From: Halopiger goleimassiliensis | GTDB lineage: Archaea; Halobacteriota; Halobacteria; Halobacteriales; Natrialbaceae | Direction of reading: 5' to 3' | NCBI RefSeq assembly: GCF_000455345.1 | Contig: NZ_HG315690.1 | Span: 1,501,360-1,565,359 of the forward strand | Length of the DNA: 64,000 nucleotides | In this document: one piece after another, positions 1 through 64,000 of the stretch | Layout: every line of letters starts with the position of its first letter | How positions within the stretch are numbered: the stretch's first letter is position 1 | The notes under the pieces: generated by a model | Seen by the model: the letters and a program-made list of their open reading frames with translations, nothing else | The model's database searches: none | What the model was told of the DNA's origin: nothing | Position numbers and translations under genes: made by a program

Positions 1-273
1 AGAGCTTCTCGCACTCTCGCGGTGTAACCGCGTGAATATCGAGCGACTCGCGTAGCGTCGCTCGGACTCTCGCGGCACGGTTGCGAAACGTGCCGATTCC
101 CTCGACTCGTTCGCCTGGGTGACGAAGGGACGACGTTCAGTGTGCGTATGAGGACGCTACCGTACAGGAACCGAACGGTCGTCGGTCCGTACTGGTTCCC
201 TCGGTAAAACGTGGACGTGCCACACCGAATCCAACTGTCGTCGCGGACAGCAGGGACAACCGATCGAGCGCCG
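1..273. other. left-edge stretch without a recognised gene
   Basis: No convincing reading frame starts or ends here on either strand. A short inverted repeat (GAGCGAC at about 40 and GTCGCTC at about 57) could fold in RNA. The downstream end of the minus-strand SDR gene lies immediately to the right, so part of this stretch may be its 3' region. Confidence 0.4.
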
Positions 274-1071
274 TTAGAAGGCGTGTTCGGACCAGCCGCC
301 GTCGACGGTGAGCACCGCGCCCGTCGTGAACCCGGCGGCCGGCGACGCGATGAAGGCGACGGCCCGCCCGAACTCCTCGGGGGAGCCGAGCCGGGAGAGC
401 GGTAGTTCGTTCTCCCGGCGTTCGGTCGCTTCCTCGATGGAGATGCCTTCGTCTTCGGCGAGTTGCGTGATCTTGTGGTCGATGCGGTCGGTGTGGACGC
501 CGCGTGGCGCGACGCAGTTGACGCGGACGCCGTCGTCGCCGTACTGCCTCGAGAGGGTCTTCGAGAGACCGTAGATTCCCGATCGGAAGACGTTGCCGAA
601 CAGCCCGAATTCGTTCGGTTCTAGCGCAGAAGCCGCGACCAGATTCGTGATCGAGCCGCCGCCATCACGGAGGTGGGGCAGCGCGATCTGACAGGTCTGG
701 ATCGTACTCCGGAGGATGGACTGGTAGTGGTCGTCGAACTCCTCGAGGGTGGCGTCAGCGAACGCTTTGGAGGCCGGTCCGCCGTGGTTGGTCACGAGAA
801 CGTCCAGTCCGCCGAGCGAATCGATGGCGTCTGTCACGCCGGCTTCGATCGAATCGGGATCGGTCAGATCACAGACCTGATAGCCGACGCGGTCGGGATC
901 GCAGTCCGTCTCGGCACGGATGTCCGCGACGGCGGCTTCCAGATTGTCCGGATCGCTCGAGGTGACGACGACGTCGGCCCCTTCGGCGGCGAACTGTGTC
1001 GCGGCGGCCCGGCCGAGTCCCTTGCTTCCTGCCAGTACGAGCGCGGAGTTGCCCGCTAATCCGAGATCCAT
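274..1071 (-). CDS. SDR family NAD(P)-dependent oxidoreductase
   Basis: A 265-residue short-chain dehydrogenase/reductase, full length for the family. The N-terminal Rossmann glycine motif is AGSKGLG (residues 14-20). The catalytic serine is S148 and the YxxxK pair is Y167/K171. The C-terminal TVDGG-type ending is typical of classical SDRs. The start at 1071 places an in-frame ATG next to GGAGGT and about 27 bases after an AT-rich element (about 1092-1100); the frame is open eight codons further upstream. It is divergent from the IclR regulator gene, a common arrangement for a regulator and its target. The substrate cannot be read from the sequence. With the nearby FAH-family and lactate-racemase-like genes, a hydroxy- or keto-acid/sugar-acid dehydrogenase is a reasonable inference. 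Confidence 0.88.
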   Translation of the reverse strand: MDLGLAGNSALVLAGSKGLGRAAATQFAAEGADVVVTSSDPDNLEAAVADIRAETDCDPDRVGYQVCDLTDPDSIEAGVTDAIDSLGGLDVLVTNHGGPASKAFADATLEEFDDHYQSILRSTIQTCQIALPHLRDGGGSITNLVAASALEPNEFGLFGNVFRSGIYGLSKTLSRQYGDDGVRVNCVAPRGVHTDRIDHKITQLAEDEGISIEEATERRENELPLSRLGSPEEFGRAVAFIASPAAGFTTGAVLTVDGGWSEHAF

Positions 1072-1452
1072 ACCTCCGGTACAGAGACTGTACACTTATT
1101 CTCGTCGGAACAAGTAATCGAGACGACCTGTTTCGGTCACAACCGTGGTACTGGTGAACCGCTCGTCCCATTCCGATCGGTGAGATACGACAACCATATG
1201 GATCGGATCGAAAAAGACGGACGGATTCCGATCCGTGTGCGTGATCCCGACCGGATCGGCACCAAAACCCTATCCCGGCATATTGTTCACGGAGTATGTG
1301 GGCCGGGGAACACCGAATTTACGTCCCGCATCGTGGGATTTTATACCTTAAACTCCGATTCATATTCGAAAAGTTTGCTAAATTCCGCCCAAGAAATGGG
1401 TGAAGGTTTCGCGTGATGGGATTTTATAAGTGGTGGGGCCGTAGCAGTGAGC
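1072..1452. promoter_or_regulatory. divergent SDR/iclR intergenic region with repeated TATA element
   Basis: This 381-base gap separates the divergent SDR and IclR genes and holds no supported gene. The string TGGGATTTTATA occurs twice on the plus strand, at about 1334-1345 and 1416-1427. The second copy sits about 27 bases before the IclR ATG at 1453 and is probably its TATA box for a leaderless transcript. The first copy, about 82 bases upstream, may be an alternative promoter or a duplicated regulator-binding block. On the minus strand, an AT-rich element around 1092-1100 is placed for the SDR gene. Confidence 0.55.
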
Positions 1453-2223
1453 ATGAAACAGGAACAGTCCACGCCACCAGTCCAATCGACCGAAACGACG
1501 CTGGACGTGATCGAGGCGCTCAGATCCCTCGAGGGCGGCCGAGTGAACGAGATCGCGGAATACCTCGAGAAGTCACCGAGTACCGTCCACCGCCACCTGA
1601 ACACGCTACTAACGCACGATTACGTCACGAAGGAGGGCGACACCTATCACCTGGGCATGCGGGTGTTGACGCTCGCTGGCGTCGTCCAGACGCGGGACCC
1701 AGCGTACCAGCTGGCCAAGACGAAGGTCGACGAACTCGCCGAGGAAACCGGAGAACACGTCCAGTTCCTCGTCGAAGAACACGGGAAACGGTACTACGTC
1801 CATACGGGAACCGGAAAACAGGCCGTACAGACGGATAGCCAACTCGGGAAGACTGGCTACCTCCACTGCAGCGCCGCTGGCAAATCCATGCTTGCGAAAC
1901 TCCCCGACGCGTACGTCGAGGAAATCATCGACTACCACGGTCTGCCGCCGATCACGCCTCACACGATCACGGACGAAAACGCCCTGTACGACGAACTCGA
2001 GACGGTTCGAGAGACCGAGATCGCGTTCAACTTCGAGGAGTCGACGGAAGGATTGAACGCTATCGGAACGGCCATCACCGATCCCAGCGGATCGGTGATC
2101 GGTGGTCTGAGCATCTCCGGACCGGCACACCGAATGAAAGGCGAACGACTCGAGTCCGAGATGGCGGACCTGTTGTTAGGAATCGCGAATGAACTCGAAC
2201 TGAAGATAAAATACGAGTTGTGA
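1453..2223 (+). CDS. IclR family transcriptional regulator
   Basis: A 256-residue IclR-type regulator. The N-terminal winged helix-turn-helix spans about residues 20-75 and includes the recognition-helix text EKSPSTVHRHL. The IclR effector-binding domain follows (about 80-250), with the characteristic LHCSAAGKSMLA stretch after mid-protein. ATG 1453 is preferred over an in-frame GTG at 1447 because a TATA box (TTTTATAAG, 1422-1430) lies about 27 bases upstream. IclR proteins usually control catabolic genes next to them, and in haloarchaea relatives regulate sugar degradation. The divergent SDR gene, and perhaps the FAH and lactate-racemase-like genes, are candidate targets. The ligand is unknown. 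Confidence 0.93.
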   Translation: MKQEQSTPPVQSTETTLDVIEALRSLEGGRVNEIAEYLEKSPSTVHRHLNTLLTHDYVTKEGDTYHLGMRVLTLAGVVQTRDPAYQLAKTKVDELAEETGEHVQFLVEEHGKRYYVHTGTGKQAVQTDSQLGKTGYLHCSAAGKSMLAKLPDAYVEEIIDYHGLPPITPHTITDENALYDELETVRETEIAFNFEESTEGLNAIGTAITDPSGSVIGGLSISGPAHRMKGERLESEMADLLLGIANELELKIKYEL

Positions 2224-2243
2224 TTACAGGGGTACTCCTGTAA
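2224..2243. promoter_or_regulatory. 20-base near-palindrome just after iclR
   Basis: The arms TTACAGG and CCTGTAA flank a short centre and match in 18 of 20 positions, starting one base after the iclR stop codon. It could be an operator or an RNA hairpin. There is no T-run, so a classical terminator is less likely. Confidence 0.4.
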
Positions 2244-2318
2244 ATGAAGGTCGTTCGTTCCACGGGTCGGCCGAGAAATATGTGGGACGGTGAACGCCAG
2301 TTATTTTACACCAGTACT

Positions 2319-2353
2319 TCCGTAAACAGTCCTGGGATGATTCGTTTACGGAA
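2319..2353. repeat. perfect 10-base inverted repeat
   Basis: TTCCGTAAAC (2319-2328) and GTTTACGGAA (2344-2353) form a perfect inverted repeat around a 15-base spacer. It sits in an AT-richer stretch that also has two TTTTACAC strings (about 2304 and 2376) and the 2224 palindrome. The cluster looks like protein-binding sites or a structured RNA 3' end. Confidence 0.45.
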
Positions 2354-3062
2354 CTGAGTTAGTAACCCGGTTGGTTTTACACTGTTGGTGGTAACGCAAT
2401 TAGCCATTCCCTTCGGCGGCGGTTCGGGCGGTCGATTTTCGCCGCACGAATTTGAAAAGGAACGATTTCACGAGGAGAAATCGACCCCATGGGAGGACTT
2501 ACGAAATAGTAGTGTTTTCTTTCCGGGCCGGTTAATGGTCGATCGTTCGAAATTGGTAGGGAATATACGAAGATCCAACGATCGCAGATGTGGGGAACCG
2601 ATAGCAGGTCGACTCGACGGCTCGTCCGTCCAGTCGCGTTCGGCTTCCGACGATCGTCTCGAGCCGAGGCCGATCGCTCTGGGATCGATCGCTCTCCGTA
2701 TTCCAAATATTATCGGATTTGTATTATGTGTGTTTCATATATACGTAACGTACGTATCACGGTTTCGGCGACATGGAATAATCGGAAGATACCAAGTGGA
2801 CGATACGCCGTATCCGAGCTTTCAGAATTCGAAATCCGATGATTGGTGGAGTATATCCGATACTGGCGGTGGTGGTATACTTCGGTCCCTTCCGATACGA
2901 CGGCGTGCTAGGTGGATCCAGCCGTGATTCGAAGTTCCGGAAGATAATAGTCGATGACTAGATAGAACCCAAAATTGTCAGATGAGTATGTATTGGCGTG
3001 ACGGGGTGTTCGACGGGATGATCGTCGACTCGGGAGACCGGGGTGACGGAGACCGACGGTCG

Positions 3063-3884
3063 TTATCGGACCACGTCGGCGCTTACGTCTCCCACGACGT
3101 CGACGCTCGCGGTTACGTGATCGCCGGCGTCGATCGGCGACGCTCCTGGCGTACCGGTCGAGATCACGTCCCCCGGTTCGAACGTCATCACGTCCGAGTG
3201 GAACGAGACGAGTTCCTTCGGGGGCGTCATCATGTTATGAACGCGGTTTTCGGCCACGACCTCGTCGTTGACGATTGTCCGGACCGTGATCGACTCGAGG
3301 TCGTCGACTTCGTCGGTCGTGATGATCGAGGGGCCGACGACGAGAAACGTGTCGAAGCTCTTCGATCGGGTGAGGAAACGCGGGTTCTGCTCGAGGACGT
3401 CCTCGGCGGTCATGTCGATGACGGGCAGGTAGCCGGCGATGACGTTTTCGGCCTCCTCGCGCTCGAGGTCGCGACAGGTCTGCCCGAGAACGACGGCGAG
3501 TTCCGCCTCGGCGGTAACGCGGTCCGTGATCGCCGGGTCGGGGAGGCGAATGGGGCCGCCGGGCCCGGTCGCTGCCGTCGTTGGTTTCATGAAACTCGCG
3601 GGTTCGGTCGGTCGGTCCTCGTCGAGGTCCGAAGCGTGTTCCGCGTAGTTGAGCCCGATCCCCCAGAGTTTGCCGTACTCCGCGAGCGGCGACGCGAACG
3701 CGAGGTCCGACGCCGGGACCGGTTCGGCAGAGGCGTCTGCTGGATCGGCGAGGTCGCCGGCGGCAGCGAGCGGCAGGGCGTCACGAACGGTCTCGAGCGA
3801 CGGATCGGCGGCCGAAAGCGGGACGAACCCGCTGTCGTCGCCCAGCAGCGGCGTGCCGTCCGCGGAGCGAGCGAGACGAACCAT
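3063..3884 (-). CDS. fumarylacetoacetate hydrolase (FAH) family protein
   Basis: A 273-residue FAH-superfamily enzyme. Members are Mg2+/Mn2+ dependent and hydrolyse, hydrate or decarboxylate acylpyruvates and 2-keto-3-deoxy acids. The core begins near residue 72 with WGIGLNYAEHA. Metal-binding acids are E126 and E128 in the AEAELAVVLG stretch and D157 in YLPVID. The C-terminal STGTPGAS replaces the commoner STGTPxGVG. An N-terminal domain of about 65 residues precedes the core. The gene converges with iclR and is divergent from the lactate-racemase-like gene. With an SDR nearby, the enzyme could be a diketo-acid hydrolase of the L-fucose/L-rhamnose type, which yields pyruvate and lactate, but this is inference. 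Confidence 0.88.
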   Translation of the reverse strand: MVRLARSADGTPLLGDDSGFVPLSAADPSLETVRDALPLAAAGDLADPADASAEPVPASDLAFASPLAEYGKLWGIGLNYAEHASDLDEDRPTEPASFMKPTTAATGPGGPIRLPDPAITDRVTAEAELAVVLGQTCRDLEREEAENVIAGYLPVIDMTAEDVLEQNPRFLTRSKSFDTFLVVGPSIITTDEVDDLESITVRTIVNDEVVAENRVHNMMTPPKELVSFHSDVMTFEPGDVISTGTPGASPIDAGDHVTASVDVVGDVSADVVR

Positions 3885-4156
3885 CGTCAGCGGCTCCCCT
3901 CCTCAGCGCCGGGCAATCGGTCGGACTCGAGCGTGGCGGCCGCGTTCGTCTCGATTTCCGTTCCGTCAGTGGACCGCGTCGTCACTGTACACATACGGAC
4001 GGCTATCTCGCGGTCGCGTGGAAAACGTTGTCGATCGTGTTGATTGGTAACGTGGGATCGGACGGCCGGATTCCGGAGTCACGTCGCTCGAGATTTTCTC
4101 GACGGAGCGAAACGTCGGAACTGACTTACAGCAGCCGGTTCGACCCAACGACAGAC

Positions 4157-5458
4157 ATGGAGTTTCCGACCCGGGACGACGTCGACGGGTTGCTCGACCC
4201 GCAACCGCTGCCTCCGTTCGCCCGCGTCGCCTACGAGCCACCGACCGAGACGGTCACGAATCCACGACAGCGGCTCCGGTCGGAACTGGCTACGCTCCCG
4301 CTCGAGGAGCTCGAGCGGGGAGCGACGGTCGCGCTGGGGGTCGGCAGCCGCGGCATCCACGACCTCGCGGCATACGTGACGGAGGCGGTATCCGCACTCC
4401 GGGATCGGGATCTCGAGCCAGTGATCGTGCCGGCGATGGGGAGCCACGGCGGGGCGACGGCCGAGGGCCAGCGCGATCTGCTCGCGGCGCTCGACGTCAC
4501 GGAAGAGCGGATCGGAGCCCCGATCGATGCCCGGATGGACGTCGAGGAAGTTGGGGAGGTGACCGTCGGCGAGACCACGGTCCCGGCGTACGTTTCGACC
4601 GCAGCCCTCGAGGCCGATGGCGTCGTCGTGCTCAACCGGGTCAAACCGCACACGAACTTCACCGGACGGATCGAGAGCGGCCTCGTCAAGATGGCGGTCG
4701 TCGGGCTGGGAAAACAGGCCGGAGCGAACGCCTTTCACTCGACCGCGATCGCGGAGGGATACGTGCCGACGCTGGAGGCGCTGCTGTCGGTCGTCAGGGA
4801 GGCCCTGCCGTTGCTCGGAGGGATCGCGCTCGTCGAGAACTTCTACGAGGAGACCGCCCACGTCGAGGGTGTTCCCGCCGACGCGTTCGAGGAACGCGAA
4901 CCCGATCTACTCGAGCGCGCCCGCGAGGAGATGGCGACGTTGCCCCACGACGACCTGGATCTCCTCGTCGTCGACGAGATCGGCAAGGAGATTTCAGGGG
5001 CCGGCATGGATACCAACGTGATCGGCCGGTACGAGGTCCTCAACGCCCCGGAACCGGAACGGCCGGACGTCGACCTGATCTACGTGCGCGGCCTCACTGC
5101 TCACACCAAGGGCAACGGCAACGGGATCGGCCTCGCCGACCTCACGCGTCGATCGGCGGTCGAACAGCTCGACCTCCAGCAGACGTACGCGAACGCGCTG
5201 ACCAGCGGGTCGCTCGCGAAAGCGCGGCTCCCGGTGGTCGCGCCGGACGACGAACTCGCGGTCAGGATCGCATGCAGTGCGCTCGGCGGCTACGACCCCG
5301 ACGAGGTCCGGATCGCCTGGATCGAGAACACCACCGACCTCGAGGAACTCTACGTCTCCGAGGCGCTGCTCGAGGAACTCACGGACGACGTGGCGGTGCT
5401 CGAGCACGGACGGCTCTCGTTCGACGACGGGGCGATGACGTTCGCGGCCGAGGAGTGA
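4157..5458 (+). CDS. lactate racemase domain-containing protein (LarA-like, DUF2088)
   Basis: A 433-residue protein of the LarA N-terminal-domain family (DUF2088). LarA is the nickel-pincer-dependent lactate racemase. Visible family features are GSHGG (95-99), a conserved histidine in the RVKPHTNFTG stretch (H165), and a lysine in GLVKM (K178). K178 is in the place where LarA carries the lysine that tethers its cofactor. The frame is open upstream to 4028, but ATG 4157 begins the recognisable protein. Other family members act on other 2-hydroxy acids, so the substrate is open. The neighbouring FAH-family and SDR genes suggest hydroxy-acid metabolism. No larB, larC or larE cofactor gene is in the window. 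Confidence 0.82.
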   Translation: MEFPTRDDVDGLLDPQPLPPFARVAYEPPTETVTNPRQRLRSELATLPLEELERGATVALGVGSRGIHDLAAYVTEAVSALRDRDLEPVIVPAMGSHGGATAEGQRDLLAALDVTEERIGAPIDARMDVEEVGEVTVGETTVPAYVSTAALEADGVVVLNRVKPHTNFTGRIESGLVKMAVVGLGKQAGANAFHSTAIAEGYVPTLEALLSVVREALPLLGGIALVENFYEETAHVEGVPADAFEEREPDLLERAREEMATLPHDDLDLLVVDEIGKEISGAGMDTNVIGRYEVLNAPEPERPDVDLIYVRGLTAHTKGNGNGIGLADLTRRSAVEQLDLQQTYANALTSGSLAKARLPVVAPDDELAVRIACSALGGYDPDEVRIAWIENTTDLEELYVSEALLEELTDDVAVLEHGRLSFDDGAMTFAAEE

Positions 5459-5487
5459 CGGGTACGGCCCGGCCGACGTGACAGCCT

Positions 5488-5510
5488 TGCCCGGGATTCG
5501 ATCCCCGGCA
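5488..5510 (+). terminator. hairpin after the LarA-like gene
   Basis: TGCCCGGG (5488-5495) and CCCCGGCA (5503-5510) pair at seven of eight positions around a 7-base loop, 30 bases after the stop codon. There is no T-tract, so it is a stability hairpin or weak terminator at best. Confidence 0.3.
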
Positions 5511-5676
5511 GTCGAGCGGGTATCGACTCCGGCCGTCCGGTCGGCTCCCGGCAGCGATCCGGTCGAACGCACGTAATCGGTCGTTCAGATACCCGAACGT
5601 GGACGCTTCGCCGTCGTCACGACGTGTTCGCCCTTCGGATCCACAGGCTTTTGCCCGTCTGTTCGGAACGAAACCT

Positions 5677-7928
5677 ATGTCACTGGAAGACGACTCCCTC
5701 GGCTATCACGAGACGGAGCCGCCGGGGAAGATCGAGGTACGGACGACGAAACCGACGAACACCCAGCGGGAACTCAGCCTCGCGTACTCGCCGGGGGTCG
5801 CGGGTCCGTGTCGCGAGATCGCGGACGATCCCGACGCGGCCTACCAGTATACGATCAAGGGGAACCTCGTCGGCGTCGTCTCGAACGGCTCGGCCGTGCT
5901 CGGACTCGGCGACATCGGTCCGCAGGCCTCGAAGCCGGTCATGGAGGGGAAAGGCGTCTTGTTCAAACGCTTCGCCGATATCGACGTCTTCGACGTGGAA
6001 CTCGATCACGACGACCCCGACGCGTTCGTGGAGTCGGTCGCCGGCATGGAACCGACCTTCGGGGGATCAACCTCGAGGACGTCAAGGCCCCCGAGTGCTT
6101 CGAGATCGAGGAACGATTGCGCGAGCGGATGGACGTGCCGGTGTTCCACGACGACCAGCACGGGACCGCGATCATCTCCGGCGCGGCACTGTTGAACGCG
6201 GCTGAGATCGTGGGGAAGGACCTCGAGGACCTCGAGGTGACCTTCGCGGGTGCGGGGGCGGCGGCGGTCGCGACGGCTCGCTTCTACGTCTCGCTGGGCG
6301 TCCGCAAGGAGAACGTCACGATGGTGGACATCGACGGCATTCTCACCACGGAGCGAGCCGAAGCCGGCGATCTGAACCCGTACAACCGCGACTTCGCCCG
6401 CGACGTGCCGGAGGGAGATCTGGCGGACGCGATGGAAGGCGCGGACGTCTTCGTCGGGCTCTCGGTCGGCGGCATCGTCGATCAGGCGATGGTGCGCTCG
6501 ATGGCCGAGAATCCGATCATCTTCGCGATGGCCAACCCCGATCCCGAGATCGGCTACGAGGAGGCCAAAGCGGCCCGCGACGACACGGTCATCATGGCCA
6601 CGGGCCGGTCGGACTACCCGAACCAGGTCAACAACGTCCTCGGGTTCCCGTTCCTCTTCCGCGGGGCACTCGACGTACGCGCGACCGAGATCAACGAACC
6701 GATGAAGGTCGCGGCCGCCGAGGCGCTGGCCGATCTGGCGAAAGCGGACGTGCCCGACGCCGTCCGCAAGGCATACGGCGATCAACCCCTCCAGTTCGGT
6801 CCCGAGTACATCATCCCGAAGCCGATGGATCCCCGCGTCCTGTTCGAGGTCGCACCGGCCGTCGCCGAGGCGGCGATGGAGAGCGGTGCCGCTCGATCCG
6901 CTGTCGAACGCGACCAGTACGTCGAACGCCTCGAGGCCCGCCTGGGGAAGTCCCGGGAGATGATGCGCGTCGTCCTGAACAAGGCCCAGAGCGATCCCAA
7001 ACGGCTGGCGCTGGCGGAGGGACACAACGAGAAGATGATCCGGGCGGCCTACCAGCTACAGGAGCAGGGCATCGCGGAGCCGGTCCTGATCGGAAACCGC
7101 CAGGAGATCGAACGCACGGCCGGTGACCTCGGCCTCGAGTTCGATCCCGAGGTCGTCGATCCCGAAACCGGTGACTACGACGAGTACGTCGACGCGCTGT
7201 ATCAACGGCGCAAGCGAAAGGGGATCACTCGGAACGAAGCCGCGGAGTTCATCGAGGACAGCAACTACTTCGCGTCGGTGATGGTCGATCAGGGCGACGC
7301 CGACGCGATGCTGACGGGGCTGACCCACCACTACCCCTCGGCGTTGCGTCCGCTCTTGCAGGTCATCGGGACTGCCGAGGACGTCGAGTACGCCGCCGGC
7401 GTCTACATGCTCACGTTCAAGAACCGGGTCGTCTTCCTTGCCGACGCGACGGTCAACCAGGATCCCAACGCGGAAACGCTCGCGGAGGTGACCCAGCACG
7501 CGGCAGACATCGCGCGACGGTTCGACGTCGACCCGCGCGCCGCGTTGCTATCGTACTCGGACTTCGGTAGCGTCGACAACGAAGGCACCCGGAAACCCCG
7601 CCGTGCGGCCGACATGCTACGGACCGATCCGTCGGTCGAGTTCCCCGTCGACGGGGAGATGCAGGCCGACACCGCCGTCGTCGAGGACATCCTCCAGGGA
7701 ACCTACGAGTTCGCCGACCTCGACGACCCCGCGAACGTGCTCGTCCTGCCGAACCTCGAGGCGGGGAACATCGCGTACAAACTCCTCCAGCGACTCGGCG
7801 GCGCGGAGGCCGTCGGACCGATGCTCGCTGGCATGGCCAAACCGGTCCACGTCCTCCAGCGCGACGACGAGGTCAAGGACATCGTCAACCTCGCGGCCGT
7901 CGCGACGGTCGAGGCCCAGCAGAAGTAG
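5677..7928 (+). pseudogene. maeB: malic enzyme-phosphate acetyltransferase fusion, frameshifted
   Basis: This is an NADP-type malic enzyme (malate to pyruvate and CO2) with a C-terminal phosphotransacetylase-like domain, the MaeB architecture. The malic domain begins after MSLEDDSLG and has [11 protein letters not shown]. The NAD-binding part has [12 protein letters not shown]. The PTA domain starts near NKAQSDPKRLALAEG. The frame breaks at 6061-6066. Family members read [13 protein letters not shown] across this point, but here TTCGGGGGATC is one base short, so the two halves lie in different frames (5677 to about 6065, then about 6067 to 7928). Restoring one base gives a product of 750 residues, normal for the family. 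The rest of the gene is intact and undecayed, so either a recent mutation or a G-run sequencing error is possible. The C-terminal PTA part is thought to be regulatory in homologues. Confidence 0.88.
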
Positions 7929-7929
7929 T

Positions 7930-7952
7930 CCGTCCCCGGCAACGGGGGACGG
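7930..7952 (+). terminator. perfect 8-bp stem after maeB
   Basis: CCGTCCCC (7930-7937) and GGGGACGG (7945-7952) form a perfect stem with a 7-base loop two bases after the maeB stop. This is a likely RNA 3'-end hairpin, though no T-run follows. Confidence 0.45.
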
Positions 7953-7972
7953 TCCATGCTTCTGAACGGAGG

Positions 7973-8077
7973 CTCACGCACGAGGAACGGACCATCGTCG
8001 TCACCGGTACGAGCCAGGGGGATCGGACGGACGATCGCGCTCCAGCCCTCCGAGCAGGGGCGAAGGTCGCGGTTTGA
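7973..8077 (+). pseudogene. remnant of an SDR dehydrogenase N-terminus
   Basis: Read with two frame changes, this stretch encodes the start of a short-chain dehydrogenase. The first piece is EERTIVVTGTSQG (from 7982). After an extra G it continues IGRTIALQPSEQG, and after a missing G it reads AKVAV and stops. TGTSQGIG is the classical SDR glycine motif. Nothing after about 8077 continues the fold, so only the first 30 or so codons survive. It is not a copy of the SDR at 274-1071, whose glycine motif is AGSKGLG. It sits between maeB and the glycerate kinase gene and overlaps an in-frame upstream extension of the latter. Confidence 0.65.
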
Positions 8078-8102
8078 AACCGCTGGCGCGCGATGGACCG
8101 GT

Positions 8103-9482
8103 ATGGAACCGGTCACCGTCCCCAATCGCGACGCGCTTCAAGCGACCCCTGCCCACGCGGTGGCTCTCGACTGTCTCGTCAGCGGTATCGAGGCCGCCCA
8201 TCCTCGCCGACTGGTCGAGGAGCGCGTCTCGGTACGGGACGATACCCTCCGGATCGAGACCGTCGACGGAAACAGCACCGCGTACGACCTCGAGCGATAC
8301 GACGACGTCGTGGTCGTCGGCGGCGGAAACGCAGTGAGAGGGTTCGCCCGAGCGCTCGAGGACGCGCTCGACGATCGGCTGACCGGCGGCGCGGTAGTCA
8401 CCGACGATCTGGCGGCGACAGTCGAAGATGGAGTGAGCGACGAATCGGACGAGCGCATCGAGGTACTCCCGGGCGAGCACCCGGTTCCGACCGAGACGAA
8501 CGTCCGGAACACCCGGCGATTGCTCGAGGTCGCGGCCGACGTTAGCGCGGACGATCTCGTCGTCGCGGTCGTCACTGGCGGGGCGAGCGCGCTCCTCACG
8601 GCTCCCGCGCAGCCCCTCTCGCTGGCCAACCTCCGGTCGACGACCGAGGCGCTGCTGGGGAGCGGAGCACCGATCGACGAGATCAACGCCGTTCGGAAAC
8701 ACTGCAGCGCGATCAAAGGCGGGCGGCTGGCGGAGACGCTCGCGCCGGCGACCGTCTGTGCGCTCGTTCTGAGCGACGTCGTCGGCGACGACCCGAGCGT
8801 GATCGGGAGCGGCCCGACGGTCCCCGATCCGTCGACGTACGCCGACGCCCGGGCGGTTCTCGAGCGATACGATCTCGAGGTCCCCGACGCGGTCGAACGG
8901 CTACTCACGGACGGATCGACAGGTGACCGTCCCGAGACGCCCACGGCCGACGATTCGGCGTTCGATCGCGTGACGACCCACGTCGTCGGAAGTAATCGAA
9001 CGGCGCTCGAAGCGGCCCGCGAGACGGCGAGCGAGCGCGGATACGAACCGCTCGTCCTCTCCTCGCGCGTCCGGGGTGAGGCCCGCGAGGCTGCACTCAC
9101 GCACGTCGCCATCGCCGAGGAGTGTCGCGAAACCGCGACGCCGATCGAACCGCCGGCAGTGCTGCTCTCGGGTGGTGAGACGACCGTGGCTCTCGGCCCG
9201 TCGGCCGGCGAAGGTGGTCCGAACCAGGAGTTCGTGACGGCCGCCACGCTCGCGCTCGAGGCCGATCGGGTGGTCGTCTCGAGCGTCGATACGGACGGAA
9301 TCGACGGCTCGACGGATGCAGCCGGAGCGATCGCCGCCGGATCGACGCTGGACCCCGCGTCAGCCCGCGATGCCCTCGATCGCAACGACGTCGAACCACT
9401 GCTTGCGACCGCCGGTGCGCTCGTCCGGACCGGACCGACGGGGACGAACGTCAACGACCTACGCGTGATCGTCGTCGAGTAG
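8103..9482 (+). CDS. glycerate 2-kinase (DUF4147/MOFRL family)
   Basis: A 459-residue glycerate kinase of the class II (GckA/MOFRL) family, which phosphorylates D-glycerate to 2-phosphoglycerate with ATP. The N-terminal DUF4147 domain contains VVVGGGNAV, VVTGGASALL and a KGGRLAE stretch. The C-terminal MOFRL domain contains LLSGGETTVALG, GGPNQEFVTAA and SVDTDGIDGSTDAAGA, all family signatures. ATG 8103 is chosen because the upstream in-frame extension to 7956 reads through the SDR remnant. This enzyme feeds glycerate into lower glycolysis, and haloarchaea use glycerate kinase in glycerol and sugar breakdown. Its neighbours suggest a catabolic island. Confidence 0.9.
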   Translation: MEPVTVPNRDALQATPAHAVALDCLVSGIEAAHPRRLVEERVSVRDDTLRIETVDGNSTAYDLERYDDVVVVGGGNAVRGFARALEDALDDRLTGGAVVTDDLAATVEDGVSDESDERIEVLPGEHPVPTETNVRNTRRLLEVAADVSADDLVVAVVTGGASALLTAPAQPLSLANLRSTTEALLGSGAPIDEINAVRKHCSAIKGGRLAETLAPATVCALVLSDVVGDDPSVIGSGPTVPDPSTYADARAVLERYDLEVPDAVERLLTDGSTGDRPETPTADDSAFDRVTTHVVGSNRTALEAARETASERGYEPLVLSSRVRGEAREAALTHVAIAEECRETATPIEPPAVLLSGGETTVALGPSAGEGGPNQEFVTAATLALEADRVVVSSVDTDGIDGSTDAAGAIAAGSTLDPASARDALDRNDVEPLLATAGALVRTGPTGTNVNDLRVIVVE

Positions 9483-9657
9483 TTCAGGGTTCACGGTGCC
9501 CGATTAGTATCCGAATTAGAACCATATTCAGATATTATCATATATGGTATATCTTCTGCGCTGTTTCTCGGACGCCGAGGTTCCGGCTCGGGACGAGTCG
9601 ACAGTTGGTCGGCCGTTACGGCCGTATTCCTGTAAACGGTCTTCTTCAGGCGGAATC

Positions 9658-9666
9658 TTTTTTACG
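9658..9666 (+). promoter_or_regulatory. TATA-like element for rdfA
   Basis: A T-rich TTTTTTACG element is centred about 27 bases before the GTG start at 9690, the spacing of a leaderless haloarchaeal promoter. A TTCCTGTAAACGGTC string (9627-9641) just upstream resembles the inverted-repeat arm near 2317. Confidence 0.45.
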
Positions 9667-9689
9667 ACCAGTCGGGTACGTTCAGTTCA

Positions 9690-10331
9690 GTGAGCGAACG
9701 TAGTACGGAGTCGACGGGTGAACCGTCGTGCGGATGCAAAGTCGGTCGGGTGGCCGGCGAGTACGACCTCACCGGTCTGGACGAGGAACTGGTCACCTAC
9801 TGGACCGACCAGTCCGAGGACCGATACAGCACCCGTGATCTCGCCGCTCACGTCAACCAGCGCATCCTCGAGTCGGCGCTCGTGGAGGCCGGCCTCCAGT
9901 ACCGGGACGGCGAGGTCGAGAACACCTACCGGTTGCTCACCGACGACGACGTCAGCAGCGGGACCCGCGTCCAGACGCGCAAAGAACTCGAGCGCGACGG
10001 CGTGCCCGTCGAGGACATCGAGAGCGACTTCGTCTCCCACCAGACCGTCTACAACCACCTGACCGCCTGTCTCGAGGCATCGCTCGAGTCGCCCAGCGAC
10101 GAGGAGCGCATCGAACGCAGCCGGGACAAACTGGGGGCGCTCCGTAATCGGACGAGCGCGGTGACAGCCGATACGATCGAACAGCTCGATCGCAACGACG
10201 TCCTCGAGATCGGCGAGTTCGACGTCCTCGTCGACGTCACCGTGACCTGCAAGGACTGCCGCCAGCAGTACACCGTCCGCGACCTGCTCGAGCAAGGCGG
10301 CTGTGACTGCGAGTCCGTCGCCGACGACTGA
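9690..10331 (+). CDS. rdfA: rod-determining factor RdfA family protein
   Basis: A 213-residue soluble protein matching the haloarchaeal RdfA family, named for a Haloferax volcanii factor needed for rod shape. Recognised features are KVGRVAGEYDL near the N-terminus, the very conserved GEVENTYRLLTDDDVSSGTR block (about 74-93) and the C-terminal FDVLVDVTVTCKDC. The last block has paired cysteines (CKDC, and C-D-C near the end) that could form a zinc site. An extra CGC near the N-terminus is unusual. Translation starts at GTG 9690, supported by a TATA-like element 27 bases upstream. Family assignment is from memory of the motifs. Haloarchaea often carry several paralogues, so its role in shape here is inferred. 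Confidence 0.75.
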   Translation: MSERSTESTGEPSCGCKVGRVAGEYDLTGLDEELVTYWTDQSEDRYSTRDLAAHVNQRILESALVEAGLQYRDGEVENTYRLLTDDDVSSGTRVQTRKELERDGVPVEDIESDFVSHQTVYNHLTACLEASLESPSDEERIERSRDKLGALRNRTSAVTADTIEQLDRNDVLEIGEFDVLVDVTVTCKDCRQQYTVRDLLEQGGCDCESVADD

Positions 10332-10585
10332 GGCCGGTTCTCGTCGCCGTACCGACGTAGTTGGATCCAGATTATTTCGTCCAACCGGTCGTGTCGATGT
10401 CCCCGGAGAGGCGAGTGTGGGTTCTTCTCCGCTTTCCGGAGGCCCATGGCGAGCGTGAGCTATCGGATTTGAATGATATATTCCAGATAGACAAAAGGTG
10501 GGTGGGGGCGGTTCGATGGTTCTCGGCCACCGGTAAAACGCCGGTCCGGCCCGGACGGCTAGCAATCGACGGGGTTGTGTCGGAG

Positions 10586-11665
10586 TCACTCGATCGGGAA
10601 CCGCAACAGGGCACCGATGCCGTCGAACGCCTCGGCAAACCGGTCGCCGCCGGGGAAGTCGTCCGGGACGACGACCGTCTCCCCGCCCTGCTCGACGGCC
10701 CGGTCGCCGAACCGCTGGAGCTGTCGGCCCTCGAGCGCGGTCGAGAGCAACAGCGTCTCCACGGCGTCGTACTCGAGGGCGTCGTCGACCTCGTCCGTAC
10801 CGTACGCGACGGGACGATCGTCGTCGCGCACCACGTCGAAAAACGACGAGAGCGTCTCGCGAGCGTCGCGTCGGTCCCGCTCTGCGAGCGCGGACTCGCC
10901 CTTCCGCGCCAGTTGTCGGAGGCCCTGTTCGCTCGCGTACTCGACCGCGAACGTGTCGACGATGCGATCCTCGAGTTCGTGATCGAGGTCGGCCTCGTCG
11001 CGAAAGCGTTCGATCGTTCCGGTAGTGCCGCCGAACAACACGCTGTCGACGGGATCGTCGTCCAGAAACTCGAGCGCGGCGCGTTCGGCTACCTCGTCGA
11101 AGAACTCGCGTTTCTGTCGTTCGCGGTCCCGCTCGAATCGCTCGGCGGACTGTCCGCCGGCGCTGGATTTTCCCGGCACGTCGCTGTCGAACGTGTCGAT
11201 CGGATCGACGCCTTCGTCGGTGAGTCGCCCGATCGCCGCGCCGCCGCGTTCGACCACCAGCAGGCCGTGCGTCGACGCGGGTTCGGTGACGCCCTCGAGC
11301 GGGTCGAGGTCGAACTCGTTGGCGTGTTCGTACCGTTCCGCCTCGATCGGCGCGGGGAGGTCGTCGAACGTCGCCGTGAGCAAGTCGCCGTCGACGACGC
11401 CGGCGTAGATCGCCAGTCCGTCCTCGGGTATCTCGTCGTACTCGTTCAACGCCTGTCGCGTCGCCTCGAGCGCATCGGTCAGGGGCTCCGGCGCGGTGCT
11501 CTCGTCGAGTTGCGTCGCCTCCGCGTAGTCGGTTTCGACGGGCTGGCGGGCCGCGCCGATCGATTCCTCCGGCGGGACGGTCCGGGTGACGAGTACGTCC
11601 CGGTCCGCGTCGGCGTTCGCGAGTCGGTCGAGACGGTCGTGTAGTTCGTATTCCTCGAACGTCAT
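10586..11665 (-). CDS. Vms1/Ankzf1-like (VLRF1) peptidyl-tRNA hydrolase
   Basis: A 359-residue relative of archaeal release factor aRF1. The catalytic loop motif GGQ is at residues 170-172 in GKSSAGGQSAERFERDRE, the part that triggers peptidyl-tRNA hydrolysis. The following eRF1 domains are recognisable (LFGGTTGTIERF, RKGESALAERDRRDA, YDAVETLLLSTALEG). The protein is shorter than aRF1 (about 415), and I see no NIKS-type stop-codon-reading motif in its N-terminal 80 residues. That fits the Vms1-like release factor clade, which frees nascent chains from stalled ribosomes rather than reading stop codons. ATG 11665 begins the homologous part; the frame is open far upstream by chance. It is divergent from hemG. 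Confidence 0.78.
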   Translation of the reverse strand: MTFEEYELHDRLDRLANADADRDVLVTRTVPPEESIGAARQPVETDYAEATQLDESTAPEPLTDALEATRQALNEYDEIPEDGLAIYAGVVDGDLLTATFDDLPAPIEAERYEHANEFDLDPLEGVTEPASTHGLLVVERGGAAIGRLTDEGVDPIDTFDSDVPGKSSAGGQSAERFERDRERQKREFFDEVAERAALEFLDDDPVDSVLFGGTTGTIERFRDEADLDHELEDRIVDTFAVEYASEQGLRQLARKGESALAERDRRDARETLSSFFDVVRDDDRPVAYGTDEVDDALEYDAVETLLLSTALEGRQLQRFGDRAVEQGGETVVVPDDFPGGDRFAEAFDGIGALLRFPIE

Positions 11666-11864
11666 GGAGAATCGTTGGTGGCACGTGGACCACCGGTTCG
11701 GCTTCGTCCATCGTTGGCCGACGAGGAGGGAGAGGTGCCGGCCGGCGTGGTCAAGGCGGTCGAGGTGCGCGAACGCGAGCCTGGCTCGAGAACCACACCC
11801 CGTAGCGGCAATCCCATCGCCGTGACGACACAGTGAAATGCGTCCGATCGAAACCATCGGAGAG

Positions 11865-13142
11865 ATGAGAGTTGGCGTCGTGGGGGCCGGGATCTCCGGC
11901 CTGTCACTCGTACACGCGCTCGCGGACCGGGACGTAGACGTCGTCGGGTTCGAGGCGCGGGCGGAACCGGGCGGTATCATGCGGAGTCGACGGGTGGACG
12001 GCCGGACCGTCGAACTCGGGCCACAGCGACTGCGACTGACGCCCGGACTCGAGTCGATGGTGACCGACCTCGGACTCGAGGATCGGCTCCGAACCGGCGA
12101 CGACGACCAGCCGATCTACATCTACCACGACGAGTCGCTACACGTCGCGCCGCTGTCCGTCCGCGAGGCGCTGACGACCGACCTGCTCTCCCTGCGGGGA
12201 AAGCTCCGCATCCTCCTCGAGCCGCTGTACGGGCCGCCGAAGCCGGACGAAACCGTCGACGAGTACCTCACCCGAAAGTTCGGACGGCAGGCCGCACGCC
12301 GCTATCTCGGCCCGTTGTACAGCGGCCTCTACGGCACCCATCCGGACGACATGCTCGTCGAGTACTCGCTCGGACGAGCCCTGGAGAAGGCCGGCATCGA
12401 TCGGAGCGTTCTCCTGTGGGTTGCCAGGAAACTCCTCTCCGGCCGGGAGACGCCCCCGATCGTGACCTTCGAGGACGGCCTCGGCGAGCTATCCACGGCG
12501 CTGTACGAGGCCCACAGCGACGCCGTCCGGCTCGAGACGCCGGTCGAATCGATCCACGAGACCGACGACGGCTACGAACTCCGGACCCCGGAGGACAGCG
12601 AACGCGTCGACGAGGTCGTCCTGACGACGCCGGCCGAAACCTGTGCCGACCTGCTCGAGCCGGTCGACGCGGACCTCGAGTCGGTGCTGCGACGGTTCAC
12701 CTACAACCCGATCGGGATGGTGTACCTCGACTCCGGGTTCGACGGCGAGGGCATCGGGACGCTCGTCCCGCCGGGGTCCGACGTTCGGATCAGCGGCCTC
12801 ACCTGGAACGCGAGTTTCCTCGGGCGGGAGCGCCTTTACACCTGCTACGTCGATCCCGGCACGTATCCGGAGATGGAGTCGAGCACGGACGAGGAACTCG
12901 GCGACGTCGCGGCCGCCGAGTTCGAGCGGATCACGGGGGCGTCGGCGACGCCGATCCACGTCCACCGGTGGGATCCGGGCATGCCGGCCTACGATCGGTC
13001 CTGGACGGCGATGGACGACCTCGAGCCGCCGGCGGGCGTCCACTTCTGTACGAACTTCGTCGACCGGCCGGGGATTCCCGGGCGCATCCGCAGCGCGAGG
13101 CGACTCGCCGACGAACTGGCCGACAGATCGACCGGAAAATAA
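11865..13142 (+). CDS. hemG: protoporphyrinogen/coproporphyrinogen oxidase
   Basis: A 425-residue FAD-dependent oxidase of the HemY/PgoX type in the amine-oxidase superfamily. The N-terminal dinucleotide-binding motif is VGVVGAGISGLSLV (residues 3-16). A glutamate binding the FAD ribose follows in GFEARAEPGG. The substrate-domain text RYLGPLYSGLYGTHPDDM and the C-terminal IPGRIRSARRLADEL are family hallmarks. It oxidises protoporphyrinogen IX or coproporphyrinogen III late in haem synthesis. hemH lies 108 bases downstream on the same strand and hemE nearby on the other. An in-frame ATG at 11838 is possible, but 11865 places the glycine motif at the usual distance. Which porphyrinogen it uses depends on whether the cell follows the protoporphyrin or coproporphyrin branch. 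Confidence 0.87.
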   Translation: MRVGVVGAGISGLSLVHALADRDVDVVGFEARAEPGGIMRSRRVDGRTVELGPQRLRLTPGLESMVTDLGLEDRLRTGDDDQPIYIYHDESLHVAPLSVREALTTDLLSLRGKLRILLEPLYGPPKPDETVDEYLTRKFGRQAARRYLGPLYSGLYGTHPDDMLVEYSLGRALEKAGIDRSVLLWVARKLLSGRETPPIVTFEDGLGELSTALYEAHSDAVRLETPVESIHETDDGYELRTPEDSERVDEVVLTTPAETCADLLEPVDADLESVLRRFTYNPIGMVYLDSGFDGEGIGTLVPPGSDVRISGLTWNASFLGRERLYTCYVDPGTYPEMESSTDEELGDVAAAEFERITGASATPIHVHRWDPGMPAYDRSWTAMDDLEPPAGVHFCTNFVDRPGIPGRIRSARRLADELADRSTGK

Positions 13143-13250
13143 CCTGGACGCGTTCAGCCGGGTGCCGAACGCGTTCGTCTCCGTCGGCGGGCGACGCGGG
13201 CGACTGCCGGCTTCGAAGTTCCTATACCGGGCCTGTCCTAACGGCCGCGT

Positions 13251-14312
13251 ATGGACACTGGGATCGTGCTCTTGAACTTCGGCGAGCCGTCCGAACCCGA
13301 CCGGGACGTCGTCTTCGAGTACCTCACGCGCATCTTCTTCGACAACGCAGACCTCGAGGAGGCCGAGTCCGAGGAGGCCGCCTGGGAACGGTCCGAAGAA
13401 CTCGCACGTCGCCGACTCCCCGGACTCATGGAGGAGTACGAGGAGATCGGCGGCTCGCCGCTGCAGGAGCAGGCCGACGCGCAGGCGGCCGCGCTCGAGG
13501 AACGACTCGCCGAACGCGGCCACGATGTCGAGATCTACCGGGCCATGCAGTTCATGGAACCGCTGATCCCCGACGTGGCCGAGGAACTGGCCGCCGACGG
13601 CATCGAGTCGGTGATCGCCGTCCCGATCTACCCGCTCTGTGGCCCCTCGACGACGGTCGCCTCGATCGATTCCCTCGAGTCGGCGATCGAGGACGTCGAG
13701 GGCTACGATCCGGATATGACGGCGATCACGGGGTGGCACCGCGTCCCCGCCTACAACCGCATCCGGGCCGAGACGATCTCCGAGTTCGTCGAGGCGGAGG
13801 GCGTCGACCTCGACGATCCCGACACCGCCTTCGTCTTCTCGGCTCACGGTACCCCCAAGAAGTACCTCGAGGAGGGGAGCCGCTACGACCAGTACGTCGA
13901 GGAACACGCGGCCGCCATCGCGAGCATCGTCGGCATCGACGACTACGAGATCGGCTACCAGAACCACGCCAACCGCGGCATCGAGTGGACCGAACCCGAC
14001 ACGGAGGACGTCGTCGAGGGGCTCGAGGGCGAGGCCGAGCGCGTCGTCGTCGAGCCGATGAGCTTCATGCACGAACAGTCGGAGACGCTGGTCGAACTCG
14101 ACGTCGACCTCCGCGAGGACGCCGAGGCGGTCGGCCTCGACCTTCACCGGGTGCCCGTTCCCCACGACGATCCCCGGTTCCCGACGCTGCTCGCCGACAC
14201 CGTCGAGCCGTTCCTCTCGGGTTTCGAACCCTCCTACTACCAGCTTCGGCCGTGTCAGTGCCGGGACGAACCGGGTACGTACTGTTACAACGCCGGATTG
14301 CCGCCACAGTGA
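13251..14312 (+). CDS. hemH: ferrochelatase
   Basis: A 353-residue ferrochelatase, which inserts Fe2+ into a porphyrin to make haem or coprohaem. The N-terminal GIVLLNFGEPSEP, the central IPDVAEELAADGIESV...VPIYPLCGPSTT, the FSAHGTP catalytic histidine stretch and the IEWTEPDTEDV acid patch are all family features. The protein has only four cysteines: C130 after IYPL, and C335, C337 and C345 in the C-terminal tail. This one-plus-three arrangement resembles ferrochelatases that hold a [2Fe-2S] cluster. The gene follows hemG in the same direction and converges with hemE 26 bases away. Confidence 0.93.
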   Translation: MDTGIVLLNFGEPSEPDRDVVFEYLTRIFFDNADLEEAESEEAAWERSEELARRRLPGLMEEYEEIGGSPLQEQADAQAAALEERLAERGHDVEIYRAMQFMEPLIPDVAEELAADGIESVIAVPIYPLCGPSTTVASIDSLESAIEDVEGYDPDMTAITGWHRVPAYNRIRAETISEFVEAEGVDLDDPDTAFVFSAHGTPKKYLEEGSRYDQYVEEHAAAIASIVGIDDYEIGYQNHANRGIEWTEPDTEDVVEGLEGEAERVVVEPMSFMHEQSETLVELDVDLREDAEAVGLDLHRVPVPHDDPRFPTLLADTVEPFLSGFEPSYYQLRPCQCRDEPGTYCYNAGLPPQ

Positions 14313-14338
14313 GGCGGCGCGAGTAGACGCGACTCGGT

Positions 14339-15343
14339 TCAGGCGGCGTCCTTCGCCGCCTCGAAGAACGCCTCGACGTTTTCGACGGGCGTGTTCCGAT
14401 CGACGCCGTGGCCGAGGTTGAGGATGTGGCCCTCGGAGCCGCCGGCTTCGACGACGGCTCGAGTGCGCTCTCTGACGGTCTCGGGATCGCCGTAGAGGAG
14501 CGCCGGGTCGAGGTTCCCCTGGATCGCGACGTCGCCGAGTTCTTCGCGGGCGGCCTCGAGGTCGACCGTCCAGTCAAGCGCCACGACGTCTGCGCCCGTC
14601 TCCTCGAGCAGTGCGAGGTTACCGCTGACGTTGCGGACGAAGACGATGGTCGGCACGTCGACGGCGTCGACGATCTCCCGGTGGAGCGGCAGGAGGAACT
14701 CGCGGTAGTCCGCGGGCGAGAGCAGGCCGGCGTACGTATCGAACAACTGTATCGCGTCGGCCCCCGACTCGACCTGGTACGTGACGTAGTCGACGACGAC
14801 GTCGGTGAACGCCCGCAACAGCCGTCGGAACGCCTCGGGGTGTTCCGCCCGGAGCCGACGGACCGCCATGAACGATCGGGACGGCGTCCCCTCGCAGACG
14901 TACGCCGAGAGGGTGAAGGGGCCGCCAGTGAACCCGAGGACGGCCGCCTCCGAGCCGAGCTCCGCCGAGAGGCGCTCGAGCAGTTCGCCGACGTAGGGGA
15001 GTTCCTCGGCGACCGGCTGGTGTTCCCGGTGGGTATCGGCTGGCGACTCGACCGGGTTCTCCACGACCGGGCCGACTCCGGACTCGAGGTGATAGGAGAA
15101 ACCCAGCGGCTCGAGCACCGTCAGGATGTCAGAGTACATGACGACGCCGTCCGGCGCGAACCGCTCGTAGGGCTGGAGGCTGATCTCGGCAGCGACCGAC
15201 GGCGTCGAGATCGCCTCGAGAAACGAGTACTCCTCCCGAAGCTCCCGATACTCCGGGAGATAGCGCCCCGCCTGTCGCATCATCCACACCGGGGGCCGAT
15301 CGGTTCGCTCCCCGCGCGCCGCCCGGAGGAATCGGTCTTTCAT
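14339..15343 (-). CDS. hemE: uroporphyrinogen decarboxylase
   Basis: A 334-residue HemE, which removes four carboxylates from uroporphyrinogen III to give coproporphyrinogen III. The N-terminal PPVWMMRQAGRYLPEYRELR signature (about 17-36) is diagnostic, and GFTGGPFTLSAYVCEG and DWTVDLEAAREELG follow. The ATG at 15343 gives a normal length; the frame runs upstream to 15415 without homology. It converges with hemH and lies 90 bases downstream of the HD-domain gene on the same strand. With hemH and the oxidase it makes the window rich in late haem genes. Haem synthesis from siroheme would not need these three, so the cell probably makes haem via coproporphyrinogen. Confidence 0.95.
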   Translation of the reverse strand: MKDRFLRAARGERTDRPPVWMMRQAGRYLPEYRELREEYSFLEAISTPSVAAEISLQPYERFAPDGVVMYSDILTVLEPLGFSYHLESGVGPVVENPVESPADTHREHQPVAEELPYVGELLERLSAELGSEAAVLGFTGGPFTLSAYVCEGTPSRSFMAVRRLRAEHPEAFRRLLRAFTDVVVDYVTYQVESGADAIQLFDTYAGLLSPADYREFLLPLHREIVDAVDVPTIVFVRNVSGNLALLEETGADVVALDWTVDLEAAREELGDVAIQGNLDPALLYGDPETVRERTRAVVEAGGSEGHILNLGHGVDRNTPVENVEAFFEAAKDAA

Positions 15344-15433
15344 ACCGCCGGATTGCCATCCGAGCGGCCTAATTGTTGTGAAAGGAGCACGGACGACGGG
15401 TGCCGCGTCCCGCACGTGTTCGGCGGCCGTCGC

Positions 15434-16672
15434 TCACGCCGAGTCGACGAACTCGTCGAGCGTCGCGTCGAGTCCGTTTCGGACCTCGCTGACCAGCGCG
15501 CCGTCGATGTCGAGGCCGAGCACCGATACCGCCGCGCGGCCGACGCGCTCGCGCATCTCGGCCGGCGAGTAGACGCCAAGCCGCCACTGGGAGTACTGGG
15601 CCGCTCGCAGCGCGCCGACCAGCGGCGACTGCTGGTCGAGTCGGCGGATCTCGCCGTTGACCATCACTCGCGAGGTCGACTCCTTCATGGACGGCCGACT
15701 CGGCACGTCGACGATCACGCACTCGGGATCGACCTCCGCTCGGGCGGCGATCTCGCGTTCGAACTCGCGGATCGCCTCGTGGTCCGACTCGATGATTCCG
15801 CCGGGAACGTCGTCGATCTCGGCCCAGACCGCGCGCTTGTAGAGGTCGCGCTGATCCAGCCGCCGGGAGAACTCCGCGGTCGCCTCGCTCGAGCGCAGCG
15901 CGACGGTGAGATCGGCGTCGTCCATCCGCTGGAGCGTCGCCGCGTCCACGTCGTTGTCGGACGACTCGAGCAGGCGCTCGGCGGCCCGACGGAGCATCGC
16001 CTTGCTGATCCGGGCGACGCTGTGGCTGTAGACCGTCGGGTTCATCAGCGCCCGGGCGACGAGCAGGCTCTCGGCCGTCTGGACGTTGCCCTCGGTGAGG
16101 ACCAGTTCGCCGTCCGTGAAGGTCAGTTCGCGGACCAGCCGGCCGGTGTCGATCGTCCCGTAAGGAACGCCGGTGTGGTGGGCGTCCCGAACCAGGTAGT
16201 CCATCCGGTCGACGTCGAGTTCGCCCGAGACGAGCTGGCCGAACCGGCCGTCGCCGGCCACCAGATCCGCTACGGCCGCCGGCTCGATGTCGTGGTCGCG
16301 CAACACCTCGCCGACCGTCCCCTCAGCGAGGAGGTCGTGGACGTCGTCGTGATAGCGGCCGGTACGGCGGTAGGTCAGCGACTCGAGATTGTGACTGAAG
16401 GGGCCGTGTCCGATGTCGTGGAGGATGGCAGCCGCCTGCACGCGATCGGCCTGTTTCCCCTCCACGCCGAGGTGCTCGAGGGCGCGACAGGCCAGGTGAT
16501 AGACGCCGAGGCTGTGTTCGAACCGCGTGTGGTTCGCCGACGGATAGACGAGCGAGGCGGTCCCCAGCTGGCTGATCCGCCGCAGCCGCTGGAGTTCGGG
16601 CGTGTCGACCAGGTCGCGGGCGACCCCCTCGACCTGGATGTGGTCGTGCACGCTGTCCTTGATGACCTTCAT
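15434..16672 (-). CDS. HD superfamily phosphohydrolase (dNTPase-like)
   Basis: A 412-residue HD-domain protein related to the dNTP triphosphohydrolase/SAMHD1 group. Metal ligands are visible as H53 in HTRFEHSLG, H85/D86 in LHDIGHGPFSH, and an aspartate in ELDVDRMDYLVRDAHHTG. The N-terminal IKDSVHDHIQVEG is typical of this archaeal/bacterial group. The start ATG at 16672 has no competing upstream codon. The family includes both dNTPases and proteins of unknown substrate, so the exact reaction is open. It is followed on the same strand by hemE with a 90-base gap, probably a chance neighbour. Confidence 0.88.
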   Translation of the reverse strand: MKVIKDSVHDHIQVEGVARDLVDTPELQRLRRISQLGTASLVYPSANHTRFEHSLGVYHLACRALEHLGVEGKQADRVQAAAILHDIGHGPFSHNLESLTYRRTGRYHDDVHDLLAEGTVGEVLRDHDIEPAAVADLVAGDGRFGQLVSGELDVDRMDYLVRDAHHTGVPYGTIDTGRLVRELTFTDGELVLTEGNVQTAESLLVARALMNPTVYSHSVARISKAMLRRAAERLLESSDNDVDAATLQRMDDADLTVALRSSEATAEFSRRLDQRDLYKRAVWAEIDDVPGGIIESDHEAIREFEREIAARAEVDPECVIVDVPSRPSMKESTSRVMVNGEIRRLDQQSPLVGALRAAQYSQWRLGVYSPAEMRERVGRAAVSVLGLDIDGALVSEVRNGLDATLDEFVDSA

Positions 16673-16784
16673 ACCCGGTCTTCGGCCGGTTCCTACAAAA
16701 ACCGTCGGATGCTCGAGACGTTTCGGCCCGCGACGGGGCTCGAGCGATCGGTACGGCTTTCACCGCCGAATTCGAAGGTCGAAT

Positions 16785-16880
16785 ATGGTCGCACCCTGGT
16801 GGATGACGGTCGGGCTGTTCGCCGTCGTCATCCTCTGTCTGATCGCGTTGCTGTACATCTCGACCCAGTGGGAGGAGTGA
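16785..16880 (+). CDS. 31-residue single-span membrane microprotein
   Basis: A 31-codon frame from ATG 16785 encodes one hydrophobic helix (about residues 7-25: MTVGLFAVVILCLIALLYI) with an acidic QWEE tail. The composition is strikingly membrane-like for a random frame in GC-rich DNA, which supports a real product. It is divergent from the HD gene. I do not recognise the family; such single-helix proteins often accompany respiratory or transport complexes, but nothing here shows that. Confidence 0.5.
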   Translation: MVAPWWMTVGLFAVVILCLIALLYISTQWEE

Positions 16881-17107
16881 CGTATTCCCCTGTGTGCCAG
16901 TCGTCCCCCGATATTCCGCTCTTCGTTCCCGGCTTGGGCCGTTCGATGGCCGTCCCGGACCGAACTGTGCCGCTTTCGATCGGCCGTCCGTCAGTCGTCG
17001 ACGCTTGTTCCAGTCGCCGTCTCATCGATCGTCCGGTTGTCGGTTCGGTGTGTCAGAACCCAACACATCGTCCAAACCCTGACAAGTGAGCGCCACCCCG
17101 TCCACCT

Positions 17108-17575
17108 ATGAAGCTCGTCGAAGCAACCGACGCCGACCTCGAGGCGCTCGTCGATCGCTGGTACGATCTCGCAGTCGCGATGGAGGAGTACTCCCAGTTG
17201 AACGAACTCACCTCCGCGGACGTAGACGAGGTTTCCGAGGAGGTCTTCCGGGCACACCTCGAGGACGAGGAGATCACTGACCACCTCGTCGTTCACGACG
17301 GCGAGACGATCGGTTTCGTCACGCTTCGCGAGGGTAGCCATCCGTCCCGACAGTACTCGAAATACCTCCGCATCGTGAACCTCGCTATCGACGAGGGCCA
17401 CCGGAATCGGGGGCACGGCACGGCGGTCGTCGAGCGGGTGAAAGCCCTCGCTCGAGAGCGCGGCTGTGACCACCTCAAGGTCTCCTGCGAGTGGGAAAAC
17501 GAGGACGCGCGCCGATTCTACCGTGCGACGGACTTCCGGCCGAAGCAAGTCGATTACGCACAGCCGCTCGAGTGA
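17108..17575 (+). CDS. GNAT family N-acetyltransferase
   Basis: A 155-residue acetyltransferase of the GNAT fold, which moves acetyl groups from acetyl-CoA to amines. The acetyl-CoA-binding motif A is seen as VNLAIDEGHRNRGHGTAVVE (about 97-116), containing the R/Q-x-x-G-x-G/A type loop RNRGHG. The C-terminal NEDARRFYRATDFRPKQ is the usual beta6-7 region. The start ATG at 17108 is the only good choice. The substrate cannot be inferred. It stands alone between the microprotein and a small membrane protein. Confidence 0.9.
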   Translation: MKLVEATDADLEALVDRWYDLAVAMEEYSQLNELTSADVDEVSEEVFRAHLEDEEITDHLVVHDGETIGFVTLREGSHPSRQYSKYLRIVNLAIDEGHRNRGHGTAVVERVKALARERGCDHLKVSCEWENEDARRFYRATDFRPKQVDYAQPLE

Positions 17576-17717
17576 GTTGACAGACGCCAGCCTCGCTGCC
17601 AGTTTTGAATTCTGGCGAGGATGCCATTCTCACGGGGTGCTTCTGGTCGATCCGTCCTCACGGTATTCGCTTGAACGATCACTTACGTAGTGTGTTCTGC
17701 CGAGACTGTTCTAATAC

Positions 17718-17729
17718 TAAATATATATT
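17718..17729 (+). promoter_or_regulatory. TATA box for the 17756 membrane protein
   Basis: AAATATATATTA lies about 30 bases before ATG 17756 in an unusually AT-rich stretch, a good archaeal TATA element. Confidence 0.5.
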
Positions 17730-17755
17730 AGTTCACCACTGTTAGCAAGCGGATA

Positions 17756-18016
17756 ATGAGTCGAGCGATACTGGTCGTCATCTCACTATATCTGCTTATC
17801 GTCGGTCCAATTGCTGCCCTAGTGTGTTGGGATGCTCGAAAAAGCGAACTGGAGAGCCCGTTACAGTGGGCTGCCTTCGTGTTCGTCTTCAATGGTATCG
17901 GATTGATCCTCTATTTGTCCGAGAAGGATACACAACTCCACGATGAGGCGGATGCCACTCCGTACTCGTTACCTGGGAAGAAGAAAAACGGTCACGACGA
18001 CCAACAGCGCGAGTGA
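17756..18016 (+). CDS. small two-span membrane protein
   Basis: An 86-residue protein with two predicted membrane helices (about 5-24 and 37-55) and a charged, lysine-rich cytoplasmic tail. Codon use is less GC-biased than in the neighbours (many T/A third positions), which may reflect recent transfer or low constraint. A strong TATA element lies upstream. It loosely resembles the two-helix N-terminal segment found in some phospholipase D-type membrane proteins, but there is no catalytic domain. Function unknown. Confidence 0.72.
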   Translation: MSRAILVVISLYLLIVGPIAALVCWDARKSELESPLQWAAFVFVFNGIGLILYLSEKDTQLHDEADATPYSLPGKKKNGHDDQQRE

Positions 18017-18023
18017 TGACGTA

Positions 18024-18116
18024 ATGGACGATCGCCGACGAGAACTCGTCCAGCGGGTGGCAGCGGCTGACCGGGACGCGAACCGCGATATCTACGACCC
18101 GCTCGAAAACGAGTAA
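18024..18116 (+). CDS. 30-residue hydrophilic microprotein
   Basis: A short frame beginning with ATG 18024, 7 bases after the preceding gene stop, encodes MDDRRRELVQRVAAADRDAN and ends in DPLENE. Charge balance and good third-position GC support translation, perhaps coupled to the upstream membrane-protein gene. No family recognised. A T-rich CTCTTTTTAT (about 18126-18135) follows as a likely terminator. Confidence 0.42.
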   Translation: MDDRRRELVQRVAAADRDANRDIYDPLENE

Positions 18117-18124
18117 CGCACTTC

Positions 18125-18137
18125 GACTCTCTTTTTA
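18125..18137 (+). terminator. T-rich terminator between convergent genes
   Basis: CTCTCTTTTTATC immediately follows the small plus-strand genes and abuts the stop of the minus-strand YchF-type gene. A run of T is the main archaeal termination signal. Confidence 0.4.
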
Positions 18138-19316
18138 TCAGTTGGTGCTCACGATCTTGATCACGTCGCCTTCCTCGAGTTCGTAGTCCTCGCCGACCTC
18201 CCGGTTCGACTTGGCGTCGACGGCGTGGAGGTAGCCGTCGCCGATGTCGGAGTGGACGGCGTACGCGAGGTCGACGGGCGTCGACCCCTCGGGCAGGAGA
18301 TGCGCGTCTGGCAGTACGTTGCCGCTGCCGTCGGACCACTTCGCCGCGTCCTCGACCGGATAGGCGGTGAGGTGCTCGAGCAACTCGTAGACGGCGTAGT
18401 TCAGCGCACCCTGGACGCCGGTGCCGCCGTACTCGGCCATCGTCTCCGCGAGGTCCTCGAGGGCCTCGCGCTGGGCGTCGTTGACGCCGTCGCCGATTTC
18501 GAGCGTCTCGTCGCCGGGGTCGTAGTCGACGAGATCGTTGTCCGCGGCCCGGCGAAGCGCGAGTTCGCCTTCGGCGGTCGTGGGGATCACCGGCTTGTCC
18601 AGCTCGAGCAGTTTCTCGACGTGCCCCTCGGGGGCGACGTCGATCTTGTTCGCGGCGACGACGATCGGCTTGGTGCGCTCGCGGACCAGCCGCGCGAGTT
18701 CCTCGCGGTGGTCGTCCTCCCACTGGATCGGATCTTCGGGGTAGTCGAGTTCCCGAAGCACTTTCGCGATCTGGGTCGGCGACGCGCCGAACCCCGAGAG
18801 CATGTCCGCGAGCGCGTCGTCGATGTCGAAATCGGGTGACCGGGACTTCCGTTCGACGGACTCCCAGTTGTTCTCGACGATGCCGGCCAGCCAGAGGTCC
18901 ATCTCCTCCTCGACGAAGTCGATGTCCTCGAGCGGGTCGTGGTCGCCGATATCGACGGGTTCACCCTTCTCGTTGGTCCCGCCGGAGGCGTCGATCACGT
19001 TGACGATGACGTCCGCGTTCGTCAGTTCGTCGAGGAACTGGTTGCCCAGGCCCTTCCCCTCGTGAGCGCCCGGAACCAGGCCCGCCACGTCGAGCAGTTC
19101 GATCGGAACGTAGCGCTTGCCGTCCTCGCAGTTGTCCGCGTTACAGCGCTGGTCGCGCTCGAGGCAGGGACACTCCGTCCGGACGTAGCTCACCCCCCGA
19201 TTGGCGTCGATCGTCGTGAACGGGTAGTTGGCGACGTCCACGTCGGCCATCGTCGCCGCGGTGTAGAACGTGGACTTGCCGGCGTTTGGCTTCCCGGCAA
19301 GCGCGATCGAGAGCAT
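18138..19316 (-). CDS. redox-regulated ATPase YchF / OBG-family GTPase
   Basis: A 392-residue TRAFAC-class P-loop NTPase of the YchF/OLA1 group. The N-terminal G domain has Walker A GKPNAGKST (residues 8-16), the switch FTTIDANRG, G3 DVAGLVPGAHEG and a G4-type AANKIDV. A cysteine-bearing insert (CPCLERDQRCNADNC) is characteristic of the archaeal branch and may bind metal or sense redox state. The C-terminal TGS domain (from about 330) ends with the LEEGDVIKIVS motif. YchF-type proteins bind ribosomes and hydrolyse ATP or GTP. It is divergent from a small acidic protein gene upstream of primase. Confidence 0.93.
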   Translation of the reverse strand: MLSIALAGKPNAGKSTFYTAATMADVDVANYPFTTIDANRGVSYVRTECPCLERDQRCNADNCEDGKRYVPIELLDVAGLVPGAHEGKGLGNQFLDELTNADVIVNVIDASGGTNEKGEPVDIGDHDPLEDIDFVEEEMDLWLAGIVENNWESVERKSRSPDFDIDDALADMLSGFGASPTQIAKVLRELDYPEDPIQWEDDHREELARLVRERTKPIVVAANKIDVAPEGHVEKLLELDKPVIPTTAEGELALRRAADNDLVDYDPGDETLEIGDGVNDAQREALEDLAETMAEYGGTGVQGALNYAVYELLEHLTAYPVEDAAKWSDGSGNVLPDAHLLPEGSTPVDLAYAVHSDIGDGYLHAVDAKSNREVGEDYELEEGDVIKIVSTN

Positions 19317-19426
19317 ACGGAGCGCTACTCGTGTGGCTCAAAACTGCCTTTCGATTCCGGGACCCCGGTGACGCCCTCGAAAAATCGAACCACGAGCGAC
19401 GATCGGCGAGGGCCGACCGTCGGCAC

Positions 19427-19630
19427 CTACGGACTCGCCTCGACCGATTCGGGGTCGTCGATGGCGTCGTCCAGGCCGTGGAACGACGCCGCGTCGACCG
19501 TTTCGTCGGTCGCGTCGGTCCGCAGTTCGCGGGAGGACGAATCCGCCTCCTGTGGTTCGACCACGGAATCGCTCCCGGTCACCGATACGAACAGCGAGCC
19601 GAGGTCGTCGGTTCGGTCGGTATCGGTCAT
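19427..19630 (-). CDS. small acidic haloarchaeal protein
   Basis: A 67-residue acidic protein from ATG 19630, starting MTDTDRTDDLGSLFVSVTGS. It has no membrane helix, cysteine or known domain, but the block DLGSLFVSVTGSDSVVEPQ looks structured. It sits between the YchF-type gene and primase, divergent from priS. Composition matches real haloarchaeal proteins and the frame is open well upstream. Function unknown. Confidence 0.6.
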   Translation of the reverse strand: MTDTDRTDDLGSLFVSVTGSDSVVEPQEADSSSRELRTDATDETVDAASFHGLDDAIDDPESVEASP

Positions 19631-19769
19631 CGGTCGACACCTCCGCGGCGGGCACGTATACGCAGTCGGACAGGAAATATGCACCGAACCGATCCGCGCC
19701 GCGCCGGGAACGCCAGCGTCGATCGTTCCGGCAGCGTTATACTCCCCCACCGACGAATACCCGAGGCGC

Positions 19770-20945
19770 ATGGAGGAGCGAACGAGGGCCTATCTTCGGG
19801 GGCGGTTTCGCGATCATTACCGACGGACGGAGATCACGCCACCGCCCGCGGCCAACGAACGCGAGTGGGGGTTCATCCCCTGGACCGAGGGACCCGGCAC
19901 GACGATGGTCCGCCACCGATCCCTGCTCGAGCTCGGCGACCTCTCGGAGTTTCTCGTTCGCAAACGGCCCCGGCACGTCTACTTCTCCGCGGGCCGGTTC
20001 CGCGACCCGGGGGCCAAGTCGATGCACGCCAAGGACTGGCAGTCGGCGGATCTGGTCTTCGACCTCGACGCCGACCACCTCCCCGGCGTCACCCTCGGCG
20101 AGGACTCCTACGCCGAGATGCTCGCGACCTGCAAGGACGCCCTCGTTCGCTTGCTCGACTTTCTGGAGGACGACTTCGGCTTCGAGGACCTCGAGATCGT
20201 CTTCTCGGGCGGCCGCGGCTACCACGTTCACGTCCGCGACGAGAACGTGCTCCACCTGGAGCGCGAACACCGCCGCGAGATCGTCGACTACGTCCGGGGC
20301 ATCGGACTCGAGTACGAGGAACTGATCGACACCGAGACCGTCGCCGGGATCGGCCGCAAGACCCCGACGGAGCGACGAACCCTCCGGACCGAGGGCGGCT
20401 GGGGCGAACGCATCCACGCCCACTTCATGGCGTTCGTCGACGAGTTGCTCGAGATGGACGAGGAAGCAGCCCTCGAGCGGCTCCAGGCGTTCGACGGCAT
20501 CGGCCAAGGGAAAGCCCAAGCGACGTTAAACGCCGCCCGGAACAACCGCGAGCAACTCGAGGCGGGCAACGTGACGGTTCACACCGCCGTCTCCCAACTG
20601 GCCGAACGCTTCGCCTCGCGGGCGGTCGAGCGTGACAACGCGCCGATCGACGAACCCGTCACGACCGACACGAACCGGCTCATTCGGCTGCCCGGCAGCC
20701 TCCACGGCGGCAGCGGCCTCGAGACGATGCGACTCGAACGCGGGGAGATCGACGACTTCGAGCCGCTGGTCGACGCCGTCCCGGAGACGTTCCGGGGCCA
20801 GGAGATCGCCGTCGACGTCACGGACGGTGGCACGGTCGAACTGGGAGGAGATAGTTTTACAATCGCGGAGGGCGACCAGTCACTTCCGGAGTACGTTGCC
20901 GTGTTTCTGATGGCGCGCGGCAGGGCTGAAAAGGAGAAAGAATGA
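19770..20945 (+). CDS. priS: DNA primase small (catalytic) subunit PriS
   Basis: A 391-residue archaeo-eukaryotic primase catalytic subunit, which makes RNA/DNA primers with PriL. The catalytic acids are in DLDADH (98-103), followed by the FSGGRGYHVHV signature, where S-x-H residues contact the nucleotide. The C-terminal RLIRLPGSLHGGSGL is also conserved. ATG 19770 gives the standard N-terminus. Its stop overlaps the start of gins51 by ATGA (20942-20945), so the two are co-translated. The priS-gins51 pairing is a conserved archaeal replisome arrangement linking primase to the CMG-like helicase. Confidence 0.96.
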   Translation: MEERTRAYLRGRFRDHYRRTEITPPPAANEREWGFIPWTEGPGTTMVRHRSLLELGDLSEFLVRKRPRHVYFSAGRFRDPGAKSMHAKDWQSADLVFDLDADHLPGVTLGEDSYAEMLATCKDALVRLLDFLEDDFGFEDLEIVFSGGRGYHVHVRDENVLHLEREHRREIVDYVRGIGLEYEELIDTETVAGIGRKTPTERRTLRTEGGWGERIHAHFMAFVDELLEMDEEAALERLQAFDGIGQGKAQATLNAARNNREQLEAGNVTVHTAVSQLAERFASRAVERDNAPIDEPVTTDTNRLIRLPGSLHGGSGLETMRLERGEIDDFEPLVDAVPETFRGQEIAVDVTDGGTVELGGDSFTIAEGDQSLPEYVAVFLMARGRAEKEKE

Positions 20946-21955
20946 ACTTAGACGAGTTGCGCTCGGTCCAGAGCACGGAGCGAAAGAAAGACAGCCTCCA
21001 GAACCTTCGCCCGTCGTTCTACCAGGAGGTCGGCGAGTACATCGCGGACCTCGAGGACGAGCGCGACCGGGTCGCCGAGCAAGCGGACGATCCGTTCTCC
21101 TCCCCCGAAGTGAGCCGCCTCACCGACGAGATCGAGACGGCCAAAGACGTGGTCGAAGCCATCTACGAGCGGCGGATGGGCAAACTCGTCAAGCAGGCCA
21201 GCCTCGCGGCGGCCGGGATGCCGGCCGACGACGAGGGGCTGACCGCCGAGGAACAGGACCTCTTCGAGGATCTGGTCGGGCGCATCGAGTCGAACAAGTC
21301 TCACGTGCTCGACGTCCTCGAGGGTAAGACGGTGGACGACACCGCGGAAACGGAATCGGCCCCTGGGGCCAGCGCCACGGATACGCCCGGCCAGGCGGGG
21401 ACCGAGCCTCGAGCGGACGCCGGAGCCACACGCGACGAGCCACGGGACGTGGCACCACCGGAGTCGTCCGATCCGGACCCGCCGGCCCCGCCGGCACCCG
21501 AACCGGATCCGACGGCGAACCCAAACGACGACGCAACCGAAAGCGGTCTCTCGCCGGCCGACGCGATGGGCGGTGGCTCGCCCGCCGAAACGTCGTCGGG
21601 CACCGCACCCGACTCGTCCGGATCGCCGGACTCCACAGCTGACGCTCCTGGATCACCGGGTGCTGCTCCCGATCCCAGCCACCCGGATGCAGGTGGGACC
21701 GACCTGGACGGATCGGTCGAAACGGCGTCCGGATCGACGGACCCAGCGTCGGGTGCGGGACACTCCGACGCCGCCGCTCGAGCGCCGGCCGACGAGGACG
21801 TCGACCGCGTCACCGTCAGGATCACCCGCGACGTCGGCTCCATCCTCGGCGTGGACAACCGCGAGTACACCCTCTCCTCGGACGACATCGTCACCCTGCC
21901 GGAACAGAACGCCGATCCGCTGCTCGAGCAGGAAGCGGCCGAACCGCTCGAGTGA
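20942..21955 (+). CDS. replication factor GINS51 with long acidic linker
   Basis: A 337-residue Gins51 subunit. GINS joins MCM and the RecJ/GAN protein in the replicative helicase. The helical A domain covers about residues 1-125 (starts MNLDELRSVQSTERKKDSL, ends SNKSHVLDVLEG). The small B domain is at the C-terminus (about 288-337, VTVRITRDVGSILGVDNREY). Between them lies about 155 residues of low-complexity P/D/A/S/T-rich sequence, much longer than the usual linker; this is probably disordered. The gene overlaps priS by 4 bases, and the next gene is a peroxiredoxin about 107 bases on. Confidence 0.92.
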   Translation: MNLDELRSVQSTERKKDSLQNLRPSFYQEVGEYIADLEDERDRVAEQADDPFSSPEVSRLTDEIETAKDVVEAIYERRMGKLVKQASLAAAGMPADDEGLTAEEQDLFEDLVGRIESNKSHVLDVLEGKTVDDTAETESAPGASATDTPGQAGTEPRADAGATRDEPRDVAPPESSDPDPPAPPAPEPDPTANPNDDATESGLSPADAMGGGSPAETSSGTAPDSSGSPDSTADAPGSPGAAPDPSHPDAGGTDLDGSVETASGSTDPASGAGHSDAAARAPADEDVDRVTVRITRDVGSILGVDNREYTLSSDDIVTLPEQNADPLLEQEAAEPLE

Positions 21956-22062
21956 CGGATCGATTCAGCCGCGGTTTCGAAAGCGGTGGATTCGACCGTG
22001 GAGCGTCCGCTCGCGACGGCAGAAATCGGAATACCTACAACGACCGTCGCGAACACGCCCCT

Positions 22063-22536
22063 ATGCTCGACGTAGGCGACAGCGCTCCCGAGTTCGAACT
22101 CCCGAACCAACACGGCGAGACCGTCCGCCGATCCGACGTCGACGGTCGGCTGATCGTGTACTTCTTCCCCCGGGCCAACACCGACGGCTGTACGACAGAA
22201 GCCCGCGAGTTCGACGAGGTGATCGCCCGGGCCGACGACGTCGACTGCGAGGTCGTCGGCATCAGCGACGATCCCGTGGCGGATCTGGCTGACTTCGCCA
22301 ACGAGTACGATCTCTCGTTCGATCTGCTCTCGGACGAGTTCGGCGAGGTCGCCACGCTCTACGACTCCTACGGAGAGAAACAGATGTTCGGCAACACGTT
22401 CGACGGCGTCTTCCGGAACACCTACGTCGTCGATTCCGACGGCACCGTCGAAGCGGCCTACGAGAACGTCTCCCCGGAGGGCCACGCCGAAACCGTCCTC
22501 GAGGACATCCACGGAGCGATTGCGGAACTGGACTGA
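22063..22536 (+). CDS. peroxiredoxin (Bcp/PrxQ-type)
   Basis: A 157-residue thioredoxin-fold peroxiredoxin that reduces hydroperoxides. The N-terminal DVGDSAPEFELPNQHGE is the AhpC/TSA entry motif. The peroxidatic cysteine is C43 in NTDGCTTEAREF. The resolving cysteine that PrxQ proteins often carry five residues later is absent; C62 (DCEVVGIS) is the only other cysteine, so it may work as a 1-Cys or atypical enzyme. ATG 22063 is chosen; the frame is open to 21952 without homology and would overlap the gins51 stop. Confidence 0.93.
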   Translation: MLDVGDSAPEFELPNQHGETVRRSDVDGRLIVYFFPRANTDGCTTEAREFDEVIARADDVDCEVVGISDDPVADLADFANEYDLSFDLLSDEFGEVATLYDSYGEKQMFGNTFDGVFRNTYVVDSDGTVEAAYENVSPEGHAETVLEDIHGAIAELD

Positions 22537-22601
22537 CGCCCCACGGTCCAGATCGCGAAAAGCGTTGAAAGACCCAAATAGGTCGATCGAATAAGCCGTC
22601 T

Positions 22602-23078
22602 ATGGACGGTCCCCTCGACAGCACCGACGAGGCGATTCTCCAGGCGCTCCAGGACGACGCGCGGAACGTGACGACCGAGGAGATCGGCGAGCAGGTCGGC
22701 ATCGCGGCGAGTACGGCCGCCTCGCGGCTGGCCGACCTCGAGGAGCGCGGGGTGATCGAGGGCTACATGCCGGTGATCGACTACGAGAAGGCGGGTTACG
22801 ACTATCACATGCTCCTCGTGGGGACGATCCGCGACGACGAACGGGATTCCATCGTCGATCGCATCACCGAGATCGAGAACGTCATCTCGGTGACCGAACT
22901 GCTCGTCGACGAGAACAACGTCCACGTCGAACTGATCAGTCGCTCGCAGGAACGCACCGAAGACGTCGTCGAGGAACTAAACGAGCTCGGGCTCGAGATC
23001 ACGACGACGGGCGTCGTCACCGACGAGCGGGATCGGACGTTCGATCACTTCGGCACGGAATCGACGAGCGGGGAGTGA
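22602..23078 (+). CDS. Lrp/AsnC family transcriptional regulator
   Basis: A 158-residue Lrp-type regulator. The N-terminal winged HTH (about 1-55, LDSTDEAILQALQDDARN then IGEQVGIAASTAASRLADLE) is followed by a RAM/AsnC ligand domain (about 65-145). These regulators sense amino acids and control metabolism or redox genes. The gene lies just after the peroxiredoxin in the same direction with 65 bases between. An AT-rich CCCAAATAGG about 27 bases before the ATG is a plausible promoter. Confidence 0.92.
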   Translation: MDGPLDSTDEAILQALQDDARNVTTEEIGEQVGIAASTAASRLADLEERGVIEGYMPVIDYEKAGYDYHMLLVGTIRDDERDSIVDRITEIENVISVTELLVDENNVHVELISRSQERTEDVVEELNELGLEITTTGVVTDERDRTFDHFGTESTSGE

Positions 23079-23144
23079 GCCGGTCGCCGGAGCGTCGTCC
23101 GTCGGGCGTGAAAGAACCGAAAATCGGACCGCGGGACCGACGAG

Positions 23145-25409
23145 CTACTGGAAGGTGCGACCGAGCTGGTCCTGTTCCTGGGCCGGTTCGGCCCTGTCGA
23201 ACTCCTCTTCGATCTCCTCGTAGCGCTCGCGCGTTTCGGGGGTCACGCTCGGGTTGACCTCCTCGAGGGCGTGCTCGAAGTGCTCGCGGCTGATGCGGAC
23301 GTTCTCGATGGTGTCGGCCATCTCCTCGGGGTCGACCGAGTTGATGAACTCGCGGCTGGCGGCCATCGAGGCCTCGCGGCAGACCGCCTCGATGTCGGCA
23401 CCGACGTAGCCCTCGGTTTCGCCCGCGAGCCAGTCGAGGTCGACCGCGTCGGCCAGGGGCTTGTCGCGGGTGTGAACCTCGAAGATCTTCTTGCGGGCCT
23501 CCTCGTCGGGGACGGGCACGTGGACGTGGCGGTCCAGCCGTCCCGGACGGAGCAACGCCTGGTCGATCAGGTCGGGACGGTTGGTCGTCGCGATGACGAC
23601 GACGTCCTCGAGTTCCTCGAGGCCGTCCAGTTCCGTCAGCAGCTGTGAGACGACCCGCTCGCCGACGCCGGAGTCGGTCTGCGTGCGGCCGCGTTCGCCC
23701 GCGATGGAGTCGATCTCGTCGAAGAAGATCACCGTGGGTGCGTTCGCACGGGCCTTCTCGAAGATCTCGCGGACGCCCTTCTCCGACTCGCCGACGTACT
23801 TGTTCAGCAGTTCGGGACCCTTGATCGAGATGAAGTTCGACTGGGCCTCGTTGGCGACGGCTTTCGCGAGCAGCGTCTTCCCGGTGCCGGGCGGACCGTA
23901 CATGAGGACGCCCTTGGCGGCCTGCATGTCCATCTGCTCGAAGACTTCGGGGTAGTCCAGCGGCCACTGGATCGTCTCGCGGAGGCGTTCCTTGGTGTCC
24001 TCTAAGCCGCCGACGTCGTTCCAGGTGACGTCGGGAACCTCGACGAAGACCTCCCGCATCGCGGAGGGCTGGATGCCCTTGAGCGCCTCCTTGAAGTCCT
24101 CCTCGCTGACCTGCAGCGACTCGAGCACCTCGGCGTCGATCTCGTCCTCCTCCAGGTCGAGGTCGGGACGGATGCGACGGAGGGCGTTCATCGCCCCTTC
24201 GCGGGCCAGCGACTCGAGGTCGGCCCCGACGAAGCCGTGGGTGTTCTCGGCGTACCGCTCGAGGTCGATCTCTTCCTCTAAGGGCATCCCGCGGGTGTGG
24301 ACCTGCAGGATCTCCTTGCGGCCGTCCTTGTCGGGGACGCCGATCTCGATCTCGCGGTCGAAGCGACCGCCGCGACGGAGCGCGGGGTCGATGTCGTCGA
24401 CGCGGTTGGTCGCGGCGATGACGGTGACGCGGCCGCGCTCCTCGAGGCCGTCCATCAGCGAGAGGAGTTGGGCGACCACGCGGCGTTCGACGTCGCCGCC
24501 GGCTTCCTCGCGCTTGGCCGCGATGGAGTCGAGTTCGTCGATGAAGATGATCGCGGGAGCGTTCTCCTCGGCCTCCTCGAAGACCTCGCGGAGTTGCTCC
24601 TCGCTCTCGCCGTAGTACTTGGACATGATCTCCGGACCGGAGATCGTCTCGAAGTGGGCGTCGATCTCGTTGGCGACGGCTTTCGCCATCAGCGTCTTGC
24701 CGGTGCCCGGCGGGCCGTGCAGGAGGACGCCCTTCGGTGGCTCGATGCCCAGCTGCTGGAACAGCTCGGGGTGGCGCATCGGCAACTCGATCATCTCGCG
24801 GACCTGGTCGAGTTCGTCGTCCAGGCCGCCGATGTCCTCGTAGGTGACGTCCGGGACGCCCTCCGGGGAGGCCCCGGTGCCGGAACTGACCTGTTCGGCG
24901 GGCGTCTCGGAGATCTCGATGTTCGTCGAGTCGGTGATGACGACCGTACCCGAGGGCGAGGTGCTCGCGATCTTCAGCGGCACCGACTGGCCGGAACTGG
25001 CCATCGGGCCGAACGAGAGCGAGAACGGCACCGTCTGCCCCTCGGTGACGGCCTGTCCGGAGAGCTTATCACGGACGAGCGGGCCGATGTCGCCGCGAAT
25101 ACGGAGGTTCTGCGGGAGCGCGACGGTGATCGACTTGGCGGGTTTGACGTCCGCCTGCTCGATGGTGACGGTGTCGTCGATCCCGACGTCGGCCTCCTGG
25201 CGGAGTCGTCCGTCGATCCGGACGATTCCGCGGCCCTCGTCCTCGGGATAGCCTGGCCAGACGCGAGCGACGGCCTGGCTGTCGCCTTTGCCCTGAATGA
25301 CGATGTAATCGCCGTTCTCGAGGTCGAGTTCGCGCATCGACACGCGGTCGATGGCGGCCAGTCCGCGACCAGCGTCCTTCTGCTTGAGGGGTTTGACGGT
25401 GAGTTTCAT
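23145..25409 (-). CDS. cdc48: CDC48/VCP-type AAA ATPase
   Basis: A 754-residue double AAA+ ATPase of the Cdc48/p97 family, a hexameric unfoldase that works with the proteasome. The N-terminal double-psi barrel and CDC48 domain 2 cover about residues 1-170. D1 has Walker A GPPGTGKT (232-239) and Walker B IIFIDE (287-292). D2 has Walker A at 505-512 and Walker B VIFFDE (about 563). The C-terminal tail is acidic and ends in QDQLGRTFQ. It overlaps the upstream small Hsp20-like gene by 4 bases (ATGA), so they form an operon driven from the TATA element near 25737. Confidence 0.96.
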
Positions 25410-25705
25410 ACGGAAGCCTCCGTTTCGATAGTGAGGACCCCGTTTTTGATAAACGTGTGCGCGTCGTCAGCGTGCTCGGGGAGGTCGATCTCGTACTGCT
25501 CGTCGTCTTCGAGCGGCGCATCGCCGCTCGAACGGTCAGCGGAACGTCGTTCCGCGCTATCGACCACCACGATCACGGTGTCGTCGACGATGTCGACGGA
25601 CGCGTCCGTCGCGGGCCCGAAGTCCACCGCCAGCACCGTGCTGTCGTCGTACTGGTACTGACGGGCTACCGTGCCCTCCTTGCGGGTGAATTGTTCGAGA
25701 GTCAT
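25406..25705 (-). CDS. Hsp20-like small protein, operon partner of Cdc48
   Basis: A 99-residue protein whose C-terminal half ([20 protein letters not shown]) resembles the end of the alpha-crystallin domain, where A-x-x-x-NGVLT is the hallmark. The middle is an acidic loop. From memory it matches a haloarchaeal family listed as DUF7127. Its stop overlaps the cdc48 start by 4 bases, so translation is coupled. A small chaperone-like partner or adaptor for the unfoldase is a reasonable inference but not proven. Start ATG 25705 lies about 30 bases from the TATA element. Confidence 0.78.
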
Positions 25706-25734
25706 ATCGTACTAACTCGAGGTAAGCACTGCTA

Positions 25735-25746
25735 CTATTTAAATCT
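25735..25746 (-). promoter_or_regulatory. TATA box of the cdc48 operon
   Basis: ATTTAAAT within CTATTTAAATCT is about 27-35 bases upstream of the minus-strand start at 25705, fitting a short-leader or leaderless transcript. Confidence 0.5.
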
Positions 25747-25880
25747 TTCTCCAAGTAAGTCGGAGACGGTAGTACGATTCCTCGGAAATGATTGTTTGTG
25801 GTTCACAGCACTCCATCGGTGAACCGACCCGGATCGACTCGATCGGGGGACGTGCTCTCAGCAGGCTGGGTCGGTTCGAG

Positions 25881-25890
25881 CTTTTATGCG
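25881..25890 (+). promoter_or_regulatory. TATA box of the alpha/beta hydrolase
   Basis: CTTTTATGCG is centred about 27 bases before ATG 25912, indicating a leaderless mRNA and supporting that start codon. Confidence 0.5.
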
Positions 25891-25911
25891 TACGTCCGGC
25901 GTAGTACGCGT

Positions 25912-26694
25912 ATGTCGACGGTAGAACACCACGGTCGAGGGACGGCCTACGAGGTCGCCGATCGGTCCGGGGGTGGCCCTGCAGTCTGTTGTATCCACGG
26001 AAGCGGCGGGTCGCGGTCCGTCTGGCGCGCCCAGCACCGACTCGCCGACGACCGACCCATCGTCACGCTCGACCTCAGCGGTCACGGCGCGTCCGACGAC
26101 ATCGACGCCCGTCCGGGCTACGCCACGTTGTCGGCCTACGCCGACGACGTCATCGCCGTCGCCGAGGCGACCGACGCCCGCTATCTCGTCGGAAACTCGC
26201 TCGGCGGGGCGGTCGTCCTCCACGTCCTGCTCGAGCGCGACCTCGACCTCGACGGCGTCGTTCTCGCGGGAACGGGTGCCCGCCTGGGCGTGCTCGAGGA
26301 CCTCCTCGAGTGGCTGAACGACGACTTCGACCGGGCCGTGGAGTTCCTGCACGGCCCGGGACGGCTCTTCGACGATCCGGACCCGCAACTCCGGGAGCGA
26401 TCCAAGGAGGTGATGTACGACTGTGGGCAGGCCGTCACCAGGCGGGACTTTCTGACCTGCCATCGGTTCGACGTCAGGGATCGCCTCGACGAGATCGACG
26501 TCCCCGCGTTGGCAATCTGCGGTGAGAACGATCGACTGACGCCGCCACGATACCACGAGTACCTCGCGGACGGGATCGACGACGGGCGCTGCGTCACGAT
26601 CGAGAACGCGGCCCACCTCGCGATGCTCGAGCGGCCGACCGCGTTCAACGACGCCGTCCGTGACTTCCTCGAGCGCGTCGGCGGGGACGCGTAA
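25912..26694 (+). CDS. alpha/beta fold hydrolase
   Basis: A 260-residue alpha/beta hydrolase. The oxyanion-hole HGSGGSRSVW follows the first strands, the nucleophile elbow is GNSLGG (serine), the acid lies in CGENDRLTPP and the catalytic histidine in ENAAHLAMLERP. A cap region sits in the middle (DDFDRAVEFLHGPGRLF). The substrate is unknown; esters and dienelactones are common in this group. The start at 25912 is fixed by the TATA spacing; the open frame reaches 25792 without homology. Confidence 0.9.
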   Translation: MSTVEHHGRGTAYEVADRSGGGPAVCCIHGSGGSRSVWRAQHRLADDRPIVTLDLSGHGASDDIDARPGYATLSAYADDVIAVAEATDARYLVGNSLGGAVVLHVLLERDLDLDGVVLAGTGARLGVLEDLLEWLNDDFDRAVEFLHGPGRLFDDPDPQLRERSKEVMYDCGQAVTRRDFLTCHRFDVRDRLDEIDVPALAICGENDRLTPPRYHEYLADGIDDGRCVTIENAAHLAMLERPTAFNDAVRDFLERVGGDA

Positions 26695-26820
26695 CACTCT
26701 CCTGCCCGGGGTTCTCTACCTGGCGCTCACCGGGCGTTCTCGAGCGCCACGAACGACTCCCCGTCGGCCGTGATCCACCGGGAAATGATATTATCTTCCT
26801 CGAAATGCATGGTAATAAAT

Positions 26821-27069
26821 ATGCTCCGGAGACACATTCTCGCGGTGGTCGGTGGGATCGCTGCCGTCGGAGGGTATCTGGCTGGTCGATTTCACGGCGG
26901 CGATCGGTGGGGGACGCCGGACTACGAACAGCGATACGAACTGGGACACGCTGACAGGTTGTCGGTGGACACTGTTCCCAACCGGGAGTTCGAGTTACAA
27001 GACGACGGAGAGACGGTTGTGCTCGATCACGAACCGGGGGACACCTACGAAGTCGAACTCGACTCGTGA
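26821..27069 (+). CDS. hypothetical membrane-anchored small protein
   Basis: An 82-residue frame (ATG 26821) with an N-terminal hydrophobic helix (ILAVVGGIAAVGGYLAG) and an acidic beta-rich remainder (VLDHEPGDTYEVELDS). Upstream in-frame ATGs at 26770, 26785 and 26809 are possible. It ends with GTGA overlapping the GTG start of the next frame (27066), suggesting coupled translation. No known family. Mixed codon use points to an accessory gene. Confidence 0.55.
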   Translation: MLRRHILAVVGGIAAVGGYLAGRFHGGDRWGTPDYEQRYELGHADRLSVDTVPNREFELQDDGETVVLDHEPGDTYEVELDS

Positions 27070-27425
27070 GCACAGGCGTCGCCGCCAGCGTGGCGAGTAC
27101 GGCAGTCAGGGAGGAACTTCGCTCATCCCTTTCGATCGACCACATCACGATCGGATTTGGAGGCGTAGAGTTCAACCGGCTTCCGGACGCAGACGCTTCG
27201 GAGTTCGACGCCGACGAGGGCGTGAAAGTGACGTGGCCCGCCCAAGTAGACGTCGATGCCCCGGCGACGACCTTCGATGATCTCGTCGATGCCCCGGCGA
27301 CGACCTTCGATGATCTCGTCGATGCCAGTCCGCGATCGGTCACCGTCACCCTTGACGTTGACGGGCACGAGTACACGGCAGTCGTGCCGGTTGTGTGCGT
27401 TATCCGAGCCAGGAAACGCTACTGA
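27066..27425 (+). CDS. hypothetical protein with internal 11-residue tandem repeat
   Basis: A 119-residue frame from GTG 27066, overlapping the previous stop. The middle carries two identical copies of DAPATTFDDLV encoded by a perfect 33-base tandem repeat. The end, SVTVTLDVDGHEYTAVVPVV, looks like a beta-strand-rich domain. No signal peptide of its own is visible. It may be a second part of the same surface system as the upstream gene, or both may be fragments of one older gene. Not recognised. Confidence 0.5.
   Translation: MSTGVAASVASTAVREELRSSLSIDHITIGFGGVEFNRLPDADASEFDADEGVKVTWPAQVDVDAPATTFDDLVDAPATTFDDLVDASPRSVTVTLDVDGHEYTAVVPVVCVIRARKRY
27255..27320. repeat. 33-bp perfect tandem repeat, two copies
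   Basis: Two identical 33-base units (27255-27287 and 27288-27320) begin GATGCCCCGGCG and keep the reading frame. Exact identity suggests a recent slippage duplication. Confidence 0.85.
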
Positions 27426-27600
27426 GGCCGGTCCTCGTGACGACAACGACTCTCCGAATCGGTCTTTGAACTGACTACTTCCAGGATGAGAACCGATAGG
27501 TTTGGCTCCTATTCGATATGAGATACGACTGGAACGTCGTCTTTTACTCGGCGAAAACCGCAAGATGTGGCGGCTTATTGTACTTTCGCTCTTTTTGAGT

Positions 27601-28413
27601 TCAGTAGATGTCCTCGAGGTCGCCCTCCTCGTGGCTGTGTTCCTCGGCGGGGAACGCGCCGGATTCGACGGCCTCGACGTACGCCTCGACTGCGGACGCC
27701 ATCTCGGCGCGGACGTCGCCGAACTGCTTCGCGAACGAGGGTGACCACTCGCTCAGCCCCACCGCGTCGTCGACGACGAGCACCTGGCCGTCGCAGTCCG
27801 GCCCCGCGCCGATACCGATCGTCGGCGTCTCGAGGGTCTCGGTGACCGTCGCCGCGAGGTTCGCGGGCACGTGCTCGAGGACGAGCGAGAACGCGCCCGC
27901 GTCCTCGTGGGCCTGTGCGAGCTCGAGGATGCGCTCGGCGGCGTCCTGATCGGTTCCCTGTCGCGGGTAGCCGCCGTACTGGTTGACGTGCTGGGGAGTC
28001 AGGCCGAGGTGAGCCATGACCGGGATGCCCAGTTCGACCAGCCGTTCGGTCAACTCGACCGTGTGCGGGCCGCACTCGAGTTTGACGGCCTCGGCGTCGG
28101 CCTCCTTGAGCATCCGGCCCGCGTTCTCGATGCTGTCGCTCTCGTCGACGCCGAAGGAGAGGAAAGGCATATCGGCGACGACGAGCGCGTCGTCGATCGC
28201 CCGCGAGACGGCGCTGACGTGGCGAACCATGTCGTCGACGGTGACCGGCAGCGTCGTCTCGTAGCCCAGCGACGTGTTGCCGACGCTGTCGCCCACGAGG
28301 ACGATATCGACGCCCGCCTCGTCGACGATGGCGGCGGTCGGCGCGTCGTAGGCCGTCAGCATGGTGATCGGTTCGTCTCCCTCGTTCGTTCGGATGTCCC
28401 GAACCGTGGGCAT
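27601..28413 (-). CDS. panB: 3-methyl-2-oxobutanoate hydroxymethyltransferase
   Basis: A 270-residue ketopantoate hydroxymethyltransferase, the first committed step to pantothenate and CoA (with methylene-tetrahydrofolate or a C1 carrier). Family signatures include MLTAYDAPTAAIVDEAG, VLVGDSVGNTSLGYE, ADMPFLSFGV, VKLECGPH, and MAHLGLTPQHVNQYGGYPRQG, with metal- and substrate-binding acids in the GDS and E of LECG. The C-terminal IGIGAGPDCDGQVLV is also conserved. ATG 28413 is chosen over the open extension to 28437. The C-terminus is acidic. The gene stands alone, divergent from the small DUF5822-type gene. Confidence 0.95.
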   Translation of the reverse strand: MPTVRDIRTNEGDEPITMLTAYDAPTAAIVDEAGVDIVLVGDSVGNTSLGYETTLPVTVDDMVRHVSAVSRAIDDALVVADMPFLSFGVDESDSIENAGRMLKEADAEAVKLECGPHTVELTERLVELGIPVMAHLGLTPQHVNQYGGYPRQGTDQDAAERILELAQAHEDAGAFSLVLEHVPANLAATVTETLETPTIGIGAGPDCDGQVLVVDDAVGLSEWSPSFAKQFGDVRAEMASAVEAYVEAVESGAFPAEEHSHEEGDLEDIY

Positions 28414-28518
28414 GCCCGACCGTTGGCGTGCGAGCACTAAACGTCACCCGTTCCACGGTGCGGCCGGGCGAACGCGTAACCCGCGAGGCTTAAGGGGACA
28501 CGCTCTGGAGTGTCCATC

Positions 28519-28752
28519 GTGCCGGAACCCGTCGAAACGACCAACCCTGACGGCGTCGATTACGGGTGGGTGATGCAGGTCACCTTCCTGCTGACGATCC
28601 TGGTCGGCGTCCCGATCGTCGCCCTCCTCTCGACGCTCGTCGACCTGCCGTCCTGGGGCGCTCGAGCGGAGTTCGCGGTCCGGGTTGGCGCACCCATCTG
28701 GCTGGTGACGTCGCTGGCCGTGTTCGCGTACGCGAAGCGAACCCAGGAGTGA
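28519..28752 (+). CDS. DUF5822-like small membrane protein
   Basis: A 77-residue protein starting at GTG 28519 (MPEPVETTNPDGVDYGWVMQ) with two predicted helices (about 20-42 and 55-72). It matches, from memory, a haloarchaea-only family DUF5822. An in-frame GTG at 28510 would add three residues. It lies between panB and the HAD hydrolase. Function unknown. Confidence 0.72.
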   Translation: MPEPVETTNPDGVDYGWVMQVTFLLTILVGVPIVALLSTLVDLPSWGARAEFAVRVGAPIWLVTSLAVFAYAKRTQE

Positions 28753-28781
28753 CGGAGCGTCGTCTCGAGCGTGCCCCGCTG

Positions 28782-29306
28782 TCACTCCTGCACGTACTCG
28801 AAGGCCGTTCCCGCCCGTTCGGCGGTCAGTTCGTCGCGAGGGGAGTCGCCGACGAACAGCGTTCCCTCGGGCGTTGCGCCGAGTCGCGATATCGCCTCGA
28901 GCAACGGCTCCGGATCCGGTTTTCGCGTATCGACCGTATCGCGACCGACGACTGCCGCTACCTCGCCCGTCAGGTCGTGTTCCTCGAGCGCGATCCGGCA
29001 GGCCCGCTCGCAGTTCAGCGAACAGACGCCGACCGGCACCGACAGATCGACGAGTTCGTCGGCGTGAGCGAGGCGTGGCGCGGATCTGGCACCTTCCCGC
29101 TCGTACCTCGCGACGGTCGACTCGACCTCGCCGTCGAGTCCGGCCTCGGCGGCCCCGTCGAGGAGGTCCCAGAGATCGCGGCTCGGCGGTTCGACGCCGG
29201 CGGACTCGTACACCGAGCGGACGTCCGAAGCGACGGCGTCCCAGTCGACGTCGAGTTCCACGAGGGTGCCGTCGAGGTCGTAGACGACGGCGTCGTACTC
29301 GCTCAT
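28782..29306 (-). CDS. HAD family hydrolase (phosphatase)
   Basis: A 174-residue haloacid-dehalogenase-type phosphatase. Motif I is VYDLDGTLVELD (catalytic Asp 10 and general acid Asp 12 region), motif II is VCSLNCERA, motif III has the lysine in RKPDPEPLL and motif IV is FVGDSPRDELTAE. The short helical cap (about 20-75) is of the C1 type seen in phosphoglycolate phosphatase-like enzymes. The substrate is unknown. It converges with the small DUF5822-like gene. Confidence 0.88.
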   Translation of the reverse strand: MSEYDAVVYDLDGTLVELDVDWDAVASDVRSVYESAGVEPPSRDLWDLLDGAAEAGLDGEVESTVARYEREGARSAPRLAHADELVDLSVPVGVCSLNCERACRIALEEHDLTGEVAAVVGRDTVDTRKPDPEPLLEAISRLGATPEGTLFVGDSPRDELTAERAGTAFEYVQE

Positions 29307-29386
29307 GGTCGCCGATAGGACGGGGAGCGGAATAGCGACTTCGGTGCCGAACGCGGCCCCCGAGTGGAACGGATCGGGGCGTCCGG

Positions 29387-30556
29387 CTACTCGAGCAGTT
29401 CCCGGGCGATCACCGTCTTCTGGATTTCGGTCGTCCCCTCGTAGATTTCGGTGATCTTGGCGTCGCGGTAGAGCCGTTCGACCTCGCCCTCGGTGACGTA
29501 GCCGTAGCCGCCGTGGATCTGGACGGCCTCGTTCGTGACGAACATCGCGGTCTCGCTCGCGAAGTACTTCGCCATGCTCGCCTCGAGCGCGGCGGCCTTG
29601 CCCGACTCGTCCTCGTTGTCGGCCCGCTTGCGGGCCGCGTCGCGCGTGAGCAGGCGGGCGGCACGGACTCGAGTGGCCATCTCGGCCAGTTTGTGCCTGA
29701 TGGTCTGGACGTCCGCGATGGGCTGGTCGAACTGCTCGCGGTCCTGTGCGTACGCGAGCGCTTCGTCGAGGGCCCGCTGGGCGAGCCCCACCGACTGGGC
29801 TGCGATGGCGATCCGGCCCCCGGTGAGGATGTGGAAGGCGGCGGAGAGGCCGTCGCCGACCGCGGTCAGGCGGTTCTCCGCGGGGATGCGTACGCCGTCG
29901 AAGGTAAGGCTCGTGGTGTCGCTCGCGCGCAGGCCGAGTTTGTCCTCGGGGTCGCCCACGGAGAGACCGTCGACGTCACCTGGAACCAGGAACTGCGTGA
30001 CCGTCGACGGATCGTCCCGGTCCGTCTTCGCGAACAGGACGTAGACGTCGGCCCGCTGTCCGTTCGTGATCCACTGTTTCTCGCCAGTGATCTCGTAGGC
30101 CTCGACTTCGCCGTCCGGCCCCTCGACGGGGCGGGCCTCCGTCGTCATCTCCGCGGGGTTCGATCCAGCGTGGGGTTCCGAAAGTGCGAACGCACCGACC
30201 GGGCGGCCCTCGGCCATCTCGGGCAGCCACCGTTCGCGCTGTGGTTCGCTTCCGAACGCGGCGATGCAGGAGGTGGCCAGCCCGTGGACGGACAGCGCCG
30301 TCGCGACGGCCAGGCTGCCGTAGGCCAGTTCCTCGTAGACGACGCTCGCGGTGACGGGATCGGCGTCGAACCCGCCGTACGTCTCGGGAACCGTCATCCC
30401 GGTCAGGTCGAGGTCCGCCAGCCCGTCCCAGACGCCTTCCGGAAACTCCGCGTCCCTGTCGGCCTCGAGCGCGATCGGATCGATCTCGTTCGCGACGAAC
30501 TCCCCGACCGTCTCACGGATCGCGGCCCGTTCCGCACTGCGTTCCATGGCGGCCAT
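29387..30556 (-). CDS. acyl-CoA dehydrogenase
   Basis: A roughly 389-residue FAD-dependent acyl-CoA dehydrogenase, which makes the first double bond in fatty- or branched-acyl-CoA breakdown. The signature FALSEPHAGSNPA, the FAD-region KQWITNGQRADVYV and the C-terminal QIHGGYGYVTEGEVERLYRD are clear. The catalytic glutamate is in EIYEGTTEIQ. Starts at 30556 (MAAMERSAERAA) and 30547 are both possible, and 30583 is open but less likely. It is divergent from a Tat lipoprotein gene. Single-gene context does not fix chain-length preference. Confidence 0.93.
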   Translation of the reverse strand: MAAMERSAERAAIRETVGEFVANEIDPIALEADRDAEFPEGVWDGLADLDLTGMTVPETYGGFDADPVTASVVYEELAYGSLAVATALSVHGLATSCIAAFGSEPQRERWLPEMAEGRPVGAFALSEPHAGSNPAEMTTEARPVEGPDGEVEAYEITGEKQWITNGQRADVYVLFAKTDRDDPSTVTQFLVPGDVDGLSVGDPEDKLGLRASDTTSLTFDGVRIPAENRLTAVGDGLSAAFHILTGGRIAIAAQSVGLAQRALDEALAYAQDREQFDQPIADVQTIRHKLAEMATRVRAARLLTRDAARKRADNEDESGKAAALEASMAKYFASETAMFVTNEAVQIHGGYGYVTEGEVERLYRDAKITEIYEGTTEIQKTVIARELLE

Positions 30557-30679
30557 TCGAGGCCCGTCGGAAAAAGGTTCCACCGACTCAGGGTGTTTGA
30601 CCGATTCGGATTCGATTCAGCCGACCGATCCCGGTCGGTTCCGCAATCCTTTTCGGATTTCGATCGCCTCGTGCAGTCG

Positions 30680-31750
30680 ATGAAACAGTACACGTCGCGT
30701 CGTGAATTTATCCGCACGGGCGGCTGCTGTCTGACCGCTCTCGGGACGGTCGGACTGGCCGGCTGTGCGAGCAGCTTCCCGGGCACGGGCGGAGACGATG
30801 ACGACGGGATCGACCCGTGGCTCGTCGATCCGGAGCCGTCGGCGTTCGTCCGCGAGGGCTACGAGATCGAGGCCCACGAATTCCGCGAGCGCCGATTCAG
30901 GTATCAGGAGCCATCCGTCGTCCTCGAGTACGACGATCACCTCTCGAGCGACGAACTCTGGGGACGGCTCGTGCGGGACGCGTTCAACGTGCCCGCGATG
31001 GAGGTCGACTGGCAACTGTACCAGCACGTCGACTGGTGGCTCGACCTCTACAACGTCGACAACGGCGCGGACGTCGACGAGACCCTCCAGCCGGAGATTC
31101 ACGTCCTCGCGGGCTCGTTCGATCCCGAGGAGATCGCGACCTACCTCGAGGACGACTCCAACGGCGACGTCGTGTCTGTGGGGTCGGTCCACGGCTTCGA
31201 CCGCTACGAACTCGGGAGTTTTCGGTTCGCCGTCCGGGACGACTACCTGGTGCAAACGCGGGGTGACGTCTGGATCGATCCAGACGCCGTCCTCGAGTAC
31301 GTACTCGACGCTCGCTGGGGCGAGGACGGTGACGGGTCGGGGAATACGCGCCGGTGGACCGACGACGACCGCGCGGGTGCCCTCCTCGCCGAGCGCGGGT
31401 CGGGACAGTTCGTCCGCGGGACCGTCTTCCCGCCAGTCGACCCCGTCGAGGAACCCGCTTACGACTGGGAGTGGCAGACGGACCTCGTGGGTACGTCGCG
31501 AGCGCTCGAAGTCGACGGAGCGACGACCGACGTCGTCGACGCCGTCTGCTACGATTCCGAAGCCGACGCCGAACGCGAGGCCTTCCGGGACTTCGTCGAC
31601 GCGAATCGCGACGTCGACGACGAGGCGTTCCCCACGCTCGAGGAGTACGACGTCGAGCGATCCGAAGAGTTCCCCGCCGTGCTCGTGCTCGAAGGGACCG
31701 CCCGCACGGGTTCGATCGTCGGCTCTCGCGGGCCGGAGCGGGAGTTCTAG
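30680..31750 (+). CDS. Tat-exported lipoprotein, unknown function
   Basis: A 356-residue protein with a Tat signal (SRREFIRTGG) and a lipobox (GLAGC, about residues 25-29), so it is exported folded and lipid-anchored. The mature part is very acidic with aromatic-rich strands (WQLYQHVDWWLDLYNVDN, VAVRD-type repeats) and no recognised catalytic motif. ATG 30680 gives a normal signal length. It is divergent from the acyl-CoA dehydrogenase. It belongs to the many orphan haloarchaeal lipoproteins. Confidence 0.82.
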   Translation: MKQYTSRREFIRTGGCCLTALGTVGLAGCASSFPGTGGDDDDGIDPWLVDPEPSAFVREGYEIEAHEFRERRFRYQEPSVVLEYDDHLSSDELWGRLVRDAFNVPAMEVDWQLYQHVDWWLDLYNVDNGADVDETLQPEIHVLAGSFDPEEIATYLEDDSNGDVVSVGSVHGFDRYELGSFRFAVRDDYLVQTRGDVWIDPDAVLEYVLDARWGEDGDGSGNTRRWTDDDRAGALLAERGSGQFVRGTVFPPVDPVEEPAYDWEWQTDLVGTSRALEVDGATTDVVDAVCYDSEADAEREAFRDFVDANRDVDDEAFPTLEEYDVERSEEFPAVLVLEGTARTGSIVGSRGPEREF

Positions 31751-31828
31751 CTCCGACGACGGCCGAATCCGCGACTGCGGGCGACGGCTGCCGTACCAAC
31801 CCGACGCAGTCCGACGGTGACCACAGCC

Positions 31829-32506
31829 TCAATCCGTGGCTACCGGCTCCGACGCCTCGTCGAGTTGCTCGCTGGCGAGAACGCGATTAGCCCGACGCAG
31901 GCGCTCCGAGAGCGCCTGGTGGGAGATGTCCAGTTCGTTCGCGAGTTCCTCCAGCGAGATTTCGCGGGGAACGTCGTAGTAGCCCTGGCGGTACGCCTCG
32001 GCGATTGCCTCCTGCTGGGGTTCGGTCAGGGCCGCGGCGGTCTCGAGGTCCTCGTCGGCACCCGCGTCGACCATCCGTCGGACGTCGACGCGGACGCCGC
32101 GGTCCTCGATCGCGTCTACCGCATCTGAAAGGCCCTCACGTTCCGGAAAGAGGAGTCGAACCGTCCACTGGCCGTCCGAGACCTGGGCGTCGAGGACGGT
32201 TCCCTCGTGTTCGTAGATCAACTGACAGACCGAGGCGACGTCCTCGCCGTACTGGAGTCGGTAGAACCATTCGTCGTCGTCGCTGCTCTCGAGCAATCGG
32301 AGGTACTCGTCGACGGTCGGATCCGCCTCGAGGGCGGCCTCTAGCTCGTCGGGATCGACGTTGGAGAACCAGACGAGTGGCATCGTCCGCACCGGCCCCT
32401 CCGCGACGACGCTCTCGACGCGAAGTTCCAGGTCCGGCAGTCGCTCCTTCGTCGCTGCGAGTGCGAACTCCTCCGTCGGAAGCGTGAGTTCTGCGATCGT
32501 GGTCAT
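31829..32506 (-). CDS. Bat-type helix-turn-helix regulator
   Basis: A 225-residue regulator of the bacterioopsin-activator type. The N-terminal two-thirds is the Bat-associated sensor fold (SDGQWTVRLLFPEREGL, about 108-124). The C-terminal HTH_10 domain (about 165-215) shows LTEPQQEAIAEAYRQGYYDV, a phrase typical of this family, then LANELDISHQALSERLRRA. No GAF or PAS domain is present, so it is a stand-alone effector. The target is unknown. It faces the lipoprotein gene at its 3' end. Confidence 0.9.
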   Translation of the reverse strand: MTTIAELTLPTEEFALAATKERLPDLELRVESVVAEGPVRTMPLVWFSNVDPDELEAALEADPTVDEYLRLLESSDDDEWFYRLQYGEDVASVCQLIYEHEGTVLDAQVSDGQWTVRLLFPEREGLSDAVDAIEDRGVRVDVRRMVDAGADEDLETAAALTEPQQEAIAEAYRQGYYDVPREISLEELANELDISHQALSERLRRANRVLASEQLDEASEPVATD

Positions 32507-32737
32507 GGGTAGTCACCTCGGGTGAAACGGACGAGTCCGAACCGAACGATGTCGCTCTCGAGTCGGGGGACTCGAAGCGCTTCGAACGGGACGCCGATCC
32601 CGGCCACCGAACCGGTCGCCGAGCACCGATCCGGCGGGATCGCGCTACGAGAAGGAAACCGGCCGACGCGGTTGATGGGCAGGCTTTTGTGTTCCGGTCG
32701 TTTAAGTGGCCGACTCGCGGCGCGGACGGTGCAGCCC

Positions 32738-34015
32738 TCAGTGCAGGCGATTCAGTCGATTGAGCGCGTAGACGGTCCGGAGGACGTCGACGCTTTTCCC
32801 CCGGTCGAAGATCAGTTCGTCCGTCTCGAGGACGTGTTCGACGGTGTCCCGCGAGGCGTGCTCCGGTGCCGCGGCGATTCCGGCGTCGTTCTCGGCGATC
32901 CACTCCATCACGCGCAGGTCGCTCTTCGAGTCGCCCATCACGAGCGCGAACGGATCCTCGACGTCCAGCACGTCCAGCGCCCGCTCGACGCCGACGACCT
33001 TGTTCAACTCGAGGCTGCCGATCTCGGCGGCGTCGGCCTCGTAGTAGGCGACGTCGATCCGCTCGAGTACCGCCTCGAGCGCGTCGGGAACGGCGTCGAC
33101 GTCGAGGTCCGGGTAGGCCCCCTCGCTCTCGAGGACGGCCCTGATCTCGGGGTCCTGATCGGCGTAGAACGCGCGGGTCCAGTGGGCGATCGGTTCGCCC
33201 GCGAGCGTTCGTCCCCCGTTCCCGTCCGCGTCGCCGTCCTCGAGCGTCGCGCCGACGGCGTCGGCCAGCAGATCGATCAGGTAAATCAGCGCCTCGTCGA
33301 TGATCTCGCGGGCCCGCGAGGAGCCGGTCTCGTAGTTGGGCTTCATCGTCACGTTGAACTCGTTGCCCTGCAGGTGACAGCCCCGTCGCAGATCCTCCGG
33401 GGCCTCGGGCAGCACCCGCGAGCGGACGTCGTCGAAGACGGTCCGGATCTCCGCGTCCAGGTCCTCGTAGAGCAACTGCTTGGTGTCGGCCCCGTGGCCC
33501 GGCGTGAAGACGCCCGTTCCGGCTTCGTAGACGATCGAGAGGTCGCCGGAGTGGACGATCTCACTGCCCAGCCCCTGGATCGCGAACCCCTTGACGTTCT
33601 CTAAGGTCTGGCCCGTACAGATGACGATGGGGACGCCCGCCTCGTAAAACTCGGTCAGCATGTGCAGCGTCTCGCGCGGGATCTCGTTGTCCGTTCCGCC
33701 GGCCGAGCGGAGCGTCTCGTCGACGTCCAGGACGAGTACGTTCACGGCCCGGCCGTACTTGGCCTCGAGGTCCAGCGCCGTGAACGCCTGATCGCGGGTC
33801 GCCCGGGCGGCGACCTCGGCGAACGTCTCGCCGGCCGCGAACGCCGATCGGATCTCGTCCTTCCGTTCCTCGAGTTCCTCCGTCGCCGACTGCCAGTGTT
33901 CCAGCGCGACCCGGGAGTCGACCGGCGGGAAGACGTCGACGAACTCCTGGTACTCCCGGAGGGTCTTCGTGTCGTACTCGTCGTAGAGCCGATAGACGAG
34001 GTCGTACCGTTCCAT
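32738..34015 (-). CDS. HAD superfamily phosphatase
   Basis: A 425-residue HAD-fold protein with an N-terminal helical extension of about 90 residues. Motif I is VLVLDVDETLRSAG (DxDxT), motif II is IVICTGQTLENV, and motif IV is VMGDSKSDLRVMEW; a lysine (LELNKVVGVERAL) is placed for motif III. The Cof-type cap region holds GNEFNVTMKPNYETGSSRA. The substrate is unknown; the Cof-like group acts on sugar phosphates and nucleotides. It is divergent from gfcR, 121 bases away. The open frame upstream of 34015 has no homology. Confidence 0.82.
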   Translation of the reverse strand: MERYDLVYRLYDEYDTKTLREYQEFVDVFPPVDSRVALEHWQSATEELEERKDEIRSAFAAGETFAEVAARATRDQAFTALDLEAKYGRAVNVLVLDVDETLRSAGGTDNEIPRETLHMLTEFYEAGVPIVICTGQTLENVKGFAIQGLGSEIVHSGDLSIVYEAGTGVFTPGHGADTKQLLYEDLDAEIRTVFDDVRSRVLPEAPEDLRRGCHLQGNEFNVTMKPNYETGSSRAREIIDEALIYLIDLLADAVGATLEDGDADGNGGRTLAGEPIAHWTRAFYADQDPEIRAVLESEGAYPDLDVDAVPDALEAVLERIDVAYYEADAAEIGSLELNKVVGVERALDVLDVEDPFALVMGDSKSDLRVMEWIAENDAGIAAAPEHASRDTVEHVLETDELIFDRGKSVDVLRTVYALNRLNRLH

Positions 34016-34107
34016 GTCACCTACAGGCAGGGGCAGTCGGATAACCGTTTTCGGTCGTAGTGCGTGCGCACCCGTTGGCTCGATCACGCCGAAACCGGAC
34101 GACACGT

Positions 34108-34118
34108 CTATAAAAGCG
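34108..34118 (+). promoter_or_regulatory. TATA box of gfcR
   Basis: TCTATAAAAGC lies about 25-28 bases before ATG 34137, a clear leaderless haloarchaeal promoter. Confidence 0.55.
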
Positions 34119-34136
34119 GCCGGCAAAGTCCACCGT

Positions 34137-34787
34137 ATGAAAAACGTCGACGACCTCATCGAGAGCGCCGCCGAGCTGGCCGATCGCGGGCTCTCGAAGG
34201 GTGAAATCGCGGACGAACTGAACGTCTCGCGGGAGACCGCGAGCTGGCTGGTCGAGCGCAGCGGCGCGACGCCCGAACCGCAGGAGAGACCGACCGACGA
34301 CGAATCCAGCGCCGGCGGCCCGCAGGACATCCACGTCGACTGGTCGGCGATCGGTCGCGACAGCGAGCGGATGAGCCACATCGCCGCCGCGATGGCGAAC
34401 CTGCTCACCAAACACGGCGAAGACGTCGACCTCACCGTGGGTATCGAGAAGGCCGGCGGCCCCATCGCGACGCTGGTCGCCCGCGAACTCGAGACCGACC
34501 TGGCGACCTACACCCCGGCGAAACACCAGTGGGAGGAAGGCGACATCGAGGACCTGGGCGGCACCTTCAGCCGGAACTTCGCCGGCATCCGCGACCGCGA
34601 GTGCTACGTGGTCGACGACACGATCACGAGCGGGACGACGATGCGCGAGACCATCGACGCGATCCGCACCGAGGGCGGCGAACCGCTCGCCTGCGTCGTC
34701 ATCGCGGACAAACAGGGCCTCGAGCAGGTCGACGGCGTCCCGGTGTACTCGTTGGTACAGGTCATCAGCGTCGGCCAGCGGGACTGA
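34137..34787 (+). CDS. gfcR: GfcR-type sugar-metabolism regulator (HTH plus PRTase domain)
   Basis: A 216-residue fusion of an N-terminal HTH (about 1-45, KGEIADELNVSRETASWLVE) and a type I phosphoribosyltransferase domain (about 65-216). The PRPP loop is YVVDDTITSGTTM. The fold resembles orotate phosphoribosyltransferase, but the HTH marks it as GfcR. In Haloferax volcanii GfcR activates genes of glucose and fructose breakdown. A sensed phosphosugar is likely bound in the PRTase pocket. The start at 34137 is fixed by the TATA spacing. It may control sugar genes elsewhere in the genome. Confidence 0.9.
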   Translation: MKNVDDLIESAAELADRGLSKGEIADELNVSRETASWLVERSGATPEPQERPTDDESSAGGPQDIHVDWSAIGRDSERMSHIAAAMANLLTKHGEDVDLTVGIEKAGGPIATLVARELETDLATYTPAKHQWEEGDIEDLGGTFSRNFAGIRDRECYVVDDTITSGTTMRETIDAIRTEGGEPLACVVIADKQGLEQVDGVPVYSLVQVISVGQRD

Positions 34788-34920
34788 TACATCGGGGCGA
34801 TCGGCCCGTCGGCGCGTCTCGTTCGCCCGTGAGTCTGCGCCCGATTTCCCTGGAGATTCGCCCGTAGCGAACGCAAGGCCGGTTCTTTTCGGTTCGAGTC
34901 GTCCAGCTACATCGAGACCA

Positions 34921-35589
34921 ATGACCGAGTTTACACGCCGTCGACTGCTGGCCGGGAGCGGGGCGCTGGCCGCGGCGACCGTCGCGGGCTGTACCGACGC
35001 CGGACCGGGCGAATCGGACGAACCCGATCAGGACGGAGACGCACCCATAGGAGCCGGCGGCAACGAGTCGGAGGCGACCGACGGAGAGGGGGAGAACCAG
35101 ACCGAAGAGGACGCGCAGGAGGAAGCCGTCGAAGACGTCAACCACGCGGATCCCGACGGCTCGATCGAGTTCGTACAACCGGAGGACGGCGACGAGAGCT
35201 CGAGTCCCGTCCAGATCGAGGCCGCGGTCGAGGGGTTCGAACTCGCGTCCGTCGAGGAGGACGACGTCGAGGACGGCACCGGCCACCTCCACGTGATCGT
35301 CGACGAAGGCTGTATCGAGCCCGAGTACACGATCCCTCAGGAGGAGGGGTACCACCACCTCAGCGAGGGCGAAACCGAGATCGAACTCGACCTCGAGCCG
35401 GGCGAGCACGATCTCTGTCTCCAGGCCGGCGACGGCCTCCACGACGCGTACGATCTGACCGACGAGATCACGATCGAGGTGACGGACGGCGGGAACGAGA
35501 GCGAAGAGGCCGACGATAGCGACGGGGGGAACGGAAACGAGAGCGCGGAGGCCGACGACAGCGACGGAGCGGACGACGAGACCAACTGA
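34921..35589 (+). CDS. DUF4399-type Tat lipoprotein
   Basis: A 222-residue secreted lipoprotein. The Tat/lipobox signal is TRRRLLAGSG...TVAGC (Cys at about 24). The mature domain has the DUF4399 pattern: GHLHVIVDEGC, YHHLSEGETEIELDLEPGEH and DLCLQAGDGLHD, with several histidines that could bind metal. N- and C-terminal linkers are acidic, and the C-terminal tail has two near-identical copies of NES(E/A)EADDSDG. It sits between gfcR and TFB. Proteins of this type are often surface metal-binding or adhesive, but the function here is unproven. Confidence 0.82.
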   Translation: MTEFTRRRLLAGSGALAAATVAGCTDAGPGESDEPDQDGDAPIGAGGNESEATDGEGENQTEEDAQEEAVEDVNHADPDGSIEFVQPEDGDESSSPVQIEAAVEGFELASVEEDDVEDGTGHLHVIVDEGCIEPEYTIPQEEGYHHLSEGETEIELDLEPGEHDLCLQAGDGLHDAYDLTDEITIEVTDGGNESEEADDSDGGNGNESAEADDSDGADDETN

Positions 35590-35679
35590 GCAGGGACCCA
35601 TTCACGAGGTCGGACCGGCCGGGAGAGCGGCCGCTCCGTCGTACGTGGCGGGCCAAAAAACGAGCGGTGAACGGACGAC

Positions 35680-36642
35680 TTAGCCGTGGATGCCCATCGC
35701 TTCGATCTGTTCCTGATACCGGTTCCGGATCGTCACTTCGGTCACCTGCGCGACGTCGGCGACTTCGCGCTGGGTCTTCTTCTCGTTACAGAGCAGCGAG
35801 GCGGCGTAGATCGCGGCGGCGGCGTATCCGGTCGGCGACTTGCCCGAGAGCAGGCCTTCCTCGGCCGTCTTCTCGATGATCTCGTTGGCCTTGGTCTGGA
35901 CCTCCTCGGACAGTTCGAGTTCAGAACAGAAGCGCGGGACGTACTTTTTCGGGTCGACGGGTCGCATCTCCAGGCCGAGTTCCTGCGAGATGTATCGATA
36001 CGTCCGACCGATCTCTTTTCGTTCGACGCGTGAGACTTCCGAAATCTCCTCGAGACTGCGCGGAATGCCTTCCTTTCGACAGGCAGCGTACAGCGCGGAG
36101 GTCGCGACGCCCTCGATCGAGCGTCCCCGGATGAGGTCTTCCTTGAGCGCGCGCCGGTAGATCACCGACGCGACCTCGCGGACCGAGCGCGGGACCCCCA
36201 GCGCGGAGGCCATCCGGTCGATCTCCGAGAGCGCGAACTGCAGGTTGCGCTCGCCGGCGTCTTTCGTTCGGATGCGTTCTTGCCACTTGCGCAGCCGGTG
36301 CATCTGACTGCGTTTCTTCGAGGAAATCGAGCGCCCGTAGGCGTCTTTGTCCTTCCAGTCGATCGTCGTCGTCAGCCCCTTGTCGTGCATCGTCTGGGTC
36401 GTCGGCGCGCCGACGCGGGACTTCTCCTGCCGCTCCTGGTGGTTGAACGCCCGCCACTCAGGACCGGGATCGATCTTCTCCTCCTCCACGACGAGCCCAC
36501 AGTCTTCACAGATGAGCTCACCCCGGTCGGAGTCTTTCACGAGATTGTCCGATTCACACTCGGGACACGCACGTACCCCCTCTTGTTCCTCGGTCTCGTC
36601 CGTCTCACGCGTTCGCTCCCGCTGGCGGGTGGACCGTGTCAT
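35680..36642 (-). CDS. tfb: transcription initiation factor TFIIB
   Basis: A 320-residue archaeal TFB that bridges TBP-bound promoters and RNA polymerase. The N-terminal zinc ribbon has C26, C29, C45 and C48. The B-reader/linker ([20 protein letters not shown]) is followed by two cyclin-like core repeats (about 120-210 and 215-305), including [16 protein letters not shown]. Haloarchaea carry many tfb paralogues, so the number cannot be assigned. A TATA element at about 36669-36678 fits a leaderless transcript. Confidence 0.95.
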
Positions 36643-36667
36643 CGCACTTTTATAGTAGTAGCACCAT

Positions 36668-36680
36668 ACTATATAAATGC
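36668..36680 (-). promoter_or_regulatory. TATA box of tfb
   Basis: CTATATAAATG is about 27 bases upstream of the minus-strand ATG at 36642. A second AT-rich CTTTTATAG lies closer to the start. Confidence 0.5.
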
Positions 36681-36771
36681 TTGGTAACTGTTTTTCCCGT
36701 TTGAGTGTTATTCGCCGATCCTCGGCGATACAATGCCTCAGGGCCGGAGTTTACGCTTTGAAACCGGAAAG

Positions 36772-36781
36772 ACTTTATCCC
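36772..36781 (+). promoter_or_regulatory. TATA box of rnhA
   Basis: ACTTTATCCC is about 27 bases before ATG 36805 and supports this start rather than the in-frame start at 36733. Confidence 0.45.
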
Positions 36782-36804
36782 GATCCGGGCCATCCCGGAG
36801 ACGA

Positions 36805-37398
36805 ATGCCCGTCATCGAGTGTGACGTCGACGCCGCCCGAGAGCGCCTCGAGGACGCCGGCGTGTCGGTCGAATCGGGGAACACCGACCACGAACGCTGG
36901 CGCGCGAGCCGGGGCGACGCCACCGCTGTCGCCTACGACGAGAAGGTCGTGATCCAGGGGGCGAACCCGCAGGACCTCGAGGCGATCCTCCGCGAGGGCG
37001 GCGGCCGCGCGCACGTCTACTTCGACGGCGCGTCACGGGGTAACCCCGGCCAGGCGGCCATCGGCTGGGTGATCGTCACCGGCGACGGCATCGTCGCCGA
37101 CGGCAACGAACGAATCGGGCGCGCGACGAACAACCAGGCCGAGTACGAGGCGCTGATCGCCGCGCTCGAGGCCGCGCGCGACTACGGCTACGACGAGGTC
37201 CACGTCCGGGGCGACTCGGAACTCATCGTCAAGCAGGTGCGGGGCGAGTACGACACCAACAACCCCGAACTGCGCGAGAAGCGCGTCACCGTCCACGAAC
37301 TCCTCTCCGCCTTCGACGAGTGGACGCTCGAGCACGTCCCCCGGGAGGTCAACGAGCGCGCGGACGACCTCGCGAACGAGGCCCTCGACCGGGGCTAG
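36805..37398 (+). CDS. rnhA: ribonuclease HI
   Basis: A 197-residue RNase HI, which removes RNA from RNA/DNA hybrids. A small N-terminal haloarchaeal extension (about 1-65) precedes the catalytic domain. The catalytic acids are in the YFDGASRGNPG strand (D), the EYEAL glutamate, the RGDSELIVKQV aspartate and the ADDLANEAL aspartate. ATG 36805 is fixed by a TATA box. The next gene, the rnhA-operon protein, follows after 60 bases. Confidence 0.93.
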   Translation: MPVIECDVDAARERLEDAGVSVESGNTDHERWRASRGDATAVAYDEKVVIQGANPQDLEAILREGGGRAHVYFDGASRGNPGQAAIGWVIVTGDGIVADGNERIGRATNNQAEYEALIAALEAARDYGYDEVHVRGDSELIVKQVRGEYDTNNPELREKRVTVHELLSAFDEWTLEHVPREVNERADDLANEALDRG

Positions 37399-37458
37399 CC
37401 CGTCGGTGGGGACCGACACTGGCAAACCCGCGCGTCGGCTACGCGGGTATCGAGGACA

Positions 37459-38106
37459 ATGAGCGATCCGATGGACGAGGGAGACCGACGCCGCGAGCGA
37501 GCCGACGGCGCGGGCGAGGCCGACGGATCGGACACCGAGACCGACGACGAACTCCCGCGCGACGTCGTCCAGGAGGCCGAGCGCCTCACGCGACTCGAGC
37601 GAACGGTCCCCGACGAGGACGAGGCGTCCGCCCACGCCGAGCGGCGGGCCGAACTGCTCGACGACCACGATTTTACCGCACGCATCCGCGACGACGACGG
37701 GGACGACGTCCTCGTCTTGCATCCCGCGGAGTGGCAGGAGGACGGCGTCATCAGGACCGACCGGATCGAGGACGTCTCCCGCGCCGAGGAGATCCCGCTC
37801 GAGGGGACGGGGGATCCGGACGAGTGGGACGACGTCGACGCGCACAACCGGTCGCTCGTCGAGGACGTGAGAACCGCACACGGCGAGGTTCACGGGGACA
37901 ACGCGGCGGCGCTGGCCGATTTCGTCGGCAATCACTACGCGAAGACCATCGAGTCGCTGACGGCCGCAGAACTCGCGGAGTTTCGGTACGACTACTTCGT
38001 TCGAAACGCGTGGCCGTCCGAGAAGCAACGAGACGCGATCGACGAGTCGATCGGGCTCGTCTACGAGACGGCCGGTGAACCGGTGCCCGACTACCGGACG
38101 GAGTGA
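37459..38106 (+). CDS. rnhA-operon protein (DUF7108-like)
   Basis: A 215-residue acidic protein found next to rnhA in haloarchaea and annotated in databases as an rnhA-operon protein. It has an acidic, disordered N-terminus (about 1-35) and a helical body with LHPAEWQEDGVIRTDRIED, DAHNRSLVEDVR and DFVGNHYAKTIESL. Function is not known. Same direction as rnhA with a 60-base gap, consistent with co-transcription. Confidence 0.8.
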   Translation: MSDPMDEGDRRRERADGAGEADGSDTETDDELPRDVVQEAERLTRLERTVPDEDEASAHAERRAELLDDHDFTARIRDDDGDDVLVLHPAEWQEDGVIRTDRIEDVSRAEEIPLEGTGDPDEWDDVDAHNRSLVEDVRTAHGEVHGDNAAALADFVGNHYAKTIESLTAAELAEFRYDYFVRNAWPSEKQRDAIDESIGLVYETAGEPVPDYRTE

Positions 38107-38145
38107 CCGATCGCCGGGGTGCCCTGAACCGGTATCAGTCGTGTA

Positions 38146-38514
38146 TCAGTCGTCGGACTGGCTCTCGTCGACGATCTCGCGGATCTCGTCGGCGCGGTCC
38201 TCGTCGGTAACGACCTTCGACAGCGTCCAGCGAACCCCGTCGAGGACGGCCTCGTAGCCGTCGTCCGTCAGGGAGTACTGGTTCGTTCGCTTGTCGAGTT
38301 CGCTCTTCTCGACCAGCCCGAGGTCGACGAGTTCGTCGAGGTTGGGGTACAGACGGCCGTGGTTGACCTCCGTGCCGTAGTAGTCCTCGAGTTCTCGTTT
38401 GATCGCCAGACCGTACATCGGCTCTTTCGCCAGGATGACGAGGATGTTGGTCTGGAATGCGGTGAGTTCGCGTGCAATGCTCTGTTCGCCGGTGATTGAT
38501 TGTGCCTCTGACAT
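38146..38514 (-). CDS. PadR family transcriptional regulator
   Basis: A 122-residue winged-helix repressor of the PadR type. The core is FQTNILVILAKEPMYGLAIK, followed by the LYPNLDELVDLGLVEK recognition region and a short helical C-terminus for dimerisation. A TATTTAA element at 38537-38543 is placed for a leaderless transcript. It is divergent from inorganic pyrophosphatase, but regulation of that gene is not shown. Confidence 0.9.
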   Translation of the reverse strand: MSEAQSITGEQSIARELTAFQTNILVILAKEPMYGLAIKRELEDYYGTEVNHGRLYPNLDELVDLGLVEKSELDKRTNQYSLTDDGYEAVLDGVRWTLSKVVTDEDRADEIREIVDESQSDD

Positions 38515-38715
38515 ACTTCTGTAAATGTCACCAGACTATTTAAGACTTGCCAACCATTCGGTTTCGTCGCCGGTTAGATGCGGTCTAACCGACTGCGGCA
38601 GTGCCGGACGAGCCGCAGCGTGGGGGGTCTGTCTGTCGGCTGTCTGGCAGCCGTCCATTGGGAGTGAAACGTGATTACGAAAGTACTTTTTGATCGACCG
38701 TGAAATCTCCGGTAC

Positions 38716-39249
38716 ATGGTGAACCTCTGGGAAGAGCTAGAGACCGGACCGAACCCGCCCGAAGAGATCTACGCCGTCGTCGAGTGTCTCAAGGGCGAAC
38801 GCAACAAGTACGAGTACGACAAGGACGTTCCCGGCGTCGTGCTGGACCGCGTGCTCCACAGCAACGTCCACTACCCCAGCGACTACGGCTTCATCCCGCA
38901 GTCGTACTACGACGACGAGGACCCCTTCGACGTGCTCGTCCTCGTCGAGGACCAGACGTTCCCCGGCTGCGTCATCGAGGCTCGTCCCGTCGCGCTGATG
39001 AAGATGGACGACGACGGCGAGCAGGACGACAAGGTCATCGCCGTCCCCGCCGAGGATCCCCGATACGACCACATCGAGGACCTCGAGGACATCCCCCAGC
39101 AACAACTCGACGAGATCGACGAGTTCTTCGCGACCTACAAGAACCTCGAGGAGGGCAAGGAAGTCGAGACGCAGGGCTTCGAGGACAAACAGGCCGCCTA
39201 CGACGCGATCGAACACGCCCAGGACCTCTACGAGGAACACTTCGGGTAA
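38716..39249 (+). CDS. ppa: inorganic pyrophosphatase
   Basis: A 177-residue family I soluble pyrophosphatase, which hydrolyses PPi and pulls biosynthetic reactions. Family residues are visible in RNKYEYDKD, YPSDYGFIP, DDEDPFDVLVL (the metal-binding aspartates) and EDPRYD with the C-terminal FATYKNLE and KVIAVPAED stretches. The protein is highly acidic as expected for a salt-in cytoplasm. ATG 38716 gives the standard length. Confidence 0.96.
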   Translation: MVNLWEELETGPNPPEEIYAVVECLKGERNKYEYDKDVPGVVLDRVLHSNVHYPSDYGFIPQSYYDDEDPFDVLVLVEDQTFPGCVIEARPVALMKMDDDGEQDDKVIAVPAEDPRYDHIEDLEDIPQQQLDEIDEFFATYKNLEEGKEVETQGFEDKQAAYDAIEHAQDLYEEHFG

Positions 39250-39382
39250 CGCCACCCTCGACGCCGACCTTTTCGCTCCCGCATCACGCCGTCGCGATAC
39301 CCGTCAGTTATCCGCGGCCGACGGCGGATACGTTATGAGCATGGGTAATTTTATTGGGTGAGGCGGGCTAGATACACCTGTC

Positions 39383-39502
39383 ATGGCCGCCAGCAACCCC
39401 ACCCCTCGAGAGTCCGCCCGCGAACGCCAGGCCCCCGAAGTCGGCGTCGACCACCCGACCGTCGTCCCGTCCAACTTCGATCCGAACGAGGACGACGAGT
39501 GA
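39383..39502 (+). CDS. 39-residue proline-rich microprotein
   Basis: A short frame from ATG 39383 encodes MAASNPTPRESARERQAPEV and ends in PSNFDPNEDDE. A TTTTATTG element about 27 bases upstream (39348-39356) supports a leaderless transcript. Composition is that of a soluble acidic haloarchaeal protein. No family is recognised. Confidence 0.55.
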   Translation: MAASNPTPRESARERQAPEVGVDHPTVVPSNFDPNEDDE

Positions 39503-39613
39503 GGCGAATCGGCCGAGCGAACGGACAGCGGGCAGTCGGCGACGTAAGCACGTCCGACTGATGGACCGCCGAGGCCACAGCGCCAGTACGTTTTCCATCA
39601 CTGATACGTCAGT

Positions 39614-39627
39614 CCCACTCGAGTGGG
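39614..39627. repeat. 14-bp perfect palindrome
   Basis: CCCACTC joined directly to GAGTGGG, in the gap between the microprotein and the phosphodiesterase-like gene. It could be a protein-binding site or a short hairpin. Confidence 0.5.
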
Positions 39628-39770
39628 GCAGTCTTTCGAGCGAGTGAGCCCCCGCTTCGGGCCTGAAACCGCCCCGACCAATATTCGGACGTTCCGGCCG
39701 TCGTCGTAGAAATTCTCAAAATAGTGTCCGGAAACGAACCTTCTTGTATCCGGTCGAACAACGACCGCCT

Positions 39771-41114
39771 ATGGGTCTATTCGATCGCCTGCGGGGTGAC
39801 GGCGCACCCCGGGTCGCGTTTATCGGCGTCGACGGCGTCCCGTATAGTCTGCTGTCGGACAACGAGGAGCTGTTTCCGAACTTCGCCGCCATCGCCGACG
39901 AGGGGACTGCCGGGGAGATCTCGAGCATCGTCCCGCCCGAGTCGAGCGCCTGCTGGCCGTCGCTGACGACCGGCGTGAACCCCGGAGAAACGGGCGTCTA
40001 CGGCTTCCAGGATCGCGAGATCGGAACCTACGACACCTACGTGCCGATGGGCCGGGAGGTCCAGGCCAAACGCGTCTGGGATCGCGTGCAGGAAGCGGGT
40101 CGTCAGGCGACCGTGATGAACGTTCCCGTCACCTTCCCGCCCCAGCGCAACGTCCAGCGGATGGTTTCGGGCTTTCTCTCTCCCGGCCTCGAGAAGGCCG
40201 CCTACCCCGACGACGTCCGCGACTATCTGGAGACGCTCGACTACCGGATCGACGTCAACCCGAAACTCGGCCACCAGGAGGACAAATCCGAGTTCATCGA
40301 GGACGCCCACGACACGATCGACGCCCGGTTCGAGGCGTTCGAACACTACGTCGAGAAGGACGACTGGGACCTCTTTTTCGGCGTCTTCATGACGACCGAC
40401 CGGGTCAACCACTTCCTCTTCGAGGACTACGAACGCGACGGCAAGTACAGGGAGGAGTTCCTCGAGTTCTACCGGAAGGTCGACGACTACATCGGTCGCC
40501 TCCGCGAGGCGCTGCCCGAGGACGTGACGCTGATCGTCGCGTCGGATCACGGCTTCACCAGCCTCGATTACGAGGTCCACTTCAACGAGTGGCTCCGGGA
40601 GGAGGGACTGCTCTCGTTCGAGACCGACGATCCAGAGGAACTGGGCGACATCGCGGACGACACCACGGTCTACTCGTTTATCCCCGGCCGGTTCTACGTG
40701 AACCTCGAGGGGCGCGAACCCCGCGGCTCCGTCCCTAAAGCGGAGTACGACGCGGTGCGTGACGACCTCAAGGAGCGTCTGCTGGCGCTCGAGGGACCCG
40801 AGGGTCGACAGGTCGTCGACCGCGTCGTCGAGAAGGAGGAAGCGTTCCGGGGCGACCACGACGACATCGCGCCGGATCTGGTCGCGATTCCGAACGACGG
40901 CTTCGATCTGAAGTCCGGCTTCAAGGCCGACTCCGACGTCTTCACGTCGGGACCGCGTAACGGGATGCACAGCTTCGACGACACGGCGCTGTTCATCGAT
41001 CACGCGGACGCGTCAATCGGCGACGCGGACCTGTTCGACATCACGCCGACCATCCTCGACCTGCTCGACGTCGAGTACAGCCGCGGCGAGTTCGACGGCG
41101 CGAGCCTCGTCTAA
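39771..41114 (+). CDS. alkaline phosphatase/phosphodiesterase superfamily protein
   Basis: A 447-residue enzyme of the type I phosphodiesterase/nucleotide pyrophosphatase (AlkP-like) superfamily. The metal-binding region begins IGVDGVPYSLL; the nucleophile serine or threonine lies in PPESSACWPSLTTG. A second metal cluster includes DRVNHFLF and IVASDHGFTS, and a final histidine is in GMHSFDDTAL. No signal peptide is seen, so it is probably cytoplasmic. The substrate is not shown; archaeal relatives act on nucleotide or sugar phosphodiesters. ATG 39771 gives the GVDG motif its usual distance. Confidence 0.88.
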   Translation: MGLFDRLRGDGAPRVAFIGVDGVPYSLLSDNEELFPNFAAIADEGTAGEISSIVPPESSACWPSLTTGVNPGETGVYGFQDREIGTYDTYVPMGREVQAKRVWDRVQEAGRQATVMNVPVTFPPQRNVQRMVSGFLSPGLEKAAYPDDVRDYLETLDYRIDVNPKLGHQEDKSEFIEDAHDTIDARFEAFEHYVEKDDWDLFFGVFMTTDRVNHFLFEDYERDGKYREEFLEFYRKVDDYIGRLREALPEDVTLIVASDHGFTSLDYEVHFNEWLREEGLLSFETDDPEELGDIADDTTVYSFIPGRFYVNLEGREPRGSVPKAEYDAVRDDLKERLLALEGPEGRQVVDRVVEKEEAFRGDHDDIAPDLVAIPNDGFDLKSGFKADSDVFTSGPRNGMHSFDDTALFIDHADASIGDADLFDITPTILDLLDVEYSRGEFDGASLV

Positions 41115-41201
41115 CCTGCGCCGTCGAGCCACCTCGACGATTCGTTCCGGGAACTGAATCGCCCCTCAATCGTTTCAAACTCCCAACTCGTAGTAGCGGC
41201 C

Positions 41202-41891
41202 GTGCGATCGTTCGGAACCGGGTCCCGGACCGCCGTTGCGGGACTCGTCCTCGCGAACCTCGTGCCGCTGGTCGGCGTCCTCGCCGTCGGCTGGACGCTG
41301 CACTCGCTGCTGGTCGTCTACTGGCTCGAGAGCGGGGTCATGGGGGTGGCGTACTACGGGAAGATCCGCCGTGCGGAAGGCGGGGACGACCCCGACCGAC
41401 TCCCCGACTGGGAGATCAAATCGTTCGGCGAGACGGAACCACGGCTACTCGAGTCGTTCGTCGGGAAACCGAACGGGCGGATCGCACGGTACTTCGCGAC
41501 GTACTTCGGTGCCTGCTGGCTGCTCCACGGCGCAGTGGTCGTCTACGGGTTCCCGGACGAGTTCCCGACCATGACGGTGGCGTCGCCGTCGGCCGTCGTC
41601 CCCGCGGTGCTCTCGCTGACCGCGTATCACGCCCTCTCCTATCGGCTGAACTTCCTCGAGGGACGGGAGTACGAACGCGTCGGTCCGGTGACGCTGCTGG
41701 TCGATCCCCTCGAGCGGGTGCTCGTCCTCCACCTGACCGTCGTCCTCGGGGCGATTCCCATCGAGTGGTTCGGCGCGCCGACCGGCGCGGTCGCCGTGAT
41801 GGTCGCGGCGAAGACCTACGTCGACCTCGAGGCACACAGACGGGAACACGAGCGGGCAGGGCCACGTCCGGACGCGGCTTCGACCACCTGA
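41202..41891 (+). CDS. DUF6498 membrane protein
   Basis: A 229-residue membrane protein starting at GTG 41202. About five hydrophobic helices are visible (approximately 10-45, 105-120, 130-150, 168-190 and 195-205). HSLLVVYWLESGVMGVAYYGK resembles the haloarchaeal DUF6498 signature, where helix 2 ends in a conserved E and K. The charged loop after it (RRAEGGDDPDRLPD) and the C-terminal tail are cytoplasmic in character. Function unknown. Confidence 0.8.
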   Translation: MRSFGTGSRTAVAGLVLANLVPLVGVLAVGWTLHSLLVVYWLESGVMGVAYYGKIRRAEGGDDPDRLPDWEIKSFGETEPRLLESFVGKPNGRIARYFATYFGACWLLHGAVVVYGFPDEFPTMTVASPSAVVPAVLSLTAYHALSYRLNFLEGREYERVGPVTLLVDPLERVLVLHLTVVLGAIPIEWFGAPTGAVAVMVAAKTYVDLEAHRREHERAGPRPDAASTT

Positions 41892-41977
41892 GCCGACCGT
41901 CGCTCCGCGGCGAACGGGAGGGCAGGACGGCGGCCGGAATCCGGGGTCGTTTTCCGGCCGGCGACGAACCGCCGGGC

Positions 41978-42391
41978 ATGGAAGAAATCATCCGCGCTCG
42001 CGGCCACGAGAACGTCAGAGCCGAACACGCGAGCACGTTCGAGGTGACGACCGACGACTACCTCACGCCGGCGGGCGATTGCATCCTCGCCATCGACGCG
42101 GACCGCGCACCGGCTGATTTCGATCCCGCGTTCGTCGAGGCCTGTCGGGATCGAGACGCGACGATCACCGTCGAGATCGAAGCCGGCGGCCACCGAGACG
42201 CCGTGACCGGGCGCGGCGATCCGGCCCTCGAGTTCACCAACGAACGCAGTGCGGTGGGTCGGACCAGTGACTACGTCGACGATCGGACGATCATGAACGA
42301 CGCGTCGTTCGCGGCCGAGGGGTTCGACCGCGACCTCGTCGCCGCGCTGGCCGACGGCGCGGCGGCGACGGTGCGGCTTCGCGTCGAGTGA
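41978..42391 (+). CDS. DUF371 family protein
   Basis: A 137-residue protein from ATG 41978 matching the archaeal DUF371 family. The opening MEEIIRARGHENVRAEHAST, the core TTDDYLTPAGDCILAIDAD and the VGRTSDYVDDRTIM stretch are typical. The family is found widely in archaea with no assigned function; conserved acidic and histidine residues hint at metal or nucleotide binding. It lies between the DUF6498 and zinc-ribbon genes. Confidence 0.88.
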   Translation: MEEIIRARGHENVRAEHASTFEVTTDDYLTPAGDCILAIDADRAPADFDPAFVEACRDRDATITVEIEAGGHRDAVTGRGDPALEFTNERSAVGRTSDYVDDRTIMNDASFAAEGFDRDLVAALADGAAATVRLRVE

Positions 42392-42543
42392 GTGTCGCGG
42401 ATCGCGGCCGGGAAGCGATCCTGTCGACGACTCGGTGGAACAGGCGAGGCGCGGGGTCGTCCCTCGAGGCCGCTATCAGGTATCGTCTCGATCGGCGGGC
42501 GCTGGCCACAACAGTAATACCTAGCTGTTCTCTACCAGTTTTC

Positions 42544-42723
42544 ATGGCCCAAAAGGTGGTGTGTCCACACTGTTCGGATCGGGTGTACGTCGATATCGAT
42601 TTCAAGGTGCTCAGAACGCGGAAGAAGGTCGGATCACTCACCGACGGCTTCGATCGATCGGCCCAGTGTCCGGACTGCGGGGAGAAGTTCGCCTGCAAGA
42701 TCGAAGATCCGCTGGCCCGGTAA
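42544..42723 (+). CDS. small zinc-ribbon protein
   Basis: A 59-residue protein with two knuckles, CPHC near the N-terminus and CPDC in SAQCPDCGEKFACK, forming a zinc ribbon. The interior strand FKVLRTRKKVGSLTDGFDRS is basic. ATG 42544 gives this size. Small haloarchaeal zinc fingers often act in RNA or metabolic regulation; no specific role can be shown. Confidence 0.82.
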   Translation: MAQKVVCPHCSDRVYVDIDFKVLRTRKKVGSLTDGFDRSAQCPDCGEKFACKIEDPLAR

Positions 42724-42810
42724 CGGTAACGTCCCTCGCACTGCGGTACTACTCTTCTCCGCTCGTTCGTGAGGGCGAGAGGCAATTCGCCGGACCCCTC
42801 GGACGCGGGG

Positions 42811-42924
42811 ATGGCGGATCCGAAACCGTCGGTCAACACCAGCGGTGGCGACGCGGACGGCCGCGTCGGGGCGGAGGTCGATCCGACGACCCCGACGCCC
42901 TCGATCATCCGGCGGGGAGCGTAA
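42811..42924 (+). pseudogene. truncated duplicate of the endonuclease III 5' end
   Basis: A 37-codon frame starting ATG 42811 reads MADPKPSVNTSGGDADGRVG then AEVDPTTP, closely matching the first 30 residues of endonuclease III at 46066 (MAEDREPAVNISGGDAGGGV then TAEFDPAT). Similarity also holds at DNA level and fades near 42890, just before the histidine kinase stop at 42905, into which the frame runs antisense. No endonuclease domain follows. It is a residual copy of the gene start, now separated from the intact gene by the kinase. Confidence 0.72.
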
Positions 42925-45802
42925 ACGAGAAGGTCGACCCCTCACCGGGTTCGGAGTCGACCCAGATCTCGCCGCCGTGGCGCTCGACGATCCGCTGACA
43001 GAGCGCGAGACCGATCCCCGTCCCGTCGTACTCGTCGCGACCGTGTAATCGATCGAAAATGTCGAAGATGCGGTCCTGATTCTCCGGGTCGATGCCGATT
43101 CCGTTATCGCGAACCGAGATCACCCACTCTTGTTTCCGGCGTTCCGCGTCGACGTGGATTCGGGCCGTCGACTCCCCGCTATAGGTGATAGCGTTTTCCA
43201 GGAGGTTCTGGAGGACCTGTCGGAGTTGGTTGCCGTCGCCCTCCACCCGAGGCAGTTCGCCGGCCGTGATCTCCGCGTCGGCGTCCTCGATCTGGAGCTG
43301 GAGATCCTCGAGCACGTCGTCGAGAACGGTGTCCAACTCGACCGGTTCGAACGGGTCGCCCTGCGTCTCGACCCGGGAGTACGCCAGCAGGCCGTCGATC
43401 ATCTCCCGCATTCGGTCAGCACCGTCGACCGCGAACGCGAGGAACTCCTCGCCGTCCTCGTCGAAGGCGTCGCTGTACTGGGTGTCGATCAGCTGCAGGT
43501 AGCTCGAGACCATTCGCAGCGGTTCCTGCAGGTCGTGGGAAGCGGCGTAGGCGAACTGCTCGAGCCGTTCGTTCGACGCCTCGAGCGCCTGCTCGCGGTA
43601 CTCGCGTTCGATCTCGTAACTGACCCACTGCCCCATCAACTCGAGGAACGTTCGTTCGGTGTCGGAGAACTCGCGCTCGCGAGGGTCGGTGCTACCGACC
43701 CACAACGTTCCGTACGGCGTGGACCCGTTCATCACCTTCGTCCCGAGGTAGCAGGTCAGGCCGTGTTCTCGATAGATGTCGTCGTCCTCCCACTCGGTGC
43801 CGCGGACGTCCGCCATTCCGACCGGCTCGTCGCTCTCGATGACCTGGCGGCAGTAACATCCCTCGCCGGGATCGGTCCACAGTGCCCCCGATTCGGCGGC
43901 CCCCTCGTCTCCGTACCCGACGGTGTACTCGTTCCGGAATTTGTCGTCCCACGACGGGAGATGCGTCAGCCCGGCCGCGTCGAGGTCCATCCAGTCGCGT
44001 CCGAGTTCGAGGAGTCGCTCGAGTTTCGCCTCGAACTCGAGGTCGGGATCGGCCGTGATCTCGTAACTCTCCCGCAGGAACCGCTCGCGTTGCTGGCGCT
44101 CGAGTTCGTACTTCACCCACTGGCCCAGCAACCGCTGGAAGGTGTGCTCGTCGTCCGAGAACGCCCGGTCGCGCGGCTCCTCTGAAACGAAAAAGAACGT
44201 TCGGTCGTCGTCACCTTCGACTTCGATGTAGGTGCCGAGATACGCGTCCATACCGAACTCGTCGTGGACGCGGATATCGTCGCGGCCGGCTGCGACGGGA
44301 TCGACGACGCTTTCGACCCCTTCGTAGTCGGCGGTTGCGGCACAGTACGTCTCCGACAGCGGGAGGTCGAGTCCGGGTTCGAAGTGCTCGTGCTCGTCGC
44401 TGACGTACTCTACCTCGAACCGATCTTCGTCCGGATCGACCTTGGCAATCGCGCCGAGTTCGAGGCCGAACTGCTCGCTGCCTAGCTCGAACAACGCCTG
44501 TAACTTCTCGTCGAACGCGAGCGACGGATCGGACGCGATCCGGTAGCTCTCTCGCAGGTACTCCTCGCGTCGCCGCCGCTCGAGTTCGTACTCGACCCAC
44601 TGGCTCATCAGATCGAGGAACGTCCGCTCGGCGTCCGTGTACGGCCTCTCGCGGGGTCGTTCGGACGCGAAACACAGCGTCCCGTACTCCTCGCCGCCGA
44701 CGTGAACGGTGGTCGCGAAGTAGGCGTCCAGCCCGAACCGCTCGTAGGCGCGGTCGTCGGTCCAGCCCGCCTCGGCCGCGTCCGTCACGGCGATCCGGCC
44801 GGGTGCCGCGAGGAGTTTTTGGCAGTACGTGTCACACAGCGAGTCCGTAACCCCCGCCACGATCCGGTCGTGATCGCCGACCGCGGTGACGATCTCGAAC
44901 GTCTCCTCGTCGAGGGTCTGCGTGAAGTAGCCGACCTCGAGGTCGAACCGTTCGCTGCCCAACTCGAGCAGGCGGTGGACCTTCTCCTCGAACGATCGGC
45001 CGGAGCCGGCCGTCGCGTCGTGGAGGGCCTCCAAGAATCGTTCGCGTTGCTGCAGTTCGGTCTTGGCCGTGGCTCGGTCGCGGAGCGTCCGGAGCATCCG
45101 ATCGTTCTCGCGGGCGGGCGCGTCGTCGCCGAAGAACTCCTCGGGCGGCGTGTAGTAGAAGTTGTGACAGGCCGCGCCGTCGTAGATGAGGTGGGGATGG
45201 GTCTGAACGACGGTTCGGATGACTTCCGGCGCGAACAGGTCGCGGTCGTACTGGCAGATCGCGAGCGACTCCGACTCGGCGAAGAGGGCGTTGATCTTCT
45301 GTTCGTACTCCATGAACTTCTCGATCGACGTCTCGTCGTCCTCGATCCAGCTCATCTCGGCGACGATCCGCAGGGCTTCGTACTCCGCTGTGGCCTCTGC
45401 GACGGTGTCGCCGTAGAACTCGATCATCTCGTCGACGTCGAACGATCCGTTGCGGAGGTAGGTCTCGTCGACGGTGTTAAACGACAGCGCGCCGGACTCG
45501 AGGGCCGCGTCGACGTCGATGCCGCCCTCACGAAGCGCCGCCCGTACGTCGGCTTCGGAGCTCTGATCGACGACGTACATGATCCGCTCGCCGCGCTCGA
45601 GGCCGTGGCGGACGAACGGAACGGCGGCCTCGAACTTCTCCTCGGGCGTCTCGTAGATGTGGGCGAAGTGGTCGTTACAGTGGTGTCCGTCGAGCGCTTC
45701 GACCGGTCCGCTGAACTCCGTGCTGCGCTGGAACGCTTCGAGTCCGGTCTCGAGGGTCACCGATTCACCGGTCACGTCAGTCGAGGGCGCGTTCTTACTC
45801 AC
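42905..45802 (-). CDS. MEDS/GAF sensor histidine kinase
   Basis: A 965-residue soluble signalling protein. Order: a MEDS (DcmR-type) sensory domain (about 30-200, starts HCNDHFAHIYETPEE), three tandem GAF-type units (about 255-415, 420-575, 580-735), a HisKA dimerisation domain with the phospho-accepting histidine in AYAASHDLQEPLR, and a HATPase (N box LQNLLENAITYSG, G1 VRDNGIGID, G2 GTGIGLALCQRI). The GAF units share phrases such as RERFLRESY and KLERLLELG, showing internal duplication. No membrane helix is present. GTG 45802 is chosen because a GGAGGTGG sequence (45806-45813) lies just upstream; the frame also opens at 45835. No response regulator is adjacent. It is flanked by intact and broken copies of the endonuclease III start. 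Confidence 0.9.
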   Translation of the reverse strand: MSKNAPSTDVTGESVTLETGLEAFQRSTEFSGPVEALDGHHCNDHFAHIYETPEEKFEAAVPFVRHGLERGERIMYVVDQSSEADVRAALREGGIDVDAALESGALSFNTVDETYLRNGSFDVDEMIEFYGDTVAEATAEYEALRIVAEMSWIEDDETSIEKFMEYEQKINALFAESESLAICQYDRDLFAPEVIRTVVQTHPHLIYDGAACHNFYYTPPEEFFGDDAPARENDRMLRTLRDRATAKTELQQRERFLEALHDATAGSGRSFEEKVHRLLELGSERFDLEVGYFTQTLDEETFEIVTAVGDHDRIVAGVTDSLCDTYCQKLLAAPGRIAVTDAAEAGWTDDRAYERFGLDAYFATTVHVGGEEYGTLCFASERPRERPYTDAERTFLDLMSQWVEYELERRRREEYLRESYRIASDPSLAFDEKLQALFELGSEQFGLELGAIAKVDPDEDRFEVEYVSDEHEHFEPGLDLPLSETYCAATADYEGVESVVDPVAAGRDDIRVHDEFGMDAYLGTYIEVEGDDDRTFFFVSEEPRDRAFSDDEHTFQRLLGQWVKYELERQQRERFLRESYEITADPDLEFEAKLERLLELGRDWMDLDAAGLTHLPSWDDKFRNEYTVGYGDEGAAESGALWTDPGEGCYCRQVIESDEPVGMADVRGTEWEDDDIYREHGLTCYLGTKVMNGSTPYGTLWVGSTDPREREFSDTERTFLELMGQWVSYEIEREYREQALEASNERLEQFAYAASHDLQEPLRMVSSYLQLIDTQYSDAFDEDGEEFLAFAVDGADRMREMIDGLLAYSRVETQGDPFEPVELDTVLDDVLEDLQLQIEDADAEITAGELPRVEGDGNQLRQVLQNLLENAITYSGESTARIHVDAERRKQEWVISVRDNGIGIDPENQDRIFDIFDRLHGRDEYDGTGIGLALCQRIVERHGGEIWVDSEPGEGSTFSFTLPAG

Positions 45803-45805
45803 GAT

Positions 45806-45813
45806 CCACCTCC
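45806..45813 (-). promoter_or_regulatory. Shine-Dalgarno site of the histidine kinase gene
   Basis: GGAGGTGG on the minus strand ends three bases before the GTG at 45802 and decides the start between 45802 and 45835. Strong SD sites are not the rule in this window. Confidence 0.55.
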
Positions 45814-46065
45814 GTTCGATCCGAAACCGGATCACAGCTCGTCGAACTATCGAAGGGAGGCGATAGGCCGATCCGCAGAACGACCTCGGTTGGCAGTATC
45901 GGCGATCCGATCATATAGCGAAGGGAGCGGAGCGAGAGGGAAAAACCCGTCGTGGGCTCGGGTGGTATGCCGACGATCCGGCGCGTTCGGCCGGAACCGG
46001 GTCGTCCTCGAGCGTAGTCAGTATCGTTCAGTACAACTCCTTCGAGTACGTATCGGGTGGCAACG

Positions 46066-46878
46066 ATGGCCGAAGATCGGGAACCCGCCGTCAACATCAG
46101 CGGTGGCGACGCGGGCGGCGGCGTCACGGCGGAGTTCGATCCGGCGACCGCCGACACCCGCGCGGAGGAGGTCGTCGACCGACTGGGCGAGCTGTACTGG
46201 CAGAAGACCTACGGCGGACGGGACGCCTTCACCTGTCTGGTCCGGACGATCCTGAGCCAGAACACGAGCGACAAGGCGAGTCAGCCCGCTCACGACGCGC
46301 TCGTCGAGCGGTACGGTGGCGAGGGCGTCGACCTCGCGGAATCGCTCGCAGCGGCCGAACAATCGGCCCTCGCGGAGACGATCAGCGCCGCGGGGCTGTA
46401 CAACCAGAAGAGCGAGGTCCTGATCGACGTCGCCGAGTGGGTCCTCGAGGAGTTCGGCTCCGCCGCGGCGTTCGACGCGTTCGTCAAAGAGGAGGCTCCC
46501 GAAACGGTCCGCGAAACCCTGCTCGAGGTCCGCGGCGTCGGCCCCAAAACCGCCGACTGCGTCCTGCTGTTCGCGGGCGGCCGGGCCGGCGTCTTCCCCG
46601 TCGACACACACGTCCACCGGATTTACCGCCGACTGGGGATCGCACCCCCGGACGCCGATCACGAGGAAGTGCGGGCCGTTCTCGAGCGCGAGGTGCCGGC
46701 CGAGAAGTGCGGCTTCGGCCACACCGCCTCGATCCAGTTCGGCCGCGAGTACTGTACGGCGCGCAACCCCGCCTGTCTCGAGGATCCCGATGCCTGTCCG
46801 ATGGGCGATCTCTGCGACCAGGTCGGCGTCTACCCGGAGACGGGCGAGGTCGTCGACCCGGCCGACGCGTCCAACTAA
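46066..46878 (+). CDS. nth: endonuclease III
   Basis: A 270-residue base-excision-repair glycosylase/AP lyase. The HhH-GPD motif LLEVRGVGPKTADCVL includes the catalytic lysine K161, and D180 in FPVDTHVHRI is the catalytic aspartate. The C-terminal [4Fe-4S] ligands are CTARNPAC then ACP and LC; the spacing is C-x6-C-x6-C-x5-C, with a longer middle gap than the common x2. An acidic N-terminal extension (about 1-30) matches the duplicate at 42811. ATG 46066 is preferred to an in-frame GTG at 46057. Confidence 0.94.
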   Translation: MAEDREPAVNISGGDAGGGVTAEFDPATADTRAEEVVDRLGELYWQKTYGGRDAFTCLVRTILSQNTSDKASQPAHDALVERYGGEGVDLAESLAAAEQSALAETISAAGLYNQKSEVLIDVAEWVLEEFGSAAAFDAFVKEEAPETVRETLLEVRGVGPKTADCVLLFAGGRAGVFPVDTHVHRIYRRLGIAPPDADHEEVRAVLEREVPAEKCGFGHTASIQFGREYCTARNPACLEDPDACPMGDLCDQVGVYPETGEVVDPADASN

Positions 46879-46915
46879 TCGACGCGATGCGCGGCCTCCG
46901 AAGCTCGGTCGTCGC

Positions 46916-47380
46916 TCACCGTTCGCCCTCGCTCGTCCGATCGGCCGCGTATCGCATCACCACGAGTCCCTCCTCGCCGTCCGCTCGCGGGACGAACTGG
47001 TCGTGGCGTTCGAACCCACAGTCCTCGTAGAACTCGACGAGTCCCTCGCGACAGTCCAGCGTCAGGACGTCCACGTCGGCGAGGTCCGGGTGGGAGACGA
47101 TCGCCTCGAGCAACTCGCTGCCGAGGCCCCGACCGCGCAACTCCTCGGTGACGATCACGTCGTAGATCTTCCCGTAGTAGACGAAGTCGGTGAGCACGCG
47201 CCCGGCGGCGACGAGTTCGCCGCTGCTCTCGTCGCGGAGACCGACGACGACGTCGGTGTGATCGACCGCTCGGCGTACGTCCTCCCGGTCGCGGTCGTCC
47301 CACCACTCGTACGTCAGGTAGCACGCGTGGAGGTCGTCGACCGCCTCGTCGTCGAGTTCGTGGACTACCTCGTACGTCAT
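46916..47380 (-). CDS. GNAT family N-acetyltransferase
   Basis: A 154-residue acetyltransferase. Motif A reads YYGKIYDVIVTEELRGRGLG and is followed by SELLEAIVSHPDL; the RGRGLG loop binds acetyl-CoA pyrophosphate. The end strand LVEFYEDCGFERHDQF is typical. ATG 47380 gives the normal size. It converges with nth and is divergent from trkH. The substrate is unknown. Confidence 0.9.
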   Translation of the reverse strand: MTYEVVHELDDEAVDDLHACYLTYEWWDDRDREDVRRAVDHTDVVVGLRDESSGELVAAGRVLTDFVYYGKIYDVIVTEELRGRGLGSELLEAIVSHPDLADVDVLTLDCREGLVEFYEDCGFERHDQFVPRADGEEGLVVMRYAADRTSEGER

Positions 47381-47694
47381 CCGTTGGTCCGACGTGCGGG
47401 CCGACCGATCGTAACGGTTTCTGATTCGATACGTTCGGGCCGTTCGCGAGGGGACCCGTCTGATCTCATCGTCGTCCCTTGTGGTCGTCCAGACGGGACC
47501 CACACCGACGAGGCCCTCGTCGCGGACACCGATCGCGGGGCCTCGAGTTTCGAAACCGAAGACGGCGACGAAGACCGTTCCACACCTGCGATCTCCTGAC
47601 AAACGCTTTTTCGCGTTATCCCCGTACTGCCCCCGAAACGCCGTTCTGCGATCGGCTCCCCTCCGAACGCCGGACGGCGATCGACCGGACGACG
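47381..47694. other. 314-base divergent gap upstream of trkH
   Basis: No gene is supported. An inverted repeat CCCGTCTG (47455-47462) and CAGACGGG (47490-47497) could be an operator or hairpin between the GNAT and trkH promoters. Open frames here extend either neighbour without homology. Confidence 0.4.
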
Positions 47695-49203
47695 ATGGAC
47701 GAGATACTGCGACGCGCACTGTACGACTTCGGGACTCTCCTCACGGTGTACGCCGCGCTCCCGTCGATCACCGTCCCCGTCGCGATCGGTCTGGGCGAGG
47801 GGTACGCGGCCCCGGGGTTCGCGGTCGCCGCCGCAGTCGCGTTCGGGTTCGGACGGGGAATCGAAGCCGTCTTCGATCCGCCGGAGGACGCGAACGGCCT
47901 TTCCGCTGGCGTGATCACCGTCTCAGTCGGCTGGTTCCTCACGGGCGTGTTGAGCGCCCTCCCCCTGTTGTTCGTGGCCTGGACCGTGCGCCTCGAGCCG
48001 TCGGTGCTCGCCACGCCGCCGATGACGGGATCGCTCGCGACGTTTCTCGCGCCGATCGACGCGACGTTCGAGGGGATGAGCGGCGTCACCGGGACCGGAT
48101 TCAGCATGGCGTCGGATCCGGGCGAGTTGCCGCGGAGCCTGCAGTGGTGGCGGTCGCTCGTCCAGTGGGTCGGCGGGATCGGCGTGATCGTCCTCGCGGC
48201 GGCGTTCGCGAGCAGCGAGGAGAGCGACTCGTTCTCGGCGATTCACGGTAGCATGGCCCCGACGGAGTCGATCCGATCGACGACGCAGGGAACCGCGGCG
48301 GCGCTGTGGTGGCTGCTCGCCCTGGTGACGGTGGCGGCCGCGCTGTGGCTCTGGCTGGTCGGCATGGGACCGTGGGCGGCGCTGAACCACGCGATGACGG
48401 GTGTGACGACCGGCGGGTTCACGATCACCGGCTCGAGCGTGGAGTCGTACGACGACGCGGTGATCGAGACCGCCCTCCTGCCGGTGATGATCGTCGGTGC
48501 CGTCTCGTTCAGCGTGCTCTTTTTCCTCTTTCGTGGCGACCTCGAGCGGATCTGGGGTGACGCCCAGACGGTCTGGCTGTTCGGGGCGCTCGCTCTCGGG
48601 GCGGTCGTCACCGTCGGTGCGCTCGTCGCGACCGGTTCGTATCCGACGACGACCGCAGCTGTTCGCTACGGGACGTTCCAACTCGTTTCGGGGCTCACCT
48701 GTACGGGATTTCAGTCGGACACCGTGCTCGGGGACGCGTGGGCCGCGCCCGGCCTGCTCGCGGTGACGCTCTCGATGGTGGTCGGCGGCGCGGCCGGCTC
48801 GACCGCGGGCGGCGTGAAAATCGTTCGCGTCCGACGCATCCTGCTCGACGCGCCCGAACACGGGATGGACGTCTACGAGCCGAGCGAGTCGTCGGCCGAC
48901 ACCGCGGGCGAGGCGTCGGCGGCGTTCGACACTGCGGCCGTAATCGCCGTCCTCTGGTTCGTCCTGCTGTTCGTCACGAGCCTGGTTGCCCTGCTGGTCC
49001 TCCCGGCGGAGTACGCGACGGGAGAGGTGCTCTTCGAGGTGGCAAGCGTCCAGGGCAACGTCGGCCTCAGCACCGGTATCGTCGACGCGACGATCCCCGC
49101 CACGCTCAAAGTGACGCTCCTGCTCGCGATGTGGATCGGCCGCCTCGAGATCGTTCCCGTGGTCGTCTCCGCGAGACTACTGTACGACGAGGTGGTCGGC
49201 TGA
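47695..49203 (+). CDS. TrkH-type potassium uptake channel subunit
   Basis: A 502-residue polytopic protein with about 10-12 helices and four pore-loop repeats: EGMSGVTGTGF, HAMTGVTTGGFT, LVSGLTCTGFQ and SVQGNVGLSTG. The glycines in each repeat form the K+ selectivity filter. GGAAGSTAGGVKIVRV between the last repeats is a family hallmark. It takes up K+, central to salt-in osmoadaptation. A TrkA/KTN regulator is not in the window. The stop overlaps the start of the following small membrane-protein gene (TGATG). Confidence 0.93.
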   Translation: MDEILRRALYDFGTLLTVYAALPSITVPVAIGLGEGYAAPGFAVAAAVAFGFGRGIEAVFDPPEDANGLSAGVITVSVGWFLTGVLSALPLLFVAWTVRLEPSVLATPPMTGSLATFLAPIDATFEGMSGVTGTGFSMASDPGELPRSLQWWRSLVQWVGGIGVIVLAAAFASSEESDSFSAIHGSMAPTESIRSTTQGTAAALWWLLALVTVAAALWLWLVGMGPWAALNHAMTGVTTGGFTITGSSVESYDDAVIETALLPVMIVGAVSFSVLFFLFRGDLERIWGDAQTVWLFGALALGAVVTVGALVATGSYPTTTAAVRYGTFQLVSGLTCTGFQSDTVLGDAWAAPGLLAVTLSMVVGGAAGSTAGGVKIVRVRRILLDAPEHGMDVYEPSESSADTAGEASAAFDTAAVIAVLWFVLLFVTSLVALLVLPAEYATGEVLFEVASVQGNVGLSTGIVDATIPATLKVTLLLAMWIGRLEIVPVVVSARLLYDEVVG

Positions 49204-49508
49204 TGGACCTCGAGTCCGTTCTCCAGGCCCCGTTCGAGGAGGCACCGAATCGGTCGTTCGAAGCCGTGTTGCTGGTCGGCGTCGTGCTGTTCGTGGCGGT
49301 CACCGTCCTGGGACGCTCGTGGGCGACGATGGTCATCGTCGGAGCGTATCTCTGTTTCCTGCCACTCTACGTCGGCTACCGGACGCACAGACGCGTCCAG
49401 GAGGGGGACGGACCTGGAGGCCGTGACCGGAGAACGGACGCGAACGGCGAGTCAAACTCCGGCGCAAGCGTCGAATCCGAACCTGACGCGACCGACGGCG
49501 GCGACTGA
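49203..49508 (+). CDS. small membrane protein coupled to trkH
   Basis: A 101-residue protein with two predicted helices (about 21-36 and 41-58) and an acidic, disordered tail. Its ATG (49203) overlaps the trkH stop by one base, so it is translationally coupled. It could be an accessory subunit or regulator of the K+ channel. Not a recognised family. Confidence 0.72.
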   Translation: MDLESVLQAPFEEAPNRSFEAVLLVGVVLFVAVTVLGRSWATMVIVGAYLCFLPLYVGYRTHRRVQEGDGPGGRDRRTDANGESNSGASVESEPDATDGGD

Positions 49509-49613
49509 CGATACCCGAAGGAACCGTTCCGTGAGGGAATTGGTACCGTGTTGAAACGTTCACTCGAGTCCACAACGCCTTTACGTCACCATCAAAGAAG
49601 ACCCGGAGCACCA

Positions 49614-50744
49614 ATGGCTGCAGACCCTGAAGGGGTTGCAGAGACGAGCGAAACGCGCGCGGAATCGCCTGCGGACACATCGGCGGTCTCACGCCGCCGG
49701 CTGCTGTCGGCGACCGCGGTCGGTTCGGCCACCGCGCTCGCGGGCTGTACTGATCTGCTCGGCGCTGAGCAGGGACTGCGCGTGATGGTCTGGAGCGGAA
49801 ACTACGCGGATCGGTTCGAGGAGGGCGTCATCCCCCAGTGGGAGGAGGAACACGACGTCGAGATCGACCTCCGGCGCGGCTGGGGCGAGGTCCTCGAGGA
49901 GATCCGCAACGCGCCCGCGGACGATCCGCCGTTCGACGTCACCGTCACGGAAGGAAACTTCTACTATTTAGGCCGCCAGGACGACCTGTTCGAGCCGATC
50001 GACGTCGACAACATCTCGAACTACGACGAGATCATGGACTTCTACACGGAGATCCGCGATCCCGAGTACGGGATGCCGGTCGACGGCGCGCCGTGTACGA
50101 TCATCTACCGCGACGACGCGGACGTCGACCCCGAAACCTGGGCCGACCTCTCCTCGGAGGCCGTCCGGAACAGCGGGGGCGTCGGCATCGACACCAGTTT
50201 CTGGTGGTTCCCCATGTACGCCGCGGCGATCGGTATGGACGACCGCGAGGGCGACGGGGAGATGTACGAGCCCGACCTCCACGAGGACGTCCTCGAGACG
50301 GTCGAAAACTGGGGCATCGAGGAGTGGGCCAGTTCCGGGGAGGAGATCTGGCAGGCCTTCGAGAACGGCGTCATCGACGTCGCCCAGTGGTACTACGAAC
50401 AGACTGCCTACGACATCGACGACTACGACGGGTTGAGCCACACGATGCCGGAGCAGACCACCGGTTACTTCAACAACTGGTGTGTCGTTCGCGGCACCGA
50501 CAAGCAGGACGAGGCCGAGGAGTTCATCGACTTCCTGCTGGACGCCGAGGTCCAGTCGCAGTGGGCCGAGTCCATCCCGCTGATGTTCAGCAACGAGAAC
50601 GTCGAGTACCCCGACCGGGTCGCGGACGATCTCCCAACGACGGACGAGGAAGCTCGCAACGTCGCGTTCCCCGACTGGGAGTTCCTCGCAGAGCACCGAC
50701 GCGATCTCTCCCGCGAGTTCACCAGCATGCAACAGTCCTCCTGA
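49614..50744 (+). CDS. ABC transporter substrate-binding lipoprotein (PotD-like)
   Basis: A 376-residue extracellular solute-binding protein of the spermidine/putrescine group. The N-terminus has a Tat motif SRRRLLSATA and a lipobox ALAGC, so it is lipid-anchored outside. The mature part starts LRVMVWSGNY, typical of PotD/PotF. Acidic and aromatic residues such as EGNFYYLG and FWWFPMYAAA would line the pocket. It begins a four-gene operon with the ATPase and two permeases. Polyamines are likely but not certain; related systems carry other cationic or small organic ligands. Confidence 0.9.
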   Translation: MAADPEGVAETSETRAESPADTSAVSRRRLLSATAVGSATALAGCTDLLGAEQGLRVMVWSGNYADRFEEGVIPQWEEEHDVEIDLRRGWGEVLEEIRNAPADDPPFDVTVTEGNFYYLGRQDDLFEPIDVDNISNYDEIMDFYTEIRDPEYGMPVDGAPCTIIYRDDADVDPETWADLSSEAVRNSGGVGIDTSFWWFPMYAAAIGMDDREGDGEMYEPDLHEDVLETVENWGIEEWASSGEEIWQAFENGVIDVAQWYYEQTAYDIDDYDGLSHTMPEQTTGYFNNWCVVRGTDKQDEAEEFIDFLLDAEVQSQWAESIPLMFSNENVEYPDRVADDLPTTDEEARNVAFPDWEFLAEHRRDLSREFTSMQQSS

Positions 50745-50750
50745 CGAGCC

Positions 50751-51878
50751 ATGTCCGAGATTACACTGCAGGGACTCGAGAAACGCTACGGCGAGACCAC
50801 AGCCGTCGAGGACGTCTCGATCGAGATCGCCGACGGCGAGTTGCTCTGTCTGCTCGGGCCGAGCGGCAGCGGGAAGTCGACTACGCTCCGGATGATCGCC
50901 GGCCTCGAGAGCCCGACCGAGGGGACGATCCACATCGACGGCGAAGACGTTACGGACCAACCCGCCTACGACCGGAACACGTCGACGGTGTTCCAGGACT
51001 GGGCGCTGTTCCCCCACAAGACGGTACTCGAGAACGTCGCCTTCGGCCTCAAGATGCGGGGCGTCTCGGCCGAACGGCGCGAAGAACGCGCCCGCGAGAT
51101 GCTCGAGCGCGTCCAGATGGCCGGCCACGAGGACGACGATCCCACAAATCTGAGCGGCGGTCAGAAGCAACGGGTCGCCCTCGCCCGCTCGCTCGCGGTC
51201 AATCCGGACGTCCTCCTGCTGGACGAACCACTGTCGAACCTCGACAAGCGACTGCGCGAGGACATGCAGATCGAACTCCGCGAGATCCACGAGGACGTCG
51301 AGGAGACGTTCGTCCACGTCACGCACGACCAGGACGAGGCCTTTACCCTCGCCGACCGCATCGGGATCATGAACGAGGGGAAGCTGATCCAGGTCGGCGA
51401 CCCCGACGAGGTCTACGAGAACCCGAAGAACCGGTTCATCGAAGGGTTCCTCGGCGATACGAACTTCGTCGACGCGACGGTGACCCGGACCGCCGTCGAC
51501 GCCGTCCACGTCGACACCGAACTCGACCACGAACTCGTGTTGCCGACGGATCGCGACCACGACCTCGAGGCGGGGACGGAACTGACGCTCTCGTTGCGGC
51601 CCGAGATCCTCTCGATTACGCAGGCCTCGGCTGAAGCTGACGACCAGCGCGTCGTCGCGGACGGCAGCACGACCACGGCCGTCCCCGGACGGATCGACAA
51701 CGTCATCTACCGCGGGTCGACCGTCCGGTACTCGGTATCGGTCAACGAGACGTCGCTGTTCGCCGAACGGAACGCCGGCGAGACCGGCGACCTCTCGGCC
51801 GGCGACGAAGTGAACCTCGAGTGGGACGGCGAGGAAGTGCTGGCGTTCCGAACGGACGGGAGCCGCGTCTCCCTGTGA
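50751..51878 (+). CDS. ABC transporter ATP-binding protein (PotA-like)
   Basis: A 375-residue ATPase energising the transporter. Walker A GPSGSGKST (36-44), ABC signature LSGGQKQR, Walker B VLLLDEPLSNLD, and the switch HVTHDQDEA are all present. A C-terminal TOBE/regulatory domain (about 285-375) has LRPEILSI and VIYRGSTVRY, as in PotA/MalK-type subunits. It starts 6 bases after the binding protein gene and is followed by the first permease after 5 bases. Confidence 0.95.
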   Translation: MSEITLQGLEKRYGETTAVEDVSIEIADGELLCLLGPSGSGKSTTLRMIAGLESPTEGTIHIDGEDVTDQPAYDRNTSTVFQDWALFPHKTVLENVAFGLKMRGVSAERREERAREMLERVQMAGHEDDDPTNLSGGQKQRVALARSLAVNPDVLLLDEPLSNLDKRLREDMQIELREIHEDVEETFVHVTHDQDEAFTLADRIGIMNEGKLIQVGDPDEVYENPKNRFIEGFLGDTNFVDATVTRTAVDAVHVDTELDHELVLPTDRDHDLEAGTELTLSLRPEILSITQASAEADDQRVVADGSTTTAVPGRIDNVIYRGSTVRYSVSVNETSLFAERNAGETGDLSAGDEVNLEWDGEEVLAFRTDGSRVSL

Positions 51879-51883
51879 TCACC

Positions 51884-52816
51884 ATGCCGGAACCCACTCC
51901 GAACTCGGACGGGACCGCGGGCCTGCCGGGACCGATCGCGACACTCTGGTCGCGACTCGCGTCCCGATCGGCTTCGAAGCGCGCCCTGCTGTTGATGTTG
52001 CCGCTGCTCGCGTTCGAACTGTTGATCTTCGTGATCCCGTTCGTCATCCTGTTGCGGATCAGCGTCGCCGGCTCCTCGACCGATACCGCCTACGCGGAGG
52101 GGACCTGGTCGCTCGAGGCCTACCGGGAGGTGTTCGCGAGCGACGTCCTCTGGAACGTGATCACCTACTCGTTCCAACTGGGGCTGATCGTGACGGTGTT
52201 GGCCGTCCTGATCGGCTTCTTCTACGCCTACGCCATCTGGCGCACGTCGGGCGTTCGGAAGTCGCTGCTGTTGTTCTCGGTCGTCCTGCCGCTGCTGACG
52301 ACGCTCGTGATCCGGACGTACGCGTTCCGCCCGCTGTTGTCCCCGACCGGGACGCTCAACGAGGCGCTGCTGTCGCTGGGGCTGCTCTCGGAACCGATCC
52401 AGTTCGTCCCCGCGACGGTCGGGGCCGTCGTCGGCCAACTGTACATCGTGCTCCCCTACGCCGTGCTCGCCATCTACAGCGTCATGGCGACGACCGACTG
52501 GCACGTCGTCGAGGCCGCCCGCGACCTCGGTGCGAGTCGACCGCGGTCGGTCCTCGAGGTCGTCGTCCCCCAGGTAATGCCGGGGATCATCGTCGCGACG
52601 GTGATCTCCTTTGCCTGGAGCGCGGGCGCTTACGCGGCACCGGACCTGCTCTCGAACGGCATCACGTTCGCCATGCACGTCGAGGAACTGATCCTCTCGG
52701 ACGTGCGCTACCCCGTCGCGGCCGCGCTGGCGGTCGTGATGCTCGGACTGATGCTCGCCACGATCGGACTGATCTACGCGGTGCTCGGACGGTTCGGAGG
52801 TGACGTCGATGCATAG
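51884..52816 (+). CDS. ABC transporter permease (PotB-like)
   Basis: A 310-residue inner-membrane permease with six to seven helices. An N-terminal cytoplasmic segment (about 1-35) precedes helix 1. The EAA loop that docks with the ATPase is EAARDLGASRPRSVLEVVVPQVMPGI. ATG 51884 sits 5 bases after the ATPase stop. It pairs with the downstream PotC-like permease, whose start overlaps its stop. Confidence 0.93.
   Translation: MPEPTPNSDGTAGLPGPIATLWSRLASRSASKRALLLMLPLLAFELLIFVIPFVILLRISVAGSSTDTAYAEGTWSLEAYREVFASDVLWNVITYSFQLGLIVTVLAVLIGFFYAYAIWRTSGVRKSLLLFSVVLPLLTTLVIRTYAFRPLLSPTGTLNEALLSLGLLSEPIQFVPATVGAVVGQLYIVLPYAVLAIYSVMATTDWHVVEAARDLGASRPRSVLEVVVPQVMPGIIVATVISFAWSAGAYAAPDLLSNGITFAMHVEELILSDVRYPVAAALAVVMLGLMLATIGLIYAVLGRFGGDVDA
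52796..52803 (+). promoter_or_regulatory. Shine-Dalgarno site for the PotC-like gene
   Basis: GGAGGTGA lies 5 bases before ATG 52809, inside the end of the upstream permease gene, and favours this start over a GTG at 52800. Confidence 0.55.
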
Positions 52817-53615
52817 GGAGACCGTCGAATCCGTCGCGTTCCGCGCGGGCTACCTGACGCTGGTCGCCCTGATGCTGTTGCCGTTGCTCGTGGTCGTCGC
52901 GACCTCCTTCTCGGCCAGCCCCCGGATCGCGTTCCCGCCGGAGAGCTTCTCGCTGGTCTGGTACGGCGAGTTCTTCGAAAGCATCCGCTGGATCCAGGCG
53001 TTCGTAAACAGCATCGTCATCGGCGTCGGGACGGCGCTTTTGGCGACCGTCCTCGGCGTGCTCGGCGCGTTCGGCCGGGAGTTCGACGACGGGGGCGTCC
53101 TCGGAACGGTGGTGCCGCCGCTGGTACTCGTGCCGCTGTTGATCCCGCCGGTGATCCTCGGGATCACGCTCCTGATCTACGTCACCGAGATCGGGCTCAG
53201 CGGCTCCTACTCGAGCGTCATTCTGGCGCACACGCTGTGGGCGACGCCGCTGGTCTACTTCGTGATGCGGTCGGTGTTCAGCCGGTTCGACTGGCAGCAA
53301 CTCGACGCGGCCCACGACCTCGGGGCGGGACCCGTCCAGTCGTTCGTCCACGTCGTGTTGCCGAACGTGAAACACGGCGTCTTCGTCGGCGCGTTGCTCG
53401 CGTTCATCATCAGCCTCCAGGAGTTCGTGATGGCGCTGTTCCTCACGACCGCCAGCACCGAGACGATTCCGGTGCTGGCCTGGACCGAGATCCGGCAGGC
53501 GCTCGACCCGATGGTCAGCGTCGTCTCGACGTTCCTCATCCTGATCTCGCTCGGCGCGCTCGCGCTGGCGGTGATCGCGACGAACCTCGAGTGGGTCTCG
53601 AAGCAGCTCTCCTGA
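52809..53615 (+). CDS. ABC transporter permease (PotC-like)
   Basis: A 268-residue permease with six helices, starting MHRETVESVAFRAG. The EAA loop is DAAHDLGAGPVQSFVHVVLP. FPPESFSLVWYGEFFE near helix 1 is typical of PotC proteins. ATG 52809 overlaps the previous gene by 8 bases with a clear SD site, so it is translationally coupled. It completes the PotD-A-B-C set. Confidence 0.93.
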   Translation: MHRETVESVAFRAGYLTLVALMLLPLLVVVATSFSASPRIAFPPESFSLVWYGEFFESIRWIQAFVNSIVIGVGTALLATVLGVLGAFGREFDDGGVLGTVVPPLVLVPLLIPPVILGITLLIYVTEIGLSGSYSSVILAHTLWATPLVYFVMRSVFSRFDWQQLDAAHDLGAGPVQSFVHVVLPNVKHGVFVGALLAFIISLQEFVMALFLTTASTETIPVLAWTEIRQALDPMVSVVSTFLILISLGALALAVIATNLEWVSKQLS

Positions 53616-53658
53616 CTGTCTGATTCCGCTTTTCGCGCTCCGTCCCGCAACGGTACGA

Positions 53659-54072
53659 TCAGGACGCGATCAGCACGACGGCGACGACTGCGAGTCCGAT
53701 CCCGGCTACGTTTGCCGGACTCAACGCCGTGTCGAAGTAGAGCACCCCGAAGAGGACGGGGACGACGAAATAGAGGGCCGCGATGGCCGACACGACTGCG
53801 ATGTTTCCTCTCGTGAGCGCCTCGTAGAAGCTGATCGTCCCGATCGCGAGGAACAGTCCCGACGCGAGCGCGAAGACCACGTCCGTACTCGTCCCGACGA
53901 TCGGTCGGCGACTCGCCACCACGTACGCGCCGACGATCCCCAGACTCGAGACGTACGACAGTAACACCGCGTTGACGGGCGTGAGCGACCGCGTCGCCAG
54001 ATCAGCCGTGATAACCCACCCGCCGAACAGCAGCAAGGTAGCGAACGCCAGTGCGATCGCGAACGCGACCAT
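53659..54072 (-). CDS. half-size EamA family transporter
   Basis: A 137-residue membrane protein with about four to five helices forming a single EamA (DMT superfamily) unit. The usual protein has two such units in about 290 residues. FYEALTRGNIAVVSAIAALYF and VVPVLFGVLYF are characteristic. Start candidates are 54072 (MVAFAIAL) and 54099. It may function as a dimer like small multidrug-resistance proteins, or may be a degraded half. Confidence 0.75.
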   Translation of the reverse strand: MVAFAIALAFATLLLFGGWVITADLATRSLTPVNAVLLSYVSSLGIVGAYVVASRRPIVGTSTDVVFALASGLFLAIGTISFYEALTRGNIAVVSAIAALYFVVPVLFGVLYFDTALSPANVAGIGLAVVAVVLIAS

Positions 54073-54373
54073 GGCCCTGCCTCTCGACCGCCACCACATG
54101 AAATCGGCGATCCCGGACGACCACGACGAGGAGACCCGACGAGGAGCGTCACTATCAGGCGACTCCAGCAGCCGGGTGGCCGTCTCGAGTACTCGTCGCC
54201 CGCTTGTCCCAGGACAGTGGCCGACTCGAGCGCTCGCCGCGCCCGGCGGCGAGTGCTCGAGGCCGGGGAAGGGCAGGCGACCGGCGCGGCGCGCAACCAG
54301 CGCGCCGCGCACCGATCCGGTCCTGGCGGAATTGTAAAGGGCGAACGAGGCCCGCCAGGGCCGAGTGAGGGCT

Positions 54374-56305
54374 TTACAAGAAGCGGAAGGTCTCGAGGTT
54401 CTTCGGCGCGAACGTCCGCATGTTGTACTCGTGGTACAGCGCGCTCGAGAGGTCCTGCGTGGAGCGTTCGTCGCCGTGGACGCAGAGCACCTTCTCGGGG
54501 CGGGGGTTCATCGTCTTGACGAAGTTCTCGAGGCCGGCGCGGTCGGCGTGGCCGGAGAAGCCGTCGACGGTCTCGACGTTCATGTTCAGCGAGAGGGTGC
54601 CGCGGCCGTTGTCGCCGACGGCGCCGATCTCGCTGGTGGGAATCTCGTCCCAGCCGTTCTGGATGCGGCGGCCGAGGGTCCCCTGTGCCTGGTAGCCGAC
54701 GAAGGTCAGCGTCGAGTCCGGATCGGAGCCGAGGTGGCCCAGCCAGGACATGATCGGGCCGCCGGTGACCATCCCGGACGTCGAGAGGATGATACAGGAG
54801 TCGCCGTCGGCGACGTCCTGGCGTTCTTCCTCGCCGCCGTCGATGTGGTTGAACTCCTCGGCGAGGAAGGGGTTCTCGTCCTCGTGGAAGATGCGATCCC
54901 GGAGGTCGTCCCGGAGGTACTCGGGGTAGGTGGTGTGGATCGCGGTCGCCTCCCAGATCATGCCGTCGAGGTGGACCGGCATCGAGGGGATGTCGCCGTT
55001 GCGCATCGCCTCCTCCAAGACGAGCATGATCTCCTGGGAGCGACCGACGGCGAACGCCGGGATCAGCACTTTCCCGTCGCGCTCGTAGGTCTCCGTGATG
55101 ATCTCCTTGAGTTTACGTTCGGAGTCCTCCTGGTCGGTCTGGTAGTCGTTGCGCCCGCCGTAGGTCGACTCGAGGACGAGCGTCTCGACGCGCGGGAAGT
55201 CGTTGACCGCGCCGTTGAACAGGCGGGTGTCCTCGTAGTGGATGTCGCCGGAGAAGCAGACGTTGTAGAGGCCGTCACCGATGTGGAAGTGCGAGACGGC
55301 GGAACCGAGGATGTGGCCGGCGTTGTGCAGCGTCAGTTTGACGTCCGGCGCGATGTCGGTGACGTCGCCGTACTCGAGCGGGATCGTGTGCTTGATCGCT
55401 TCCCGGACCTGCTCGGAGTCGTACGGCGGCGTCCGCCCTTCCTTGGCCGCGACGTCGAGGTAGTCGAGCGTCAGCAGGCCCATCAGGTCGCGCGTGGGCT
55501 CGGTACAGTAGATCGGGCCGTCGTAGCCGTACTTGAACAGGAGCGGGATGAACGCGGAGTGGTCGAGGTGGGCGTGGGTCAGGACGACCGCGTCGATCGT
55601 CTCCGGACCCGCGCCGAACGCCTCGGGAGCGTGGAGGTACGGAACTTCGCCCTCCGCGCCGGGTTTGTCACCGCAGTCGACGAGGATGCGCGTCTCGGGC
55701 GTCGAGAGGATGAAGGAGGCCCGACCGACCTCGCGACAGCAACCCAGCGTCGAGATGCGGACGTACTCGTCGTCGGACATCTCCTCGCGGTGGATCTGCC
55801 GGCCGACCTTCTCCAGAATGTCGCGTCGGTCGTCGCGTTCCTGTTTGAGGAAGCTGCGGACGTTCGAGACGGTCGAGGACTCGATCGGCGGCGTGCGGAC
55901 GACCTCGGGCGTCCAGCCGACGTTTTTCGTGATGTCGCGGAGCGTCGAGCCGTGGCGGCCGATCACCATGCCGGGTTTCTCGGCCTCGATGACAACCTCG
56001 CCGGTGTCGGCGTGGAAATCGAGGTCCGTGACGCCCGCTTCCTCGGGGATTACGTTCATGATCTCCTCGCGGGCCTCCTCGGGTCGCGAGAGGACGCTCG
56101 GGTCCGGCCGGACGGTGATGCGCTTGCGGAGTTTGCTCGCGAGCTTCCGGATGAGATCGCCTTGCTGGGCGAATTTCTTCGGATCGCGGGTGTAGACCAC
56201 CAGCTCCGGGCCTTCGTACTTCACCGAGGAGACCGAGATATCGCTCGGTAACTCGCTCGTGATCTCTGCTTTCAAATCGTCGAGTTGCTGCTCTACAGTG
56301 CTCAT
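54374..56305 (-). CDS. fttA: aCPSF1/FttA beta-CASP ribonuclease
   Basis: A 643-residue metallo-beta-lactamase/beta-CASP nuclease with N-terminal KH domains (about 1-145; RNA-binding GMVIGRHGST), known to end transcription in archaea (FttA) and cut RNA 3' ends. The zinc-binding HxHxDH is THAHLDH at 243-249, followed by GDIHYEDT and HNAGHILGSA. The beta-CASP part includes IPAFAVGRSQEIM and STSGMVTGGP. ATG 56305 gives the normal N-terminus; the open frame to 56422 lacks homology. It is divergent from a hypothetical gene. Confidence 0.95.
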   Translation of the reverse strand: MSTVEQQLDDLKAEITSELPSDISVSSVKYEGPELVVYTRDPKKFAQQGDLIRKLASKLRKRITVRPDPSVLSRPEEAREEIMNVIPEEAGVTDLDFHADTGEVVIEAEKPGMVIGRHGSTLRDITKNVGWTPEVVRTPPIESSTVSNVRSFLKQERDDRRDILEKVGRQIHREEMSDDEYVRISTLGCCREVGRASFILSTPETRILVDCGDKPGAEGEVPYLHAPEAFGAGPETIDAVVLTHAHLDHSAFIPLLFKYGYDGPIYCTEPTRDLMGLLTLDYLDVAAKEGRTPPYDSEQVREAIKHTIPLEYGDVTDIAPDVKLTLHNAGHILGSAVSHFHIGDGLYNVCFSGDIHYEDTRLFNGAVNDFPRVETLVLESTYGGRNDYQTDQEDSERKLKEIITETYERDGKVLIPAFAVGRSQEIMLVLEEAMRNGDIPSMPVHLDGMIWEATAIHTTYPEYLRDDLRDRIFHEDENPFLAEEFNHIDGGEEERQDVADGDSCIILSTSGMVTGGPIMSWLGHLGSDPDSTLTFVGYQAQGTLGRRIQNGWDEIPTSEIGAVGDNGRGTLSLNMNVETVDGFSGHADRAGLENFVKTMNPRPEKVLCVHGDERSTQDLSSALYHEYNMRTFAPKNLETFRFL

Positions 56306-56630
56306 AGGTCGCCGAATTGGCTTGCGTGAACTCGCCGCCGGGAGCGCCCGCCCGAACCAGGGACACCGGCAGGACGGCAGGTCGCCTCCGTGGTCGTCGA
56401 TGCTCGTCCTGATCGACGACACCTGCGAGAGACGTCCCCTGCGTCGGACGGCACAGTACGTCGCTGTGTCCGAATCATCCTGTGGTGCAGTGGCGTGACG
56501 AACGCGCTCCCAGGTCGGTTATCCTGGTTGATGCGGGACAATTCCGGGAGAACCCGCTTACCTGACGCTATTCTTTGCGTGGTATAAAAGCCTTCGCAAA
56601 AGCAAGGGCACTCGAGGGGGTAGGCCGGGT
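56306..56630. promoter_or_regulatory. divergent fttA gap with a bidirectional TATA-like site
   Basis: A 325-base gap without a supported gene. GGTATAAAAGCC at 56581-56592 reads as a TATA box on plus, and its complement GGCTTTTATACC is a weaker box on minus. On minus it would give fttA a leader of roughly 250 bases, long for a haloarchaeal mRNA. I see no tRNA-like or other RNA motif in it. Confidence 0.45.
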
Positions 56631-57116
56631 ATGGAGTTGACACCCGATCGCGTCGCGACGGAACGGGACTGGGTCGCTGCCCGCGCCGACACTGTCGTCC
56701 CGATCATCAACGACGTTCGCGCGGAACTCGGCGTCGCGTTCGAGACCGACGTCGATCCAGTCACCGACGGACAGTACCGAGACGAAGTCGACGCCGTCTT
56801 CGCCGACGGGGATCTGGCGGTCAACGTCGCCGCGCTGGTCGCCATCCTCCGGGATCTCGACGTCCAGGACGACTACCCGGGGTTCGTCGTCGACGAGATA
56901 CTGGGTCGTGAACTCGCCGCGACCATCGCGGGGACCCAACCCCTGCGGACCCTGGGTGAGGCGACGTTTCACTACGCCGACGTCCACGTCCACGGCGGGA
57001 CGGACGAGATGGCCGGCGTCGACGACCTCGAGGCGGCGCTCGCGGCTGGCTTCCAGGAACGACTGCCGGGGTGGAACTGGACCGAACGCGAGAGTCCGTT
57101 CGGCGTAGAGCGGTAA
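56631..57116 (+). CDS. conserved hypothetical haloarchaeal protein
   Basis: A 161-residue acidic protein from ATG 56631 starting MELTPDRVATERDWVAARAD. Notable stretches are VNVAALVAILRDLDVQDDYP and FHYADVHVHGGTDEM, which has clustered histidines. No membrane helix or cysteine. I do not recognise the family. Codon use matches surrounding core genes. Confidence 0.75.
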   Translation: MELTPDRVATERDWVAARADTVVPIINDVRAELGVAFETDVDPVTDGQYRDEVDAVFADGDLAVNVAALVAILRDLDVQDDYPGFVVDEILGRELAATIAGTQPLRTLGEATFHYADVHVHGGTDEMAGVDDLEAALAAGFQERLPGWNWTERESPFGVER

Positions 57117-57145
57117 CGATCGAACCGGCGATAGGGAGGAACGCG

Positions 57146-57745
57146 TTACGCGGTGGATTCGTTGTCGGCGGCCGATCCGTCGTCGGAACCCGATCCGTCG
57201 TCGGCGTCCGATTCGGTGTCGGCGTCGGAATCGTTCGTTCCGTCGTCCGTCTGCTGATCCTGCCCCTGTTCCTGTTGTTCCGCGATCATCCGCTGTTGCT
57301 GGACGCGTTGTTGCTCCTGCTGGACGAACGCGTCGTACTGATCGCCGGGATAGATGCCCTCGATGTCGCCGCTTCGGAGCGCATCCATGATCGCGGTGTC
57401 GTCACCCGTGACGCGAAGAAGTCCGAACGCGGGTTCGGAGGCTTCGATCGAAATATCCCGCTCGCTCGCCGACGCTTCGAAGGCGGACGTAGCGTCTTCG
57501 GTCAACGCTTGTTGCTCGTCGATCGCTTCCGTTTGGCTGAGTTCTCCGCTCTGGAACCGCTCGTTGAGACTCGCTAGCTGCTCTTGGGACGGCGAGACGG
57601 CTACCGTGACCGCATCGCCGGCCCCGCTATCGCCCTGGTCGTCCGATTGGGTCAGCGATTCGAGTCGCGAACAGCCGGCGAGGCCAGCCGCTGTGCCGGT
57701 ACCGGTGAGTGCGAGAAAGCGACGGCGAGAGGGGTGATTCGACAT
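57146..57745 (-). CDS. Tat lipoprotein with Gln-rich coil, unknown function
   Basis: A 199-residue protein with a Tat signal (SRRRFLALTG) and lipobox (GLAGC). The mature part has an alpha-helical region, EQLASLNERFQSGELSQTEA, and a glutamine-rich coiled coil (FVQQEQQRVQQQRMIAEQQEQ region), ending in an acidic D/S/G tail. ATG 57745 is chosen; the frame is open to 57793. It is convergent with the 56631 gene and divergent from nucS. Function unknown. Confidence 0.75.
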   Translation of the reverse strand: MSNHPSRRRFLALTGTGTAAGLAGCSRLESLTQSDDQGDSGAGDAVTVAVSPSQEQLASLNERFQSGELSQTEAIDEQQALTEDATSAFEASASERDISIEASEPAFGLLRVTGDDTAIMDALRSGDIEGIYPGDQYDAFVQQEQQRVQQQRMIAEQQEQGQDQQTDDGTNDSDADTESDADDGSGSDDGSAADNESTA

Positions 57746-57829
57746 CGTGTCTCCGGAACGCGGGCAGGCCGAAAGATAAGCCTTGTTATCCACACAGGTA
57801 ATCCCGCGTCGGGCATCGGGGTCGCGCCA

Positions 57830-57840
57830 CTTTTATCCGC
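57830..57840 (+). promoter_or_regulatory. TATA box of nucS
   Basis: ACTTTTATCCG is about 27 bases before the GTG start at 57861, consistent with a leaderless transcript. Confidence 0.5.
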
Positions 57841-57860
57841 GCCCCCGCTAGCCGAGACCA

Positions 57861-58646
57861 GTGAGCGACGCACCGGACAGTCCCCGCGTCGAAACGCTCG
57901 AGCGGCCTCCGCTGGAAGCGGCGCGCGCGACGGTCGCGGACGGGATCGCGCGCGACGCCCTCGTGACCGTCTTCGGTCGTTGCACCGTCGACTACGAAGG
58001 CCGTGCGACGAGCAGGCTCGAGGCTGGGGATCGCCACGTCATGCTCAAACCCGACGGCGCGGCGCTGGTCCACACCCACGAGGGCCAGCAGCCGGTCAAC
58101 TGGCAGCCGCCAGGCTGTGAACACGACGTCTACCTCGAGGACGCCGGCGACGATCGCGACCCCGACGACTCCGACGACGGCACCCGGCTCGTCCTCGAGA
58201 GCGTCCGGTCGACGCCGGACGAGCGACTCTGCGTCCGATTCGATCGCGTGGGCCAGGTGTCGGCCTTCTCGGGCACCGACGACTCCGACCTCGCGCTCTC
58301 GGGAACGGAGGAGGACCTGCGCCAGCGGATCCTCGAGACGCCGGCCGTCCTCGAGTCCGGCTTTACGCCGCTGGCGACCGAGCGCGAAACCGCCGCAGGG
58401 GCCGTCGACATCTACGGTGAGGACGCCGTCGGGCGCGCTGTCGTGGTCGAACTGAAGCGCCGCCGCGTCGGTCCCGACGCCGTCAGTCAACTCCGGCGCT
58501 ACGTCGACGCCGTCGAACGGGACCTCCACGCCGATGCAACGGTCCGGGGGCTGCTGGTCGCGCCGTCGGTGACCGATCGCGCGGAACGGCTGCTCGCCCG
58601 CCACGGCCTCGAGTTCGTCTCGCTCGAGCCCGCACCCGAGGACTGA
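57861..58646 (+). CDS. nucS: endonuclease NucS
   Basis: A 261-residue NucS/EndoMS nuclease. It cuts branched or mismatched DNA and, in archaea and actinobacteria, gives a MutS-independent mismatch repair. The N-terminal DNA-binding barrel has VFGRCTVDYEGRATSRLEAG. The C-terminal RecB-like catalytic core has GAVDIYGEDAVGRAVVVELK (D and E-x-K) and QLRRYVDA. The start is GTG 57861 with a TATA box 27 bases upstream. A mutS gene lies 2.7 kb to the right, so both systems are present. Confidence 0.93.
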   Translation: MSDAPDSPRVETLERPPLEAARATVADGIARDALVTVFGRCTVDYEGRATSRLEAGDRHVMLKPDGAALVHTHEGQQPVNWQPPGCEHDVYLEDAGDDRDPDDSDDGTRLVLESVRSTPDERLCVRFDRVGQVSAFSGTDDSDLALSGTEEDLRQRILETPAVLESGFTPLATERETAAGAVDIYGEDAVGRAVVVELKRRRVGPDAVSQLRRYVDAVERDLHADATVRGLLVAPSVTDRAERLLARHGLEFVSLEPAPED

Positions 58647-58649
58647 CGA

Positions 58650-60116
58650 TCACTCGAGGTCCTCGCGCTCGAGCGCGCTGAGTTCCTCGACGCGCCGTTC
58701 CGTGGAGGGATGGGTCCGGAAGAACCGTCGGAGTCGCTCCGGCGGCGACCACGACAGCGGTCCGTCCCGATCGTCGAGCGCGACGGGATCGAACGGCAGG
58801 ATCGAGAGCCGGGAGACGCTCGAGACCTCTCGCAGGTCGTCGGCGGGCGTCGCGTCGATGCGCTCGTCCAACGTCTCCAAGGCCGTAGCGAGTGCAGCGG
58901 GATCGCCGGTGAGTTCCGCCGCCGTCCGGTCGGCCGCGAGTTCCCGCGTCTGTGAGAGCAGCGAGACGATCGCGTGGCTGACGATCCAGACTGCCGTCGC
59001 GAGGACGTAAAACAGGTACTCGAAGACGTTGTCGTCGTCCTCGTCGTCGCTCGAGTCGGTACGGGAGCCGTAGGTCAGTTCGTCCCATTCGGAGTCGTAC
59101 GGATCGACCTGCGGGCCGTCGTACTCGTCGTCCTCGTCGTCGGTGATGCGGTCCCACATCCGCGTTCGGAGCCCGTCGGCCAGCAGCACCGGCAGCGAAA
59201 CGACGGTCATCGCCATCGCGTCCCGGTTGGCGACGTGGGCGAGTTCGTGCGCGACGACGGCCTCGAGTTGGTCGTCCGAGAGCGCAGTGACGGCCCCGTA
59301 GGAGAGAACGAGGTGCGTCTTCTCCGGTCGAAAGCCGACGACCATCGCCTCGGGCGCGTGCGTCTCGGAGATCGAAACCGTCGGCTTCGGGACGTCGAGT
59401 TGCGCCGCGATCCGCGTCACCGTCGCGTGGATCTCGGGGAGGTCCTCCGCCGTCGTCGGCGTCGCGTCCGCCCCGGACTCGACGAACCCGATCTGGCCGT
59501 ACTCCCGGTAGCCGATCAGTCCCATCGCGACCAGCGTCGCTCCCCACGAGACGTAGGGCGCGAGCGTGACCCCGATCGTCAGCACGGCTACGAGGTAGAC
59601 GACCGCCCAGACCGCGACGAGGAAGACGACGAGGACGAACGCCAGCAACAGTACCGTGACGACCATCCGCAGCGTCAGCGACCAGTCCGTGCTCGAGCCG
59701 ACCGTCCCGACCGTCAGCACGGAGAGGGCGACGAGTACCGCAGCGAGACCGAGCGTCACGGTCGTTGCGGCCTCGGCCGCAGCCGTCGTCCCGATGGCGA
59801 CTGCGATCCCCCCGAAGACGGCCCCCCAGACGGCCAGCAGGAAGCCAAGCGCCGCACCGGCGAATCCCAGCAGGTAGCCCGACAGCGCGAGGGTCAGTTC
59901 GTCGGCAGCCGAGTAGCCCACGTAGCCGGCGACGAACGCCGCCCCCAGGGCGAACAGCGAAGCCGCCACCGGGGCGTACTGGGGGCCGATCGCCGACGCC
60001 CAGAGTCGTACGCTCCCCAGCCAGGTCCCCACCGTGATGAGAAGTCCCGTGAGCCCGTAGACCACTACCGGGGCCGTAACCGGAGACTGCCGACCGGTTC
60101 CCGTCGATCCAGCCAT
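58650..60116 (-). CDS. M48 family metalloprotease (HtpX-like)
   Basis: A 488-residue membrane protease. The N-terminal third has several helices (about 10-210) and the soluble domain carries the zinc motif HELAH (HExxH) in LEAVVAHELAHVANRDAM. A third zinc ligand lies in SQTRELAADRTAAELTG. A further hydrophobic segment (YLFYVLATAVWIVSHAIVSLL) separates an acidic loop from the C-terminus, which ends FFRTHPSTERRVEEL. It degrades damaged membrane proteins. An upstream TATATAAAT at about 60141-60149 on the minus strand is a likely promoter. Confidence 0.92.
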   Translation of the reverse strand: MAGSTGTGRQSPVTAPVVVYGLTGLLITVGTWLGSVRLWASAIGPQYAPVAASLFALGAAFVAGYVGYSAADELTLALSGYLLGFAGAALGFLLAVWGAVFGGIAVAIGTTAAAEAATTVTLGLAAVLVALSVLTVGTVGSSTDWSLTLRMVVTVLLLAFVLVVFLVAVWAVVYLVAVLTIGVTLAPYVSWGATLVAMGLIGYREYGQIGFVESGADATPTTAEDLPEIHATVTRIAAQLDVPKPTVSISETHAPEAMVVGFRPEKTHLVLSYGAVTALSDDQLEAVVAHELAHVANRDAMAMTVVSLPVLLADGLRTRMWDRITDDEDDEYDGPQVDPYDSEWDELTYGSRTDSSDDEDDDNVFEYLFYVLATAVWIVSHAIVSLLSQTRELAADRTAAELTGDPAALATALETLDERIDATPADDLREVSSVSRLSILPFDPVALDDRDGPLSWSPPERLRRFFRTHPSTERRVEELSALEREDLE

Positions 60117-60303
60117 GGGTTGCTGTAGTTAGATATCGTATATAAATGGGCGGGAAGAGCGGTGATCCGATCGCTCGACGTCCCTTCGCGCGTCGATTTC
60201 GACTCGAGGGGCGGCGGTAGAACCCACACGACGGTACCGTCCCGACAGCGACCCATGCAACTGCCGACGGGATGCCTATTTCGCTCGCCGTGGGAGGGCC
60301 GAC

Positions 60304-60762
60304 ATGGAACTCCTCTCCCAGGAGCGTCGGCGACCGCACGACTCGACGCAACGTCCCGCGAGCGAACCGACAGAACCCGATCTTACGGAGTCGTCGCTGT
60401 TCCGGTTGGGTCGGTTCCTCTTCGGCGGCATCCTGGCGTTCAACGCCGTCGACAACCTGCGGAACCTCGAGGGGCGGATCGATTACGCCGACGCCAAAGA
60501 CGTGCCGATGACCGGCGTCTCGGTGCCGGCGATCAGCGGGAGCCTCCTGCTGGGTGGGATCAGCGTCGCCCTCTGGCGGGCCCCGGCGGCCGGCGCGGCG
60601 GCGGTCGCCACCTTCCTGATCGGCGTCACGCCGTTGATGCACGACTTCTGGAACGTCGACGACCCGGACCGACAGCAACAGGAACTGATCCACTTCCTGA
60701 AGAATACCGCACTGCTCGGCGGCGCGCTCGCGTTCCTCGAGGTCGCCCAGCGCGAGGAGTGA
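60304..60762 (+). CDS. DoxX family membrane protein
   Basis: A 152-residue membrane protein with four helices after a 30-residue charged N-terminus. RLGRFLFGGILAFNAVDNLRN opens the DoxX domain, and the end has NTALLGGALAFLE. DoxX proteins are linked to quinone or sulfur redox chemistry in some organisms and to membrane stress in others. The role here is not shown. Confidence 0.85.
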   Translation: MELLSQERRRPHDSTQRPASEPTEPDLTESSLFRLGRFLFGGILAFNAVDNLRNLEGRIDYADAKDVPMTGVSVPAISGSLLLGGISVALWRAPAAGAAAVATFLIGVTPLMHDFWNVDDPDRQQQELIHFLKNTALLGGALAFLEVAQREE

Positions 60763-60814
60763 TCGACCGTCTCGTACCAGAACTATTTTCATGTTGGGAA
60801 GTTGACCTGAATAC

Positions 60815-61243
60815 ATGGGTCCCCACGACGGAGGTGGGCTGTCGGACAACCCCCTCTATCGCCCGTCGTTCTCGGGCGGACGCCCCGTTCCGGTCGACGA
60901 CGACTCGTCGACACCGTTCGGCGTCAAACTCTGCTGTGTGGTCGCCGTCGTCTGTTGGCTCGACCACGTGACGTTCCTCTCGCGGCTCGTCACCGACGGC
61001 GATCCAACGGCGCTCGCACCGTTCGGCGCGTTCGGCGTCGCCTTCGCCGGTATCATCTACGGGCTGTGGACCCGCCGCGAGTGGGGGTGGGCCGGCGGGA
61101 TGGTCTGGTTCGCTCTCGTCGGCGCGTTCTCGGTCGCGACGCTGGCGTACGGTCGCGCAATCGTCTGTTTTCTCGTTCTGGCGTACCTGAACGACGTGAA
61201 CGAGGCGTTTCAGCTTCCTGACCGGTACCGGAACCGGCACTAA
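60815..61243 (+). CDS. hypothetical membrane protein
   Basis: A 142-residue protein with a hydrophilic N-terminus (about 1-32) and four helices (VKLCCVVAVVCWL, LAPFGAFGVAFAGIIYGLW, AGGMVWFALVGAFSVATLAYG and IVCFLVLAYLN). ATG 60815 follows DoxX by 52 bases in the same direction. An AACTATTTTC stretch upstream may be a promoter. No family recognised. Confidence 0.75.
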   Translation: MGPHDGGGLSDNPLYRPSFSGGRPVPVDDDSSTPFGVKLCCVVAVVCWLDHVTFLSRLVTDGDPTALAPFGAFGVAFAGIIYGLWTRREWGWAGGMVWFALVGAFSVATLAYGRAIVCFLVLAYLNDVNEAFQLPDRYRNRH

Positions 61244-61314
61244 CCGACTCGAGATCGTTCAGATCGGCTTCCAGAAATCGCCGAGCAACGGCAGGTGTCG
61301 CCCAGGATCGATCC

Positions 61315-64000
61315 TCACTCCTCGAGCATCCGTTTCAACCGATCCAGTTCCGTCAGCGCCTCGACCGGCGTCAGGTGGCCCAGATCGAGCGCGCGGAGTT
61401 CGGCGGCGACGTCGGTGGGATCGTCGCCACCGTCCGCCGTCGCGGCCGTCGATGGCTCGTCCGCCGACTCCTCCGCCGTGGCGGGTCCAGCCGCCTTCGC
61501 ATCGGCTGTCGACCCGAGCGCGTCCGAGTCGGCGTCGGCCCGCTCCGCGACCACCTCTCGAGCGCGCTCGACGACGGCCTCGGGGACGCCAGCGGCAGTC
61601 GCCACCTCGACGCCGTACGACCCCGTCGCCGCGCCGGGGGCGATCTCGTGGCGGAAGACGACCTCGCCCTCGTCCTGGTCGACCTCGAAGTGCAGCGTGA
61701 AGGCGGCCTCGAGGTCGTCGGCGAGTTCCGTGAGCGGGTGGTGGTGGGTCGCGAACAGCGTGGTCGCACCGACCTCGTCGTGGACGTGCTCGGTGATCGC
61801 CTGCGCGATGGCGAGGCCGTCGGCCGTCGAAGTGCCGCGACCGACCTCGTCCAGCAACACGAGCGAGCGATCGTCGGCCTCGCGGAGGATCGTCGCCAGT
61901 TCGTCCATCTCGACCATGAACGTCGAGCGGCCGCCGGCGATGTCGTCGCTCGCGCCGACGCGGGTGAAGATCCGCTCGACGGGAGTGATCCGGGCCGAGC
62001 GGGCCGGAACGAAGCTGCCGACCTGCGCGAGCAGGACGATCTGGGCGACCTGTCGCATGTAGGTCGACTTGCCCGACATGTTCGGCCCGGTGATGATCGC
62101 CACGCGGCGGTCGTCGCTCAGGTGTGCGTCGTTCGGGACGAACGATTCCTGCGTGCGCTCGACGACGGGGTGGCGACCGCCTTCGATGTCGATCTCGAGG
62201 CCGTCACCACCGATTCCGTCGCCGAAGTTGCCGTCGTTGCCGCTGTTCCCGCCGTTTCCGACTGCTTCCTCGTGGGGTACGATCTCCGGCCGACAGTAGT
62301 CGTACTGGGCGGCGACGGTCGCGAGCGAGACGAGTGCGTCGAGGCTCGCCACCGCGTCGGCCAGCGCCTGCACGCGCTCGACCTCGTCCGCGACAGCCCG
62401 GCGCACCTCGCGGAACAGTTCGTACTCGCGGTCGTCGGCCCGCTGTTCGGCCCCGACGATCTCGTCCTCCCGGGCCTTGAGTTCGGGCGTGACGAATCGC
62501 TCGGAATTTTTGAGCGTCTGCCTGCGCTCGTAGTCGTCGGGCACCCGATCGAGGTTCGGATTCGTCACCTCGATGTAGTAGCCGTGGACGGCGTTGTGGC
62601 CGACCTTGAGCGAGTCGATGCCGGTCCGATCGCGCTCGCGTTCCTCGAGGTCGTCGATCCACTGCTTGCCGTCTCGAGCGGTCTGCCTGAGGTCGTCGAG
62701 GTCCTCGTCGTAGCCCTCGGCGATGATTCCGCCCTCGGTGATCTCGATCGGCGGGTCCGCGACGACGGCGTCGTCGATCAACTCGCGAACGTCGGCCAGC
62801 GGGTCCAGCGCTTCGTGGAGTTCCCGCAGGCGGTCACAGTCGGCGTCGGCCAGTTCGGCCCGCAGGTCGGGGACGACCGCGAGGGTGTCCCGCAGCGAGC
62901 GCAGGTCGCGGGCGTTTGCCCGTTCCCGCGAGATCCGACCGATGAGTCGCTCGAGGTCGTAGACGTCCCGGAGCAGATCGTGGAGCCGCTCCCGGCGTTG
63001 CACCGAGCCGGTCAGTTCCTCGACGGCGTCCAGCCGCGCCTCGATCCGGGACGGCTCGAGCAGCGGGCGGCGGATCCAGTCGCGCAGTCGACGGCCGCCC
63101 AGCGCGCTGGCGGTTTCGTCGAGGACGCCGACGAGGGTCGCGTCCTCGCGGCCGTGGACGGCCCGCGGTTCGAACAGTTCGAGGCTGCGCAGGGCCACGG
63201 CGTCGAGCAGCAGGTACTCACGGGGGTCGTAGCGGGTCAGCTGGGTGATGTACTCGAGCCGCGTGCGATCCGACTCGAGATCCACAGCGTCGTCGGCGTC
63301 GGTCCGGACGGCCCCGCGTTCGCCCTCGTGTTCGCCGCCGCGGACGTACTCCGCGTAGGACAGCACCGCGCCACAGGCCCGGATCTCGGCGTCGCTCGCC
63401 AGCAGGGCGTCAGGGTTCCGGAAGTACGCCGCCAACTTCTCGCGGGCGTGGTCGTCCGCGAAGGCCCGCTCCTCGAACGGCGTCACCATGCAGTCCTCGG
63501 GGAAGACATCGGCCGGCGCGTCGGGACCGAGGACGGCTTCGGCCGGATCGAAGCGGCTGATCTCGTCCGCGATGGCCTCGCTCGAGCCGGAACTGGTCGC
63601 GAGGAAGTCGCCCGTCGAGACGTCCAGCAGGGCGAGGCCGAGCGTCGCGTCCCGGCCGTCGCCGCTTCGGGCCACCGCGGCGACGAAGTTGTTGTCGTCG
63701 CTGGAGAGCAACTCGTCCTCGGTGAGCGTCCCCGGCGTGATGACACGCGTCACGGCGCGCTGGACGACGCCGGAGGTCTCGCCGGGCTCTTCGACCTGAT
63801 CGGCGATGGCGACCCGATAGCCGGCCTCGAGCAGTTCCTCGATGTACGACTCGGCGTTGTCGATCGGAATCCCCGACATGGGGTACTCGCCGGTCGAATC
63901 CTCGCGGCTGGTGAGCGTGATCTCGAGCAGCCGCGCGGTGCGCTCGGCGGCCTCGCAGAAGGTCTCGTAGAAGTCCCCGACCTGGAAGAGGACGAGCGCG
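61315..64000 (-). CDS. mutS: DNA mismatch repair protein MutS (5' end outside window)
   Basis: The gene runs off the right edge. About 894 residues of the C-terminal part are in the window, and the frame is open to base 64000. The mismatch-contact text [10 protein letters not shown] lies in 63900-64000, followed by [16 protein letters not shown]. Later come the connector and lever ([18 protein letters not shown]), clamp, and the ATPase with Walker [31 protein letters not shown] and [12 protein letters not shown] low-complexity linker (about 30-60 residues before the end) precedes the C-terminal helical tail ending LKRMLEE. An ATG at 63879 is internal. The protein recognises mismatches with MutL. 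Confidence 0.96.

Follow-up and report, generated by a model that had tools for sequence, protein, structure and literature searches.

The hemH gene of Halopiger goleimassiliensis appears to encode an archaeal coproporphyrin ferrochelatase (CpfC) that carries a [2Fe-2S] cluster in a ligand arrangement distinct from that of the human enzyme. We put the probability of this reading at roughly two in three, and infer the cluster, its role and the substrate of the enzyme from conservation, gene content and a structural model. The gene lies in a 64,000-nucleotide stretch of contig NZ_HG315690.1 (the window), between a gene for a hemY-type oxidase and hemE.

The hemH gene and its neighbours

The features discussed below are given with window coordinates. 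For the four cysteine codons, the first fractions are counts among the ferrochelatase matches of the class Halobacteria, and the second, where given, are cysteine counts among distinct sequences of the same type as the window protein (the window type).

11838..13142, + strand: hemY-type FAD oxidase, proposed coproporphyrinogen oxidase CgoX (TIGR00562, PF01593), upstream of hemH
13251..14312, + strand: hemH, ferrochelatase, proposed CpfC; 353 aa, ATG to TGA (PF00762, TIGR00109)
13638..13640, + strand: C130 codon TGT, proposed internal cluster ligand (89/94 Cys, 5/94 Ser)
14253..14255, + strand: C335 codon TGT, proposed tail ligand (94/94; 180/180 distinct)
14259..14261, + strand: C337 codon TGC, proposed tail ligand (94/94; 180/180 distinct)
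14283..14285, + strand: C345 codon TGT, proposed tail ligand (94/94; 180/180 distinct)
14339..15343, - strand: hemE, uroporphyrinogen decarboxylase (TIGR01464), downstream of and convergent with hemH

The hemH product matches Pfam PF00762 at 230.1 bits (cut-off 27), which makes it a class II ferrochelatase, and TIGR00109 (hemH) at 180.3 bits (cut-off 124.6); it is the sole match to PF00762 in its own genome. Residues H199 and E278 align with the catalytic H263 and E343 of the human enzyme, and the essential active-site histidine expected of a ferrochelatase (the H199 column) is present in all 182 distinct rows. The nearest named relatives, at 83-87% identity, come from Natronolimnohabitans, a Natrialbaceae MAG, Natronococcus and Halobiforma. 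The upstream oxidase matches TIGR00562 (117.4 bits, cut-off 97.85) as well as PF01593, and the hemE product matches TIGR01464 (368.8 bits, cut-off 302.95), with an alternative GTG start of its open reading frame at 15415. The corresponding genes are already called hemG, hemH and hemE in annotated records of Halopiger xanaduensis, so the gene calls themselves are not new.

Elsewhere in the window, positions 10586-11711 of the minus strand encode a 374-aa aRF1/eRF1-like protein with eRF1 domains 2 and 3 and similarity to VLRF1. It scores 224 bits against TIGR03676, just below the cut-off of 234.7, and may be a paralogue of release factors that acts in ribosome rescue.

Conservation of the four cysteines

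According to the initial annotation, C130, C335, C337 and C345 are the only cysteines of the protein, and the translation and codons confirm this. Having exactly these four is not a shared trait, being found in 44 of 135 distinct haloarchaeal rows. Our survey of the class covered 391 genomes drawn from a larger group; PF00762 was detected in 93 of them, in 34 of 86 genera, giving 94 matches, all of which enter the conservation counts. The three tail cysteines are present in every one of these matches; at position 130, 89 of them have Cys and the other five (L048, L065, L079, L092, L093) have Ser. This invariance across the class indicates that the four-cysteine site is more than chance. Named genome contigs gave a similar picture, with the tail cysteines in 80/80 loci and C130 in 79/80 (Ser in L136). 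Ten of these 80 loci are labelled bacterial, nine from Gemmatimonadetes or Gemmatimonadales MAGs and one from a Gammaproteobacteria MAG, and all ten have the four cysteines. Because some species are represented both in the class survey and among the named contigs, distinct sequences were counted when the sites were typed.

Two further observations concern individual sequences. A fifth cysteine, at position 220, occurs in 47 of the 94 class sequences and in 10/10 bacterial MAG sequences, and is absent from the window protein. Genome G371 is the only one of the 391 with two PF00762 matches (L019, L069), and the L069 open frame contains nine cysteines, with a tail that is more divergent.

In the 180 distinct sequences of the window type, no column of residues 318-349 is invariant except those of the three tail cysteines, and the flanks vary widely; N347 is kept in 173 of the 180, and C130 is likewise present in 173, against 180 for the tail cysteines. 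These patterns bear on the idea that the cysteines have neither a metal-binding nor a redox function and have been kept by common descent. The haloarchaeal sequences do form one group, so the conservation counts represent few independent events. However, cysteines that alone stay invariant while the residues around them change, in a site that persists between archaeal and bacterial MAG sequences at 53-57% identity, are poorly explained by descent, and we regard this idea as very improbable.

Two cysteine arrangements

An alignment with the human enzyme, suggested in the initial annotation, did not bear out an animal-like placement. When the sequences are aligned jointly, C130 stands two residues ahead of the human C196 column, which corresponds to position 132 of the window protein (human ...YPQYSCSTT, window ...YPLCGPSTT), and the tail spacing is CxCx7C in the window protein and Cx2Cx4C in the human one. 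An animal-type site, with a cysteine in the human C196 column and a Cx2Cx4C tail, was therefore rejected. Human numbering was anchored through a pairwise alignment to L203 (from the Gemmatimonadota set, 412 bits), and a check of this numbering hit M76, R164, C196, H263, H341, E343, C403, C406 and C411.

Each internal cysteine goes with its own kind of tail. Among 212 distinct haloarchaeal and bacterial sequences, 173 (129 haloarchaeal, 44 bacterial) have a cysteine at position 130, always together with a CxCx5-9C tail, and 15, all bacterial, have a cysteine at the human site, always together with Cx2Cx4C; none of the 212 pairs the internal cysteine of one type with the tail of the other. Neither half-site is found in 13. 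An intact tail with Ser130 occurs in seven (six haloarchaeal and one bacterial, L245), and wherever C130 is replaced and the tail kept, the replacement is Ser (7/7), which means that a full set of thiolates is not strictly needed. Two bacterial-set sequences, L240 and L242, lack the tail motif and carry Ser130, and L253, their neighbour in the tree, has both halves. We read this as one paired loss, which is evidence, though not proof by itself, that the internal cysteine and the tail act together.

Pairs of the CxC kind are redox-active in many proteins, and the tail cysteines might hold no stable cofactor and work as a thiol-based redox switch or deliver Fe(II) to the active site. The CxC pair in the tail and the stronger conservation of the tail cysteines compared with C130 (180 versus 173 of 180 distinct sequences) fit such a role. 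The loss of C130 together with the tail in L240 and L242, and the exclusive use of Ser when C130 is replaced and the tail kept, point the other way and make it, in our view, improbable.

Four cysteines that include a CxC pair also match a zinc-binding pattern, and the enzyme could be a CpfC in which a structural Zn(II) takes the place of the [2Fe-2S] cluster. The seven distinct sequences with Ser130 and an intact tail would suit a fourth ligand that is loosely held. In the available text of studies on characterised ferrochelatases, however, it is a [2Fe-2S] cluster that one internal and three tail cysteines hold (PMC9133952, PMC8529089), and the ferrochelatase literature surveyed, as far as its accessible parts go, yielded no ferrochelatase with a zinc tail. 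We thus consider structural zinc unlikely, and a [2Fe-2S] cluster in the window ferrochelatase likely on the strength of these sequence comparisons.

The tail, C335-x-C337-x7-C345, fits the CX(1,11)CX(1,11)C motif of the survey by Weerth, Medlock and Dailey 2021, in its C-terminal class (PMC8529089, available portion), and C130 provides the fourth, internal cysteine, linked to the type of tail. The paired types of internal site and tail seen here are not described in that portion of the survey. Archaeal genomes were removed from the motif survey, as its available text states (PMC8529089), which bears out the remark in the initial annotation that archaeal enzymes had hardly been considered.

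A separate observation concerns L211 and L215, which combine an internal YSGCR cysteine with a Cx3CC tail and seem to represent a third kind of ferrochelatase site. Both fall by alignment accident, having the YSGCR site, into the class with Ser130 and no tail, which comprises four rows. Tails of the Cx3CC kind are treated as lacking a fourth cysteine in the accessible part of the motif survey (PMC8529089); the YSGCR cysteine could be the missing one.

Structural model

An AlphaFold2 model built from 63 sequences has a mean pLDDT of 92.6 and a pTM of 0.90, with pLDDT values of 88 and 83 for the blocks with residues 331-340 and 341-350. It aligns with human ferrochelatase (VIA-align 2, 2po5) with Z 36.7 and an rmsd of 2.3 A over 330 residues at 24% identity. 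By the end points of the aligned range, model residues 1-344 pair with human residues 67-419, which extends beyond human C411. In the model, then, the window tail probably fills the position of the human cluster tail. Alignments with Firmicute CpfCs (Z about 33-34) stop at model residue 324-328 because these proteins have no such C-terminal tail. A PDB search using the tail alone returned no ferrochelatase. Of the four-cysteine [2Fe-2S] reading in the initial annotation, the conservation, the linkage of internal cysteine to tail and the alignment of the model into the tail are all in favour, and what does not stand is a placement like that of the animal enzymes.

Coproporphyrin or protoporphyrin

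The gene set is the one expected around a CpfC: HemE, a hemY-type oxidase and ChdC, without HemF or HemN. Family profile searches for HemF and for HemN_C gave no match in the genome, which leaves no known enzyme for protoporphyrinogen, and PF06778 (the ChdC family) is found in 389/391 genomes of the class. We found hemE in 40/40 class genomes with hemH and 0/40 without it, taking the first 40 of each kind in list order and omitting G014, a genome without hemH. Near hemH in the 94 class loci there is a hemY-type gene in 68 and hemE in 56; among the 63 class loci of >5 kb the numbers are 43 and 52.

Residues of the active site were also compared. At the distal metal position, F10 occupies the column of human Met76, and Phe is found here in 180/182 sequences. 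This position is Tyr or Phe in CpfCs and Met in the human enzyme, according to the available text of PMC9794026, and F10 thus places the protein with the CpfCs. Among the propionate ligands of the Listeria monocytogenes CpfC (LmCpfC), Tyr46 and Ser53 are kept in the window protein, and Arg45 and Tyr124 are replaced by Glu62 and Ser138, so that the latter two give no support for a coproporphyrin substrate. In this check Thr14 and Arg29 lie beyond the aligned Lm piece, and the CpfC compared is of the tail-less kind.

These data also bear on whether the enzyme might be a protoporphyrin ferrochelatase that makes heme from protoporphyrin IX. The protein retains an N-terminal segment that the human enzyme also has, its top structural matches in the PDB are human PpfC and not CpfC, and Arg45 of LmCpfC is not conserved. 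Against this, by sequence its top PDB matches are CpfCs (Listeria monocytogenes, Bacillus subtilis), Phe and not Met stands at position 10, the HemF and HemN_C families have no match in the genome, and ferrochelatases of the window type are linked to ChdC, as detailed below. A protoporphyrin substrate is accordingly quite unlikely, and it is very likely, judging from sequence and gene content, that the hemH product is a CpfC.

We also considered whether absence of the Ahb route could be the reason for hemH, and rejected this. The best match to the AhbD profile TIGR04545 reaches E <= 1e-80 in 29/40 genomes with hemH and 25/40 without, and hence shows no contrast between the two; none of the matches in the 80 genomes scores above the profile's cut-off.

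Earlier work, each paper taken here in its available parts, provides the background. Haloarchaea have been described with the siroheme (Ahb) route, with chdC in almost all of them and ahbD in two thirds (PMC8305020). In Haloferax volcanii, PitA acts as ChdC in aerobic growth, and uroD, cgoX and cpfC are absent (PMC5746218), whereas the window organism has candidates for all three side by side. Storbeck and colleagues, who examined 59 archaeal genomes, reported that only Picrophilus and two Thermoplasma species carry hemE and hemH (PMC3004389). The genome paper on Natrialba magadii discusses CbiX and precorrin-2 dehydrogenase as iron chelatases and, in the portion available, does not mention HemH (PMC3403918).

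Relatives in Gemmatimonadota

Genome G391 is a MAG with the title Gemmatimonadetes; in its phylum, 110 of 200 genomes have ferrochelatase matches. We took 70 of these matches, the best 30 and 40 weaker ones, leaving out most at about 254-279 bits, and the shares of the types in this selected set are not those of the phylum. Three sequences that are fragments or a fusion (L223, L256, L262) were excluded from the joint alignment.

ChdC is present in 23/25 genomes with the window type, with partial or weak matches in four of the 23 (G394, G396, G474, G589), but in only 1/15 genomes with the human type; of eight genomes with other types, among them G414 (L215, of the YSGCR kind), four have it. The sole human-type genome with ChdC, G514, carries L206, L242 and ChdC on one contig (C5), and L242, the relative without tail and without C130, lies about 4 kb from the ChdC gene. 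Thus, within Gemmatimonadota the human-type site goes without ChdC and the window type with it, which suggests that the arrangement tracks the pathway, in which case the cluster would be tied to the porphyrin being metallated.

The Gemmatimonadota ferrochelatases of this type (L159, L167 and L230, for example) share the C130 site and the CxCx5-9C tail, and often have the same neighbours, hemY-type at 23/37 loci and hemE-type at 27/37. They differ in being bacterial, in sharing 53-57% identity with the archaeal proteins (MAG sequences) and in the extra Cys220 of all ten MAG sequences. A quick tree of 77 rows, rooted at the midpoint, separates the haloarchaeal sequences from the other rows by a branch with SH-aLRT 94 and all window-type rows from the remainder by another (SH-aLRT 100), and the haloarchaeal group sits among many bacterial lines of the window type. 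This topology suggests, without showing, that the ferrochelatase moved from Gemmatimonadota to haloarchaea. Because the hemY- and hemE-type neighbours occur in Gemmatimonadota too, the module may have moved together. The ferrochelatase of one MAG labelled Gammaproteobacteria (L178) groups among the Gemmatimonadota sequences, which may reflect an error of labelling or binning, or a transfer.

Discussion

The window ferrochelatase resembles the human enzyme (PpfC, 1HRK/2QD3; C196, C403, C406 and C411) in its fold, in its catalytic His and Glu and in having one internal and three C-terminal cysteines; it differs in the position of C130, two residues before C196, in its CxCx7C tail and in the Phe that replaces Met76. 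The CpfCs of Listeria monocytogenes and Bacillus subtilis are its best sequence matches in the PDB and belong to the same Tyr/Phe distal class, but they have no C-terminal tail, and the Listeria protein has Arg45 where the window protein has Glu62. In the literature searched, taken from titles and abstract openings with few subscription papers covered, no cluster is described in an archaeal ferrochelatase. Judged by these searches, what is new is the four-cysteine type, together with its link to ChdC and the reading of the pathway.

In the pathway we propose, HemE would produce coproporphyrinogen III, and the hemY-type oxidase would convert it to coproporphyrin III. The hemH product would insert Fe(II) into coproporphyrin III, H199 serving as the base, after which the ChdC/PitA protein found across the class would decarboxylate the resulting coproheme to heme b. 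C130 together with C335, C337 and C345 would hold one [2Fe-2S] cluster, which would fix the C-terminal tail next to the active-site pocket. The cluster is probably stable and dispensable for the chemistry, since Cys-to-Ser forms of bacterial ferrochelatases remain active in the available account (PMC8529089). It could instead stabilise the tail and report on iron-sulfur or redox status. The weakest step of this scheme is the last, in which the cluster would link coproheme output to the iron-sulfur or redox state of aerobic cells.

More broadly, about a quarter of haloarchaea may have a full coproporphyrin-dependent pathway, with a hemY-hemH-hemE module common to them and Gemmatimonadota and a [2Fe-2S] ferrochelatase of distinct arrangement, the cluster being tied to the porphyrin; we see the chances for and against this wider picture as evenly balanced. 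The two unmixed arrangements, the paired loss and the Ser130 versions, found within one bacterial phylum and the haloarchaea, offer natural test material. For archaeal heme synthesis, the candidates for uroD, cgoX and cpfC adjoin one another, and in none of the genomes tested does hemE or hemH occur without the other. The neighbours of hemH thus suggest a bacterial-style heme pathway, one not usually credited to archaea.
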